Below are positions 1 through 52,058 of a DNA stretch of 52,058 nt, piece by piece. This DNA is from Thermoleophilia bacterium. Its GTDB lineage: Bacteria; Actinomycetota; Thermoleophilia; Gaiellales; Gaiellaceae. The stretch spans positions 1-52,058 of the forward strand of contig JADGPD010000008.1 of assembly GCA_017882615.1 (NCBI GenBank), in the 5' to 3' direction. The notes beneath the pieces were generated by a model. That model saw only the letters and a list, made by a program, of their open reading frames with translations. It searched no databases and had not been told where the DNA came from. Position 1 is the stretch's first letter, and every line of letters begins with the position of its first letter. The position numbers and the translations under genes were made by a program.

Positions 1-1706
1 GTGCGCACCGAATAACCGCGCATCGGCACGTCGTTCTCCTCGGCGAGAGCCCGCGCCTCGGCGAGGGTCTCGGCGGCGCGGCGCTCCTGCTCTTCGAGCG
101 GCGCGTCGAGCGACTGCTCGAGCGGCACTTCGATCACGTTCAGGACAATCACCGAGGCGCTGCGCTCCTGGGCGATCCGCACCGCGGTCGCCATCATCTC
201 CTCGCCGATGTCGCCCATCTTCATCGGCACCAGGATGGTCGCGAAGCCGGCTTCGGGCAGCTCCTGCTCGCCGCCGCCGCCGACCTGCTCGAGCAAGCCG
301 GTGCCGCGCTGGTGGCGAACTAGGCCGAAGATGGCAAGCCCCAGGATCAGCCAGAGCGGACCGCCGTAGCGGGCGGCCGGATGGGTGAGCATCGTCAGAA
401 CGAAGACGAAGATCGTGAGCACGGCGCCGATGAGGGCCGGCAGCGGAAGCTCGCCGCCGAAGACGCGGAGCGAGAAGGGAACGCGGTAGGGACGGAAGAA
501 GTCCGGCGCGCTGTAGCGGAGCCTGATCACTGCGAGCTGGAGAGCGCTGAAGGCGATCAGGACGCCGAACGAGAACAGGCTGGCCAGGAAGGTCGCCTGC
601 CCTTGCAGGCCGGAGTGGTGCAGCTGCTCGGTGGCGATCAGGAGCCCGCCGGCGATGAGCACGACCGCGACCAGCGCCTGCGGCGACACGAGCGTGCGGT
701 GGTAGAGGCGACCGAACGGCGCGGGCAGCATCCGGTGCTCACCGAGCGAGCGAGCAAGGCGAGCGAAGCCGGAGATCGCGGTCGTCGCAGCCAAGAGCAG
801 GATCGCCACGCCGCTCAGGCCGACGAACACTCGCAGCGCCGAGGCGAGAAAGCTCGGCATGTGCGGAGAGAGAGCGGAGACGATGCCCATCAAGGGAGCC
901 CGCCTCCATTCGTCGCCGAGCGCGGTGTGGCCGTGCGCTACCGGGAAGGCGGACAAACCGACGACGGCGATCAACACGTAGACGCCGATCACCGTTCCGA
1001 TCGCCGCAAAGAGGTTTCTCGGCAAGTTCTCCGGGCTTCGGCTTTCGCGTGAGAGGTTGGCAACAGTCTCGATGCCCGTGAAGGCCAGCATCGCCAGCGG
1101 CAGGGCGAAGGCGAGCGAGCCCCAGCTCGGCACGCTGCCGAGATGCACGCCCGATGCCAGCCCGTGCCAAGAGAAGAGCAGCGCCAGGCCGAGCCCGATC
1201 AGGGCGACCTGGGTAGCCAGGTCGAGAACGGCAAGGACGATGCCGAAGCGGTAGAGGCTGGGCCGGAACGAGAGGCGCATCAACGCGAGGGCAAGCACCA
1301 GCCCCACGCCGAACAGCGTGTCGAAAGGCGGCCGCCGGATGGTAGAAAGATTGAAGGCGGCGCCTAGATAGTGCGGCACGAAGAGCGTCGTCAGGGCGAT
1401 GACGATCAGGTAGTCGAGCATCAACACCCAGCCGACCACGAAGCCCGCCACGTCGCCGAAGGCCCGGCCCACGAAGTTCGCGGCGCCGCCCGCATCGGGC
1501 GAGGAGGTGATCGCCTCGGCATAGGAGAGAGCGACGACGAGGAAAAGCGCCCCGACGGCCAGCAGCACGCCCGGCGTCAGGCCGAGCGCGCGCGCCGCGA
1601 CGATGCCGAGCGCGAAGTAGATCGAGGAGGCCACCTCGCCGTAGGCGATCGAGTAGAGATCTCGCCCGCCGAGAACGCGTGTCAAACGTGGACGTTTTCT
1701 AGCCAT
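1..1706 (-). CDS. APC-superfamily amino-acid permease with C-terminal UspA domain (partial, runs off left edge)
   Basis: The minus-strand frame is open from an ATG at 1706 to the window edge, so the C terminus is missing. The start reads MARKRPRLTRVLGGRDLYSI, followed by about twelve hydrophobic segments. The first bears the glycine/small-residue pattern (IAYGEVASSIYFALG) typical of amino acid-polyamine-organocation permeases. After the last membrane segment (about residue 460) the chain becomes soluble, with FATILVPMKMGDIGEEMMATA, the opening of a universal-stress-protein fold. Permease-UspA fusions are known in this superfamily. Role inferred: proton-coupled amino-acid or cationic-substrate uptake at the cytoplasmic membrane, modulated by the nucleotide-binding UspA tail. 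The substrate cannot be told from sequence. No strong ribosome-binding site is visible. Confidence 0.85.
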   Translation of the reverse strand, partial: MARKRPRLTRVLGGRDLYSIAYGEVASSIYFALGIVAARALGLTPGVLLAVGALFLVVALSYAEAITSSPDAGGAANFVGRAFGDVAGFVVGWVLMLDYLIVIALTTLFVPHYLGAAFNLSTIRRPPFDTLFGVGLVLALALMRLSFRPSLYRFGIVLAVLDLATQVALIGLGLALLFSWHGLASGVHLGSVPSWGSLAFALPLAMLAFTGIETVANLSRESRSPENLPRNLFAAIGTVIGVYVLIAVVGLSAFPVAHGHTALGDEWRRAPLMGIVSALSPHMPSFLASALRVFVGLSGVAILLLAATTAISGFARLARSLGEHRMLPAPFGRLYHRTLVSPQALVAVVLIAGGLLIATEQLHHSGLQGQATFLASLFSFGVLIAFSALQLAVIRLRYSAPDFFRPYRVPFSLRVFGGELPLPALIGAVLTIFVFVLTMLTHPAARYGGPLWLILGLAIFGLVRHQRGTGLLEQVGGGGEQELPEAGFATILVPMKMGDIGEEMMATAVRIAQERSASVIVLNVIEVPLEQSLDAPLEEQERRAAETLAEARALAEENDVPMRGYSVR

Positions 1707-1796
1707 CTGCGCCGAGCTTAACGGCGATGCGCCGAGCCTGATTACGTAACCGGCCGAGCTCGAGAGCTTCGAGATGACACCGGGCGGACCGCTGCA

Positions 1797-1967
1797 TCAG
1801 TGACGGCGCGTGAGGTACAGGCGCCCCAACCCGGCCGCGGCGAAGAGCGGCCCGAGCAGGTAGCCGACGACACCGCCTCCGGCGAGCGCGGTCCGCACCA
1901 CAATCGCAACGCCGAGACAGATCAGCGCTACCGAGGTGAACGTGATCGATAGACGGTAGAAGCTCAT
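1797..1967 (-). CDS. Small two-helix membrane protein, unknown function
   Basis: A 56-residue frame starting MSFYRLSITF and ending in a basic LYLTRRH tail. It has two hydrophobic stretches (about residues 7-28 and 32-50) separated by a glycine-rich turn, so it is probably a two-pass inner-membrane protein. It lies between the permease and the divergent trkA. No purine-rich ribosome-binding site is visible. I do not recognise a family. It is supported only by length, codon pattern and the membrane-like composition, so it could be spurious. Confidence 0.5.
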   Translation of the reverse strand: MSFYRLSITFTSVALICLGVAIVVRTALAGGGVVGYLLGPLFAAAGLGRLYLTRRH

Positions 1968-2119
1968 GCCGGAGGGGCCGAAGCCGAGACGACCATCACC
2001 CTACAGGGCGCGTGCCGAGCACGTAGTCGACCGAAGCGCCGAAGATGGCTCACCGCATCCGCTCGTTTCTGCGCGCAGACACTGCATCCGACTGCGCCGA
2101 GCGATAACTTTCCAGCGCG

Positions 2120-3448
2120 ATGAAGATTTTTATGGTCGGAGCCGGTCAGGTGGGGACAACGATCCTCGAAGCGCTGCGCGGCGAGCACGAGTTCAGAGTG
2201 GTCGACCGCGACCACGAGCGTCTGGCCGAGCTGGTGCAGAACTACGGCGTGACGACGGTCGAAGGCGACGGCACCAGCCGCCGCGTGCTCGAGCAGGGAG
2301 GCGTCGACGAAGCCAACCTGTTCATCTCCTGCACCTCGCACGACGAGGCCAACCTGATCGCCTGCCTGCTCACGCGCCGCCTGGCTCCAAACGCCAAGAC
2401 GATCGCTCGCGTCTCCAACGAGGAGTACCTCGAGGTCTGGCGCGACCGTTTCCTCGACGTCGACTTCGTAGTCTCCTCCGAGCTCGAGGCGGCGCTTGCC
2501 GTCTCGCGCATCATCGGCATCCCGGCGGCCCGGCAAACCGATGTCTTCGCCGACGGCCAGGTGCAGATGGTCGAGTTCGAGGTACCGCGCGAGATCGCCT
2601 CCGGGGCGGTGATCGGCAAGCGCCTGCGTGAGAGCGCCGTTCCCTACGACTCGCGCGTCGTCAGCATCATCCGCGCGGGAAAGCGAATCGTGCCGCGCGG
2701 CAGCGAGCGAATCGAGGCCGGCGACCGCATCGTCGTGATCGGGTCGCCCAAGGCCATCAACCTCTGGAGCTCGATCGTTGCAGGCGGCGAGCAGCGAACG
2801 GGCGACGTCGTCGTCTTCGGCGGCGGGCGCACGGGCGTTGCGATCGCACGGGTGCTGCTCTCGCAGGGCAGCCGAGTGCGCATCATCGAGGCCGACGCGA
2901 GGCGGGCCGATCGGATTGCGGAGCTGCTTCCCCGGGCCCGGGTGCTGGTGGCGACCGGCATGAACCCCGACTTTCTCGACCGCGAGCAGATCGGGCGCGC
3001 AGAAGTAGCCGTTTTCGCGATGCGCGAAGACACGAAGATCCACTACGCGGCGACGCTGGCCAAGCTGCACGGCGTCCCCTTCACCATCGCCATCGTCCAC
3101 GACGAAGTCTCGATCGAGGTGTTCGAGAAGTCGGGAATCGACGTCGCCCTGAACCCGCGCCTGATCACTTCGGAGGAGATCGTCCGCTTCGCCCACGATC
3201 CGCGCACGCGCCAGGTCTCGATGCTCGAGCGCGACCGCTTCGAGATCCTCGACGTCACGGTGCGCGAGGACAACGAGCTGATCGGAAAACCGCTCAGCGA
3301 GCTCCCGGCCAAGGGCACGATCATCGGCGCGATCATTCGCAACGACCGGGCGATCTTCCCGCACGGCCACGACCGCATCCAGCGAGGCGACCGCGTGATC
3401 GTCTTCACCGAGTCGAAGCACGCGGGCGAGCTCGAGCGCGAGCTGTGA
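2120..3448 (+). CDS. trkA: Trk potassium uptake system NAD-binding protein TrkA
   Basis: A 442-residue cytoplasmic regulatory subunit of the Trk K+ transporter. Two RCK modules are visible. The first starts with the Rossmann motif MVGAGQVGTTI followed by VVDRDHERL; the second begins near residue 230 with VVFGGGRTGVAIARVL and RIIEADARRA. Each half ends with a TrkA_C-type region (for example GKPLSELP ... IIGAIIRNDRAIFP and RIQRGDRVIVF). Length and the duplicated architecture match full-length TrkA. The stop codon overlaps the trkH start by 4 bp, so the two are co-transcribed and probably translationally coupled. Nucleotide binding (NAD(H), ATP) by TrkA gates the TrkH pore in characterised homologues. 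Confidence 0.93.
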   Translation: MKIFMVGAGQVGTTILEALRGEHEFRVVDRDHERLAELVQNYGVTTVEGDGTSRRVLEQGGVDEANLFISCTSHDEANLIACLLTRRLAPNAKTIARVSNEEYLEVWRDRFLDVDFVVSSELEAALAVSRIIGIPAARQTDVFADGQVQMVEFEVPREIASGAVIGKRLRESAVPYDSRVVSIIRAGKRIVPRGSERIEAGDRIVVIGSPKAINLWSSIVAGGEQRTGDVVVFGGGRTGVAIARVLLSQGSRVRIIEADARRADRIAELLPRARVLVATGMNPDFLDREQIGRAEVAVFAMREDTKIHYAATLAKLHGVPFTIAIVHDEVSIEVFEKSGIDVALNPRLITSEEIVRFAHDPRTRQVSMLERDRFEILDVTVREDNELIGKPLSELPAKGTIIGAIIRNDRAIFPHGHDRIQRGDRVIVFTESKHAGELEREL

Positions 3449-4980
3449 CGGCGAGAAGACGGTTCCAGCGCGCCGTCAAGCGCCGCTCGATCGGCGTCAG
3501 CGTCCGAGCCAGCCTGCACGCGCTCGGGCGCGTCCTCGAGGTCGCCAGCCTGACGCTCGCCCTGCCCGCGCTGGTCGCCGCGGGCTACCTCGAGTCGCCT
3601 CTTCCCTTCCTGATTCCGCTCGCGATCGGGCTCGCTATCGGTTTCATCTTGGAGCGAACCAATCGCGGTAGGGGTCGCCTGGGAACGCGAGAGGTCTTCC
3701 TTGTCATCGTGCTTGCCTGGCTGGCGGGGGCGCTCCTCGGCAGCGTTCCGTATCTGCTTGCCACCCACGGCCTAGGGCACTGGCCGGATGCCTTCATGGA
3801 GTCGATGGCCGGCCTCACCGGCACGAACATCAGCGTTCTCAGTCATCCGGGGGCGCTTCCCCGCTCGCTCCTCTTCTGGCGCCAGTTCAGTCAGTGGTTG
3901 GGCGGCTTGGGAGTGATCGTGCTGACGCTGGCCCTGCTGCCGCGCCTGCGCGTCGGCGGGCGCGAGCCCACCATCGCCGAGCCGCCCGGCCAGGAAGTGG
4001 AACGCCTTTCGCGCGCTGTGAAGATCGTGATTCGCCGCTTCGGCCTGCTCTACGTCGGACTCACGGTCGTCGCGGCGCTCGCGCTGATCGGACTCTCGCT
4101 GTTCGACGTCGACGATCGCCTGAACATCTTCGACGCGATCGGCCTCGCCTTCAGCACCGTCTCAACGGGCGGCTTCTCGCCCCACGCCGCTTCGCTCGCC
4201 GACTTCTCGGTTGCGACGCAGTGGGTCGTCTTCGCCTTCATGGCGCTGGCCGGCGCAAACATCGTGCTGCTCTTCAGGGGGCTGATGCGGCGCGAGGGGC
4301 GCCCGCTCGTGCGCGACAGCGAGACTCGGGTTTACGTCTTCATCGCTCTCCTCGGCGCCGGAGGCATCGCGGCGGCGCTCACCGCCGCCGGGCATATGAC
4401 GAGCGGCTGGCACTCGATCCGCGAGGGACTTTTCCAATCGGTCTCCTTCCTCACGACGAGCGGCTTCACGATCGACAACATCTCGACCTGGCCGCTCGCC
4501 GCCACCGCGATCCTGGTTGGCCTGGCGCTGATCGGGGGTTGCGCGTTCTCGCTCTCAGGCTCGCAGAAGATTCTGCGCGTGCTGATCATCGGCAAGCTGC
4601 TGCGCCGCGAGCTGACCCAGACCGTCCACGCCGAGGCCGTCCTGCACATCCGTATCAACCGGCGCCGGATCGACGAGCGGGCGGTGCGCGGCGCCGTCGC
4701 CTTCGTTCTGGTCTTCTTCGGGCTGCTCGCCCTGGGCGTGCTGGCGCTCGAGCTGGACGCGGCGCGTATGGACTTCACCCTGAACGTCTTCCCGGCGCTC
4801 GCCGACGCCACGGCGGCGCTCTCCAACGGCGGCCCGGGCCTCGGCTTTGCCGGCCCCTTGGGCTCCTTCGCCCCCTTCAGCGACGTCTCCAAGCTCGTGC
4901 TCTCGGGGCTGATGCTGCTCGGCCGCCTGGAGATCATCCCGATCGCGGTGCTGTTCAGCCGGAGTTACTGGCGCCCCTAA
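3445..4980 (+). CDS. trkH: Trk potassium transporter membrane subunit TrkH
   Basis: A 511-residue integral membrane protein starting at a GTG that overlaps the trkA stop (GTGA). Four M1-P-M2 repeats are recognisable from their pore loops: TGTNISVLS, FSTVSTGGFSPHA, LTTSGFTIDNIS and ALSNGGPGLGFAGP, each with the filter glycine of the SKT superfamily (TrkH/KtrB). Length agrees with TrkH/TrkG. It forms the K+-conducting dimer gated by TrkA, encoded just upstream. The hairpin directly after the stop codon probably ends this two-gene transcript. Confidence 0.92.
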   Translation: MTARRRFQRAVKRRSIGVSVRASLHALGRVLEVASLTLALPALVAAGYLESPLPFLIPLAIGLAIGFILERTNRGRGRLGTREVFLVIVLAWLAGALLGSVPYLLATHGLGHWPDAFMESMAGLTGTNISVLSHPGALPRSLLFWRQFSQWLGGLGVIVLTLALLPRLRVGGREPTIAEPPGQEVERLSRAVKIVIRRFGLLYVGLTVVAALALIGLSLFDVDDRLNIFDAIGLAFSTVSTGGFSPHAASLADFSVATQWVVFAFMALAGANIVLLFRGLMRREGRPLVRDSETRVYVFIALLGAGGIAAALTAAGHMTSGWHSIREGLFQSVSFLTTSGFTIDNISTWPLAATAILVGLALIGGCAFSLSGSQKILRVLIIGKLLRRELTQTVHAEAVLHIRINRRRIDERAVRGAVAFVLVFFGLLALGVLALELDAARMDFTLNVFPALADATAALSNGGPGLGFAGPLGSFAPFSDVSKLVLSGLMLLGRLEIIPIAVLFSRSYWRP

Positions 4981-5007
4981 CCGACAGACATCTCTGATTT
5001 CTGTCGG
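4981..5007 (+). terminator. Hairpin immediately after trkH, possible terminator
   Basis: Perfect 8-bp inverted repeat CCGACAGA / TCTGTCGG with an 11-nt loop, starting at the base after the trkH stop. There is no T-run after it, so it is not a classical intrinsic terminator. It could be Rho-assisted or a transcript-stabilising stem. Confidence 0.4.
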
Positions 5008-5043
5008 CGAGCATGAGAGACGTTTGTCGGCGAGCCGCATCGT

Positions 5044-5049
5044 TAGGAT
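5044..5049 (+). promoter_or_regulatory. -10 element for a leaderless GTG-start message
   Basis: TAGGAT, followed by 6 nt and then the GTG start at 5056. The same hexamer with the same 6-nt distance to a GTG start precedes the NfeD gene (31857). This places the transcription start at or next to the start codon. No convincing -35 box is visible. Confidence 0.5.
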
Positions 5050-5055
5050 CGATCC

Positions 5056-6111
5056 GTGAGACCCGTTCGCATCGCCTTCTGGGCTCTTGTTCTGTCAGCC
5101 GCGCTGGCCGCGGCCGGCTCCGGTGGAGACAAGATCGCCGCCGCGCCCGCGAAGCCTTCCGCCGCGCACCACTTCATGGTCATGCCAGCCTGGTCGCCGG
5201 ACGGCTCGCAAATCGCCTGGGCGGAGTCCTCGGGAGGATCGAAGGAACGGATATGGCTGGCGTCCTCGAATGGGTCGAGCGCGCATCCGGTTACGCAACC
5301 GATCGACGCCCTCTTCCAGTTTGCGTGGCTGCCCGGTAACCAGCTCTTGTACGACGCGAATTTCAGCATCTTCCGGCTGCCGCTGAAGACGCTACGCCCC
5401 GTCCTCTTCGAAACTGGCCCCGAATCCTTCACTACCAACCGCGCCGGCACGATCAGCGCATCAGGGGCGGTTGCCTGCTCGCATTGCGGCGGGCCGATCA
5501 TCGTCAAGTCGATAGCAGGGAACTTGCGGACGAGTATCGGGGGAAGAAAGGTAGACAACTACCTGCCGACGCTCTCGCCCGACGGCCGCTTCGTCGCGTT
5601 CTCGCGCACGTTCTCGAGCAAGGTCACCGGCGATTATGACCGACCTGCGGGCATCTGGGTCTCGTCCACGACCGGCGGGCCGCTGAGGCAACTGACACGC
5701 AGCGGCCAGGATCCGAGCTGGTCGCCCGACGGGCGGTGGCTCGTTTACATCGACCATCCCAATAACCTCCGAGTGGTCTCGACTCTCCGACTGGTCTCGA
5801 CCGACGGCCGCTCAAACGTGCTCCTGCTCCCGGGCGACGACTTCCAAGGCTTGTCAGCGCCTCCTATGTGGTCGGCGGATTCGCGCAGCGTCGCCGTCGT
5901 TGTCATCGACACCGGTCAGCTCCTCGTCGTCAACGTCGCAACGCATCGGGTTAGGGCCGTGACCGGAGCGGCGATCGGTCGGGTGGATGGATTCGCGTGG
6001 TCGCCGAACTCGAACACGCTGCTCGTGACCGCGCAGTCGAAGACGACCGGCTGTGCGCTCTGGGCGATCAAGACGAGTGGCTCAGCGAAACGCCTGCGGA
6101 GCACCTGCTAG
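5056..6111 (+). CDS. Secreted TolB-like beta-propeller (WD40-like/PD40) protein
   Basis: A 351-residue protein with a GTG start and an N-terminal hydrophobic segment (RIAFWALVLSAALAAAGSGG) that looks like a signal peptide. At least five PD40 blades follow: SPDGSQIAWAES, SPDGRFVAFS, SWSPDGRWLVYID, WSADSRSVAVV and AWSPNSNTLLVT. It resembles the C-terminal propeller of TolB and of S9 peptidases, but the alpha/beta hydrolase domain and the TolB N-domain are absent, so it is probably a binding or scaffold protein outside the membrane. Two cysteine pairs may form disulfides (VACSHCGG and a C-terminal cysteine). There is no obvious operon partner, and the substrate is unknown. Confidence 0.75.
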   Translation: MRPVRIAFWALVLSAALAAAGSGGDKIAAAPAKPSAAHHFMVMPAWSPDGSQIAWAESSGGSKERIWLASSNGSSAHPVTQPIDALFQFAWLPGNQLLYDANFSIFRLPLKTLRPVLFETGPESFTTNRAGTISASGAVACSHCGGPIIVKSIAGNLRTSIGGRKVDNYLPTLSPDGRFVAFSRTFSSKVTGDYDRPAGIWVSSTTGGPLRQLTRSGQDPSWSPDGRWLVYIDHPNNLRVVSTLRLVSTDGRSNVLLLPGDDFQGLSAPPMWSADSRSVAVVVIDTGQLLVVNVATHRVRAVTGAAIGRVDGFAWSPNSNTLLVTAQSKTTGCALWAIKTSGSAKRLRSTC

Positions 6112-6248
6112 ACGCCGGCTGGGCTCTTCCGGCATTCGCGGGTTGGACCACTCGTCAGTGGGCTACGCCAGGACGGAGATGTCGCTTGAGCGAGTGCTAG
6201 AGCTTTGGAATCGTTCCCTCCTCGACACCGGATCGGCGGAGGAGGAGA

Positions 6249-6467
6249 ATGATCCGCATGAGCCTCGTTCTCGGTCTCGCACATCGCACGGGTATTCGCC
6301 TCGCCGAAGTCGGGTTTCTGCTTCTCCTGTTCGCCGGCGTCTGGCTGGCGGCAGCGCAGATCCCCCGGTTCAAGTTCGCGGCAGCGAGGATGATCGTGGC
6401 GGGCCTGGCGCTTGCGTTCAGCGGCTTGCTTCTCATCATTGCTACCCACTGGGGTCACTTCGGCTAG
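6249..6467 (+). CDS. Small two-pass membrane protein
   Basis: A 72-residue frame preceded by a very strong ribosome-binding site (GGAGGAGGAG, about 3 nt before the ATG). It has two long hydrophobic segments (about residues 20-36 and 46-66) separated by a short basic stretch (PRFKFAAAR). I recognise no family. The strong ribosome-binding site is the main reason to treat it as real. It is convergent with, and directly adjoining, the following minus-strand gene. An alternative in-frame ATG occurs three codons later. Confidence 0.6.
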   Translation: MIRMSLVLGLAHRTGIRLAEVGFLLLLFAGVWLAAAQIPRFKFAAARMIVAGLALAFSGLLLIIATHWGHFG

Positions 6468-7076
6468 CTACCTGGGAGCTCTCCGCGCGACCACGAGGCC
6501 GGCGTTCCAACCGGGGGCTCGACCACCGGTCGGCGGCCGGATCGATTCGGCGTCGAGGCCGCTCGAGGCGACGAGCCACGAGATAATCGAGTTCGAGTTC
6601 CACATCTCCCCCGCGCGCAGCTCGTCTCGTCCCCACACCGGCGTCGGCACCTGTGGCACCAGTTCGAGCAGCCGGCGCGCGCGAGCGGAGTCTTCGCTGA
6701 GCCGCCGCGGACTCTCGATCGCCTCGGTGACGTCCGGAATGACTCCGTCGCGCCAGCGGCGCACCTCGTAGCGAAAGACTCGGAAGCGCCGCGCCCAGCT
6801 TGCGCCAACCGCTCCTTCCGCGACAGCACCATGCTCAGCCGCGTTGGCGGAAGCCGGCGTCTGCTCGATCACGAAGCGCCCCTCCGCCACGCGTACCTCG
6901 AGCGCGGAGTGATAAAGGTCGCAAGCCGGCCGCCGTTCAATTCGCGAGGCCACCGCCTCGAAGACGCGGCCGTTTAGCCGCACCGAATGCCCGCCCGCCC
7001 CAAGCGGAAGCCAGTACAGGTCGATGCTCGCCTCAGATCGAGCAGTCGTATCCGCTTTTTGCTGCTCGCGCTTCAT
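6468..7076 (-). CDS. Conserved hypothetical protein of papain-like appearance
   Basis: A 202-residue soluble protein. Key stretches are LYWLPLGAGGHSVRLNGR near the N terminus, ACDLYHSALEVRV, FRYEVRRWRDGVIPD, and AGEMWNSNSIISWLV near the C terminus. I recall this layout as a conserved actinobacterial hypothetical family. The order His-rich strand (YHSALEV), then a WNSNS segment resembles circularly permuted papain-like (PPPDE/NlpC-type) hydrolases, where a His strand precedes the nucleophile helix; the nucleophile Cys of those enzymes is not present here (Asn/Ser instead). The functional assignment is therefore only a structural guess. The gene lies downstream of hppA but after a terminator, so it probably has its own promoter. 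Confidence 0.6.
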   Translation of the reverse strand: MKREQQKADTTARSEASIDLYWLPLGAGGHSVRLNGRVFEAVASRIERRPACDLYHSALEVRVAEGRFVIEQTPASANAAEHGAVAEGAVGASWARRFRVFRYEVRRWRDGVIPDVTEAIESPRRLSEDSARARRLLELVPQVPTPVWGRDELRAGEMWNSNSIISWLVASSGLDAESIRPPTGGRAPGWNAGLVVARRAPR

Positions 7077-7156
7077 CTCCAGCTGCGGCCGAGTCTATCG
7101 ACGGCCCCGCGTCGCACTCACGCACCAGGACGGCTCGCGGCCGCTTGCGCCGGAAC

Positions 7157-7186
7157 GAGCAAAGGGGCCTTCCGGCCCCCTCGCTC
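7157..7186 (-). terminator. Intrinsic terminator after hppA
   Basis: Read on the minus strand: GGGGCC-GGAA-GGCCCC followed by TTT, enclosed by an outer GAGC/GCTC pair. It lies about 25 nt beyond the hppA stop codon. The GC-rich stem, tetraloop and short T-run fit a Rho-independent terminator. Confidence 0.7.
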
Positions 7187-7209
7187 ATTGCCTTGTCTAT
7201 CCGGATCGA

Positions 7210-9270
7210 CTAGCCGTGGATCGAGGCGATCAGCGGAATCATCAGGATCGCGACGATATTGGCGATCTTGATCATCGGGTTGATCGCGGGACCCGCGGTG
7301 TCCTTGTACGGGTCGCCGACCGTGTCGCCTGTGACACCCGCGCCGTGCGCGGGCGAGCCCTTGCCGCCGTAGAGGCCGTCCTCGATCAGCTTCTTGGCGT
7401 TGTCCCAGGCGCCTCCGCCGGAGGTCATCTGGATCGCCAGGAAGATCCCGGTGACGATCGTGCCGATCAGCAGCCCGCCGAGCATGTCGGCGGAGATGAT
7501 GCCGGCCGTGATCGGGATCGCGATCGGGATCAGCGCAGGAAGCAGCATCTTCTTGATCGCCGAGCCGGTGACGATGCTGACGGCGCGGGTGTAGTCGGGC
7601 TTCTGCTCGCCCTTCATGATCCCGGGCATTTCGCGGAACTGCCGGCGAACTTCCTCGACGACCTGGCCACCGACCACGCCGACCGCCTGCATCGCGAGCG
7701 ACGCGAACAGGAACGGCATCAGGCCGCCGATGAACAGGCCGGCGATGACCCACGGGCTATTTAGCTGGAAGTTGGTGTGAACGCCCTCGGCACCCAGCTT
7801 GGTCGAGTACTCGGAGAAGAGCACCAGAGCGGCCAGTCCGGCCGATCCGATCGCGTAGCCCTTGGTCACGGCCTTGGTGGTGTTGCCGACCGCGTCGAGC
7901 GGATCGGTGATACCGCGAACCTTCTCGTCCATATCGGCCATCTCGGCGATGCCGCCGGCGTTGTCGGTCACCGGCCCGTAGGCGTCGAGAGCGACAATCA
8001 GACCGGTCATCGACAGCTGCGCCATGACCGCGACGCCGATGCCGTACAGGCCCTTCTTGGCGTCGCCGTCGCCGCCGGCCAGGTAATAGGCCCCGAGGAT
8101 GCCGGTGGCGATCACGACCACAGGCGCAACCGTGGCCTGCATGCCCCAGGCGAGCCCGGAGATGATGTTGGTCGCGTGCCCCGTCTGCGAAGCCGAGGCG
8201 ATCGACTTGACCGCGGGCCAGCGGGTGCCGGTGTAGAACTCGGTGATGGCAACCAGCAGGAACGTGATCGCCAGGCCGATCAGTGCCGGCAGATAGAGCT
8301 GGCGGAAGGAGAACTGACCGCCGTCGTAGGCCATCATGATCGGGATGAAGCCGATCGCCGAGAGCACCGTGGCCACGATCACGCTCTTGTAGAGCGCGTT
8401 CATGATCGAGCCCGAGCGGCCGATGCGGGCGAAGAAGGTGCCGATGATCGAGGCGAAGATCGATATGCCGCCGATCGCCAGCGGAAGCAGGATCAGTCCC
8501 GGTGACTTGAAATGGGTGGCCAGGAGCATCACCGCGACCGCGGTGACGGCGTAGGTCTCGAATAGGTCGGCCGCCATGCCGGCGCAGTCGCCGACGTTGT
8601 CGCCGACGTTGTCGGCGATCACTGCCGGGTTACGAGGATCGTCCTCGGGGATACCGGCCTCGATCTTGCCGACCAGGTCGGCGCCGACGTCGGCAGCCTT
8701 GGTGAAGATGCCGCCGCCGAGTCGCGCGAAGACCGAGATCAGCGAGCCTCCGAAGGCCAGTCCGACCAGATCGTCGACGGTCTTCGCCCGCGAGACGTCG
8801 AAGCCCGCGGTGAGAATCCAGTAGTAGCCCGCGACCCCGAGCAGGCCCAGACCGACGACGAGTAGCCCCGTCACCGAACCGGCGCGGAAAGCGACTTTGA
8901 AGGCCGGCTTTAGCCCGCTCTTGGCCGCTTCGGCCGTGCGAACGTTCGAGCGCACCGACACGTTCATGCCGATGAAGCCCGCCGCTGCCGACAGCGTCGC
9001 GCCGACGAGGAAGCCAACCGCCGTTCCCCAACCGAGCTTGTTGTAGAAGCCGATCAGGAGAAACGGGATCACCGAGACGACGGCGATCGTCGTGTATTGC
9101 TTGCGCAGATATGCGCGCGCGCCCTCCTGGACGGCGTGCGAGATCTCGCGCATCCGCTCTGAACCGGACGGCTGCTTGAGCAGCCATACGATCAGAGCGA
9201 CTCCGTAGCTGACGCCGGCCGCCGCGGCTACAAGCGCGAACAGCACGGCGTGGTTCTGAAAGAAGTCCAT
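7210..9270 (-). CDS. hppA: K+-independent H+-translocating membrane pyrophosphatase
   Basis: A 686-residue integral membrane enzyme that hydrolyses pyrophosphate and pumps H+ across the membrane. Diagnostic motifs are [20 protein letters not shown] and [19 protein letters not shown] (about residues 190-235), and [18 protein letters not shown] near residue 462. Lys at position ~466 (GNTTKA rather than GNTTAA) marks the K+-independent H+-pumping subfamily. About sixteen hydrophobic segments are present and the length is usual for bacterial enzymes. A good ribosome-binding site (GGAGGGAA) precedes the ATG. The gene appears to be monocistronic: an intrinsic terminator follows it, and a plus-oriented hairpin/T-run sits in its upstream region. 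Confidence 0.95.
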
Positions 9271-9291
9271 TTCCCTCCGCTCTCACAAGGT

Positions 9292-9322
9292 CCGCGCCGA
9301 AGGCTGTCGGCGCGGCGTTTTT
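9292..9322 (+). terminator. Intrinsic terminator, plus orientation, opposite the hppA leader
   Basis: A 9-bp perfect GC-rich stem CCGCGCCGA / TCGGCGCGG, loop AGGCTG, then CG and TTTTT. The T-run is on the plus strand, antisense to hppA (start 9270), and both neighbouring genes are minus-strand. It may block an antisense transcript from entering the region, or act as a structured hppA leader on the other strand. Confidence 0.6.
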
Positions 9323-9397
9323 GTATCACAGAAGCGGCTCAGCGAAGCGGTTTCAACCGCCGGGGTCGCGAGCTCGTGGAAGCATTCCCGAGCCGAG

Positions 9398-9781
9398 CTA
9401 GTGCCCGGAGCCGGAAGCGCCGGCCGTCGTAGATGAGCCGCCGTCGGGCTCGGGCGCCGATGCGCTGGGGCCAGCCGGCTCGGCCGGCTCGTTCACGGCC
9501 TCGGCGAAGGCCAGCTGCATACCGGCGACCGCGTGCTGCAGCTCGTCGGCAAGGTCGCTGGAAAGCTGCTCGCGCACAACCGGCTCCAGCGCCCGCAGGG
9601 AGTCGATCGCCAAACGGGCCTGGCCGAGGTCGCGCTGGTCGCCGGCCAGGCGCAGCGAACCAAGCGAGATGAGACCGCTAGCCGCCTGGACGAGGAGATC
9701 GGCGACCTTGATCGCCTTCAGCTGCTCGGCGGCTTCCTCCGCGCTCGGGCTCTGCGAAGCCTGCGGCTCTTCTTCAGCCAC
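9398..9781 (-). CDS. DUF1844-like small helical protein
   Basis: A 127-residue acidic protein. I place the start at a GTG (9781) whose codon overlaps the stop region of the upstream ligase gene (GGTGGCTGA), giving MAEEEPQASQ. The ATG further upstream would add 24 residues of ligase-frame shadow. The core LKAIKVADLLVQAASGLISL followed by QARLAIDSLRAL has the helix-hinge pattern of DUF1844 proteins, which are short actinobacterial proteins of unknown function. The tail is rich in Pro, Glu, Ser and Gly and is probably disordered. Translational coupling with the YbdK-type ligase suggests one transcript. The DUF1844 assignment is from memory of the pattern. Confidence 0.65.
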   Translation of the reverse strand: MAEEEPQASQSPSAEEAAEQLKAIKVADLLVQAASGLISLGSLRLAGDQRDLGQARLAIDSLRALEPVVREQLSSDLADELQHAVAGMQLAFAEAVNEPAEPAGPSASAPEPDGGSSTTAGASGSGH

Positions 9782-10931
9782 CGACCCGCTCCGACCCCTT
9801 GACCAGCTCGGTGTAGATCTCCTGCAGGCTGGCTCCCTCTTCGAAACGCGCAATCTGGCGCTCGGCGGAGTTCTGCTCGGGAACGGCCAGGAAGGGCGCG
9901 GCTCCCAGCTCCTCGGCGACGGGCATGACCCACTCGATCAACTCCTCGACGGCGGCCCTGGTCGGGCGCACGTCGCCACTTTGCAGGTCGATCATCTCGC
10001 CCGAGAGGCCCCAGCGAATCGCACGCCAGAGGTTCTCCTCGATCATCCGGTGCGGCTGCCAGATGACCGGCTCGCCTTCGTCGATCGCGCGCGCGCAGCG
10101 GGCCACCAGCGAGAAGGCCAGGGCCGCCAGCGAACGCGACTCGGCCAGGTCGGGCTGGGCGTCGGCGATCCTCACCTCGACGGTCGGGAAGGCGAGGTGA
10201 ACGCGCACGCTCCACCACAGCTGCGTGTGCTCGGCGACCGAGCCGGTGCGGAAGAGGAAGCGCACGAACTGCTCGTACTCGCGCCAGTCGGCGAAGGCGT
10301 CCGGAACGCCACAGCGCGGGAAGGTGCGGGTGAAGATCTGCGTCCGAGCCGAGTGCAAGCCGCTGTTGACGTCCTCGACGAAAGGCGAGGAGGCCGAGAG
10401 CGCGAGCAGCTCGGGAAGGAAGTTGCGCATCGCGCTGGCGATCTCGACCGCCCGGTCGGCGCCGCGGATGCCAACATGAACGTGCTGCCCGAAGGTGTTG
10501 TTGCGCCAGACGACGTAGCGCAGCAGCTCGTCGTTGCGGCGATAGTGAGGCGTGTCGATGATCCGCTGCGCCTGCCAGGGGCTCCAGGGGTGGGTGCCGC
10601 TCGCGCCGAGCAGCACTCCGAGCTCGTCGGCCAGCGCACTCAGCTGTTCGCGCCGCTCGCCCATTCGGGCCGCCGCTTCGACGAAGCTTTCGCTGCGCCC
10701 GGTGCGCACCTCCGCCTCCGAGGCGATCAGCTCGCCGACCAGATGCGACTCGACCTCTCGCCCGGCAGCCAGAGCCTGCAGCTCCTCGAAGCGATTGTCC
10801 AGCGAGAGTGTGTCGGGATCGAGCAGCGCAAACTCCTCCTCGACCGCCACGGTGAAGTCGCGCCCGTTCTCGAGTTGCTCGCGCGCCAATGCCAGCTGCT
10901 CGTCGACCGAAAGCTTCTGTTCCTCGCCCAT
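9774..10931 (-). CDS. Carboxylate-amine ligase, YbdK / GCS2 family
   Basis: A 385-residue member of the glutamate-cysteine ligase type 2 family (ATP-dependent carboxylate-amine ligase). Visible signatures are FTVAVEEEFALLDPDTLSL near residue 25, ASGTHPWSPW near residue 110, the histidine-rich HVHVGIRGADRAVEI near residue 150, and SVRVHLAFPTVEVRIADAQPD near residue 245. Length matches the family (about 370-400). E. coli YbdK has weak gamma-glutamyl-cysteine ligase activity; in actinobacteria the related EgtA acts in ergothioneine synthesis. No ergothioneine or mycothiol gene is nearby, so the substrate is open. It overlaps the following DUF1844-like gene. Confidence 0.88.
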   Translation of the reverse strand: MGEEQKLSVDEQLALAREQLENGRDFTVAVEEEFALLDPDTLSLDNRFEELQALAAGREVESHLVGELIASEAEVRTGRSESFVEAAARMGERREQLSALADELGVLLGASGTHPWSPWQAQRIIDTPHYRRNDELLRYVVWRNNTFGQHVHVGIRGADRAVEIASAMRNFLPELLALSASSPFVEDVNSGLHSARTQIFTRTFPRCGVPDAFADWREYEQFVRFLFRTGSVAEHTQLWWSVRVHLAFPTVEVRIADAQPDLAESRSLAALAFSLVARCARAIDEGEPVIWQPHRMIEENLWRAIRWGLSGEMIDLQSGDVRPTRAAVEELIEWVMPVAEELGAAPFLAVPEQNSAERQIARFEEGASLQEIYTELVKGSERVGG

Positions 10932-10964
10932 CGCTTCAAAGAATAAAGAATTACGGCCGATACT

Positions 10965-12209
10965 TCAAATAGTAAAGGGCCTAAGCAGCCGTTCGGCCAC
11001 CGTCCCCCAGCTCCAGTTCGTCACTGCGGCACGGCGTGCGGCCTGCCCGAGCAGCTCACGCTGCGCCGGGGATAGTGTCAAAAGCGCCTCAAGCTTGGCG
11101 CGCAGATCGCCGGCGTTCCCGTTCTCGAAGCCGGCCAGATCGCGCTGATCTGCGGGGTATTCGCGCTCCAGGCCCTCGGCTATCTCGGCCAGGCCGGAAT
11201 GACGGGCGACCAGCGGCGGAACCCCCGCCGCCGCGGCCTCCGCGGCGACCATGCCGAAGGCCTCGGGAAAGATCGAGGGAGCCACGGCGACATCCGCCAG
11301 CGGCAGCAGGTTGGCAAGGTGACGGTGCTCGAGCGCGCCCGTGAAGAGCACGTTCGGCCCTGCCATCCGTTCCAGCTCGGCTCGATAATCGCCGAAGCCG
11401 ACCACTATCGCCTTCGCGTCCAGCCCCTCGAGCGCCTCGAGCAACAGGTGAACGCCCTTGTTCTCGAGCAGCTTGCCCACGTAGGCGACGGTCTCGCCCG
11501 CTTGCGAGAAGAAGGCTTGGAAGCGCTCGGCGTTGCCCGGATCGGGCAGGCGCTCGTCGGCGCCCGCGGGGTTGGCCGGATCGCGCCTCGCCTCTTCGAG
11601 CAGTGCCGCGAACGCCTGCTCGCGCGGCTTGGGCGCGAAGGCCTCGACATCCACACCCGGCGGAACCTCGAAAACTCGCTCCTGCGGCCCGACCACCTGC
11701 TCGAGCGCGCGCCGGATGTGAGCCGAGCCGACGAAGACCGCCGTCGCCCGCTCCAGGCTCGCCCGCCCCAGCTGCTCGAGCTCGGGCCGGCCGCGCATCG
11801 AGTACTCGAGCTCCGAGCCGTGCGCCTTGACCGCAAAGGGCGCTCCCGCCGCGGCGGCGACCGCCGCCCCCGGAAGGACGTGGTTGGCGAAAACGAGGTC
11901 GGCCGGGAGATGACGCCTGAGCGCCTCGGCGTTCAGCTCGACGTAGCGCTCGAGCTCGGCGCGGCTCAAGTCCTGAAGAAGACGAGCTTCGAGCCCTTCG
12001 TAGCCGTCGAGCACGAACACCGGCAGGAGCTTCCCGATCTCGGGCCGCACCAGCCTTGCCGAGCCGATGTCGTAGCGCTCGGGATGCCGCTCCTGACAGA
12101 ACAGCACGACCTCGTGCCCGGCTCTGCTCCATTCGCGCGCCAGCGAACGCGTGTAGACGTTCGAGCCCGTTCCGCCGAGCAGGTAGCCGTGCCAGAGAAG
12201 GATGCGCAC
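10965..12209 (-). CDS. Glycosyltransferase family 4 protein
   Basis: A 414-residue GT-B fold enzyme. The N-terminal Rossmann start is RILLWHGYLLGGTGSNVYTR, with the glycine-rich acceptor loop. The C-terminal domain carries VAYVGKLLENKGVHLLLEAL (start of the donor domain, about residue 245) and the E-x7-E-type element FPEAFGMVAAEAAAAGVPPL near residue 325, where retaining GT4 enzymes bind the nucleotide-sugar phosphate. It transfers a sugar from an NDP-sugar to an unknown acceptor in the cytoplasm. There are no polysaccharide or lipid-glycan genes beside it, so the product is unclear. The gene ends 33 bp before the ligase start and may share its transcript. Confidence 0.88.
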   Translation of the reverse strand: MRILLWHGYLLGGTGSNVYTRSLAREWSRAGHEVVLFCQERHPERYDIGSARLVRPEIGKLLPVFVLDGYEGLEARLLQDLSRAELERYVELNAEALRRHLPADLVFANHVLPGAAVAAAAGAPFAVKAHGSELEYSMRGRPELEQLGRASLERATAVFVGSAHIRRALEQVVGPQERVFEVPPGVDVEAFAPKPREQAFAALLEEARRDPANPAGADERLPDPGNAERFQAFFSQAGETVAYVGKLLENKGVHLLLEALEGLDAKAIVVGFGDYRAELERMAGPNVLFTGALEHRHLANLLPLADVAVAPSIFPEAFGMVAAEAAAAGVPPLVARHSGLAEIAEGLEREYPADQRDLAGFENGNAGDLRAKLEALLTLSPAQRELLGQAARRAAVTNWSWGTVAERLLRPFTI

Positions 12210-12238
12210 GCGCTCAGGTTACGCGCTTGTTGCGAAGC

Positions 12239-12865
12239 TCAGTTGGAACGCGCCCGCTGAGAAAGCATTGAGAGCAACTCGGCCCCCGGATTCAGCGTGC
12301 GCACGGACACATCGCTCGGAACATCGAGCAGCGCTTCGGAGTAGTTGAAGAGGACGCGAACGCCCGCTTCGACCAGCTCGTCTGCGACCCCTTGAGCGTC
12401 CTGCGCCGGTACGGCGATCACGCCTCCGCTGGCGCTGTGGCGCTTCACCTGCTGCTTGAGATCGCCGAGCGGGCTGACGCTCAGCGACCCGATTCGCTTC
12501 CCGATCTTGCTCGCGTCGATGTCGAAGATGCCCACGACCTCGAGCCCTTGCGTATCGGAGAGCTGAGAGGAGAGCAGGGCCTCGCCAACCCGGCCGGCGC
12601 CCACGATCACCACCGACTTGCTCTCGTCGGCGCCGAGGATGGCGCGAAGCCGTTCGCAGAGAAGATCCGTCTCGTAACCCGAGCCTCGCTTACCGAACCT
12701 GCCGAAAGAGGAGAGATCGCGTCGGACCTGAGTCGCGTTCACACCCGTGTAGGCGGCGATCTCGTAGGACGAGATGCTCGCGGCGCCGTTTTTTTTCGCT
12801 CGCCTCGCCACCTGCAGATACCGGCTCAGCCGCGTTGCAACACTCATCCTCAGTCGCTCAGCCAA
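12239..12865 (-). CDS. rex: Redox-sensing transcriptional repressor Rex
   Basis: A 208-residue DNA-binding sensor of the NADH/NAD+ ratio. The N-terminal winged helix (residues 1-80) contains SSYEIAAYTGVNATQVRRDL and the FGRFGKRGSGYE hinge, both highly characteristic of Rex. The Rossmann domain starts with VVIVGAGRVGEALL near residue 88 and continues with GIFDIDASKIG. In Gram-positive bacteria Rex represses fermentation and respiratory genes when NADH is low. I found no clear Rex operator (TTGTG-n8-CACAA type) in front of any gene here. A start six codons later (MSVATRL) is equally plausible and matches the usual Rex N terminus. Confidence 0.95.
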   Translation of the reverse strand: MAERLRMSVATRLSRYLQVARRAKKNGAASISSYEIAAYTGVNATQVRRDLSSFGRFGKRGSGYETDLLCERLRAILGADESKSVVIVGAGRVGEALLSSQLSDTQGLEVVGIFDIDASKIGKRIGSLSVSPLGDLKQQVKRHSASGGVIAVPAQDAQGVADELVEAGVRVLFNYSEALLDVPSDVSVRTLNPGAELLSMLSQRARSN

Positions 12866-12956
12866 CTTTATGAAACCCCCCTAAACGAATCGCGATCGCG
12901 AGGGCGCAACGCTAGCAGCGCCGCAAGGGGTGTCGCGCAGGTAGCGAAATCGATAC

Positions 12957-13180
12957 TCAACCCTCGCCGACAACGGCGCCGCACCCCGGGCAAAGCCGCG
13001 AAAACCAGTCGTATTCGTGGCCGCAGGCCGCGCAGATCCACTTCCGGTTCTGCTCCGCCGACCACTTCTCGAGACCGAGCCGAGCTCGTATTCGATGCCC
13101 CCGCCGGCTGCCGTGGCCTGGAAAGCGCCGCAACCGCCGCAATACAGGCCGCAGTAACCCAGCGTCTCGCCGAGGCTCAT
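12957..13180 (-). pseudogene. Broken DUF3795 zinc-ribbon gene (internal deletion plus frameshift)
   Basis: The first frame from an ATG at 13180 encodes LGYCGLYCGGCGAFQATAAG, the start of DUF3795 proteins. After about 34 codons that frame becomes meaningless, while the neighbouring frame carries LGLEKWSAEQNRKWICAACG and SRLCPGCGAVVGEG, the typical DUF3795 C terminus with its CxxC...CxxC zinc ribbon. The expected middle, with several more cysteine pairs, is missing. At the junction, near 13080, CTCGG is directly repeated (GAGCTCGGCTCGGTCTC), as expected for a deletion between short repeats. The start overlaps the subtilase stop by 4 bp, so it was once the last gene of that operon. A sequencing error could explain the frameshift but not the lost centre. 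Confidence 0.65.
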
Positions 13181-15858
13181 CGCTTCAGCGTCTTTCCCGT
13201 TCCACTCTTGGTTGTCGTGGCGGTGGTCTTGGCTGGAGCCGTAGCGGTGGTCGTCGTCGCGCTCGTGCTCTTCGGCGCCGGCTTGATCGTGAAGCGAAGC
13301 GAGCGAACCGAGACCTTGCCGCCGCCACTGGGGAAGGCCGTGATGCGCAGGCGGTAGGGACCGGGCGCAAGCGCCGCTCCAGCCGGGCTGCGACCGGTGA
13401 GCCCGAAGACGTAGTGACCCGGGAGAACGTCCCTCATCCTCGCCAGCACGCCCAGGTAGCGGCCCGCACCGTTCCAGAGCGCCACCTCGACCTTGGTCGC
13501 CGGCTCGATCCGGCGCTCGAAGAGCCCGCTCACCCGGCCGAGCCCAAGCGTGAGCACCTCGGAGGCGCTGTCCGAGGCGCTGACCGAGCGACGCGAGAGA
13601 CTGGCCGAGGAGATCAGATCGCCGGGGCCCGACGCGTAGCGAACCGACCAGGGGATGCGAAGCAGCGTACGGTCCGAGAGCAGAACCGTGACGGTTCCTT
13701 GCGCGCTCGAGCCACGATTCTCTCCAACCAGGTCAACCCGCAACTTGACCTGCCTGCTGTGCCCGCCCCGGATGAGCAGGCGACCCGGCGAGATCCGCAC
13801 CCGCACCCAATCGGGGTTGCCCTCACGGCCGACGCTCAGCGCGGCCACGAGCTTGCCGGCGCCGAGATTGCGCAGACCGAACTCGAGCGTCGCCTGCCTC
13901 CGCGCGCCGCGCATGAGCGGGAACATGAGCGATGGCGATGTCGACGCAACAGAGGCGCGGGCGGCCGCCGCCAGATCGAGTGCGCCCATGCCCTGGGACG
14001 TGAGCGAGAGTTCCCCGAGGCGGCTCGCGCTTGCCGCGAGCGACGAGCGAAGCTCACTCTCGCTCAGGTCGGGGCGAGCCTGCGTGAGCAGCGCCGCGGC
14101 GCCCGCGACCACCGCGGCCGATGCGCTCGTGCCGCTGACGGTGGCGAAGGCCGGATAGCCGCTAGCGGTCGTGCCGGCATCGGCGCTGGCGATCCCGACG
14201 CCCGGAGCAACCAGGTTTGGCTTGATCTCACCGCTGAAGGAGAGGCCTCGCGAAGAGAAAGCGGCGATCTTGCCGTTATCGGAGTTGGTAACGGCGAAGG
14301 GCTTGCCGATCGAGACCTCGACCTTCTCTCCCCGGCTCAACCTGACGCTCGCTTCTCTACCGATGCGTCCGGGGATGCTGACCACCGGCACGGTGATGTT
14401 CTCGTCCAGGCCGAGCGCTCCGCTCGGCAGCGAGGTGCCGTAGAGAACCACCGCCGAGGCGCCCGCGAGCCCGGCGTTGAGAGCGCCGCTCCGGGGATCG
14501 TCGCCGGCGGGTACGAGCGCCGCCCTGCCGGCCACGAGGCTGTAGCCCTTCGTGTTGAAGAAGCGGCTCAGCGCTGGCGCCGGCTGCAACTCCTCGGCCG
14601 CCCGCGCGACCGCCAGCGGACGGCCGAGCAACCGGGTCAAAGCCGTCTTCGGCGCCGCCGAGCCTCCCAGCGACACCGCGCCCGAGTAGAGAACATCGAG
14701 CCCGCTACGGATGACGACGCGCACTCTCTCGCTCGTCTGGCGCAGGTCGAGCGCACCGACGGTAAGGGCGTCCGAGGCGCCGCCAGGGCTGCCGATCGAG
14801 CCTTGCACCTGCCCGGAGCCTCCGTCGTTTCCGGCCGGCGCGACGACGAGCATGTCGAGCGCCGCGGCGCCCGATACCGCTCGTGCCTCGGGCCCGTCGC
14901 CGAAGCCCGCGAGCGGCGCCGAGACGCCGATCAGAGCGATGCGCGCGGCGTCGTGCGCGTCGCCGTCGCCGTTGGGATCGACTGCGCGCTCGAGTCCGGC
15001 GATGAGCTGATCTGTGCGCCCGTAAACCTGAAAGGCGCCGCTCGTATCGCGCTGCCAGCCCGCCACGCGGATGGGAAAGACAGAGGCGCCCGGCGCAACG
15101 CCGCCGAAAGCCGCCGGACCGACGATGATCCCGGCCAGCTGCGTTCCGTGGCGCTCGAGTTGGGTGCGGTCGTCGGGGTTGGGCGCGGCGTCAGCCTCGG
15201 GATCGCCGCCGACCACGTCCAGCCCGGGCTGAACATGGCCGCGCAGGTACTCGTGTAGCCGGTCGACGCCCGTGTCGAGCAGAGCGATCGTCACGCCGCG
15301 GCCGTCGTAGGGCGGAAGGGCCACCTCGCTGTGATATCCCCTGGTCAGCGCGGGCGGATTACCGAGCGACTGGGCGTCGAGCGAGGTGGGATAGGTGACG
15401 CGGACCGGGTAGACGGCGCGCACCTCGGACGAGCGCTCGAGCACGGCGATCGTGCCGGCGTCGAGTGCGGCCGAGAAGCCGTTGACGACGCGGGTGAAGC
15501 TGAACTCGGGCTCGATCGAGGCGCCGCGTAAAGCGAGCTTGGCGATGATCGACTTCTGGTCGGTGACGGCCTGGGCATTCCAGGCGCGCTCCTCCTCGTC
15601 GCTTGCCAGTCCGCCGGCGGCCGCGACGTGGTCGGCCAGCGACTCGGCGCGAAGCACGACGATCACGCGCTCCCCGACCGAGACGCTCGAGCGCGGCGAC
15701 CCGACCAGACCGGCCCAGTCGCCTGCCGCCGTCCGGTCATCGCCGCCCCCTCCTCGCAACGCCAGGCCAAGCGCGATCGCGCCCGCGAAAAAGAGCACCA
15801 CGAGCGCGAGGCGCGAGAACTTACGCAAGCTGCCGGGAGGCGTAGGCATCGAGACCAA
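13177..15858 (-). CDS. Membrane-anchored subtilisin-like serine protease (S8) with PA-type insert
   Basis: An 893-residue S8 peptidase. A single N-terminal hydrophobic segment (about residues 15-36) acts as signal or anchor. An inhibitor_I9-like propeptide region follows (RVIVVLRAESLADHV, about 60-160). The catalytic triad is Asp in VTIALLDTGVDR (~195), His in QLERHGTQLAG (~237) and Ser in TVSGTSASAAVVAGAAALL (~578), with the oxyanion-hole Asn in VVAPAGNDGG. The long distance between Asn and Ser contains a PA-like insert (GLAGASAVVLYG). A beta-sandwich C-terminal region and a Thr/Ala-rich low-complexity tail (TTTTATAPAKTTATTT) follow. It is probably extracellular with the catalytic domain outside. 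The start overlaps the tsaD end by 38 bp; a downstream ATG (MPTPPG, 15849) is an alternative. Confidence 0.9.
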   Translation of the reverse strand: MVSMPTPPGSLRKFSRLALVVLFFAGAIALGLALRGGGGDDRTAAGDWAGLVGSPRSSVSVGERVIVVLRAESLADHVAAAGGLASDEEERAWNAQAVTDQKSIIAKLALRGASIEPEFSFTRVVNGFSAALDAGTIAVLERSSEVRAVYPVRVTYPTSLDAQSLGNPPALTRGYHSEVALPPYDGRGVTIALLDTGVDRLHEYLRGHVQPGLDVVGGDPEADAAPNPDDRTQLERHGTQLAGIIVGPAAFGGVAPGASVFPIRVAGWQRDTSGAFQVYGRTDQLIAGLERAVDPNGDGDAHDAARIALIGVSAPLAGFGDGPEARAVSGAAALDMLVVAPAGNDGGSGQVQGSIGSPGGASDALTVGALDLRQTSERVRVVIRSGLDVLYSGAVSLGGSAAPKTALTRLLGRPLAVARAAEELQPAPALSRFFNTKGYSLVAGRAALVPAGDDPRSGALNAGLAGASAVVLYGTSLPSGALGLDENITVPVVSIPGRIGREASVRLSRGEKVEVSIGKPFAVTNSDNGKIAAFSSRGLSFSGEIKPNLVAPGVGIASADAGTTASGYPAFATVSGTSASAAVVAGAAALLTQARPDLSESELRSSLAASASRLGELSLTSQGMGALDLAAAARASVASTSPSLMFPLMRGARRQATLEFGLRNLGAGKLVAALSVGREGNPDWVRVRISPGRLLIRGGHSRQVKLRVDLVGENRGSSAQGTVTVLLSDRTLLRIPWSVRYASGPGDLISSASLSRRSVSASDSASEVLTLGLGRVSGLFERRIEPATKVEVALWNGAGRYLGVLARMRDVLPGHYVFGLTGRSPAGAALAPGPYRLRITAFPSGGGKVSVRSLRFTIKPAPKSTSATTTTATAPAKTTATTTKSGTGKTLKR

Positions 15859-16792
15859 GATAGCCGGGCGGCATAAGAGGCTTCAGGTAACGCGCGGCCG
15901 AAGCGATCATCGCCGCGTTGTCGGTACAGAGCTCGACCGGTGCCAGTGCCGCACCGGCAAGCGCCCTTCGCAGCTCGGAGTTGGCGGCCACCCCGCCCGC
16001 GACGGCGATCTGCCGGGCGCCGATCTTCTCGGCCGCCTGCAGCGTCCGCTCCACCAGTGCTCGCACGATCGCGTGCTGGTAGGAAGCGGCCAGATCCGCG
16101 CGCCTGCGTTCCAGCTCGGCGGAATCGAGCCCGCGCACCGCGTAGAGCAGAGCGGTCTTGAGACCCGAGAAGGAGAAGTCGAGGCCGTCCAGGCGGGCGA
16201 CCGGGAACGAGTAGGCGCCGGAATCGCCCTTCCGCGCCAGCATGTCGAGCGCGGCGCCGCCCGGATAGCCGAGCCCGAGCAGGCGCGCCCCTTTGTCGAA
16301 AGCCTCCCCCGCCGCGTCGTCCAGCGTCGTGCCGAGCAGCCGGAAGGTGGTGTGCTCCTGCACATCCAGGAGCAGCGTGTGGCCGCCGCTCGTGAGCAGG
16401 CAGAGGAAGGGAGGATCGAGCCCGACCGGCTCGAGATAGAGCGCAGCCACGTGCCCGAGCAGATGATCGACCGGAACCAGCGGCAACCCCTTGCCCCAGG
16501 CGATCGCCTTGGCGGCCGAGATACCCACGAGCAGGGCCCCGATCAGGCCGGGCCCCTGCGTGACCGCGACCCGGTCCAGCTGGTCGAAGGTCAGCTTCGC
16601 CTCGTCGAGCGCGCTCTGCACTACCGGGCAGATCAGCTCCAGATGCCGCCGCGAGGCGACCTCCGGCACGACGCCGCCAAAGCGCGCGTGCAGCTCGGCC
16701 TGGGAGGAGACGACGTTGGCGTGCAGGCGGCCGGCGTCGTCGATCAGCGCCGCCGCGGTCTCGTCACAGGAGGTCTCGATCGCCAGGATCAC
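15821..16792 (-). CDS. tsaD: tRNA N6-adenosine threonylcarbamoyltransferase TsaD
   Basis: A 323-residue ASKHA-fold enzyme that transfers the threonylcarbamoyl group to A37 of ANN-decoding tRNAs (t6A). The N-terminal phosphate motif is ILAIETSCDETAAAL. The metal-binding pair is in DHLLGHVAALYLEP (HxxxH), and the third metal ligand is the Asp of CTDNAAMIA near the C terminus. FGGVVPEVASRRHLELI and SGGHTLLLDV are further family blocks. Length is standard. It lies in a minus-strand cluster downstream of rimI, tsaB and tsaE, the partner proteins of the bacterial t6A complex. Confidence 0.96.
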   Translation of the reverse strand: MILAIETSCDETAAALIDDAGRLHANVVSSQAELHARFGGVVPEVASRRHLELICPVVQSALDEAKLTFDQLDRVAVTQGPGLIGALLVGISAAKAIAWGKGLPLVPVDHLLGHVAALYLEPVGLDPPFLCLLTSGGHTLLLDVQEHTTFRLLGTTLDDAAGEAFDKGARLLGLGYPGGAALDMLARKGDSGAYSFPVARLDGLDFSFSGLKTALLYAVRGLDSAELERRRADLAASYQHAIVRALVERTLQAAEKIGARQIAVAGGVAANSELRRALAGAALAPVELCTDNAAMIASAARYLKPLMPPGYLGLDAYASRQLA

Positions 16793-16805
16793 GGTCTCGG
16801 CGCCC

Positions 16806-17303
16806 TCACTCTTCGCTTCCCGCCGGGTCGGGAGAGTTTGCTCGCCACATGATCAGCGCGTCTTCCTGATCGTCCAGGTAGTAGCCGCGCCGAATCCCGC
16901 GTGCGTTGAAACCAAACTGCTCGTAGAGCCGAATCGCAGCCTCGTTCGACTTGCGCACCTCGAGCGTGTAGCCGCGCTCGCGACCGCCCGCGCTGCGTGC
17001 GAGAAAATCGTTCAGCAGCCGGCCGGCCACGCCGCGCCGCCGCCAGGCCGGATCGACGGCGAGGTTCATGATGTGCCAGTCGTCCACGAAGAGCGAGACG
17101 ATCAGGTAGCCGATCACCCGCTCCAGCCGGAAGGCGCCGAGGCAGATCGAGCTCGACTTGATCAGCTCGCCGGCGAACATGGCGCGCGACCAGGGCAGCC
17201 CGTAGCACTCCTTCTCGATCTGCTCGACCCGGTCGAGATCGACGAACTGAAGCGGAGCGATCTCGGGTCGCCAGAGCGCCTCTCGATCCTTTACGCTCGT
17301 CAT
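16806..17303 (-). CDS. rimI: Ribosomal protein bS18 N-alanine acetyltransferase RimI (GNAT)
   Basis: A 165-residue GNAT acetyltransferase. The acetyl-CoA loop motif A is LAVDPAWRRRGVAGRLLNDF (R-R-x-G-V/A), followed by EVRKSNEAAIRLYEQFGFNARGIRRGYY, the standard RimI end. ECYGLPWSRAMFAGEL is the N-terminal RimI helix region. RimI acetylates the N-terminal alanine of ribosomal protein S18 in E. coli. Its position between tsaB and tsaD is the commonest bacterial context. The start overlaps the tsaB stop by 4 bp. Confidence 0.9.
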   Translation of the reverse strand: MTSVKDREALWRPEIAPLQFVDLDRVEQIEKECYGLPWSRAMFAGELIKSSSICLGAFRLERVIGYLIVSLFVDDWHIMNLAVDPAWRRRGVAGRLLNDFLARSAGGRERGYTLEVRKSNEAAIRLYEQFGFNARGIRRGYYLDDQEDALIMWRANSPDPAGSEE

Positions 17304-17899
17304 CGCTCCAGCGCCTTCTCGGCGTCGGGAATGCGCAGGTAGAGCGGCTCCACCAGCTCCGCCGGCCCGAAGTCGGTAGCCAGGCGAGCATGGAAGCGAG
17401 CCCTGACCAGGTGCAGCTCGCTGGCGTCGGGAGGAACCTCGGCGCCCGCCGCCTCGAGCAGGGCGCGGTAGCGAACGGCGCCGTCACCGACGCAGAGCGT
17501 TCCCGGCGCCGGCGCGAGCTGCTCGGGCCTGGTCACGAAAGGCCGGCCTTCGATCAGCGTGAAGATCTCCTTGCGGCTGCCGTCGATCACGGGCAGGGAG
17601 CCGGGCGCCCCTTCCCGCAGAGCGTTAAGCGTCGAGACGCCGGCCAGCGGAAGGGCGAGCGTCAGAGCAAGGCCGCGCGCCGCGGCGAGGCCGATGCGGA
17701 TTCCGGTGAAGCTGCCCGGCCCGGTCCCGCAGACGATCCGCTCGAGATCGGCAGGCGAGAAGCCGGCTTCGGCGAGGAGCGCGTCCGCCGCGGCGAGCAC
17801 CGAAACGGCTTTCGTCTCGCGCTCGCCGAGGAGCTTCTCACCCTCGAGCAGAGCGCAGCTCGAGCGGGGAGTGGCGGTATCAAGGGCGAGCGTCAGCAC
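17300..17899 (-). CDS. tsaB: t6A complex scaffold protein TsaB
   Basis: A 199-residue ASKHA-like protein, inactive paralogue of TsaD, required as scaffold in the TsaB-TsaD-TsaE complex. Characteristic blocks are LTLALDTATPRSSCALLEG at the start and IVCGTGPGSFTGIRIGLAAARGLAL near residue 55. It is shorter than E. coli YeaZ (231) because the C-terminal lobe is trimmed, which is common in actinobacteria. The start overlaps tsaE by about 20 bp. Confidence 0.92.
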   Translation of the reverse strand: MLTLALDTATPRSSCALLEGEKLLGERETKAVSVLAAADALLAEAGFSPADLERIVCGTGPGSFTGIRIGLAAARGLALTLALPLAGVSTLNALREGAPGSLPVIDGSRKEIFTLIEGRPFVTRPEQLAPAPGTLCVGDGAVRYRALLEAAGAEVPPDASELHLVRARFHARLATDFGPAELVEPLYLRIPDAEKALER

Positions 17900-18335
17900 G
17901 ATCGAGACCGGCGAGCAGGGTTGCGTCGGAGCTGTCGATGGTAATGCGCCTGCGGCTGGCGCCGTCGTGCTCGATCGAGACTTCGGCCCGCGGCGGCGGC
18001 AGCGCGCCGGCGCCGGCCTCGGGCCACTCCACGAAAACCGCCGCGTCGGAGAAGTAGGGCTCGAGGTCTCCCCACTCCGCCGCCGAGACTGTGTTGAAGC
18101 GATAGAGATCGAGATGAGAGACGGTCAAGCGCCCCGTGTAGCGATGTCCGATCGTGTAGGTCGGACTCGTCACCGGCCCTTCGACGCCGAGCGCGCGACA
18201 GGCGCCGCGCACGAAAGTCGTCTTGCCGGCGCCGAGCTCCCCGGCGACCGTGACGACATCGCCCGGCACGAGCGTCTCGGCCAGCTCGCCGGCGATGCGC
18301 TCGGTCTCTTCGACGGAACCACTCACGAACTCCAT
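17880..18335 (-). CDS. tsaE: t6A complex ATPase TsaE
   Basis: A 151-residue P-loop ATPase. The Walker A motif AGELGAGKTTFVRGACRALG (about residues 31-50), then VTSPTYTIGHRY and VSHLDLYRF, are diagnostic of the TsaE/YjeE family. ATP hydrolysis resets the t6A-synthesising complex after catalysis. First gene of the tsaE-tsaB-rimI-tsaD run. A short C-terminal extension beyond the usual family end is present. Confidence 0.93.
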   Translation of the reverse strand: MEFVSGSVEETERIAGELAETLVPGDVVTVAGELGAGKTTFVRGACRALGVEGPVTSPTYTIGHRYTGRLTVSHLDLYRFNTVSAAEWGDLEPYFSDAAVFVEWPEAGAGALPPPRAEVSIEHDGASRRRITIDSSDATLLAGLDRADARP

Positions 18336-18394
18336 TCACGAAGGCTAGCGAGACGTCTCCTCCTCGACCTGACGGTCGGTGACGCCAGCCGAGC

Positions 18395-19066
18395 TCAGAA
18401 GAGGTCGAGCTGGGCTTCGAGTTCCGCCGCAACCGGCATCGCGCCAGTCGCCGCAGAGACGGGCTCGGACGGGACGGGCGCCGGCTCGCGCCCGAGCAGC
18501 TGCGGCAGGCGCGCGAAATCCTCTTCGAGCACTCCCAGCATGGCGCGCGTATAGAGCGCCGCCGCCGGATGGTAGATCGGGTAGAGAAGCACCTCGCTGT
18601 TCCCTAGCCGGACGCTCTGCTCTACGCCATGCACACGGGTGATCCCGGCCGGGTTGCCGGAGAGGAGCTTGGTGGCGAAGTTGCCGAGTGTCGCCACGAT
18701 GCGCGGCTGAATCAGCTCGATCTGGCGAAAGAGATGACTCTGGCAGGCCTCTATCTCGTCCAGCTGCGGGTCGCGGTTCCCGGGCGGACGGCACTTGAGC
18801 ACGTTGCCGATGAAGACGTCTTCCCTGCCGAGGCCGATCTCGCCGAGCAGGCCCTCGAGCAGCTTGCCCGCCGCGCCGACGAACGGAACGCCCTGCTGGT
18901 CCTCGTGGAAGCCGGGCGCCTCGCCCACGAACATCAGCTCGGCGTCCGCGTTTCCGGCGCCGAAGACGACCTTGGTACGCGTCTCGGCCAGCGGACAGGC
19001 GGTGCAGGAAGAGACAGCGTTGAAAAGCGACACGAGCTCGGCTCTGCGAGTCTCGCTAGTGGCCAC
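18395..19066 (-). CDS. Uracil-DNA glycosylase, family 4 (4Fe-4S)
   Basis: About 223 residues from a GTG at 19066; the first in-frame ATG (19123) would add 19 low-complexity residues, so the GTG is preferred. Family 4 signatures are [18 protein letters not shown] (two cluster cysteines), [20 protein letters not shown] (active-site motif), [19 protein letters not shown] (two further cluster cysteines) and the catalytic-site YHPAAALY. It removes uracil from DNA by base-excision repair and is common in thermophiles and actinobacteria. A Pro/Glu/Ala-rich tail follows the fold. The start overlaps the zinc-ribbon gene, suggesting coupling. Confidence 0.92.
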
Positions 19067-19256
19067 CGCATCCACCGCAGTTACCGCCGGCGCAGCTACC
19101 GCAAGACTTGCTCGGGCCGCCAACGGTGGCGAAGCTCGAGTACTTGCGGATCACTTTCTTGGCCGCACAGGATGGGCAGGCGGGCGCTTCGTCCCCGTGG
19201 ACGAGCTCCTCGAAGTGGTGCTCGCATTTCATGCAGACGTATTCGTAGATCGGCAT
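19056..19256 (-). CDS. FmdB-family zinc ribbon protein
   Basis: A 66-residue protein starting [20 protein letters not shown], followed by [15 protein letters not shown], the classic FmdB/CxxC_CxxC_SSSS pattern. It ends in a glycine/cysteine-rich tail ([15 protein letters not shown]). The ATG at 19256 fits the invariant MPIYEY start. A longer upstream reading frame is not supported. FmdB proteins are putative regulators of unknown mechanism. Its stop lies within the start of the uracil-DNA glycosylase gene. Confidence 0.85.
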
Positions 19257-19808
19257 CTCTTGGAGTGTAGAGCCTGCCCCGGTAGGTAGGCCGGCCGAGG
19301 CGGTCGAGGCGCGGATGCCAGAGGCAGGACGAACCACGAAGGCGCACTGGTTGTGCGGTGAGCGGTTCGGCGGGGCTCTCGCGCCGCGAATCGGCCGCAC
19401 CGGGTGTGCGTGCCTGCCGGGGCAGGCTCTCAGACGGCGCTGCCGACCCCAGGCCGACGCCTCGCTGTGAATCCGAGTGGAACGGACTTTGATGAGCCAG
19501 GCGGCCGTTCACAGGGCACTTCTCTCTTCGCCCGCCACCGAGCCACCCGCCCGCGGGGTCGTTCGAAGGTAGCGTCTTTTCGAGACGCGGAATGCGAGAT
19601 CTCGTGCCGAATCCGTATCCATTCTCGAACACGGGAATGACCCTGCAGGGCTCGCCCACTTTGCGGGCAATCTCTCAGACAACATCACGGGCCTCGGGAT
19701 GGCGTTGGCCGCGACGCGCTTGCTCGGACTAGACTGAGCCAAGGAAGCCCGGTATCCAAATTGGAACTGGAGCAAGGGTATGAGTCAATCGACGAGAAGC
19801 GAGCGGGC
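19257..19808. other. Long intergenic region between fmdB-like gene and panC
   Basis: About 550 bp between divergent genes without a credible coding frame. It contains one copy of the 42-bp dispersed repeat (19520-19561), a near-palindrome GCCTGCCGGGGCAGGC at 19412, and a possible -10 box TAGACT at 19730 for panC. The remainder shows nothing I can name. Confidence 0.6.
19520..19561 (-). repeat. 42-bp dispersed repeat, copy 1
   Basis: The reverse complement of this segment is identical over 42 bp to 26946-26987. It begins CGACCCCGCGGGCGGGTGG and ends GGCGAAGAGAGAA. Weaker similarity seems to continue for about 100 bp on the side nearer 19660. Both copies lie in gene-free DNA. Confidence 0.85.
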
Positions 19809-20615
19809 GTGAAGATCGTGCGCACGAAGAGCGAGCTTAGGGCTCTGCTCGAACCACTCCGCGGCGGCCGCATCGGGCTGGTGCCGACAATGGGCGCCTT
19901 TCACGAAGGGCACTTGAGCCTGCTCCGCGCCGCCCGCCGGGAATGCAACACCGTCGTCTGCAGCCTGTTCGTCAACCCGACTCAGTTCGGCCAGGGCGAG
20001 GATCTCGAGCGCTACCCGCGTAACGACGCGCGCGACCGAGAGCTGGCGCAGACCGAAGGCGTCGACTTCCTGTTCGCGCCCGCGCCCGAGGAGATATATC
20101 CGCGGGGCTTCGAGACCTGGGTCGAGCCGGAAAGGCTCGCGCTGGAGCTCGAGGGCGTGATCAGGCCCACCCATTTCCGCGGCGTCGCGACGATCTGCCT
20201 CAAGCTGTTCAACATCGTCCGCCCGAACGTCGCCTACTTCGGCGCCAAGGACGCTCAGCAGCTGGCCGTGATCGAGCTGCTCGTGCGCGATCTCGATCTG
20301 GAGCTGGAGATCCGGGCGATCGAGACCGTCCGCGACGAAGACGGTCTGGCGCTCTCCTCGCGTAACAGCCACCTCTCTCCCGCCGAGCGCCGGATCGCAC
20401 TGGCGCTGCCCCGCGCGCTGGCTCGCGGCGCCGAAGCCGGACGAGACGGCGGCGACCCGGTCGTGGTAGCGCGCGCCGCGCTCGACGAGGAGCCCGGCCT
20501 GAAGACGCAGTACGTCGCCGTAGCCGACTACGACGGGCCGCGCCTGCTGGCCGCGGTGCAGGTCGGAAAGACTCGCTTGATCGACAACGTATCGCTGAAA
20601 GGAAGCAAGAGATGA
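19809..20615 (+). CDS. panC: Pantothenate synthetase PanC
   Basis: ATP-dependent condensation of pantoate and beta-alanine to pantothenate (coenzyme A pathway). Starting at GTG 19809 gives VKIVRTKSELR, the usual PanC N terminus, and a protein of 268 residues; a TTG at 19761 would add 16 residues. Motifs: GLVPTMGAFHEGHLSLL (HIGH-type ATP site), SLFVNPTQFGQGEDLERYPR, RPTHFRGVATICLKLFNIV, AYFGAKDAQQLAVI and DGLALSSRNSHLS (KMSKS-like). The C-terminal domain is somewhat short. The stop overlaps the panB start (ATGA), so the pair is one operon. Confidence 0.95.
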   Translation: MKIVRTKSELRALLEPLRGGRIGLVPTMGAFHEGHLSLLRAARRECNTVVCSLFVNPTQFGQGEDLERYPRNDARDRELAQTEGVDFLFAPAPEEIYPRGFETWVEPERLALELEGVIRPTHFRGVATICLKLFNIVRPNVAYFGAKDAQQLAVIELLVRDLDLELEIRAIETVRDEDGLALSSRNSHLSPAERRIALALPRALARGAEAGRDGGDPVVVARAALDEEPGLKTQYVAVADYDGPRLLAAVQVGKTRLIDNVSLKGSKR

Positions 20616-21493
20616 GCACTCCTCCTCCAGGAAAGCTCGGGCTGCCCGAGCTCGCCGCGATGAAGAGCCGAGGCGAGAAGATCGTGATGGTCACCGCCTA
20701 CGACGCGCCGGGCGCCCGCTTTGCCGAGGACGCCGGCATCGACATCCTGCTCGTCGGCGACACGGCCGCGATGGTCGTGCTCGGGCACGAGTCCACCACC
20801 GTGCCGGTGACCGTCGAGGAGATGCTCTTCCTCACGCGCACGGTCGCCCGAGCCGCGCGGCGCCCGGTCATCGTCGGCGACCTGCCCTTCGGCTCCTACC
20901 AGGTGTCCGACGAGGAGGCCGTCTCGACCGCGATCCGCTTCGTCAAGGAAGGCGGCGCCGACGTGGTCAAGCTCGAAGGGGCCGGCACCTCGGTCTCGCG
21001 CGCCCGCGCCATCGTCCAAGCCGGCATCCCGGTGATGGGCCACATCGGCCTGACGCCGCAGTCGGCGACCATGCTCGGCGGCTTCAAGACCCAGGGCAAG
21101 ACGGCCGAGCGCGCGCTCGAGCTGGTCAATCAGGCACTCGAGCTGCAGCAAGCCGGCTGCTTCTCGCTCGTACTCGAGGCGGTGCCCTCCGCGGTCGCCT
21201 CGCGGGTGACCGAGCTACTCGAGATTCCGACCTTCGGCATCGGCGCCGGAGCGGGCTGCGACGGCCAGGTGCTCGTCTACCACGACCTGCTCGGCCTGAC
21301 CGAGGGCCACCTGCCGCGCTTCGTCAAGCGCTACGCCAACCTCTCGGGCGAGATCAAGGGCGCGCTCGCCGCCTACGCGGAAGAGGTGCGCAGCGGCGTC
21401 TTCCCCGACGACGAGCACTCCTACTCGATGGACGAGAGTGAGCGAGCCGAGTTCGAGGCAGCGCTCGAAAGTCGATCGCCGGTCAACGAGTAG
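20612..21493 (+). CDS. panB: 3-methyl-2-oxobutanoate hydroxymethyltransferase PanB
   Basis: A 293-residue TIM-barrel enzyme that makes ketopantoate from 2-oxoisovalerate and methylene-tetrahydrofolate. Motifs: MVTAYDAPGARFAEDAGIDI, LLVGDTAAMVVLGHESTTVP (metal-binding DT), DLPFGSYQVS, VKLEGAGTSVSRA, MGHIGLTPQSATMLGG and FGIGAGAGCDGQVLVYHDLL. Length is normal. It overlaps panC by 4 bp; panD and panE are not in the window. Confidence 0.96.
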   Translation: MSTPPPGKLGLPELAAMKSRGEKIVMVTAYDAPGARFAEDAGIDILLVGDTAAMVVLGHESTTVPVTVEEMLFLTRTVARAARRPVIVGDLPFGSYQVSDEEAVSTAIRFVKEGGADVVKLEGAGTSVSRARAIVQAGIPVMGHIGLTPQSATMLGGFKTQGKTAERALELVNQALELQQAGCFSLVLEAVPSAVASRVTELLEIPTFGIGAGAGCDGQVLVYHDLLGLTEGHLPRFVKRYANLSGEIKGALAAYAEEVRSGVFPDDEHSYSMDESERAEFEAALESRSPVNE

Positions 21494-21501
21494 TCAGCGA
21501 C

Positions 21502-21975
21502 CTAAACCTGCGACGCCGCGCGCTCGAGAACGTCGATCTCGATCTTCTTCATCGTCAGGAGCGCCCGCGTGACCCGCGCCGATCTCTCCGGGTCAGGATC
21601 GCCGAGCAACTCGGGCAAGACAGCCGGAACGATCTGCCACGATACTCCGAACCTGTCTTTCAGCCATCCACACTGCCCCTCTTCTCCGCCGGCAGAGAGC
21701 GTGTTCCAGTACGCGTCGACCTCGTCCTGGGTCGCGCAGCTCACTTGGAACGAGATCGCCTCGCTGAACGTGAACTCCGGCCCGCCATTCAAGGCGAGGA
21801 ACCATTGCCCGTCCAGCTCGAAGCTGACGGTCATCACCGTCCCCTCGGGCCGTGGCCCGGCCGCGCCGAAGCGAACGACGTCCACGATCCTCGAGTTCGG
21901 GAAAACCGACGTGTAGAACTTCGCCGCCTCTTCGCCTGCGGTGTCGAACCACAAACAGGGAGTGAATTTGCTCAT
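21502..21975 (-). CDS. VOC-superfamily (PhnB-like) protein
   Basis: 157 residues from an ATG with a strong ribosome-binding site (GGAGGAGGA). The opening FTPCLWFDTAGEEAAKFYTS and the later GTVMTVSFELDGQWFLALNG and WLKDRFGVSWQIVP are typical of the PhnB-like branch of the vicinal-oxygen-chelate fold, often annotated as 3-demethylubiquinone methyltransferase-like. The biochemical role is unknown. It converges on panB with only about 8 bp between stop codons. Confidence 0.85.
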   Translation of the reverse strand: MSKFTPCLWFDTAGEEAAKFYTSVFPNSRIVDVVRFGAAGPRPEGTVMTVSFELDGQWFLALNGGPEFTFSEAISFQVSCATQDEVDAYWNTLSAGGEEGQCGWLKDRFGVSWQIVPAVLPELLGDPDPERSARVTRALLTMKKIEIDVLERAASQV

Positions 21976-22254
21976 TGCTCCTCCTCCAGATTCGAGAGCG
22001 TCGTCTAGCGGCGCGTTTTCCCGCTTAACCGCCGCACCAACCCGGACCCGGCGCGATCGAAGTCGAGCACTCCTGTCCGTGCGATCGCCGCTTTCCATCG
22101 CCGTCTGCTCGGAAAGCGCTCGATAGGCGCTCGGTGCTCAGGGGGTAGCACGCTCGCCCAGCCGAGCGCGATCGGCTCCCGCGCCCATCCTTCATTGGCA
22201 GAAGTGGACGTCGGACTCTCGTCGGCGGATCTCTATTCGAGTCGCGCCAACTAC

Positions 22255-22283
22255 TTGACATAGAATAGTAGTATACATAACAT
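22255..22283 (+). promoter_or_regulatory. Housekeeping promoter of the PadR operon, leaderless
   Basis: TTGACA (22255-22260), a 17-nt spacer and TAACAT (22278-22283), 6 nt before the ATG of the PadR gene. The spacer is strikingly AT-rich for this genome and contains the palindrome GTATAC with flanking ATA/CAT repeats, a plausible autoregulatory PadR operator. The operator is inferred. Confidence 0.7.
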
Positions 22284-22289
22284 AGCTCT

Positions 22290-22646
22290 ATGAGCTCGGA
22301 ACATGATTCTCAGCTGCTGAAAGGTGTCCTATCCCTTTTATTGCTGCATCTGATCTCCGAACGTGAGTCGTACGGATACGAGCTCGTCCAGCGCCTGCAC
22401 CAGGTCGGGCTGACCGAGATCCTCGAAGGCACGGTCTACCCGGCCCTAGCCCGGCTCGAGCGAGAGGGCCGCGTCAGCGCGCGGCTTGTCGCGTCGAACG
22501 CCGGCCCAGCCCGCAAGTACTACCGACCGACCGTCGCCGGCCGCGACGCCCTCACCGCGGGGACCGCCGACTGGATGTCCCTCGCCGCTGTTGTCGGCGC
22601 GCAGCTTGCTCGTCGCCTCCCCGCGGAGCCCCAGGAAGGAGCCTGA
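22290..22646 (+). CDS. PadR-family transcriptional regulator
   Basis: A 118-residue winged-helix protein: LLKGVLSLLLLHLISERESY (helix 1), YGYELVQRLHQVGLTEILEG, then GTVYPALARLEREGRVSARL, the recognition helix and wing of PadR proteins. A short C-terminal helix serves for dimerisation. PadR proteins usually repress a neighbouring membrane or transporter gene. Here the next gene, 1 bp downstream, encodes a HAAS-like membrane protein, the classic partner. The transcript appears leaderless from the promoter at 22255. Confidence 0.92.
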   Translation: MSSEHDSQLLKGVLSLLLLHLISERESYGYELVQRLHQVGLTEILEGTVYPALARLEREGRVSARLVASNAGPARKYYRPTVAGRDALTAGTADWMSLAAVVGAQLARRLPAEPQEGA

Positions 22647-22647
22647 C

Positions 22648-23199
22648 ATGCAGCACACCGTTACCTGGTTCGACCGACTGCGTATCGAGCGCGTCGTCTG
22701 GACGCTCGACCAGCGCCTCTACGACCTGCCGCGCCGAACCCGCATCGAGACCCGCCGGGAGGTGCGTCAGAATCTCCTCGCCGGCGCCCGCGATGTCGGC
22801 ACAACCCAGGCGCTACGCAACCTCGGCGGCAGCGCCGAACTCGCGAACGAGTACCTCTCGGCCGCGTTTGGATCGAGGCCCCGTCACTCCTGGATGGCAG
22901 CGGGCCTCTTCTTCGTCACCGTTCCCTTACTTGCCACCTCGTTCTTCGCCGGCGCAGCGAACGGCTTCGCGAACGGGATCATCGCCGCCCGCCCCGCCGC
23001 CACCGGCACGTACACCTGGGGTGGCATCTCGCATCTGCAGAGCACCGTCACCTACACGTTCATCAACGGCCACGGAACGTGGAACGGAGGCGGCTTCACA
23101 CCTCTCTTCTACATCCTTTGGATCGTCGCGACGATCCTCGTAGGGCGACTCTGGCGAGCGCTTCCGGCCTGGCGAAGGCGTCGCGCCGGAGTTGCATGA
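22648..23199 (+). CDS. PadR-coupled membrane protein with HAAS/permease-prefix-like N-domain
   Basis: 183 residues from an ATG with a good ribosome-binding site (AGGAAGGAG). The N-terminal 75 residues are soluble and helical (VWTLDQRLYDLPRRTRIETR, RNLGGSAELANEYL), resembling the HAAS/permease-prefix domain found beside PadR regulators. Two transmembrane helices (about 83-105 and 150-167) flank a 45-residue external loop rich in Gly/Thr. Translation probably follows that of the PadR gene. Function is unknown; such proteins are thought to respond to envelope or antibiotic stress. Confidence 0.7.
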   Translation: MQHTVTWFDRLRIERVVWTLDQRLYDLPRRTRIETRREVRQNLLAGARDVGTTQALRNLGGSAELANEYLSAAFGSRPRHSWMAAGLFFVTVPLLATSFFAGAANGFANGIIAARPAATGTYTWGGISHLQSTVTYTFINGHGTWNGGGFTPLFYILWIVATILVGRLWRALPAWRRRRAGVA

Positions 23200-23506
23200 A
23201 CATTGCTCTGGAAAAGATCAATTCATCGCCAATCTTCATCCGCGCATCCATCGCCATGCGCGGATCACTCCACCAAAACCGCGCAGCGGCACTAAGGCCG
23301 GTAAACAGACTCACCGGCGTGTGTTAATGCCTCCGGCACAGCGACAAGTCTCTCATCGCCAGGGGACATTCCCGAACACTCGCCCAGCGCGGTCGGCCTT
23401 CTCTAGAACCGCCGTTAGGAACCGGCGACGTGCCGGACGGCTAGCGGTGTTTCCGCAACTCGGAGAACGCACGCTTCCCAACGCCGCGAATCCTTTTCCG
23501 CAGGTC
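23200..23506. other. Gene-free stretch between the PadR operon and a small membrane gene
   Basis: About 307 bp lacking a credible frame. Apart from the hairpin at 23238 I see no promoter, repeat or gene remnant that I can name. Confidence 0.5.
23238..23265 (+). terminator. Strong hairpin downstream of the PadR operon
   Basis: Perfect 10-bp inverted repeat ATCCGCGCAT / ATGCGCGGAT with an 8-nt loop, about 40 bp after the stop. No T-run, so Rho-independent termination is uncertain; it may serve as a bidirectional or Rho-assisted signal. Confidence 0.45.
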
Positions 23507-23740
23507 CTAGTAAATCCAGCCCTCGAACCAGACCATGAATCCGATCACGCCGTGCGCCGCGGCCAGGACGAAGATTCCGATGCCGTTATAGCGGTGGACG
23601 CGATTTGGCACCTTGATCACGCGCAGGCCCGTCAAGAGCTGGAAAGAGATCATCACTGCGAGCACCAAGCCGAACCAGATATTGATCGGCTTGCCGTGAA
23701 AGAACGGGACGGTTACGACGGCGAGCGGAAACGTGAGCAT
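23507..23740 (-). CDS. Small membrane protein, cytochrome b561-like appearance
   Basis: 77 residues from an ATG preceded by GGGAGGAGG. Two to three hydrophobic segments are seen; the last two are WFGLVLAVMISFQLLTGLRV and GIGIFVLAAAHGVIGFMVWF, joined by KVPNRVHRYN. Two histidines on the cytoplasmic or periplasmic edge (VHRYN and AAHGV) recall heme-ligating positions in small cytochrome b561/DUF4405-type membrane proteins, but a heme cannot be claimed. A longer in-frame start at 23803 lacks a ribosome-binding site. Confidence 0.6.
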   Translation of the reverse strand: MLTFPLAVVTVPFFHGKPINIWFGLVLAVMISFQLLTGLRVIKVPNRVHRYNGIGIFVLAAAHGVIGFMVWFEGWIY

Positions 23741-23873
23741 GGCCTCCTCCCGAAGCGGTTGATTGAACCCGCCCAGTATCTCTCGTCGAACGGCGTTGGC
23801 CAATTCCGACGCCAGAGCGTAAGCACCGATCCGACTTTGCCGCGGTGGCTCCGCGGGATGGGCGCGATCTCTC

Positions 23874-26720
<2,847 letters not shown>

Positions 26721-26750
26721 CTCAATTCCAGTCTAGCCCCGCGCCTGAAG

Positions 26751-26766
26751 ACGAACACTTGTTCGT
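26751..26766 (-). promoter_or_regulatory. LexA-binding SOS box upstream of uvrA
   Basis: ACGAACACTTGTTCGT, with perfectly palindromic arms ACGAAC/GTTCGT, matches the Gram-positive/actinobacterial LexA consensus CGAAC-n4-GTTCG. It is centred about 38 bp upstream of the uvrA start and overlaps the position expected for the -35 box relative to the -10 TAGACT (26730-26735, minus strand). Repression by LexA and release after DNA damage is the expected control. Confidence 0.88.
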
Positions 26767-27029
26767 ACGCGGAGAGTATCAACTCCGTAGCGGACGTGCG
26801 AACAGGACGCTTTCCCCCCGCTCGAAAGCCCGAATCCGGCAAGAGGGTGTACAGCATGGTCTCGGGTTTAGGTCCGACACGAACTCGCGACCGAATTGGC
26901 CCGAGACGGCGTTACTAATCGCTGAGAGCGGACGGTACTTTTTAGCGACCCCGCGGGCGGGTGGCTCGGTGGCGGGCGAAGAGAGAATCGTTGCGAGCAC
27001 GCCGACGGCGCAGTACGACCGCCCGGCAA
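26767..27029. other. Gene-free stretch upstream of uvrA carrying a dispersed repeat
   Basis: No credible coding frame. It holds the second copy of the 42-bp repeat and is locally AT-richer (for example TACTTTTTAG at 26936) than its surroundings. The part from about 26820 to 26945 seems weakly similar to DNA next to the other repeat copy. Confidence 0.55.
26946..26987 (+). repeat. 42-bp dispersed repeat, copy 2
   Basis: Identical over 42 bp to the reverse complement of 19520-19561, 7.4 kb away. It starts CGACCCCGCGGGCGGGTGG. No terminal inverted repeat or transposase is associated. Confidence 0.85.
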
Positions 27030-27470
27030 CTAGGCCGCTTGCCGCGACTCCGTCAGCTCCGTGATCAGCTCCTGTAGCTCGGCCGGATCGGGTACGTAGT
27101 CGATCTCCAGCTCGCCGGCGATCAGCGTGCCGTAGCGAAGCAGGCGCCCCCAGACAGTCTGCTCGATCTCCAGCGCCCCGAGGCTCGACAGGTTCACGCT
27201 CGCCGTCCGCCGCCCGAGCACGCCGGTCGCGACGCTGAGCCGCTCGCTGGTGAGAACGATCTTGGTGCGGTCCCAGCGCCAGGCGGCGCGCAGCGCCACG
27301 AGCGCCGCCAGCACCATGGCGCCGACGCCTCCCGCCGACCAGGGCCAGTCGAGCACAAGCAAGGCCGCGCCTACGCAGGCCAAGATGAGCGCCTTGGCGA
27401 CGCTGCCGCCGAGCACGATTCCGTGCTGGCGTGTCTCCAGTAACACCTGCTCGTGTGAAGAGAGACGCAC
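27030..27470 (-). CDS. PH-domain (bPH/YdbT-like) membrane protein
   Basis: A 146-residue protein with two N-terminal transmembrane helices (about 22-41 and 46-63) followed by a bacterial PH-like domain: WDRTKIVLTSERLSVATGVL and SLGALEIEQTVWGRLLRYGT, the hallmark YxxTxxRL/..IxxxQs..R.. pattern of DUF304-type proteins. Function is unknown; likely membrane-associated. It is 40 bp upstream of another small membrane protein in the opposite relative order (both minus). Confidence 0.8.
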   Translation of the reverse strand: MRLSSHEQVLLETRQHGIVLGGSVAKALILACVGAALLVLDWPWSAGGVGAMVLAALVALRAAWRWDRTKIVLTSERLSVATGVLGRRTASVNLSSLGALEIEQTVWGRLLRYGTLIAGELEIDYVPDPAELQELITELTESRQAA

Positions 27471-27510
27471 AGCCTGTGCGTTCGCGTCGAGCCCGTGATT
27501 ACCTGCGGCG

Positions 27511-27759
27511 CTACCTCTTCTTGCGCCGGCCGAAGAGCACGCCGCCGGCCGCGAAGCCGAGCCCGAACGTGCCGACCGAGAACGAACCGATGGCGATCAC
27601 CTTGCGAACAGTCGAGAGCCGCTGCCAGCGGCTGAGCGCTTCCTGTTCCTCGGGCGTCAGTTCCTCGCCTCGGCGCAGCTTGCGCGCCGCGCCGCCGGCG
27701 CGAAGACCAAGGTAGAGATCGTCGAAGACTTCGGCTGATTCAGCTGATTCGTCGGCCAT
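27511..27759 (-). CDS. Small single-pass membrane protein
   Basis: 82 residues from an ATG at 27759 (MADESAESAEVFDDLYLGLR). An acidic N terminus and a charged helix (RRGEELTPEEQEALSRWQRL) are followed by one hydrophobic segment (VIAIGSFSVGTFGLGFAAGG) and a basic stop-transfer tail RRKKR, giving an N-in tail-anchored topology. I recognise no family. The frame is supported by its coherent composition; a longer upstream extension is antisense to the phosphoesterase gene and was rejected. Confidence 0.65.
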   Translation of the reverse strand: MADESAESAEVFDDLYLGLRAGGAARKLRRGEELTPEEQEALSRWQRLSTVRKVIAIGSFSVGTFGLGFAAGGVLFGRRKKR

Positions 27760-27787
27760 ATGCGGCAGTGTATAGGGTGCCGCGGAG

Positions 27788-28576
27788 GTGCTAGTGCGCG
27801 TTCTACATCTGTCCGATCTACACCTCGGCTCGAAGGGCGGCGAGATCGGCGGCCCCGGGCTCGAGCAGTTGATCGAGCGCGCGGCCCCCGAGCTGATCGT
27901 GGTCAGCGGCGATCTGGCCAACCGCGGTCGCCGCGGACAGATCGAACAGGCGGCGGCGCTGCTGCGCTCGCTCGGGCCGGAGGTCGTAGCCGTCCCGGGC
28001 AATCACGATCTCCCCTACACCTTCCCGGGTCGCTTCAGCCATCCCTGGCGCGAGTTCGAGCGCCAGTGGGCGACGACCGAGCCGATTCACCGCTCCGAGC
28101 GGCTGCTCGTGGTCGGGCTCAACTCCGCCCGCCCCGGTCGCCAGCAGTCGGGGAAGCTGCGTCGTTCCTCACTCGAGCGAACCGCCCGCCTGCTGGCCGA
28201 GACTCCGCCCGAGGTCTACCGGCTCGTCTTCCTACACCATCACCTCACCTGCGCGCCCTGGCGAGCGCGCAAGCGCCCGCTCTCGGGCAGGCGCCGCGCC
28301 CTCCGACTGCTCGCCGAAGGCGGCGTCGACCTGATCGCCTCGGGACACATCCATCAGGGCTCGGCGATCGAGCGGCACGAATTCGATGTCGGCGCCGGCA
28401 AGCGAGCCCTGGTCGTTGCAACGACGCCGGGCTTCGGCCGCCCCAGGCAGCGCCGGCAGGGCGAGGCGCACGGGCTCCAGCTCTACGGCTTCGACGAAGG
28501 CGAGATCAGCGTAGAGACGTACATCTGGCACGGCGGCGAGCTGCGCCTGAGCGGCGAGCGGCGCTTTCCGCGCTAA
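27788..28576 (+). CDS. Calcineurin-like metallophosphoesterase
   Basis: A 262-residue phosphoesterase with all five metal motifs: LHLSDLHLG (D-x-H), VVSGDLANRG (GD), VVAVPGNHDLP (GNHD), VFLHHHLTCAP (H) and LIASGHIHQG (GHxH). Likely an Icc/CpdA-type or nuclease-type dinuclear-metal enzyme; the substrate cannot be inferred. GTG start; a second GTG two codons on is possible (VRVLHLSDLH). It is divergent from the small membrane gene upstream. Confidence 0.88.
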   Translation: MLVRVLHLSDLHLGSKGGEIGGPGLEQLIERAAPELIVVSGDLANRGRRGQIEQAAALLRSLGPEVVAVPGNHDLPYTFPGRFSHPWREFERQWATTEPIHRSERLLVVGLNSARPGRQQSGKLRRSSLERTARLLAETPPEVYRLVFLHHHLTCAPWRARKRPLSGRRRALRLLAEGGVDLIASGHIHQGSAIERHEFDVGAGKRALVVATTPGFGRPRQRRQGEAHGLQLYGFDEGEISVETYIWHGGELRLSGERRFPR

Positions 28577-28591
28577 CTGGTTCCGTTAGCG
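28571..28591. terminator. Bidirectional hairpin between convergent genes
   Basis: CGCTAAC / GTTAGCG, 7-bp stem with a 7-nt loop, overlapping the phosphoesterase stop codon and lying between it and the convergent tsaC end. There is no T-run on either side. Confidence 0.35.
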
Positions 28592-28613
28592 TCGCAGGAA
28601 GAACGCGAGGCGA

Positions 28614-29210
28614 TCAGGTAGTTCGGGCCAGCTCCAGCGCCCGTTCGGGATCCCCGGCGCCCAGGCGCAGCACAACCGGCTCCGCTCCGCTGAAATCGAT
28701 CACCGTCGAAGGCGTGCCCGGCAGCCCGCCGGCGTCGAGCAGCGCGCCCGCCGCAGTGCGGATCTCTACGGGAATCTGCTCAATCGTCCTCGGGTCGGGC
28801 TCGCCGTGACGATTGGCGCTGGTCGCGGCGACGGCGCCGAATTGCTCGAGCAGCTCTCGCGCCTGCCGCGGCAGCTCGGGCACGCGGACGCCGATCGTCA
28901 CCTCGCGCCCGGGCGAGAGCCAGGCAAGGCGCCGCTCCGGATTGGGAAGCACGAGCGTGTAGGGCCCGGGAAGGAGCGCCTCGAGCAGCCTCTGCCAGCG
29001 TCCGGCCAGCTCGCGAACGCACTCGACCAGGGCCGGCGGCGAGGCAGCGACCAGCGCGATCGGCTGCTTCGTCCTGCCCTTCAGCTCGTTGATGCGGGCG
29101 ACAGCCGCCGCGCTGCGCGGATCGGCGCAAAGCCCGTAGACGGTGTCGGTGGGAAGTACGACCAGGCCGCCGGCCTCGAGCACTGCGACCGCGTCCGAGC
29201 CGGCGCTCAT
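28614..29210 (-). CDS. tsaC: L-threonylcarbamoyladenylate synthase (TsaC/Sua5/YrdC type)
   Basis: 198 residues of YrdC fold; makes threonylcarbamoyl-AMP from threonine, bicarbonate and ATP, the first step of t6A. Motifs: GGLVVLPTDTVYGLCADP, INELKGRTKQPIALVAASP (KxR...K) and AVAATSANRHGEPDP (SxN). No C-terminal Sua5 domain, so TsaC-like. It is the last gene of the prfA-prmC-IMP-like-tsaC run, a very common actinobacterial/Gram-positive order. With tsaB, tsaD and tsaE elsewhere in the window, the whole t6A pathway is present. Confidence 0.93.
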   Translation of the reverse strand: MSAGSDAVAVLEAGGLVVLPTDTVYGLCADPRSAAAVARINELKGRTKQPIALVAASPPALVECVRELAGRWQRLLEALLPGPYTLVLPNPERRLAWLSPGREVTIGVRVPELPRQARELLEQFGAVAATSANRHGEPDPRTIEQIPVEIRTAAGALLDAGGLPGTPSTVIDFSGAEPVVLRLGAGDPERALELARTT

Positions 29211-29221
29211 GACTCGCCCGT

Positions 29222-29896
29222 TCAGCGCGGAACGGGCAGCCGGTTGACGATCACGTGCCGGAAGGAGCCGTCGGCGCCGATCTCCTTGACCACGAGCGCC
29301 ACCCTGAGGATCGAATCGAGCCGCTCCCAGCTCGACTTCGCCAGCTCCTCGGGGCCGCCCTCGAGACGCACCCGGTAAGGATCGCCGCGAAAGCGCCGGA
29401 TCGGATCGCCGTTGCCGGTGTAGGTGTGCATGCAGAGGCCATTGCCGGGCTCGAGCGGCGCCGCCTCGAAAAAGGCGTGGCCGTTCTTACCGATCTTGGA
29501 GAAGCGGACCGCGTCGTCCTTGACGATCGCGGTGATGCGCGGAGTCCAGATCGGCGGGTCGTTTTCGACCGAGCGCGTCCTGAGCGCCTGCTCGAAGGAG
29601 CCGCCGCTACCGAGCGCCTCGGCCACGGTCGTGACCTGGTCGCCGTTACCGACGATGTGGTTGCCTTCGACGCTACAAAGCGCCGTGTAGAGCGTGTAGG
29701 TGCCGTCCACCTCTTTGGAGCGATCGGCGGTGACGGTGCGGATCTGCTCCTCCTCTTCGACCAGCACGCGGTTGCGCGAGTTCTCGCTACGGCCGCTCAA
29801 CCAGTAGATCTGCAGCCAGCTCTCTCCGTCGGCCGAACGCCCGACGATCAGCCCGCGCCCCGAATAGCGATCGGTTGGAAACCCCTCTACGGCCAT
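29222..29896 (-). CDS. IMP cyclohydrolase-like (PurO-type) protein
   Basis: A 224-residue protein. RYSGRGLIVGRSADGESWLQ followed by IYWLSGRSENSRNRVLVEEE matches, as I recall it, the PF07826 IMP_cyclohyd family, related to archaeal PurO, whose NTN-hydrolase-like fold converts FAICAR to IMP. TLYTALCSVEGNHIVGNGDQ and WTPRITAIV are further conserved-looking blocks. Bacterial members are not well characterised and usually coexist with PurH, so the activity is not certain. The start overlaps the prmC stop by 10 bp, so it is in the prfA-prmC transcript. Confidence 0.75.
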   Translation of the reverse strand: MAVEGFPTDRYSGRGLIVGRSADGESWLQIYWLSGRSENSRNRVLVEEEEQIRTVTADRSKEVDGTYTLYTALCSVEGNHIVGNGDQVTTVAEALGSGGSFEQALRTRSVENDPPIWTPRITAIVKDDAVRFSKIGKNGHAFFEAAPLEPGNGLCMHTYTGNGDPIRRFRGDPYRVRLEGGPEELAKSSWERLDSILRVALVVKEIGADGSFRHVIVNRLPVPR

Positions 29897-30723
29897 CTCG
29901 CCACCACCACTCTCTCTCGTCCGGTCAGGTCATTGGTGATCGTAGCCGCCTCGTAGCCGAGGTCGCCGACAAGAGCAGCATAGGCCGCCTGCTGCCCTTC
30001 TCCCAGCTCGATCGCCAGCCAGCCGCCCGGCACGAGCAGCTCGCGCGCGCGCTCAGCTACTGCTTCCGGCACTCCCACTCCAACCAGCGCTTCTCTCGGC
30101 TCCCAGTCGCGCACCTCCGGCTCCAGCAGCTCGATCTCTTCGGGCAGGACATACGGCGGGTTGGAGACGACCAGATCGAACTCGCCCTCTACTTCGTCGC
30201 GCAGATCGCCCTGCCGGAGCTCGATCTCGAGGCCGCAAGCCGCCGCGTTCTCGCGCGCCAAGTCGAGCGCCTCGGCCGAGCTGTCGAGCGCCACGACGCG
30301 GGCGCCCGGATGCTCGTCGGCGATCGCCAGGGCGATTGCGCCCGAGCCGGTGCCCGCGTCCAGCACACGCGGCTGTTCGAGCTGTTCGATCAGCGTCAGC
30401 GCCCGCTCGACCAGGATTTCGGTCTCGGGCCGGGGCACCAGCGCCCGCGCGTCGGTCTTGAGCGTGAGGCGCCGAAAGCCCCACTCACCGAGTACGTAGG
30501 CCAGCGGCTCGCGCTTGCCGCGGCGCTCGACCGATTCCAGCGCGCGCCCGCGTTCCTCCGCCGTGAGCGGATGGTCCAGATCCATATAGAGCTGAATGCG
30601 ACTCAGCCCCAGCGCCTGCGAGAAGATCAGCTCGGCCTCGAAGCGGGCGCGCTCGATACCGCGGCGGGAGAGGTATTCGTCCGCCCCGGTGAGCGCCCGG
30701 CGCAGGGTGACGGCCTCGCTCAC
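29887..30723 (-). CDS. prmC: Peptide chain release factor N5-glutamine methyltransferase PrmC
   Basis: 278 residues from a GTG that overlaps the prfA stop by 4 bp (GTGA). Methylates the Gln of the GGQ motif in release factors. The N-terminal helical domain (LRRALTGADEYLSRRGIERA) precedes the SAM-binding fold VLDAGTGSGAIALAIADEHP (~125) and the substrate motif VVSNPPYVLPEEI (~190). Length and the position directly downstream of prfA are typical. Confidence 0.95.
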   Translation of the reverse strand: MSEAVTLRRALTGADEYLSRRGIERARFEAELIFSQALGLSRIQLYMDLDHPLTAEERGRALESVERRGKREPLAYVLGEWGFRRLTLKTDARALVPRPETEILVERALTLIEQLEQPRVLDAGTGSGAIALAIADEHPGARVVALDSSAEALDLARENAAACGLEIELRQGDLRDEVEGEFDLVVSNPPYVLPEEIELLEPEVRDWEPREALVGVGVPEAVAERARELLVPGGWLAIELGEGQQAAYAALVGDLGYEAATITNDLTGRERVVVARWP

Positions 30724-31769
30724 GCCGTGGCGGTCTCGAGCGCTCGGCGCTGCTCCTCGGCCGAGAGCGCATCGGTGAGCTCGTTCAGGTCGCCATCCAA
30801 AATCTGGTCGAGCCGGTGCAGCGTCAGCTTGATGCGGTGATCGGTGACGCGACTCTCCGAATAGTTGTAGGTGCGGATCTTCTCCGCCCGCTCGCCCGAG
30901 CCGATCTGCGATTTTCTCGCCGCCGCCTGCTCGGCATGCAGGCGCTCGCGCTCTTGTTCGTAGAGCAGGGCGCGAAGAATGCGCATCGCCTTGGCCTTGT
31001 TCTGGAGCTGCGAGCGCTCGTCTTGCATCGCGACGACGAAGCCGCTGGGAAGGTGCGTGATGCGCACCGCCGAGTCGGTCGTGTTGACCGACTGCCCGCC
31101 CGGACCGCCCGAGTGATACACGTCGATCTTCAGATCCTGATCGTCCAGCTCGACCTCGACCTCGTCGGCCTCGGGCATCACCGCGACGGTCGCGGTGGAG
31201 GTGTGGGTGCGGCCCTGCGACTCGGTCGCGGGAACGCGCTGCACCCGGTGCGTGCCGCCCTCCCACTTGAAGACGGAGTAGGCGCCGTCGCCCTTGATCG
31301 CGAAGCGCACCTCCTTGATGCCGCCCGCCTCGCTGAGGCTCGAGGAAAGCTGCTCCCAGCGAAAGCCGCGCCGCTCCGCGTAGCGCGTGAGCATGCGCAT
31401 GACATCGCCGGCCCAGAGCGCGGCCTCGTCGCCTCCGACTCCCTGGCGGATCTCGATGATCACATCCTTCGAATCGGCCGGGTCGTGCTCGACCAGGGCC
31501 AGGCGAAGCTCTTGCTCGAGCCGCTCCAGCTCCTGCTCGGATTCCGCGGCCAGCGACGCCAGCTCGGAATCGCCTCGGGCGTCAGCCAGGTCGGCCTGCG
31601 CGCGGCGCCATTCCTGCGCCAGCTTGAAGGGGCCTTCCAGCTCTTTCAGCCGCCTGCCCGCCTCGGCCGCCTGCTTGTGGTCGTTGTAGACGGCAGGGTC
31701 GGACATGCGCTCCTGCGCCTCTTCGAACGAGTGCTCCAGCTCTTCGACGAGATGTTCGATTCCGGCCAC
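30720..31769 (-). CDS. prfA: Peptide chain release factor 1
   Basis: 349 residues. The catalytic GGQ tripeptide lies in [20 protein letters not shown] (~224). [20 protein letters not shown] carries the RF1-type PAT-like codon-recognition region; RF1 reads UAG and [21 protein letters not shown] is the conserved C-terminal block. First gene of the operon with prmC, the IMP-like gene and tsaC. Confidence 0.97.
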
Positions 31770-31856
31770 TCCACGATGCTAGCGGGCGTAGCTCGACTTG
31801 CCAGGCGATCGCTACCCTTTCCGGGCAGCCAAACGCCGTTATCAGCTCACAATCAC

Positions 31857-31862
31857 TAGGAT
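31857..31862 (+). promoter_or_regulatory. -10 element for a leaderless GTG-start NfeD message
   Basis: TAGGAT, then 6 nt (CGCCTT), then the GTG start at 31869. Same hexamer and spacing as upstream of the beta-propeller gene (5044). This implies transcription starting at or next to the start codon. Confidence 0.55.
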
Positions 31863-31868
31863 CGCCTT

Positions 31869-33242
31869 GTGACGTTTCGCCGCCTGCTCGTTGCCATATG
31901 CCTGATGGCCGGAGTGACTGGGCTCGTGCTCGGTCCCTCGCGCAGTGCGGGCGCCGCCCCCAAGAGCGGCCCGGTGGTAGTCGTTCACTACAAGACGACG
32001 ATCGACGAGCTCGGCAGCCGCTACCTGAGCGGAGCGCTGCACCAGGCCGAGAGCAAGAACGCACAGGTGCTGATCGTTCAGCTCGACACGCTCGGCGGCT
32101 CAATCACTTCGATGAAGAAGATGGTCGGCGACATACTTGCCTCGCGTGTACCCGTGGTCGTCTGGGTGGGTCCTTCGGGAGCCGGGGCAGCGTCGGCCGG
32201 GACGTTCATCGCGGCCGCTTCGTCCTTCCTGGCGATGGCACCCGCGACCAACATCGGAGCAGCGGCCGTGGTCGGCTCGCAGGGCCAGAACCTGCCCTCG
32301 ACCGAGGCCAAGAAGACGACTCAGTTCGTCGCATCGCTGATGCGCTCGATCGCCGTCAAGCGCCATCGCCCTGTCCTCGCCCTCCAGGCGACGGTATTCA
32401 AGGCGCAGGCCTACTCGGCCGAGGAGGCCGTCCGGCTCGGCATCGCCAACGCCGAGATCTCCACTCTAGACGGGGTGATCAAGAAGCTGGACGGACTCAG
32501 CCTCGCCACCAGCGCCGGCCCGAAGGTCGTGAGCACTGCAGGCGCCCCGATCGATACCCTCAACATGGGCTTCTGGCAGCGCCTACTAGGCGTATTGAGT
32601 GATCCCAATCTCGTCTTCTTGCTGCTCAGCCTGGGGGGACTCGGTCTTGTTGTCGAGGTCTGGACGGGCGGTAACTCCTGGGTCCCCGGAGGGCTCGGAA
32701 TCATCTGCCTGCTGGCGGCCTTTGCTGGGCTCAGCGTTCTGCCCTTCTCGTGGGCGGGGCTGGCGTTGATCCTGCTTGGGATCATCTTGCTCGGCTTCGA
32801 GCTGCACGCACCGGGTCACGTCGTCTTCGGCGCCATGGGTACGACCTCGATCATCCTCGGCGGGATCTTCCTGCTCGGCTATTTCGGCAGCCCCGGGCTA
32901 CCCGGATACAACCCGATCGTCAATCGCTGGTTGCTCTTCTCGCTTGCCGCGATCGTCGGTCTGATCGTGCTGCTGATGGCGCGCGAGGTGCACCTCTCAC
33001 ATCACGGCAAACGCTACGTCAGCCCGGTGGAGAAGAAGGCGCTCGCCGGTCAGACCGCCGAGGTGAACACGCGCCTGGCGCCGAACGGCGAGGTCTGGCT
33101 CAACGGAGAGGCATGGCAGGCGAAGCTGGAAGGCGGCGGCGCAGCCGAGCCGGGCGAACATGTGAAGGTGGTCGCGATCGACGGGTTCAGCGTCACCGTG
33201 GAGCGGATCGCCGAAAAATCCAAGAAACCCAAGAAGAGCTAG
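31869..33242 (+). CDS. NfeD-family membrane-bound ClpP-class serine protease
   Basis: A 457-residue protein with an N-terminal signal/anchor (RRLLVAICLMAGVTGLVLG), a ClpP-like protease domain (~40-220) and a C-terminal membrane domain with four to five helices, ending in a soluble OB-like NfeD domain (AEVNTRLAPNGEVWLNGEAW). The nucleophile Ser is in PSGAGAASAGTFIAAA and the base Lys probably in STEAKKTTQF, as in the archaeal 1510-N protease, which cuts the stomatin partner. The substrate-loop motif is DTLGGS rather than DTPGG. It is followed 10 bp later by a SPFH gene, the canonical pair. Confidence 0.9.
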   Translation: MTFRRLLVAICLMAGVTGLVLGPSRSAGAAPKSGPVVVVHYKTTIDELGSRYLSGALHQAESKNAQVLIVQLDTLGGSITSMKKMVGDILASRVPVVVWVGPSGAGAASAGTFIAAASSFLAMAPATNIGAAAVVGSQGQNLPSTEAKKTTQFVASLMRSIAVKRHRPVLALQATVFKAQAYSAEEAVRLGIANAEISTLDGVIKKLDGLSLATSAGPKVVSTAGAPIDTLNMGFWQRLLGVLSDPNLVFLLLSLGGLGLVVEVWTGGNSWVPGGLGIICLLAAFAGLSVLPFSWAGLALILLGIILLGFELHAPGHVVFGAMGTTSIILGGIFLLGYFGSPGLPGYNPIVNRWLLFSLAAIVGLIVLLMAREVHLSHHGKRYVSPVEKKALAGQTAEVNTRLAPNGEVWLNGEAWQAKLEGGGAAEPGEHVKVVAIDGFSVTVERIAEKSKKPKKS

Positions 33243-33252
33243 GAGAAAACAG

Positions 33253-34050
33253 ATGCCGATCATCAACTTTGTGCGCGATTACGAGCGCGTCGCGCGGTTC
33301 CGTCTCGGCCGCTTCGAAGGCATGAAGGGCCCGGGCGTCGTCTTCAAGATCCCGATCATGCATCAGGTGATGAAGGTCGACACGCGCACCGAAGTGCTCG
33401 ACATCCCCAAGCAGACGAACATCACCAAGGACAACGTCGCGATCGACATCGACTTTCTCGTCTACATGAGGATCGACATCAACCAGGCGCAAAAATCGGT
33501 GCTCGAGGTCGAGGACTACCGGTTGGCTGTCGTCGGCCTGGCGACCACGACGCTCCGCGCCGTCGTCGGAGACATCATCCTCGACGACGTCCTCTCGCAG
33601 CGCGACAGGATCAACGAGCTGATCCGCAGCCGGCTCGACCACGAGACCGAGCGCTGGGGCGTGAAGGTCACCAACGTCGAGATCCGCGAGCTGACCGTGC
33701 CGCCCGAGATCCAGGAGGCGATGAACCGCCAGATGTCGGCCGAGCGCGTGCGCCGCGCGGTCGTACTCGAGGCCGAGGGCACCCGCCAGGCGAACATCAC
33801 CGTGGCCGAGGGCGAGAAGCAGGCCGCGATCCTGCGCGCCGAGGGCCAGCGCCAGGCCGCGATCCTAAACGCCGAGGGCCTGGCCAAGGCGCTGACGACG
33901 ATCTCCGCCGAGGCCAAGAAGGTCGATGCGAACACGATGGGCCTGCAGTACCTGGATGCGATCAAGAAGCTGGCCGAAGGCCCGGCGTCGAAGTTCTTCT
34001 TCCCGCTCGAGCTGACCAAGCTGGTCGAGCAGTTCGGGCCGGGGAAGTAG
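33253..34050 (+). CDS. SPFH/Band 7 (slipin-like) protein without an N-terminal membrane segment
   Basis: 265 residues. The SPFH domain covers about 15-180 (GPGVVFKIPIMHQVMKVDTR, NVAIDIDFLVYMRI, LRAVVGDIILDDVLSQRDRI) and is followed by an Ala/Glu-rich coiled coil with heptad-like EGEKQAAILRAEGQRQAAIL. Slipins normally begin with a membrane-inserted hairpin; here the start at MPIINFVRDYERV is soluble and a good ribosome-binding site (AGGAGAAAAC) precedes it, so the truncation appears real. It probably forms membrane-associated oligomers held by the NfeD partner encoded just upstream. Confidence 0.92.
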   Translation: MPIINFVRDYERVARFRLGRFEGMKGPGVVFKIPIMHQVMKVDTRTEVLDIPKQTNITKDNVAIDIDFLVYMRIDINQAQKSVLEVEDYRLAVVGLATTTLRAVVGDIILDDVLSQRDRINELIRSRLDHETERWGVKVTNVEIRELTVPPEIQEAMNRQMSAERVRRAVVLEAEGTRQANITVAEGEKQAAILRAEGQRQAAILNAEGLAKALTTISAEAKKVDANTMGLQYLDAIKKLAEGPASKFFFPLELTKLVEQFGPGK

Positions 34051-34069
34051 AGCTCTTACTCTTCGCGGC

Positions 34070-34097
34070 GCGCCTGGCACACCTCGGTGCCAGGCGC
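34070..34097. terminator. Perfect 11-bp hairpin between convergent SPFH and OsmC genes
   Basis: GCGCCTGGCAC / GTGCCAGGCGC with loop ACCTCG, 20 bp after the SPFH stop and 60 bp beyond the OsmC end. No T-run follows on either strand; likely a bidirectional or Rho-assisted stop. Confidence 0.55.
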
Positions 34098-34103
34098 CGC
34101 CAC

Positions 34104-34150
34104 GGAGCCTTGGCAGAGCGGTCGGAGGCGCGTTCCGGCGCCGGGAGATG
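34104..34150 (+). other. Degenerate tRNA-Ser-like 5' half
   Basis: The segment starting GGAGCCTTGGCAGAGCGG at 34104 resembles the acceptor and D-arm start of bacterial tRNA-Ser (GGAGxGTTGGCAGAGCGGTCGAA). No anticodon arm, variable arm, T arm or pairing 3' acceptor strand is found downstream, where the OsmC gene begins. It is not a functional tRNA; it could be a decayed gene or an old attachment site, or chance. Confidence 0.35.
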
Positions 34151-34157
34151 GTTCCAG

Positions 34158-34598
34158 CTAGGCGGCTGCCGGCTCGAACGCCGTCACCGCGAGCGTGATC
34201 TCCAGGCCTTTCAGCGCCTGAGACACCGGGCAGTTCGTCTTTGCCTGCTCGGCCTTGGCCCGGAACACGTCCTCGCTGAGGCCGGACACGCGGCCGCTCA
34301 GCTCGAGCTCCGACCTGGTGATGCCGGTGCCCGGAATGAAGGTGACCGTCGAGCGCACGTCGAGCTTTTCCGGCGGCGTCCCGCCCTCGGCCAAGAGCAT
34401 CGAGAAAGCCATCGCGAAGCAGGAGGCGTGAGCGGCGGCGATCAACTCCTCGGGGCTGGTCTTTCCGTCCGAGGACTCGGCCCTGGAGAGCCAGGTGACC
34501 GGCAGCTTGCCGAGCGCTCCGCTGCCGCTCGACTCGATCATCCCCGCGCCGTCGAGCAACCCACCCTTCCAAGTAACGGCTGCAGTTCTCTTGGCCAT
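34158..34598 (-). CDS. OsmC-family peroxidase
   Basis: 146 residues. TSPEELIAAAHASCFAMAFS (with the first reactive Cys) and KTNCPVSQALKGLEITL (second Cys) are the OsmC/Ohr active-site pair; SELELSGRVSGLSEDVF lies between. Reduces organic hydroperoxides using a thiol donor. The N-terminal region KRTAAVTWKGGLLDGAGM and the GALGKLPVTW loop favour the OsmC over the Ohr branch. A purine-rich ribosome-binding site (AGGGGAG) precedes the ATG. Confidence 0.93.
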   Translation of the reverse strand: MAKRTAAVTWKGGLLDGAGMIESSGSGALGKLPVTWLSRAESSDGKTSPEELIAAAHASCFAMAFSMLLAEGGTPPEKLDVRSTVTFIPGTGITRSELELSGRVSGLSEDVFRAKAEQAKTNCPVSQALKGLEITLAVTAFEPAAA

Positions 34599-34695
34599 CT
34601 CGCGCTCCCCTCTCGCTCACGACAACGCCTGTCAGCACGGGGTTTATCCGGCGACCGCGAGTCCAAACCCCGGCGCAGCGCTCCGTGCTCGGAAG

Positions 34696-35739
34696 CTAGG
34701 CGATCACGTCGATCGGCCGCGCGGTGGCGCCGATCGAGGGCTCCGACGCGCGCGCGGTCTCGAGCTCGTAAACACGCTTGAAGGCGGCGATCGCCACCTC
34801 GAGCTGATCGCGATCGGGCTCGCGAGTGGTCAACCGCTGAAGCCAGAGGCCGGGCGCCAGGAGCGTCTTCAAGATCCGGTTCGAGCGGTGCTTGCCGGCG
34901 AAGCGGATCAGCTCGTAGGCGATGCCGGCGATCGGGAAGAGCATGACGATCCGGCTGACGATCAGCCAGAGCAAGGTCAGGTGCCCGACGATCAGGCCGA
35001 GAGTCCAGTAGACGAGGATGGCGATGACCATCACCCAGAGCAGGAAGGCGGTGCCGCAGCGGGGATGGATGACGCTGTAGGGCTCGACGTTCTCGGGAGT
35101 CAGCTCCTCTTTCGCCTCGTAGGCGTTGATGACCTTGTGCTCGGCGCCGTGGTATGACCAGAGGCGGCGTATGTCCGGGAGCAACCCGACGAGCGCCATG
35201 TAGGCGATCAGCACCGTCACCCTGAGCGCGCCTTCGACCAGCACGAAGACGCTGTTTGAGAGATGCGGAAACACAAGGCGCGTGGTCGCCGCCGGCCCGA
35301 CCTTGAACAGCGCAAGCGTAAAGGCGATCGAGAAGACGAACATCAGGACGATGGCCCAGCGGCCGAGCTCTACGCCCTCCCCCTCCTCCTCGCCTTCGGC
35401 GGCGTACTCGGTCGAGATGGCAAGCGCGCGGAAGCCGATCGCGAGCGACTCGCCGAGCGCCATTACGCCCCTGATGACGGGCAGCCTGAAGATCAAGTGG
35501 CGCTTCATCAGGGAATCGACCGGATGCCAGACCTCGGCCACCTCGCCGTTTGGCCTGCGCACCGCCAGCGACCAGTAGGAGGGGCTGCGCATCATCACGC
35601 CCTCGATCACGGCCTGGCCGCCGTACATCATCTTCGACTGCTTGGCGACCAGGGGTAGCGAAAGCAAGCGCCATAGGCGCCTTCCCTCGGGTTTTACCGT
35701 CGCGACGCGGACGACCGGCTTGCGCGACCGAAAGAGCAT
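34696..35739 (-). CDS. DUF1385 membrane protein
   Basis: 347 residues. MMYGGQAVIEGVMMRSPSYW is the DUF1385 N-terminal signature, and SYHGAEHKVINAYEAKEELT is its second hallmark; HPRCGTAFLLWVMVIAILVY follows. Four to five transmembrane segments lie between about 125 and 280. Usually found next to rpmE and prfA in Gram-positive and actinobacterial genomes, as here. Function is not established. An internal start (MMYGGQ, about residue 37) would match shorter homologues. Confidence 0.9.
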   Translation of the reverse strand: MLFRSRKPVVRVATVKPEGRRLWRLLSLPLVAKQSKMMYGGQAVIEGVMMRSPSYWSLAVRRPNGEVAEVWHPVDSLMKRHLIFRLPVIRGVMALGESLAIGFRALAISTEYAAEGEEEGEGVELGRWAIVLMFVFSIAFTLALFKVGPAATTRLVFPHLSNSVFVLVEGALRVTVLIAYMALVGLLPDIRRLWSYHGAEHKVINAYEAKEELTPENVEPYSVIHPRCGTAFLLWVMVIAILVYWTLGLIVGHLTLLWLIVSRIVMLFPIAGIAYELIRFAGKHRSNRILKTLLAPGLWLQRLTTREPDRDQLEVAIAAFKRVYELETARASEPSIGATARPIDVIA

Positions 35740-35752
35740 CGGCCCGGGAAGC

Positions 35753-35980
35753 TCACGCCTTCTTGGCGTGAGTTGCCTTGTCGGCTTTTTCGAGCCGGCG
35801 CTGGAAGCGCTCGACGCGGCCGCCGGTGTCGACGAGCTTCTGCTTGCCCGTATAGAAGGGATGGCAGGACGAGCAGATCTCGACGTGGAGCTCGGGCTTT
35901 ACCGAGCGCGTCTCGAACTCGTTGCCGCAGGCGCAACGAACGATCGTGCGCATGTATTCGGGATGGATATCAGCCTTCAT
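35753..35980 (-). CDS. rpmE: Ribosomal protein bL31 (zinc-binding, C+ type)
   Basis: 75 residues from an ATG at 35980 ([19 protein letters not shown]). Zinc ligands are CACG at the N-terminal third and [11 protein letters not shown] in the centre, which marks the C+ paralogue used when zinc is sufficient. The fold ends in [16 protein letters not shown], followed by a basic extension. The 5' end overlaps the ilvA 3' end by 11 bp, an unusual coupling of an amino-acid gene and a ribosomal gene. Confidence 0.95.
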
Positions 35981-36950
35981 CTGGATCGAGGATACCAGAG
36001 GCGGTACGGGGCGCCACGTTGCCACCGGAGACAACAGCTATCACGGTCGTCCCGGGCTCGGGCTTGTACACGCCGGCCAGAAGCGCGGCGGTCGAGACGG
36101 CGCCCGCCGCCTCGCAGGCGAGCTTGGCGCGCTGATAGAGGAAGCGCATGCCTTCGCGAATCTCCTGCTCGCTGACGAGAACGACGTCGTCGACCTTGTC
36201 CTTGGCGATGGCAATGCAGTGATGACCCGCAAAAGGAGCCGAAAGTCCGTCGGCGATCGAGTCTGGCTTGACGCGAACCCACTGGCCTCCGGCCAGACCC
36301 GCGTACAGCGCCGCCGACTGCTCGGGCTCGACGCCGATCACCTTGACGTCGGGCCGGAGCGCCTTGACGGCGACAGCGATGCCCGCGACGAGACCGCCGC
36401 CCCCCACAGGAACCAGGATCGCGCCGACCTCGGGGGTGTCCTCGAGCATCTCCAGCCCGAGCGTGCCCTGCCCGGCGATGATGAAGGGGTCGTCGAAGGG
36501 ATGAACCATGACCATGCCGGTCTCTTCGACCAGCTCGTCGGCGCGGTCGAAAGCCTCGTTCGCGTCGGCGGCTTCGAGATCGACGTCGGCGCCGTAGGCG
36601 CGCGTGGCGGCGATCTTCTGCGGGCTGGCGCCCTCCCACATCACGACCCTGCTGGCGATTCCCTCCAGCGAGGCGCCGTAAGCGATCGCCTGGGCGTGGT
36701 TGCCGGCCGAGACGCCGATAACTCCGCGGGCCTTCTCCTCGTTCGTGAGCGTGGCCAGCTTGGAGAGGACGCCTCTGGCCTTGAAGGCGCCCGTGCGCTG
36801 GAAGAGCTCGGCCTTGAGCAGGACGTTCGCACCGGTGAGCTCGCTCAATTGAGCCGAAGAGAAGGTCGGCGTGTGGTGCAGGCGGTCGCCTATCGCCTCG
36901 CGCGCCGCGAGCACTTCGTCGATGCCGATCTTCCTCAGCTCTGGGTTCAT
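35970..36950 (-). CDS. ilvA: Threonine ammonia-lyase (PLP, no ACT domain)
   Basis: 326 residues of the fold type II PLP family. The PLP lysine lies in [18 protein letters not shown] (~59), the glycine loop in [18 protein letters not shown] (~180) and [19 protein letters not shown] follows the Lys. Deaminates threonine to 2-oxobutyrate, first step of isoleucine synthesis, or serves degradation. No C-terminal regulatory domain, as in the catabolic type (or serine/threonine racemase-like members). The upstream region contains hairpins with near-identical arms. Confidence 0.9.
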
Positions 36951-36970
36951 GCGCTGATCCTACCGATTCC

Positions 36971-37011
36971 GGCCAAAAGTCCTCCCGCAAAACGGGCGAA
37001 GACTTTTGGCC
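36971..37011. repeat. 41-bp nested hairpin upstream of ilvA
   Basis: Outer arms GGCCAAAAGTC / GACTTTTGGCC (11 bp, perfect) enclosing an inner CCCG/CGGG stem. It begins 20 bp upstream of the ilvA start, in its presumed leader. Confidence 0.75.
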
Positions 37012-37143
37012 GTGTGACCCTTTCTTACGAGTCACCGCGCCTACGGTGCGGGTGCCTCGTCTGCTCCTAGAAACGCTCTCGGCTGGCCGTGGTCGTGGTA
37101 AGTGTTCGGGGTGGAGAGGCCGGGGGATAGCGTTTTGTGAGCC

Positions 37144-37254
37144 GCGCCCGCGCAGGTCGGTCGCGGCGGCCAGGAATACGGCCGTTTTCCCACCGACGAA
37201 AGTCGCCAGACTTTTGTCGGCTAAGGCGCGCCCGCACAGGTCGGTCGCGGCGGC
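37144..37254. repeat. 27-bp direct repeat flanking a 12-bp hairpin
   Basis: 27-bp units at 37144-37170 and 37228-37254 differ at one position (26/27) and start GCGCCCGC. Between them, 37193-37220 forms a 12-bp hairpin (CCGACGAAAGTC / GACTTTTGTCGG, one G-T pair, 4-nt loop). Confidence 0.75.
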
Positions 37255-37353
37255 GGGCGACGGGAGTGTTTCGCTCATCGCTTGTGCGCTATAGCCGGGA
37301 AGGCTTCCGCCGGCCTTGATAGTGTCCCGCGCTGCGGCTGCTTCGCACACGAA

Positions 37354-38241
37354 ATGCGGAAGAGACACTTTCTACAGGGGCTCTCGCTGGCGATCGTCGC
37401 CTCGGCGCTCGTCGTGCCGCTCGCCTCGGGCGGTAGCAGGGCCGTGCCGCGGATCGTCTTCCCGGTCGTCGGGCCCGTCGCCTACACGAACGACTTCGGA
37501 GACGCGCGCGGGCGCCTGTCCCATCAGGGCAACGACATCCTCGCGGCGAAGAAGTCGCTCGCAGTGGCCGCGGAAGACGGCAAGGTCACGTTCTGGACCG
37601 GCTCGGCGAGCGCCGGCTGCATGCTCTACCTGTACGGGCGCAGCGGAACAATGTACGAGTACATCCACCTGAACAACGACCGCACGATGGGAAACGACAA
37701 CAAGGGCAAGTGCGTCGCAGGCGGGTCGTATGCCGCGGGGCTCAAGAACGGCGCTCGCGTCGCGGCCGGGCAACCGATCGGCTTCGTGGGTGACTCGGGC
37801 GACGCCAACGGGATCGCCTCCCATCTCCACTTCGAGGTACACCCCCGTGGCGGTCATGCCGTCAGTCCCTACAGCTATCTCAAGCGGGCTCGGGTGCTTC
37901 TCTTCGCGGCCAAGCAGGGCGCGCAGGTATCGCTGACGCTGAAGGGGAAGCTGATCGCAATCGACTCCACGGTCGGGACTCTGAGCATGCAGGTGAGCGG
38001 CCTGACCAGCTCGACCGGGCTCAACCTCAAGAAGCTCTCGCGCACGGTCACTCTCGAGCTTTCGCCCGACACGACAGCGGTCTACGACTATGGCGCCGAC
38101 CTCTCCTTCGACAAGCTCGGCGACCTCGCCCCCGGCTCGTCGATCGTGGTCGAGACGGCAGCCTCCCCGGCGACGCTCGCGACCGAGTCGGGCTCGGCGC
38201 TTTCGCTCGTAACCTCGGCGGTTACGATCATGACCGACTAG
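37354..38241 (+). CDS. Secreted M23-family (LytM-like) peptidase
   Basis: 295 residues from an ATG at 37354, followed by a signal peptide (RHFLQGLSLAIVASALVVPL). Zinc ligands: His and Asp of SHQGNDILAA (~57/61) and His of ASHLHFEVHPRG (~157/159). VVGPVAYTNDFGDARG and VAAGQPIGFVGDSGDANG are typical M23 blocks. A C-terminal beta domain of about 110 residues (LTLKGKLIAIDSTVGTLSMQ) is of unknown type. Likely cuts or remodels peptidoglycan outside the membrane. It is divergent from ilvA. Confidence 0.9.
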   Translation: MRKRHFLQGLSLAIVASALVVPLASGGSRAVPRIVFPVVGPVAYTNDFGDARGRLSHQGNDILAAKKSLAVAAEDGKVTFWTGSASAGCMLYLYGRSGTMYEYIHLNNDRTMGNDNKGKCVAGGSYAAGLKNGARVAAGQPIGFVGDSGDANGIASHLHFEVHPRGGHAVSPYSYLKRARVLLFAAKQGAQVSLTLKGKLIAIDSTVGTLSMQVSGLTSSTGLNLKKLSRTVTLELSPDTTAVYDYGADLSFDKLGDLAPGSSIVVETAASPATLATESGSALSLVTSAVTIMTD

Positions 38242-38273
38242 GCGAAGCGGCGGCTCGGAAAGGAACGCGAGAA

Positions 38274-38693
38274 ATGAAGGAAGAGGAGGCGCGCCGCAAG
38301 GCTCTGGCGCTCGTCGAGCGATCCGGAATCGCCATGGTGGGATCGAACTGCGGCGACGGCCATCCCTGGATCAAGGCGATGCTGAAGATGGAGACCGATG
38401 ACCTGAAGACGGTCTGGTTCAGCACCAACACCTCCTCCAGGCGAGTGGCTCAATTCCGGGAGGATCCTCGCGCCTGCGTCTACTTCGTCGATTTCTCCGA
38501 TTGGATGGGCCTGATGCTGGTCGGGCAGGTCGAGATTCTGAGCGACCCGGAGTCGAGGCGGAGAATCTGGCGCGACGGGTACGAGACGTACTACCCGCTC
38601 GGCGTCAACGACCCCGATTACACGGTGCTGCGTTTCAGCGCCGCGAGCGCGAACTACTACCACCAGATCGACAACCTCACGTTCGAGCCCTAG
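38274..38693 (+). CDS. Pyridoxamine 5'-phosphate oxidase-fold flavoprotein
   Basis: 139 residues of the split-barrel FMN fold, related to general stress protein 26: RKALALVERSGIAMVGSNCG, KTVWFSTNTSSRRVAQFRED and ACVYFVDFSDWMGLMLVGQV. Ribosome-binding site GAAAGGAACGCGAGAA. Substrate unknown; likely an FMN- or F420-dependent reductase. A 32-bp gap separates it from the M23 gene. Confidence 0.85.
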   Translation: MKEEEARRKALALVERSGIAMVGSNCGDGHPWIKAMLKMETDDLKTVWFSTNTSSRRVAQFREDPRACVYFVDFSDWMGLMLVGQVEILSDPESRRRIWRDGYETYYPLGVNDPDYTVLRFSAASANYYHQIDNLTFEP

Positions 38694-38745
38694 AGTCGCC
38701 GGGCGCGCCGCGCGGCGATGTGCCGCGACAAGCTTTTTAGGCAGC

Positions 38746-39138
38746 CTAGTTGATCTGCTTGCGCAGGAACTCGACGATCGCCCCGGTCGTGGCGCCCGGA
38801 GTGAAGACCTCGGCGACGCCGCCCTTCTTGAGCGCTTTCGCCTCGTCGTCGGGGATGGTTCCACCGACCAGCACGAGCACGTCGTCGGCGCCTTGACCGT
38901 GCAGTCCCTCGACCACTCGCGGCACCAGCGTCATATGCGCACCCGAGAGGATCGAGAGCCCCACCGCATCGGCATCCTCCTGAATCGCCGTCTCGACGAT
39001 CTGGTCGGGCGTCTGGTGCAGCCCGGTGTAGATGACTTCCATGCCGGCATCGCGCAGGGCGCGCGCAACCACCTTGGCCCCGCGGTCGTGGCCGTCCAGT
39101 CCGGGCTTGGCAATGACTATGCGGATCGGATCGGGCAC
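38746..39138 (-). CDS. Cobalamin-binding subunit of a methylmalonyl-CoA mutase-type enzyme
   Basis: 130 residues. [20 protein letters not shown] contains the DxHxxG cobalamin-binding motif (Asp-Gly-His-Asp-Arg-Gly); [19 protein letters not shown] and [17 protein letters not shown] are the following B12-domain blocks. Matches the separate small subunit of mutases with split subunits. GTG start. The catalytic subunit is not in the window. The neighbouring adenosyltransferase would supply the adenosyl-B12 cofactor. Confidence 0.93.
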
Positions 39139-39163
39139 GGCCGCAGTATAGGATCCCGCGCCG

Positions 39164-39748
39164 CTACTCGGAGGCGCCCGGCCGCCAGAGCCGCTCTCCC
39201 GCGTCGGCGGAAGCGACGCGGGCGAAGATGAAGAGGAGATCCGAGAGCCGGTTCAGGTAGACCGCGACGAGAGGATTCTGTGGGCGCTCATGCGCTGCGG
39301 CGAGCACGTCCCGTTCGGCGCGGCGGCAGGTTGCTCGGGCGAGATGCAGGCGCGCTCCGGCCTCGCCGCCGCCGGCCAGGACGAAGCTGCGCAGCGGCTC
39401 GAGCTCGGCGTTCAGCTCGTCGCAGAGTCGCTCGAGTGACTCGACACGCTCCTGACCGATGCGCAGCCGCTCGCGCGCACCTGTGGCCGGCGGGACGCTG
39501 AGGTCGGCACCCAGATCGAACAGCTCGTTCTGAATTCGCTCCAGCGGCAAACGCAGTCGCTCGGGTGGAGCGGCGGCCAGCGCCAGGCCGATTACGGCGC
39601 CCAGCTCGTCGAGCGATCCGATCGCCTGAATAAGAGGATCGGTCTTCGGCGTTCGCGTCCCGTCGCCGAGGCTGGTCTCGCCGCCGTCGCCCGCGCGCGT
39701 GTAGATGCGCGTGAGGCGAACCGGCTCATCCCGTTTGGACTCCGTCAT
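39164..39748 (-). CDS. Cob(I)alamin adenosyltransferase, PduO type
   Basis: 194 residues. The ATP-binding start is [20 protein letters not shown], followed by [33 protein letters not shown] and [18 protein letters not shown], all diagnostic for PduO/MMAB adenosyltransferases. Converts cob(I)alamin and ATP to adenosylcobalamin. It lies 25 bp upstream of the B12-binding subunit, probably co-transcribed. A strong ribosome-binding site (AAGGGAGAA) precedes the ATG. Confidence 0.95.
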
Positions 39749-39910
39749 TTCTCCCTTTTCCTTCGACGCGACGATCGCCTATTCTCATCATCTACCTGTT
39801 TCGGTTCTATCTTTACCGACAACGAGCGATAGATACTCAGGCTTCAGGGCACACGCGCCGATACAGGCACCAAGCACGAACGGCCGTGACAAGGAGAAGA
39901 CGATCAATCC

Positions 39911-40978
39911 ATGAGCGATCAAGGCGGAGAAGGACAGGTTCCCGAGCCCCCCGGGCTCGAAGGTAGAGGCGAGATGCCGCCGCGCCCAACGGTGCGCGAG
40001 AGCTTCCGCCGCGGCCTCTTCGTTCGCCTGCCGACCGAAGACGATGCCGAAGGGGTCGCCGGATCCGAGCAGGGCCAGGGCATTGCCGACCAGTACCCCG
40101 AGCAGGTCGCCGATCCGTACCCGGGTTGGCGCCAGGCGGCCGACGGCAGCTGGGAAGCCGTGAGCCCGGAGGCCATCGCCTATGTCGAAAGCACCGAGCC
40201 GGCCGCTCCCGAGCCCGCCTATCCCGAGATCGACCAGAGCGCGAACTTCGCCTCGGTCGCCGGTGGAGAGCCGTTCAGCCACGACGAGGCCGCCGCCGAC
40301 GCTCCGGCCTGGACGTTCGCTCCCGAGCAGGATTTCTCTCAAGTCGCCGAAGGAGCGGTCGTCCCTGTGACGCCGCAGCAACCCGAGATCGTGACCGGAG
40401 TAATGCCGGAAGCCCCGCCAGAACCTGTTGCGGAAGTTGCGCCCGAGCCCGCGCTCGACGCGGTGCCCGAGGAAGTGGCCGAGGTCGCGCCTGAGCCGGC
40501 CGAACTCGAGCCCGAGCCGGTGGCTGAGATTGCGCCGGTCGCCGAGCCCGTGCCAGTGGCTGGGATTGCGCCGGTCGCCGAGCCCGTGCCCGAAGCGGCG
40601 GTCGAGCCCGTGACGGAAACCCCGCCCGAGGCGACGGACGAAGCGGCACCGGCCGCGGAGGATTCTGTCGCCGGAACCGGTCTCTACATCCCGAGCGACG
40701 TCGAGCTGCTCGAGGGCGACATGCCCCTCTACGGTGAGAAGGAAAACGTGCCGCCGCGCTTCGCGGGCTCCGGACTCGGAGAGCCTTTCTTCATCGAGTT
40801 CGCCGACTTGGCGCGAACGCTGACCGGCCTGCGCCGCCTGCTCCCGAAGGGAACGCGGCTCACGTACAACTACGACTACGAGCGGGCCTGGGTCAGGACC
40901 TCCGCCGAGATCGATCTTCCCTCCTTCGCCGAGCGCATCGAGGCGCCCGCGGCAGAGGGCGAAACAACGTCGTCCTGA
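39911..40978 (+). CDS. Pro/Glu-rich protein with a C-terminal folded domain, unknown function
   Basis: 355 residues, very acidic. The region YPGWRQAADGSWEAVSPEAI (~75) recalls the DUF2510 W-x-W type. Residues ~95-260 are low-complexity (P, E, V, A), with repeats of the APVAEPVPxAxI type, encoded by a DNA tandem repeat. A conserved-looking C terminus (FFIEFADLARTLTGLRRLLP, GTRLTYNYDYERAWVRTSAE) is the only likely domain. No membrane segment. It may be an extended cytoplasmic or spacer protein. Its stop is about 20 bp from the trp promoter. Confidence 0.6.
   Translation: MSDQGGEGQVPEPPGLEGRGEMPPRPTVRESFRRGLFVRLPTEDDAEGVAGSEQGQGIADQYPEQVADPYPGWRQAADGSWEAVSPEAIAYVESTEPAAPEPAYPEIDQSANFASVAGGEPFSHDEAAADAPAWTFAPEQDFSQVAEGAVVPVTPQQPEIVTGVMPEAPPEPVAEVAPEPALDAVPEEVAEVAPEPAELEPEPVAEIAPVAEPVPVAGIAPVAEPVPEAAVEPVTETPPEATDEAAPAAEDSVAGTGLYIPSDVELLEGDMPLYGEKENVPPRFAGSGLGEPFFIEFADLARTLTGLRRLLPKGTRLTYNYDYERAWVRTSAEIDLPSFAERIEAPAAEGETTSS
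40520..40590 (+). repeat. 36-bp period in-frame tandem repeat
   Basis: Two 35-bp units (40520-40554, 40556-40590) differ at a single position and encode the 12-residue repeat (VA-I-APVAEPVP). It expands the low-complexity section of the Pro/Glu-rich protein. Confidence 0.8.
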
Positions 40979-40998
40979 CGTTCTCGGCAGATTCTTAT

Positions 40999-41028
40999 TT
41001 GACGCAGGGACCTGTCTGGCCGTACTCT
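40999..41028 (+). promoter_or_regulatory. Promoter of the trp operon
   Basis: TTGACG (40999-41004), an 18-nt spacer and TACTCT (41023-41028), 7 nt before the leader-peptide ATG at 41036. The message would start near that ATG, so the leader peptide may be translated leaderless. Confidence 0.55.
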
Positions 41029-41035
41029 CAAGGGG

Positions 41036-41113
41036 ATGACTAACTCGACCCCGCGGATGACTTGGGTGTGGCTCTGGCGCAGCGAGCGGGGCGGGAGCGT
41101 CGCCTGGACCTGA
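41036..41113 (+). CDS. trp operon leader peptide (attenuation)
   Basis: A 25-residue frame with ATG at 41036 and TGA at 41111, too short for ordinary ORF lists. It contains a Trp cluster TWVWLWR (codons at 41063, 41069 and 41075) and a fourth Trp codon (41105) right before the stop. Trp is about 1% of normal proteins, so three of six consecutive codons is striking. It lies between the promoter and an intrinsic terminator, upstream of trpE. Ribosome stalling at the Trp codons when Trp is scarce is the expected sensing step. Confidence 0.85.
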   Translation: MTNSTPRMTWVWLWRSERGGSVAWT

Positions 41114-41139
41114 TCTAGGCGCAAAGCCCGTTTCGCTCG

Positions 41140-41165
41140 AGACCTTCCTCCGGGAGGTCTTTTTT
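41140..41165 (+). terminator. Attenuator terminator of the trp operon
   Basis: Stem AGACCTTCC / GGGAGGTCT (one T-G pair) with a 3-nt loop, followed directly by six T. It lies between the leader-peptide stop and trpE. CGCTC at 41134 can pair with 41083-41088 or with 41095-41099 (GAGCG), which offers competing structures upstream of the terminator; the antiterminator itself is not proven. Confidence 0.8.
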
Positions 41166-41193
41166 GTGCCCTTTTCTCAACTCGACGAAAGCC

Positions 41194-42441
41194 ATGACAC
41201 AGACAAAGAAGATTCCAAGATCAATCGCCTCTGACCTCCTTACGCCGCTCGGCGCCTACCTGCGCCTGCGCGGAGAGGGCAGCGCGTCGTTCTTGCTCGA
41301 GTCGGTGGAGCACGGCCGGCTGGGACGCTATTCGCTGGTCGGCTACGGCTCGCACATCGTCGACTTCGACGAGGCCGAGCGCCTCGGCGAGCCGGTCGTC
41401 GGCTATCTCTCCTACGACTACGTCGCGCGGCTGGAGCCGACGGTCTCCCTGCCCGACCCGGGCCCCGGCGACCCCGAGAGCCAGTTCGTCGTTCCGGAGA
41501 CGCTCGTTCGCTTCGATCATGCCCGCGGCGTCGCCGAGATCGTCTACGGAGACGCCGACGAGACGATCGCTCGCTTGACGGGGCCAAGGCCGGCGATGCC
41601 GAACGGTCGCGGCAAACGGGGCCCACTGCGCCGCTACCCCGACCAGGCGACCTACGAGAGCTGGGTGCGACGCTCGAAGGAGTACATCAAGGCCGGCGAC
41701 GCCTTCCAGATCGTCGTCTCGCAGCGCGCCGAGCGACCCACCTCCGCCAGCGCGCTAGACCTCTACCGGGCGCTCAGGCGGATCAATCCGTCCGAGTACC
41801 TCTTCCTGCTCGAGCTTCCTAACGACCTGGCGCTGGTCGGCTCTTCGCCCGAGACGGTCGTCAAGTGCGAGGGGATCCGCGCCAGCCTCAACCCGATCGC
41901 CGGCTCGATCAAGCCGGGCGAAGGAGACGAGCAGGCGCTGCTCGCTTCCGAGAAGGATCGCGCCGAGCACGTCATGCTCGTCGATCTCGGACGTAACGAC
42001 CTATCGCGCGTCTGTTTGCCCGGGAGCGTTCGGGTCGAGCGCTTCATGCGGCCGGAGCGCTTCTCGCACATTACGCACCTGATCTCCGAGGTGGTCGGCG
42101 AGCTCCAGCCCGGCACGACGCCCTTCGATCTGCTGCGCGCCTGCTTTCCTGCCGGCACCGTATCGGGCGCGCCCAAGGTTCGAGCGATGCAGATCATCTC
42201 CGAGCTGGAGCGCTACCGGCGCGGCGTCTACGCCGGCGCAGTCGGATACTTCGACCCACAGACGTCGTCCTTCGACACCTGCATCGCCATCCGCTCGCTC
42301 GTGCTCTCCGGCGGCGTCGCCCACCTGCAGGCCGGCGCCGGGCTGGTGGCCGACTCCGACCCGACGTCCGAGCACGAGGAGTGCCTGAACAAGCTGGCGG
42401 CCGTCGAGGCCGCGATCGAGCTGGCGGAGGCCGAGCAATGA
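41194..42441 (+). CDS. trpE: Anthranilate synthase component I
   Basis: 415 residues from ATG 41194; a TTG at 41164 inside the terminator T-run would add 10 residues and is unlikely. The enzyme makes anthranilate from chorismate and ammonia supplied by TrpG. The feedback site LLES is in FLLESVEHGRLGRYSLVG. Chorismate-site blocks: ALVGSSPETVVKCEG, LVDLGRNDLSRVCLPGS, HITHLISEVVGEL, CFPAGTVSGAPKVRAMQIIS and YAGAVGYF. Shorter than E. coli TrpE (520) because the N-terminal part between the LLES segment and the core is compact. First structural gene after the attenuator. Confidence 0.95.
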   Translation: MTQTKKIPRSIASDLLTPLGAYLRLRGEGSASFLLESVEHGRLGRYSLVGYGSHIVDFDEAERLGEPVVGYLSYDYVARLEPTVSLPDPGPGDPESQFVVPETLVRFDHARGVAEIVYGDADETIARLTGPRPAMPNGRGKRGPLRRYPDQATYESWVRRSKEYIKAGDAFQIVVSQRAERPTSASALDLYRALRRINPSEYLFLLELPNDLALVGSSPETVVKCEGIRASLNPIAGSIKPGEGDEQALLASEKDRAEHVMLVDLGRNDLSRVCLPGSVRVERFMRPERFSHITHLISEVVGELQPGTTPFDLLRACFPAGTVSGAPKVRAMQIISELERYRRGVYAGAVGYFDPQTSSFDTCIAIRSLVLSGGVAHLQAGAGLVADSDPTSEHEECLNKLAAVEAAIELAEAEQ

Positions 42442-42998
42442 TCCTGTTGATCGACAACTACGACTCTTTCACCTACAACCTCGCGCATCTCTTCGGCGAG
42501 CTCGGGGCCGAGGTCGTCGTACGGCGCAACGACGCAATCACTCCCGAGCAGGCTGAAGAGCTCGCGCCCTCTCACCTCGTCATCTCCCCCGGTCCCGGCG
42601 TGCCGGCCAGCGCCGGCGTCTCGATCGAGCTGATCAAACGGCTGGGCCCGCGCGTGCCCACGCTGGGCGTCTGCCTGGGTCACCAGGCGATCGTGGAAGC
42701 CTTCGGCGGCACCGTCGGCGCCGCCAAGACACTCGTCCACGGCAAATCGAGCGCCGTGCATCACGACCGGCGCGGCATCTTCAGCGGCTTGCCGCAGGAC
42801 TTCGAGGCCGGGCGCTACCACTCGCTCGCCGCCCACAAGCTGCCGGATTGCTTCGAGCTCTCGGCCTCGGGCGGCGACGAGGTAATGGCCGTGCGGCACA
42901 AGCAGTTCCCAATCGACGGCGTTCAGTTTCACCCCGAGTCGGTCCTGACACCCGCCGGTCCCGAGCTGGCGAAGAACTTTCTGGAGGGAAGACGATGA
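42438..42998 (+). CDS. trpG: Anthranilate synthase glutamine amidotransferase component II
   Basis: 186 residues from an ATG overlapping the trpE stop (ATGA). Class I amidotransferase: MILLIDNYDSFTYNLAHLFG start, nucleophile Cys in TLGVCLGHQAIVEAFGG (~79), His-Glu of the triad in VQFHPESVLTP (~165), oxyanion loop SPGPGVPASAG. Supplies ammonia to TrpE. No fusion partner. Confidence 0.96.
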   Translation: MILLIDNYDSFTYNLAHLFGELGAEVVVRRNDAITPEQAEELAPSHLVISPGPGVPASAGVSIELIKRLGPRVPTLGVCLGHQAIVEAFGGTVGAAKTLVHGKSSAVHHDRRGIFSGLPQDFEAGRYHSLAAHKLPDCFELSASGGDEVMAVRHKQFPIDGVQFHPESVLTPAGPELAKNFLEGRR

Positions 42999-44026
42999 CC
43001 ATCCAAGAAGCGATCGCAAAAGCGCTAGAGAGAAGCGACTTCACGCGCCCGGAGGCGCGCGAGGTCATGAACGAGATCATGTCCGGCCGGGCCACCGAGG
43101 CGCAGATCGCCGGCTTTCTCGTCGCGCTCAGGGCCAAGGGAGAGACCTCCGAAGAGATCGCCGGCTGCGCCGAGGCCATGCGCTCTCACGTGGTGACGGT
43201 GGAGCCCAAGCGAACCGATCTCGTCGACGTGGTCGGAACGGGCGGCGACGGGCAGTGCACGATCAACATCTCGACCGCGGCCGCGCTGGTGGCCGCGGCG
43301 GCCGGTGCGGGCGTGGCCAAGCACGGCAACCGCGCCGCTTCGTCGGCCTGCGGCTCGGCCGACGTGCTCGAGGCGCTGGGCTTCAACCTCGACCTCACGC
43401 CCGAGCGAATCGCCCGCTCGATCGACGAGCTGGGCTTCGGTTTCATGTTCGCGCAGGCACACCACCCGGCGATGAGATACGCCGGAGGAGTGCGCAGAGA
43501 ACTGGCCACGCGCACGATCTTCAACATCCTCGGCCCGCTCACCAATCCGGCCGGCGCCCGCTGCCAGATGATCGGCGTGTACTCGAAAGAGCTGGTGCGG
43601 CCGATCGCCGAGGCGCTGGTGCAGCTGGGGAGCGAGCGAGCCTTCGTCGTTCACGGCGCCGGTGGGCTGGACGAGCTCTCGCCGATCGGCCCCAACAACG
43701 TCTGCGAGGTCAGGCACGGCGAGGTGATCGAACGAATCATCGATCCGCTCGACCTCGGTGTGCCGCGCTGCGGGTTGGAGGAGCTACGCGGAGGCGACTC
43801 GGTGGCCAACGCCGCCGCCATCCGCGAAGTCTTCCAGGGCTCGAACGGAGGCCGCCGTAACGCCATCCTCCTGAACGCGGCAGGCGCGATCGCCGCAGCC
43901 GGGCTGGCCGAAGATCTCGCCGAAGGGCTGGCGATCGCCACCGAGACGGTTGCTTCGCGGAGGGCCGACGAACGGCTCGAGCAGCTGGTCGCTTTTTCGA
44001 ACGAAACGCTGGAAGTCGCGAACTAA
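42995..44026 (+). CDS. trpD: Anthranilate phosphoribosyltransferase
   Basis: 343 residues from an ATG with a strong ribosome-binding site (GGAGGGAAG) and 4-bp overlap with trpG. PRPP site VGTGGDGQCTINISTAAAL (~75-95), KHGNRAASSACGSADVLEAL (~108), FGFMFAQAHHPAMRYAGGVR (~150) and GPLTNPAGARCQMIGVYSK. The usual length and motifs of TrpD; transfers phosphoribose to anthranilate. Confidence 0.96.
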   Translation: MTIQEAIAKALERSDFTRPEAREVMNEIMSGRATEAQIAGFLVALRAKGETSEEIAGCAEAMRSHVVTVEPKRTDLVDVVGTGGDGQCTINISTAAALVAAAAGAGVAKHGNRAASSACGSADVLEALGFNLDLTPERIARSIDELGFGFMFAQAHHPAMRYAGGVRRELATRTIFNILGPLTNPAGARCQMIGVYSKELVRPIAEALVQLGSERAFVVHGAGGLDELSPIGPNNVCEVRHGEVIERIIDPLDLGVPRCGLEELRGGDSVANAAAIREVFQGSNGGRRNAILLNAAGAIAAAGLAEDLAEGLAIATETVASRRADERLEQLVAFSNETLEVAN

Positions 44027-44189
44027 TGGAACTCCTTTCAAAACGAAGCACTCCGCCGCCCGGCCGCGCTCGGCGGCGCGATGCCGCGTCCTCAGTCGCG
44101 CCCGTAGTGCCGCTACGAACGCTCCCTGCGTCTTTGCCTCGCACCACCGGTCATACCCAGTCGTCGGGTCTTCGCTCCGAAATGAGCTC

Positions 44190-45374
44190 ATGATGGGACG
44201 ATTCCGCGACGCCCTCGCTCGGCCCGGCCTGCAGGCGATCGCCGAGGTCAAGCGGCGCTCGCCTTCGGCCGGTGACCTGCGACCGGGCGCCGATCCGGCG
44301 GTTCTGGCGAGGAATTTCGCTCTGGCGGGCGCGGCGGCGATCTCGGTGCTGGTAGACGAGCGCTTCGCAGGCTCGATCGACGACCTGTACGCGGCTCGCT
44401 CGGCGACCGACGCGCCGCTGATCGGCAAGGGATTCTTCTCCGAAGAGGCCCAGATTCGAGAGCTGGCCGAGGCCGGCGCCGACGCCTTCCTGCTCATCCT
44501 GCGCGACCTCTCCGACGAGCAGGTGGTTCGATTACGCGCCTACGGCGCCGGGCTCGGTCTGGACGCGCTTGTCGAAGCGCACGACTCCGAGGAGCTGGCG
44601 CGCGGACTCGCTCTCGGTGCCGATCCAATCGGCGTCAACTGCCGCGATCTCTCCAGCTTCGCGATCGATCGCCGCAGGCAGCTCGAGCTCGTGGCGAGCA
44701 TCCCGCAGGATCGCGTGATCGTGGCCGAGAGCGGAATCTGGTCGCGCGCCCAGGGTGCGGCGGCCGAGCTGACCGGAGCGAGCGCCGTCCTGGTCGGCTC
44801 GGCGCTGATGCGCGCCCCCGAGCCGGCGACCAAGCTCCTGGAGCTGATCTCGCGACCGCTGGTCAAGATCTGCGGTCTCACCCGTCAGGAGGACGTGGAC
44901 GCCGTGGCGGAGGCCGGTGCCGATCTGGCCGGCTTCATACTGGCCGAGGAAAGCCCGAGACAGGCGCCCGGCCTGCTTGCCGTGCCCGAGACGATGCTCT
45001 CGGTCGCGGTGCTGGTTGGCGAGCGGCGCGACAGCGGCGCCGATCTCACTCAGCTCTACGCCCGCGAGAACGGGCACCGCGGCCGCGACGCCGTTCTCTA
45101 CCTGGGCGAGGAGCCGGTGGCCGAGGTGCTCGACCTACCCTGGGAGCGTCAGGACGACGGGCACCTGAACAGGGTCGCCACGGCCGCGCGAGAGAAGAGA
45201 GTGATGCTCGCCGGCGGGCTCGGCCCCGAGAACGTCGCGGCGGCGATCGAGCGAGTCCAGCCCTGGGCCGTGGACGCCTCCTCGGCACTCGAGACGGCGC
45301 CCGGAATCAAAGACCACGAACGCGTGCGCGAGTTCGTACGGGCGGCTCGACTCGTCGCTCACACGCGCGTGTAG
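44190..45374 (+). CDS. trpC: Indole-3-glycerol phosphate synthase / PRA isomerase fusion (TrpC-TrpF)
   Basis: 394 residues. The IGPS half (residues ~1-225) has AIAEVKRRSPSAGDLRPGAD (catalytic Lys), LVDERFAGSIDDL, LIGKGFFSEEAQI, IGVNCRDLSSFAID (with Asn) and VIVAESGIWSRAQGAA. The PRAI half starts at LVKICGLTRQEDVDAVAEAG (catalytic Cys) and ends WAVDASSALETAPGIKDHER (catalytic Asp). The IGPS N terminus is short: about 45 residues including helix alpha-0 are missing before GRFRDALARPGL. The 163 bp after trpD are filled by no recognisable IGPS sequence in any frame. Truncation or a nearby frameshift is possible. Confidence 0.9.
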   Translation: MMGRFRDALARPGLQAIAEVKRRSPSAGDLRPGADPAVLARNFALAGAAAISVLVDERFAGSIDDLYAARSATDAPLIGKGFFSEEAQIRELAEAGADAFLLILRDLSDEQVVRLRAYGAGLGLDALVEAHDSEELARGLALGADPIGVNCRDLSSFAIDRRRQLELVASIPQDRVIVAESGIWSRAQGAAAELTGASAVLVGSALMRAPEPATKLLELISRPLVKICGLTRQEDVDAVAEAGADLAGFILAEESPRQAPGLLAVPETMLSVAVLVGERRDSGADLTQLYARENGHRGRDAVLYLGEEPVAEVLDLPWERQDDGHLNRVATAAREKRVMLAGGLGPENVAAAIERVQPWAVDASSALETAPGIKDHERVREFVRAARLVAHTRV

Positions 45375-45401
45375 ATAGAACAAGAGAGAGGAGCTTTCGC
45401 T

Positions 45402-46568
45402 TTGCCATCGCCACCAGCCAAGAAGATCTCCCCAGCCGAAGGCCGCGGTCTCTACGGCGGCTACGGCGGACGCTACGTTCCCGAAACGCTGATTCCCGCG
45501 CTCGAGGAACTGGAGACGGGCTGGCGCGCGGCGCTCGCCGACCTGGACTTCATCAGCGAGCTGAACGAGCTTCTAGCCAACTACGGCGGCCGGCCGACCC
45601 CGCTCACTCAGGCGATGCGCTTCTGTCCCGAAAAGCGCATCTACCTCAAGCGCGAGGACCTCCTGCACACCGGCGCGCACAAGCTGAACAACGCACTCGG
45701 CCAGATCGTACTGGCGCGCAGGCTGGGCAAGAAGCGCATCGTCGCCGAGACGGGCGCCGGTCAGCACGGAGTCGCCACCGCCACCGTCTGCGCCCGCTTC
45801 GGGCTCGACTGCGTCGTCTACATGGGTGTCGAGGACATGCGCCGCCAGCGACCCAACGTCGAGCGCATGCAGCTGCTCGGCGCCGAGGTGCGTCCGGTCG
45901 AGATCGGCACGCAGACGCTGAAGGAAGCCACCAGCGAAGCCATCCGCGACTGGATCACCAACGTCGAGACGACTCATTACCTGATCGGCTCCTGCGTTGG
46001 GCCTCACCCCTACCCCGAGATCGTGCGCGTGCTGCAGTCGGTGATCGGGCGCGAGTCGAGAGAGCAGATCCTGGAGCGCGAAGGGCGCCTGCCCGAGGCC
46101 GTGATCGCCTGCGTCGGCGGCGGTTCGAACTCGATCGGGATGTTCGCGGGCTTCCTGGACGACGCCGAGGTGAAGCTGTACGGCGTCGAGGCCGCGGGAG
46201 CGGCCAGCCTCGGCTCGGGCCGGGTAGCTATCTTGCACGGCGCCCGCTCGCTCGTTCTAGCCGATGAGGACGGTCAGATCGCGGACGCCCACTCCATCTC
46301 GGCCGGGCTCGACTATCCGGGCGTCGGCCCCGAGCACGCGGCGCTACGCGACTCGGGCAGGGTCAAGTACCTGCCCTGCACGGACGACGAGGCGCTGGCG
46401 GCCTTCGAGCGCCTGACCAAAACCGAGGGCATCATCCCGGCGCTCGAGTCATCCCACGCCCTGGCCCGGGCGCTCGACACCGACGAGTCGCTGATCGTCG
46501 TCTGCCTGTCGGGCCGCGGCGACAAGGACCTGGACGAAGCCCTCGCGCAGCTGGGGAGGCGGGCATGA
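45402..46568 (+). CDS. trpB: Tryptophan synthase beta chain
   Basis: 388 residues from a TTG start preceded by AGAGAGGAG. PLP lysine in [20 protein letters not shown] (~80), [20 protein letters not shown] (COMM domain), cofactor phosphate loop [15 protein letters not shown] (~228), substrate loop [16 protein letters not shown] and the end [18 protein letters not shown]. Standard length; condenses indole and serine to tryptophan with TrpA. Confidence 0.97.
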
Positions 46569-47275
46569 ACAAGAAGCTCGTCATCTTCTTGATGTCCGGA
46601 CGCGAGACGCCCGAGCTGGCCGCCGCGGCCGCTCAAGGCGGCGCCGATCTGATCGAGCTCGGCTTTCCCTTCTCCGACCCGCTCGCCGACGGGCCGGTCA
46701 TCCGGCGCGCCGCCGAGAGGGCGCTCAGTGAGGGCATGCGCACGAAGGCTTGCCTCGAGTGCCTGGCGGAGATTCGCGGACGCGTGCAAGTGCCGCTCGT
46801 GCCCTTCGTCTACTCGGCGCTGCTCGAAGCCTACGGCCACAAGCGCTTCGTCGCCGACGCGGCGAGCGCCGGCGCCAGCGCCATTCTCGTGCCCGATCTT
46901 CCGGTGGACTCGCATCCCGAGCTGAGGCGCATCCAGCTGGTCGCGCCGACCTCCACCGACGAGCGAATTCGACTCGCGGCCGCGACGACCGACGGCTGGC
47001 TCTACCTGGTCACCCTGACCGGCACGACCGGCGCGCGAACGGAGCTTTCCTCGGCGCTCGCGGGTCTGGCCGAGCGCGCCCGTCACCTTGCCCCGCCCGA
47101 GCTACCGCTCTACGCGGGCTTCGGCATCTCCACGCCCGAGCACGCCAGGGCCGCGGCCGAGATCGCCGACGGCGTGATCGTGGGCTCACGCGCGATCGAG
47201 GTGGCCGAGGACGGCCCCGAGCAACTACGCCGCTACGTCTCGTCGCTGCGAGAGAGCGTCGACGCGGCGAGATAG
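46565..47275 (+). CDS. trpA: Tryptophan synthase alpha chain
   Basis: 236 residues, overlapping trpB by 4 bp. Catalytic Glu in [18 protein letters not shown] (~34) and Asp in the same stretch (~45). [11 protein letters not shown] replaces the usual VPFVTAGDP, so the N-terminal strand is shortened. [18 protein letters not shown] (loop 6 region), [20 protein letters not shown] and [13 protein letters not shown] (phosphate site) follow. Forms the alpha-beta complex with TrpB; last enzyme of the operon. Confidence 0.95.
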
Positions 47276-47328
47276 GAACGCGTCGCGGTGTTTCTCAAGT
47301 CAACTCCCGGGCGACCGATCTCAACGGC

Positions 47329-48342
47329 GTGAGCGACAAGCGTTCCAGCAGCGAGATCGTCGAAGCCCTGATCGCCAACCGGGCCGTGGGCGTGGAGCTA
47401 CGCGAGCGCGCGAGCGCCCTGGCGAGCATCGGCCGGCGCCCGGCGATGCGCGACGGCGCGGAGAGGCAAGCGATAGGCCTGGCGACGAGCTTCGGGCCGA
47501 TCGAGAGCTTCCACCACCCGTTCTACGACGACGTCTTCTACGGCGTCAGAGAACGCGCCTGCGCGTCGGGCTACGACATCCTCTACTTCACCATGCCGGG
47601 CTGGCAGTGGGGGAAGAGCGCGCCCTACGTCGAGCTCTGCAAACGCTACGGGCTCGTAGGCATCGTCGGGCTGGCCTTCTCGTTCGACGAGCCGGGACTG
47701 AGCGAGCTCCTCGCGGCTGAGTTTCCTTGCGTCGCGGTCGATCTACAGCTTCTCGGCCGCCGCGCGAGCTACGTCACCTCGGACAACATGTCCGGTGCCG
47801 TCATGGCGGTTGAGCATCTGTACGAGATCGGTCGCAGAAGGATCGCTTTCATCGGCGGCATCGAGGATGCCATGACCGGACCCGAAAGACGGCTCGGTTA
47901 CGTGTCGGCATTGGAGGAACTGGGCCTCGAACGAGACGAGAGGCTCATCCGAAACGCCGGCTGGGACATCCTCGCCGCCCGCGAGCAAACCAAGGAGCTG
48001 ATGACTCAGACGCCCGCCCCCGACGCGATCTTCTGCGCCAGCGACGTGATGGCGATCGGTGCTCTCAGTACGCTCGAAGAGCTCGGCCTCGGCGTCCCCG
48101 ACGACGTTGCGGTCGTTGGTTTCGACGATATCGATCTGGCCCGTGTCGTCACTCCTTCCTTGACCACGATCCGCCAGGACAAGGTCGGGCTAGGCGCCGC
48201 GGCGATCGAGGTGATGACCCGGATCCTCGAACGGCCGGATTCCCCACCCCCCGCGTCCGTGCTCCCGGTGGAGTTGACGATCCGCGATTCGACCTCCGGA
48301 GATCCCGGCTCGAGCTCCGCTCGGGAACGTCCGTCGGGCTAG
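47329..48342 (+). CDS. LacI/GalR-type sensor-domain protein without HTH (single domain)
   Basis: 337 residues from a GTG at 47329, the first plausible start after trpA. One Peripla_BP_3/LacI effector domain spans about 45-320: [100 protein letters not shown] and ASVLPVELTIRDST. The usual LacI N-terminal HTH (about 55 residues) and hinge are absent; residues 1-40 are helical instead. No signal peptide or membrane segment, so it is cytoplasmic. The ligand is unknown. It follows trpA by 53 bp and may share its transcript. Confidence 0.8.
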   Translation: MSDKRSSSEIVEALIANRAVGVELRERASALASIGRRPAMRDGAERQAIGLATSFGPIESFHHPFYDDVFYGVRERACASGYDILYFTMPGWQWGKSAPYVELCKRYGLVGIVGLAFSFDEPGLSELLAAEFPCVAVDLQLLGRRASYVTSDNMSGAVMAVEHLYEIGRRRIAFIGGIEDAMTGPERRLGYVSALEELGLERDERLIRNAGWDILAAREQTKELMTQTPAPDAIFCASDVMAIGALSTLEELGLGVPDDVAVVGFDDIDLARVVTPSLTTIRQDKVGLGAAAIEVMTRILERPDSPPPASVLPVELTIRDSTSGDPGSSSARERPSG

Positions 48343-48406
48343 CGAAACCGGCGCGCGAGCCCGCGAAACAGCTCAACTAGCTCCCGATCCGGCCGACCTT
48401 CAGAAG

Positions 48407-50509
48407 GTGGAGACTGGATCGAGCCAGCGGTTGCCACCCGGAGCGGTCTACGAGCTGCTCAGCGAAGCGAACCTGGAAAGCGTTACGACCCTGGCTCACG
48501 CCAGCGCACTGGCCGAGGATCACTACGATCCCTCCGGCCGGCGGCGCCTGATCGGCGTCGCGATGAATCTCGATCCGCGGATGCTGAGCCTCGAGGGCGG
48601 ACGCACACGCCAGCATCCCTTCTTCGATGACGTTCTGTTCGGAATCCGGATGCGCGCAGATGCCGGCAACGTCGATCTCCTTCTTCTCACCGCGCCGTCC
48701 AAACAAGTCAGCGGCGAAGCCAGCCACTACCGCGATATCTGTCTTCATCACGGGGCCGAAGGCATCGTCCTCGCCGCGTTCATCCCGGACGAGCCCGAGC
48801 TGGCCGAACTAGTCGCTTCCGGGTTTCCCACGGTTGCGATCGATACGCAGCTGTTCGGGCCGCGCGCCAGCTTCATCAGCTCGGACAACGTCGGCGGAGC
48901 CGCGGCGGCGGTTCGCCACCTGGCCGAGCAAGGCCGGAGGCGCATCGCCTATATCGGCGCCTGGGGCCCGGAGCTGGCAAACATCGACCGCCGTCTAGGT
49001 TACGAAAGCGCCCTGGGCGAGCTCGGGCTCGAGCTGCGCGAGGAGTACGTGATGCACGCCGACTGGCTCCATCGGCCGGCTCACGACCTGACCCGTCAGG
49101 TTCTCGAGCTTTCGGAGCCGCCGGATGCCATCTTCTGCGCCAGTGACGTAATGGCGATCGGAGCGATGGCGGCGATCGAAGAGGCGGGGCTGCGAATACC
49201 CGAAGACATCGCCGTGGCGGGATTCGACGACAGCAACTACGCCTCTATCGTGGTTCCCTCACTCACCAGCGTCCGCCAGAACCTGACCGGACTGGGAACC
49301 GCGGCGGTCGAAGCGATCCTGCGCATGCTCGACTCACCGGACAGCCCTCCACCCACATCCATCCTTCCCGTCGAGCTGGTCGTGCGCGAGTCGACGGTAG
49401 CGCAGACGCCCTCTAGCGCTGGTGCTTCAGCGAGCGGCGGCGAAGAGTGGCGCGACCGAATCGAGATCCTGCGCGGATCGGTAATCGGGGAACCTGCCGC
49501 ACGCCTCTCTGCCACGGCGCTGTTCCAAATCCTCGACGAGACCGGCGATGCCCTTCCGAGGGCTCCCGAGACTACGCCGGCGAAGCGGCATCGGCAGGAG
49601 TGGCGGCCCGACAAGCGGCGCCTCGTTGCGCTCGCGATCGATACCGCGCCCGACCAGAGCTTCCGTCATGCTTTCTTCGACGAGCTTTTCTACGGGCTTC
49701 GCACGCGCGCCTACATGCGAGGAGTCGATCTCCTGCTGATCACGAACGTGGGCACGAAGGCGGACGAACCACTCCCGCCGTTTCTCGAGCTCTGTACGAG
49801 ATATCGAGCAGCCGGACTGATCGTCGGGTCGTTGTCGCTGGAGGAGCCCCCCGTACAGGCGCTTGCCAACTCGGACTATCCCTGTGTCATGTTCGACGTC
49901 GACCTGCTCAGCGATCGTGTCGCCTTCGTCATGTCCGACAACGTCGACGGCGGCGTCAAAGCGACTCGCCACCTCGTGGAAACGGGTCACCGGAGAATCG
50001 CCTTCATCGGCGGCCGGGGCGAAGAGCGGCCCAGCGTCGATCGACGCTTCGGCTACCAGAGCGAACTGGCGCGTTCGGGCTTGCCTTGCCCCGAGGGGTA
50101 CGTCACCATGGCGCGCTGGCTGCCCGATCTGGCCTTCGAGGCAACCCGGGTATTCCTGGCGCTGCCCGAGCCGCCTGACGCCGTCTTCTGCGCCAGCGAC
50201 GTGATGGCGATCGGAGCGATGGCGGCGATCGAAGCGGCGGGACTACGCATTCCCGACGACGTGGCGGTCGTCGGCTTCGACGACATCGACTACGCTCGTT
50301 TGCTCAAGCCCGCACTGACAACCGTGCGCCAGAGCCAGGATGCGCTGGCCGAAGGCCTGATTGCGGCGATGCTCGATCTGCTCGAGCATCCGAATGACCC
50401 GCCGACGGTGTCCGTGATTCCGGTCGAGCTGGCGGTGCGCGAGTCGAGCGCCTCGGACGGCGGCGAGCAAGCGAGTGCTCAAGTCACCGGCTCGACGACC
50501 GACATTTGA
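48407..50509 (+). CDS. Tandem two-domain LacI/GalR-type sensor protein, no HTH
   Basis: 700 residues from a GTG. Two LacI effector domains in one chain: domain 1 ~48-330 ([20 protein letters not shown] ... [16 protein letters not shown]), domain 2 ~405-685 ([20 protein letters not shown] ... [16 protein letters not shown]). Each is preceded by a short helix, [20 protein letters not shown] and [18 protein letters not shown]. Motif [20 protein letters not shown] occurs in both; the DNA encoding it (49131-49207 and 50184-50260) is about 90% identical, with a period near 351 codons. No HTH, signal peptide or transmembrane segment. Product of an in-frame duplication. Confidence 0.82.
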
Positions 50510-50513
50510 GGGT

Positions 50514-52058
50514 GTGGAACGAGAACCCGGACAGCAACTCTCACCCCGAGCGCTTTACGAGTTACTCGACGCCTCGCATGCCGAGAGCGCCGCAGCGCTG
50601 ACACGGACGAGAGGCATGGCCGAGGCTCACCCGCAGCGCAGCCGCGAGCGACGACTGATCGGCGTGGCCACCAACGCCGTTCCCTGGCAGATGGATCTTT
50701 CGGCCGGGTACTGGCGTCACCACGCGCTGGATGACATCCTCACCGGGGTTCGCGCTCACGCCGACGCCAGCGAGATCGATTTGCTCGTGCTCACCGGCCT
50801 GTCCAGCGAGGTGACCGGCGAGTCCACGCACTACGGCGACCTCTGCCGGGCTCATCACGCCGAGGGCATCATCCTCTCCTCGTTTGTGCCGGAGGAGCCC
50901 GAGCTGGTGGCTCTCGCCGCATCCGAGTTTCCCTGCGTCTCGATCGATACGAGCGCGATCGGACCGCGAACTAGCTACGTCGCTTCCGACAGCATCGGCG
51001 GCGCGGTGACGGCCGTCCGCCACCTGGCTTCGCTCGGTCGCACGCGCATCGCGTTCGTCGGAGGCTGGGGCCACGAACCAGTTTCGATGGATAGACGCCT
51101 GGGCTACGAGAGCGTTCTCGCCGAGCTCGGTCTGGAACAGCGCAAGGACTACATCTTCGAGGGAGGCTGGCTGCACGGCCAAGCGCATCAGGAGGCCCTT
51201 CGAGCGCTTGCCCTTCCCGAACCTCCCGACGCCTTTTTCTGCGCCAGCGACCGAATGGCCATCGGCGTGATGCTCGCCTGCGAAGAAGCCGGGCTCGATG
51301 TCCCCGGCGACATAGCAATCGTCGGCTTCGACGACGAGTATTTCGCCGCTCTGTGCTCTCCGTCTCTCACCACCGTCCGCCAGGATCGGATCGGACTCGG
51401 GACAGCCTCGGTCGAAGCGGTGTTGCGCATGCTCGACCAGCCCGAGGCGCCACCGCCCACGATCGTTCTTCCGGTCGAGCTCTTCGTCAGGGAATCGAGC
51501 GATCCCGAGAGCTTCTCCGCCGGCAGCGGAGATGACGATGCTGAAGGCGCTCGCGACTTACCGCTGCGAGAGCGGCTTTCGGTCGGTGAGCTGTTCGATC
51601 AGCTCGGCACGGCTGAGGTGTTTCGACCGAAGGCGCTCGGAGACACCACCGCCGGACGGCGCGAGCAGTGGAAGCCGGAGGAACGGCGAACGATCGCGCT
51701 CGCTTCCGACACGGCACCCGATCAGATCTATCGGCATGCCTTTTTCGACGAGGTCTTCTACGGTTTGCGGGCCGCTGCCCATACGCGTTCTGCGGATCTG
51801 CTCATCCTGACGCACGTCTGGCCCGAGGTCGGTGTGTTTCCTCCCCTGTTCGACCTATGCCGTCACTACGAGGCCGACGGCATCATCGTCTCCTCGCTGC
51901 CACCCGAATCGCCGGAGATCGTCAGACTGACCGAGTCGGGCTTTCCCTGCGTCGCCTTCGACGTCGAGCTCCTGGGAAGAAGAAGCGCCTTCGTTTGCTT
52001 CGACAATGTCGGCGCCGGCATCGAGGTCGTACGCCACCTCGCCGAGTCCGGCCGCAAG
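50514..52058 (+). CDS. Tandem LacI/GalR-type sensor protein, partial (runs off right edge)
   Basis: The frame is open from a GTG at 50514 (4 nt after the previous stop) to the window end, at least 515 residues. Its N terminus (MEREPGQQLSPRALYELLDA) is homologous to that of the preceding protein ([20 protein letters not shown]), which supports both GTG starts. Domain 1 spans 50657-51495 (RLIGVATNAVPWQMDLSAGY, FCASDRMAIGVMLACEEAGL); an LSVGELFDQLGTAEV linker follows, then a second domain starts with RRTIALASDTAPDQIYRHAF and is cut at the edge. No HTH is visible so far. What follows (a third domain, an output domain or the end) cannot be seen. Confidence 0.8.
   Translation, partial: MEREPGQQLSPRALYELLDASHAESAAALTRTRGMAEAHPQRSRERRLIGVATNAVPWQMDLSAGYWRHHALDDILTGVRAHADASEIDLLVLTGLSSEVTGESTHYGDLCRAHHAEGIILSSFVPEEPELVALAASEFPCVSIDTSAIGPRTSYVASDSIGGAVTAVRHLASLGRTRIAFVGGWGHEPVSMDRRLGYESVLAELGLEQRKDYIFEGGWLHGQAHQEALRALALPEPPDAFFCASDRMAIGVMLACEEAGLDVPGDIAIVGFDDEYFAALCSPSLTTVRQDRIGLGTASVEAVLRMLDQPEAPPPTIVLPVELFVRESSDPESFSAGSGDDDAEGARDLPLRERLSVGELFDQLGTAEVFRPKALGDTTAGRREQWKPEERRTIALASDTAPDQIYRHAFFDEVFYGLRAAAHTRSADLLILTHVWPEVGVFPPLFDLCRHYEADGIIVSSLPPESPEIVRLTESGFPCVAFDVELLGRRSAFVCFDNVGAGIEVVRHLAESGRK

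Follow-up and report, generated by a model that had tools for sequence, protein, structure and literature searches.

The 52,058-nucleotide stretch of DNA analysed here (the window) carries a tryptophan operon preceded by a short Trp-rich open reading frame and a terminator. Is this operon controlled by attenuation through translation of that leader, and does the RNA between leader and operon switch in the classical manner? The original prediction was of attenuation control by a Trp-rich leader, and conservation throughout the order strongly supports this at the level of sequence. We conclude that the locus is very probably a Trp-codon, translation-dependent attenuator whose geometry departs from the classical overlap of antiterminator and terminator. 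NCBIfam matches in the window gave the operon order trpE-trpG-trpD-trpCF-trpB-trpA, from 41194 to about 47275. The source assembly is 2.04 Mb. Relatives of its TrpE come from MAGs that carry the labels Actinomycetota, Thermoleophilia, Gaiella sp. and Candidatus Gaiellasilicea, which points to a Gaiellales-like thermoleophilian. Directly 5' of the trp promoter lies an ORF of 355 aa (39911-40978) whose repeats are rich in P/E/V/A and for which there was no NCBIfam match. A search of 40000-42000 against Rfam, leader families included, returned no match at E up to 1, and a T-box covariance model did not match the trp leader region. The features are as follows.

40999-41028, + strand: predicted sigma-70-type promoter (from sequence; kept before related leaders)
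41036-41113, + strand: leader ORF trpL, 25 codons, predicted leaderless (from sequence and relatives)
41063-41077, + strand: Trp codon cluster W-V-W-L-W (the trpE leaders of relatives have clustered Trp codons in the same place)
41083-41095, + strand: helix A, 5' strand (covariation; spacing from the last Trp codon)
41096-41098, + strand: AGC after the helix A 5' strand, near invariant in f1 (alignment)
41101-41123, + strand: hairpin with the leader stop codon in its loop (minimum-free-energy fold; counterpart in many relatives)
41127-41139, + strand: helix A, 3' strand (covariation; found across 68 loci)
41140-41165, + strand: intrinsic terminator, 9-bp stem and six T, directly 3' of helix A (all 68 loci)
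41194-42441, + strand: trpE, first gene of the operon (NCBIfam matches)

The leader peptide of the window is MTNSTPRMTWVWLWRSERGGSVAWT; its Trp codons lie at 41063, 41069, 41075 and 41105, and its stop codon is the TGA at 41111-41113. The Trp cluster at 41063-41077, the fourth Trp codon before the stop, the length of 25 codons and the 9-bp hairpin with six T were confirmed as originally predicted. The window has one leader ORF with at least three Trp codons in seven, against about 0.18 per strand by chance. When a terminator no more than about 100 nt from the stop codon was also required, the window again gave one such ORF and 100 simulated strands gave none. Most close relatives have the leader motif W-x-W-R-x-E-R-G-G-S, followed by a terminator. 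Next to the last Trp codon, a CGC codon (41078-41080) is near invariant in f1, as is the AGC at 41096-41098, and neither has been assigned a pairing partner.

The promoter-like boxes of the original prediction were confirmed, with TTGACG at 40999-41004, an 18-nt spacer, TACTCT at 41023-41028 and then 7 nt to the ATG at 41036. A consensus promoter scan gave 0 hits, this pair falling below the scan threshold; the pair is supported by conservation. TTG(A/C)C-N16-18-TAnnnT precedes nearly all of 43 related leaders, and the TAnnnT -10-like box lies 6-10 nt 5' of the leader ATG or GTG in 43/43 loci (7-8 nt in 30/43). This spacing suggests that the leader is leaderless, with the transcript predicted from sequence to start at the leader's own start codon. 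A leaderless start, raised earlier as a possibility, is predicted to be a conserved feature. No Shine-Dalgarno sequence with usable spacing precedes the leader ATG of the window. An AAGGGG touches this ATG but is not preserved among relatives, and is therefore not a conserved ribosome-binding site.

The region upstream of trpE was compared in related genomes, a check proposed with the original prediction; leader and terminator were kept and helix A covaried. Leader, helix A and terminator precede trpE at 68 loci in three families of one order (Gaiellales-like Thermoleophilia), and families f2 and f3 share the anatomy with diverged sequence. Many of the compared genomes are fragmented MAGs. Five of about 41 close relatives (L017, L019, L031, L035 and L037) lack the trpE leader, and no such leader was seen in class-level outgroups L128-L131 and L146-L150 or in L145 of family f4. 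Of 129 genomes of the order, 85 were matched by a covariance model built from 45 loci, and most matches lay before trpE. In a draw of 399 genomes of the class the model gave only three weak sites outside the order (L198-L200), which have no leader ORF and were taken as chance. In the clade with GGCTCC/GGAGCC terminators (L006, L009, L018, L021, L038 and L087) the trpE ATG directly follows the T run. The GGAG of the terminator 3' arm may therefore double as the trpE Shine-Dalgarno sequence there.

Helix A was located at the 68 loci by anchoring on the last Trp codon. It begins 6-11 nt past the first base of this codon in 67 of them, and the leader stop codon follows 8-12 codons past the last Trp codon, again in 67/68. 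In the window helix A has 13 bp including three G-U pairs. An alignment-based count gave 91.8% paired cells, compared to 26-52% in slid registers, and 5/13 pairs changed on both sides. The covariation score was 0.176 vs 0.111 +/- 0.009 in shuffled alignments, none of 500 shuffles reaching it. With the register set by hand, 9/12 pairs had a compensatory change vs 3.3 +/- 1.1 in shuffled alignments (0/500); compensatory counts are of sequences and not of independent events. Both strands are changed in L044 (GTGCGAAGCGGG/CCCGCTTCGCAC), L142 (CAAGCG/CGCTTG), L134 and the f2 and f3 loci. The compensatory changes strongly suggest that helix A is under selection. When run on the first alignment, RNAalifold recovered helix A and missed the terminator, since the terminator arms differ between clades.

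The original prediction had given CGCTC at 41134 two mutually exclusive partners. The long pairing is helix A (41083-41095/41127-41139), which covaries; the 5-bp pairing with 41095-41099 could be drawn and is not conserved. If CGCTC left the first GAGCG (41084-41088) for the second one (41095-41099) once a ribosome covered the first, the conserved AGC would be accounted for, and most loci do have both GAGCG copies and CGCTC. However, at L044, L134 and L040 the 3' strand is changed with helix A kept and the second GAGCG copy mismatched, and the alternative pairing would also leave the terminator untouched. We rejected this pairing on the compensated loci and consider such a switch extremely unlikely.

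The terminator arms of the window are at 41140-41148 and 41152-41160, with the T run at 41160-41165. A terminator scan returned a 10-pair stem at 41139-41161, which puts the helix length at 9-10 bp. In 68/68 loci the distance between helix A and the start of the terminator stem is -3 to +5 nt, and the abutment that the original prediction called unusual is thus a conserved feature. With the conserved hairpin beside the stop signal and not overlapping it, the textbook mechanism does not fit. In a classical three-segment arrangement, an antiterminator D formed by GGGAG(C) at 41093-41098 would pair with CTTCC at 41144-41148 in the terminator 5' arm upon stalling, and helix A would be the protector of the ribosome-free state. 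Antiterminator D can form in the window, GGGAGC is near invariant in the alignment, and in stalled folds of L008, L032 and L040 the terminator arm is mostly paired upstream. Arm swaps, on which we rejected antiterminator D, revealed no coevolution, with pairing at -8.9 kcal/mol with the own arm, -8.8 after a within-family swap and -13.0 after a swap with another family. In addition, the inner pairs of helix A, which are under selection, would compete with D.

For the folding test, each leader was masked as far as a ribosome that either waits on the last Trp codon (stalled) or has reached the stop codon. No switch appeared across the loci, the terminator 5' arm being paired upstream at 0.34 when stalled vs 0.33 at the stop. 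Nearly all loci had a terminator probability of at least 0.9 in the stalled state, and the energy models allow both helix A and the terminator to be present together. The cost of not forming the terminator in f1 was 10.4 kcal/mol stalled vs 5.9 at the stop, and so was not lower when stalled. When the terminator was barred in the stalled state, its arms paired upstream at 0.15 or less. In contrast, the positive control, E. coli trpL, showed arm pairing of 0.62 stalled vs 0.01 at the stop and terminator-loss costs of 4.7 stalled vs 13.9 kcal/mol at the stop. In ribosome-free folds the terminator arm gained extra upstream pairing; we disregarded this, as such pairing would be lost with a ribosome translating or stalled on the leader. 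An overlapping antiterminator did not appear in the folds and D did not coevolve. Within the reach of energy models, which do not extend to kinetics and protein contacts, the classical overlap is therefore not seen here. We consider the three-segment arrangement unlikely. The original wording, that this is the anatomy of ribosome-mediated attenuation, does not hold in the strict sense, since no overlapping antiterminator was found in the stalled state, whereas E. coli trpL showed one in the same test.

The same lack of a switch between stalled and terminated states in the energy models would be expected if a protein or Rho governed the terminator, with the leader incidental or a reporter of translation. 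This is highly unlikely, as the Trp codons, helix A and the stop codon keep a fixed spacing over three families, and Trp codons precede both trpE and trpS, which are different genes of Trp metabolism. The parts are conserved and no overlapping antiterminator was found, which points to an attenuator of non-classical geometry. It is likely that the trp operon is controlled here by a transcription attenuator that depends on leader translation and in which helix A, abutting the terminator, is the ON structure. Since the spacing of the Trp codons and the stop codon fits an ON-state helix, we infer this role for helix A, as we do the leaderless start and the direction of the response. The transcript would begin at the leader's own start codon, and a ribosome would translate roughly ten codons before meeting the Trp cluster. 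When Trp-tRNA is short, the ribosome would stall, helix A would form at its leading edge and the terminator, starting a few nucleotides away, would fail. When Trp is plentiful, the ribosome would reach the stop codon and cover the helix A 5' strand, so that only the terminator would form. The position of the stop codon is consistent with such coverage, taking ribosome footprint values from general knowledge. Against this reading, a stall at the last Trp codon itself would cover 4-5 nt of helix A, the two helices coexist in the energy models with no gain in upstream arm pairing on stalling, and the five relatives mentioned above have no leader before trpE. Our favoured guess for terminator failure is crowding by the stalled ribosome and helix A. 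A reading that we put forward tentatively, as possible but rather doubtful, involves no exclusive pairing. Helix A would cut the path from the stalled ribosome to the terminator to a few nucleotides, and a ribosome packed against RNA polymerase would block the hairpin from forming or acting.

Further hits of the covariance model showed that the same type of leader with helix A precedes trpS, encoding tryptophanyl-tRNA synthetase, in 17 Gaiellaceae-like genomes (L182-L197 and L201). A shortage of charged tRNA-Trp would be expected to induce trpS. Some of these leaders have an abutting terminator, and about ten of the 17 have helix A without a terminator. Sequestration of a Shine-Dalgarno sequence by the helix A 3' strand was appealing by eye for the terminator-less leaders and was not supported by folding. 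The trpS of the window's own genome (L210) has no such leader. In L210-L214, the trpS loci of the window's genome and genus, a GATAAT-like box lies 8-10 nt before the start and there is no Trp leader, which suggests that trpS of this genus is probably leaderless.

Leaderless leaders before trpE and trpS are already known in Streptomyces; this lineage and this geometry were not found in the literature searched. That search, which had most subscription papers outside its coverage, returned nothing on leader peptides in Thermoleophilia or on attenuators in Gaiella. With the present locus, Trp attenuation would reach into Thermoleophilia, a class that lies deep in the actinobacteria, and there into an uncultured order. 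In Streptomyces lividans, trpL1 (trpE) and trpL2 (trpS) are likewise Trp-containing leaders, and trpL1 has hairpins and a U-rich stretch as here (PMC8079986). Both are leaderless by transcript-start data (PMC8079986), whereas the start here is predicted from the spacing of the -10 box. The S. lividans leader sequence is unrelated (MFAHSTRNWWWTAHPAAH) and its trpE is monocistronic (PMC8079986), whereas trpE here heads an operon. Among the actinobacteria examined by Seliverstov et al. 2005, trp-operon attenuators were predicted in Corynebacterium and Streptomyces, with conserved complementary triples common to antiterminator and terminator (PMC1262725), which were not found here. The closest precedent for adjacent hairpins is the ilvBNC attenuator of Corynebacterium glutamicum, which involves other amino acids and genes, has its leader start one nucleotide from the transcript start, and has hairpins overlapping at a GCC trinucleotide (PMC11857589). 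Here helix A and the terminator share 1 nt in the window and 0-3 nt at other loci, with 2-3 nt in common in nine f3 loci only, and at many loci they stand 1-5 nt apart. If the reading is confirmed, the role of ribosome position in attenuation, as distinct from that of RNA pairing, would become directly testable. E. coli trpL resembles the present leader in its Trp codons, the position of its stop codon and a terminator before trpE. Unlike here, it has a Shine-Dalgarno leader and an antiterminator overlapping the terminator 5' arm. The Gaiellales-like loci provide a natural case, over diverged families, of a conserved helix that adjoins the terminator without competing for its bases.
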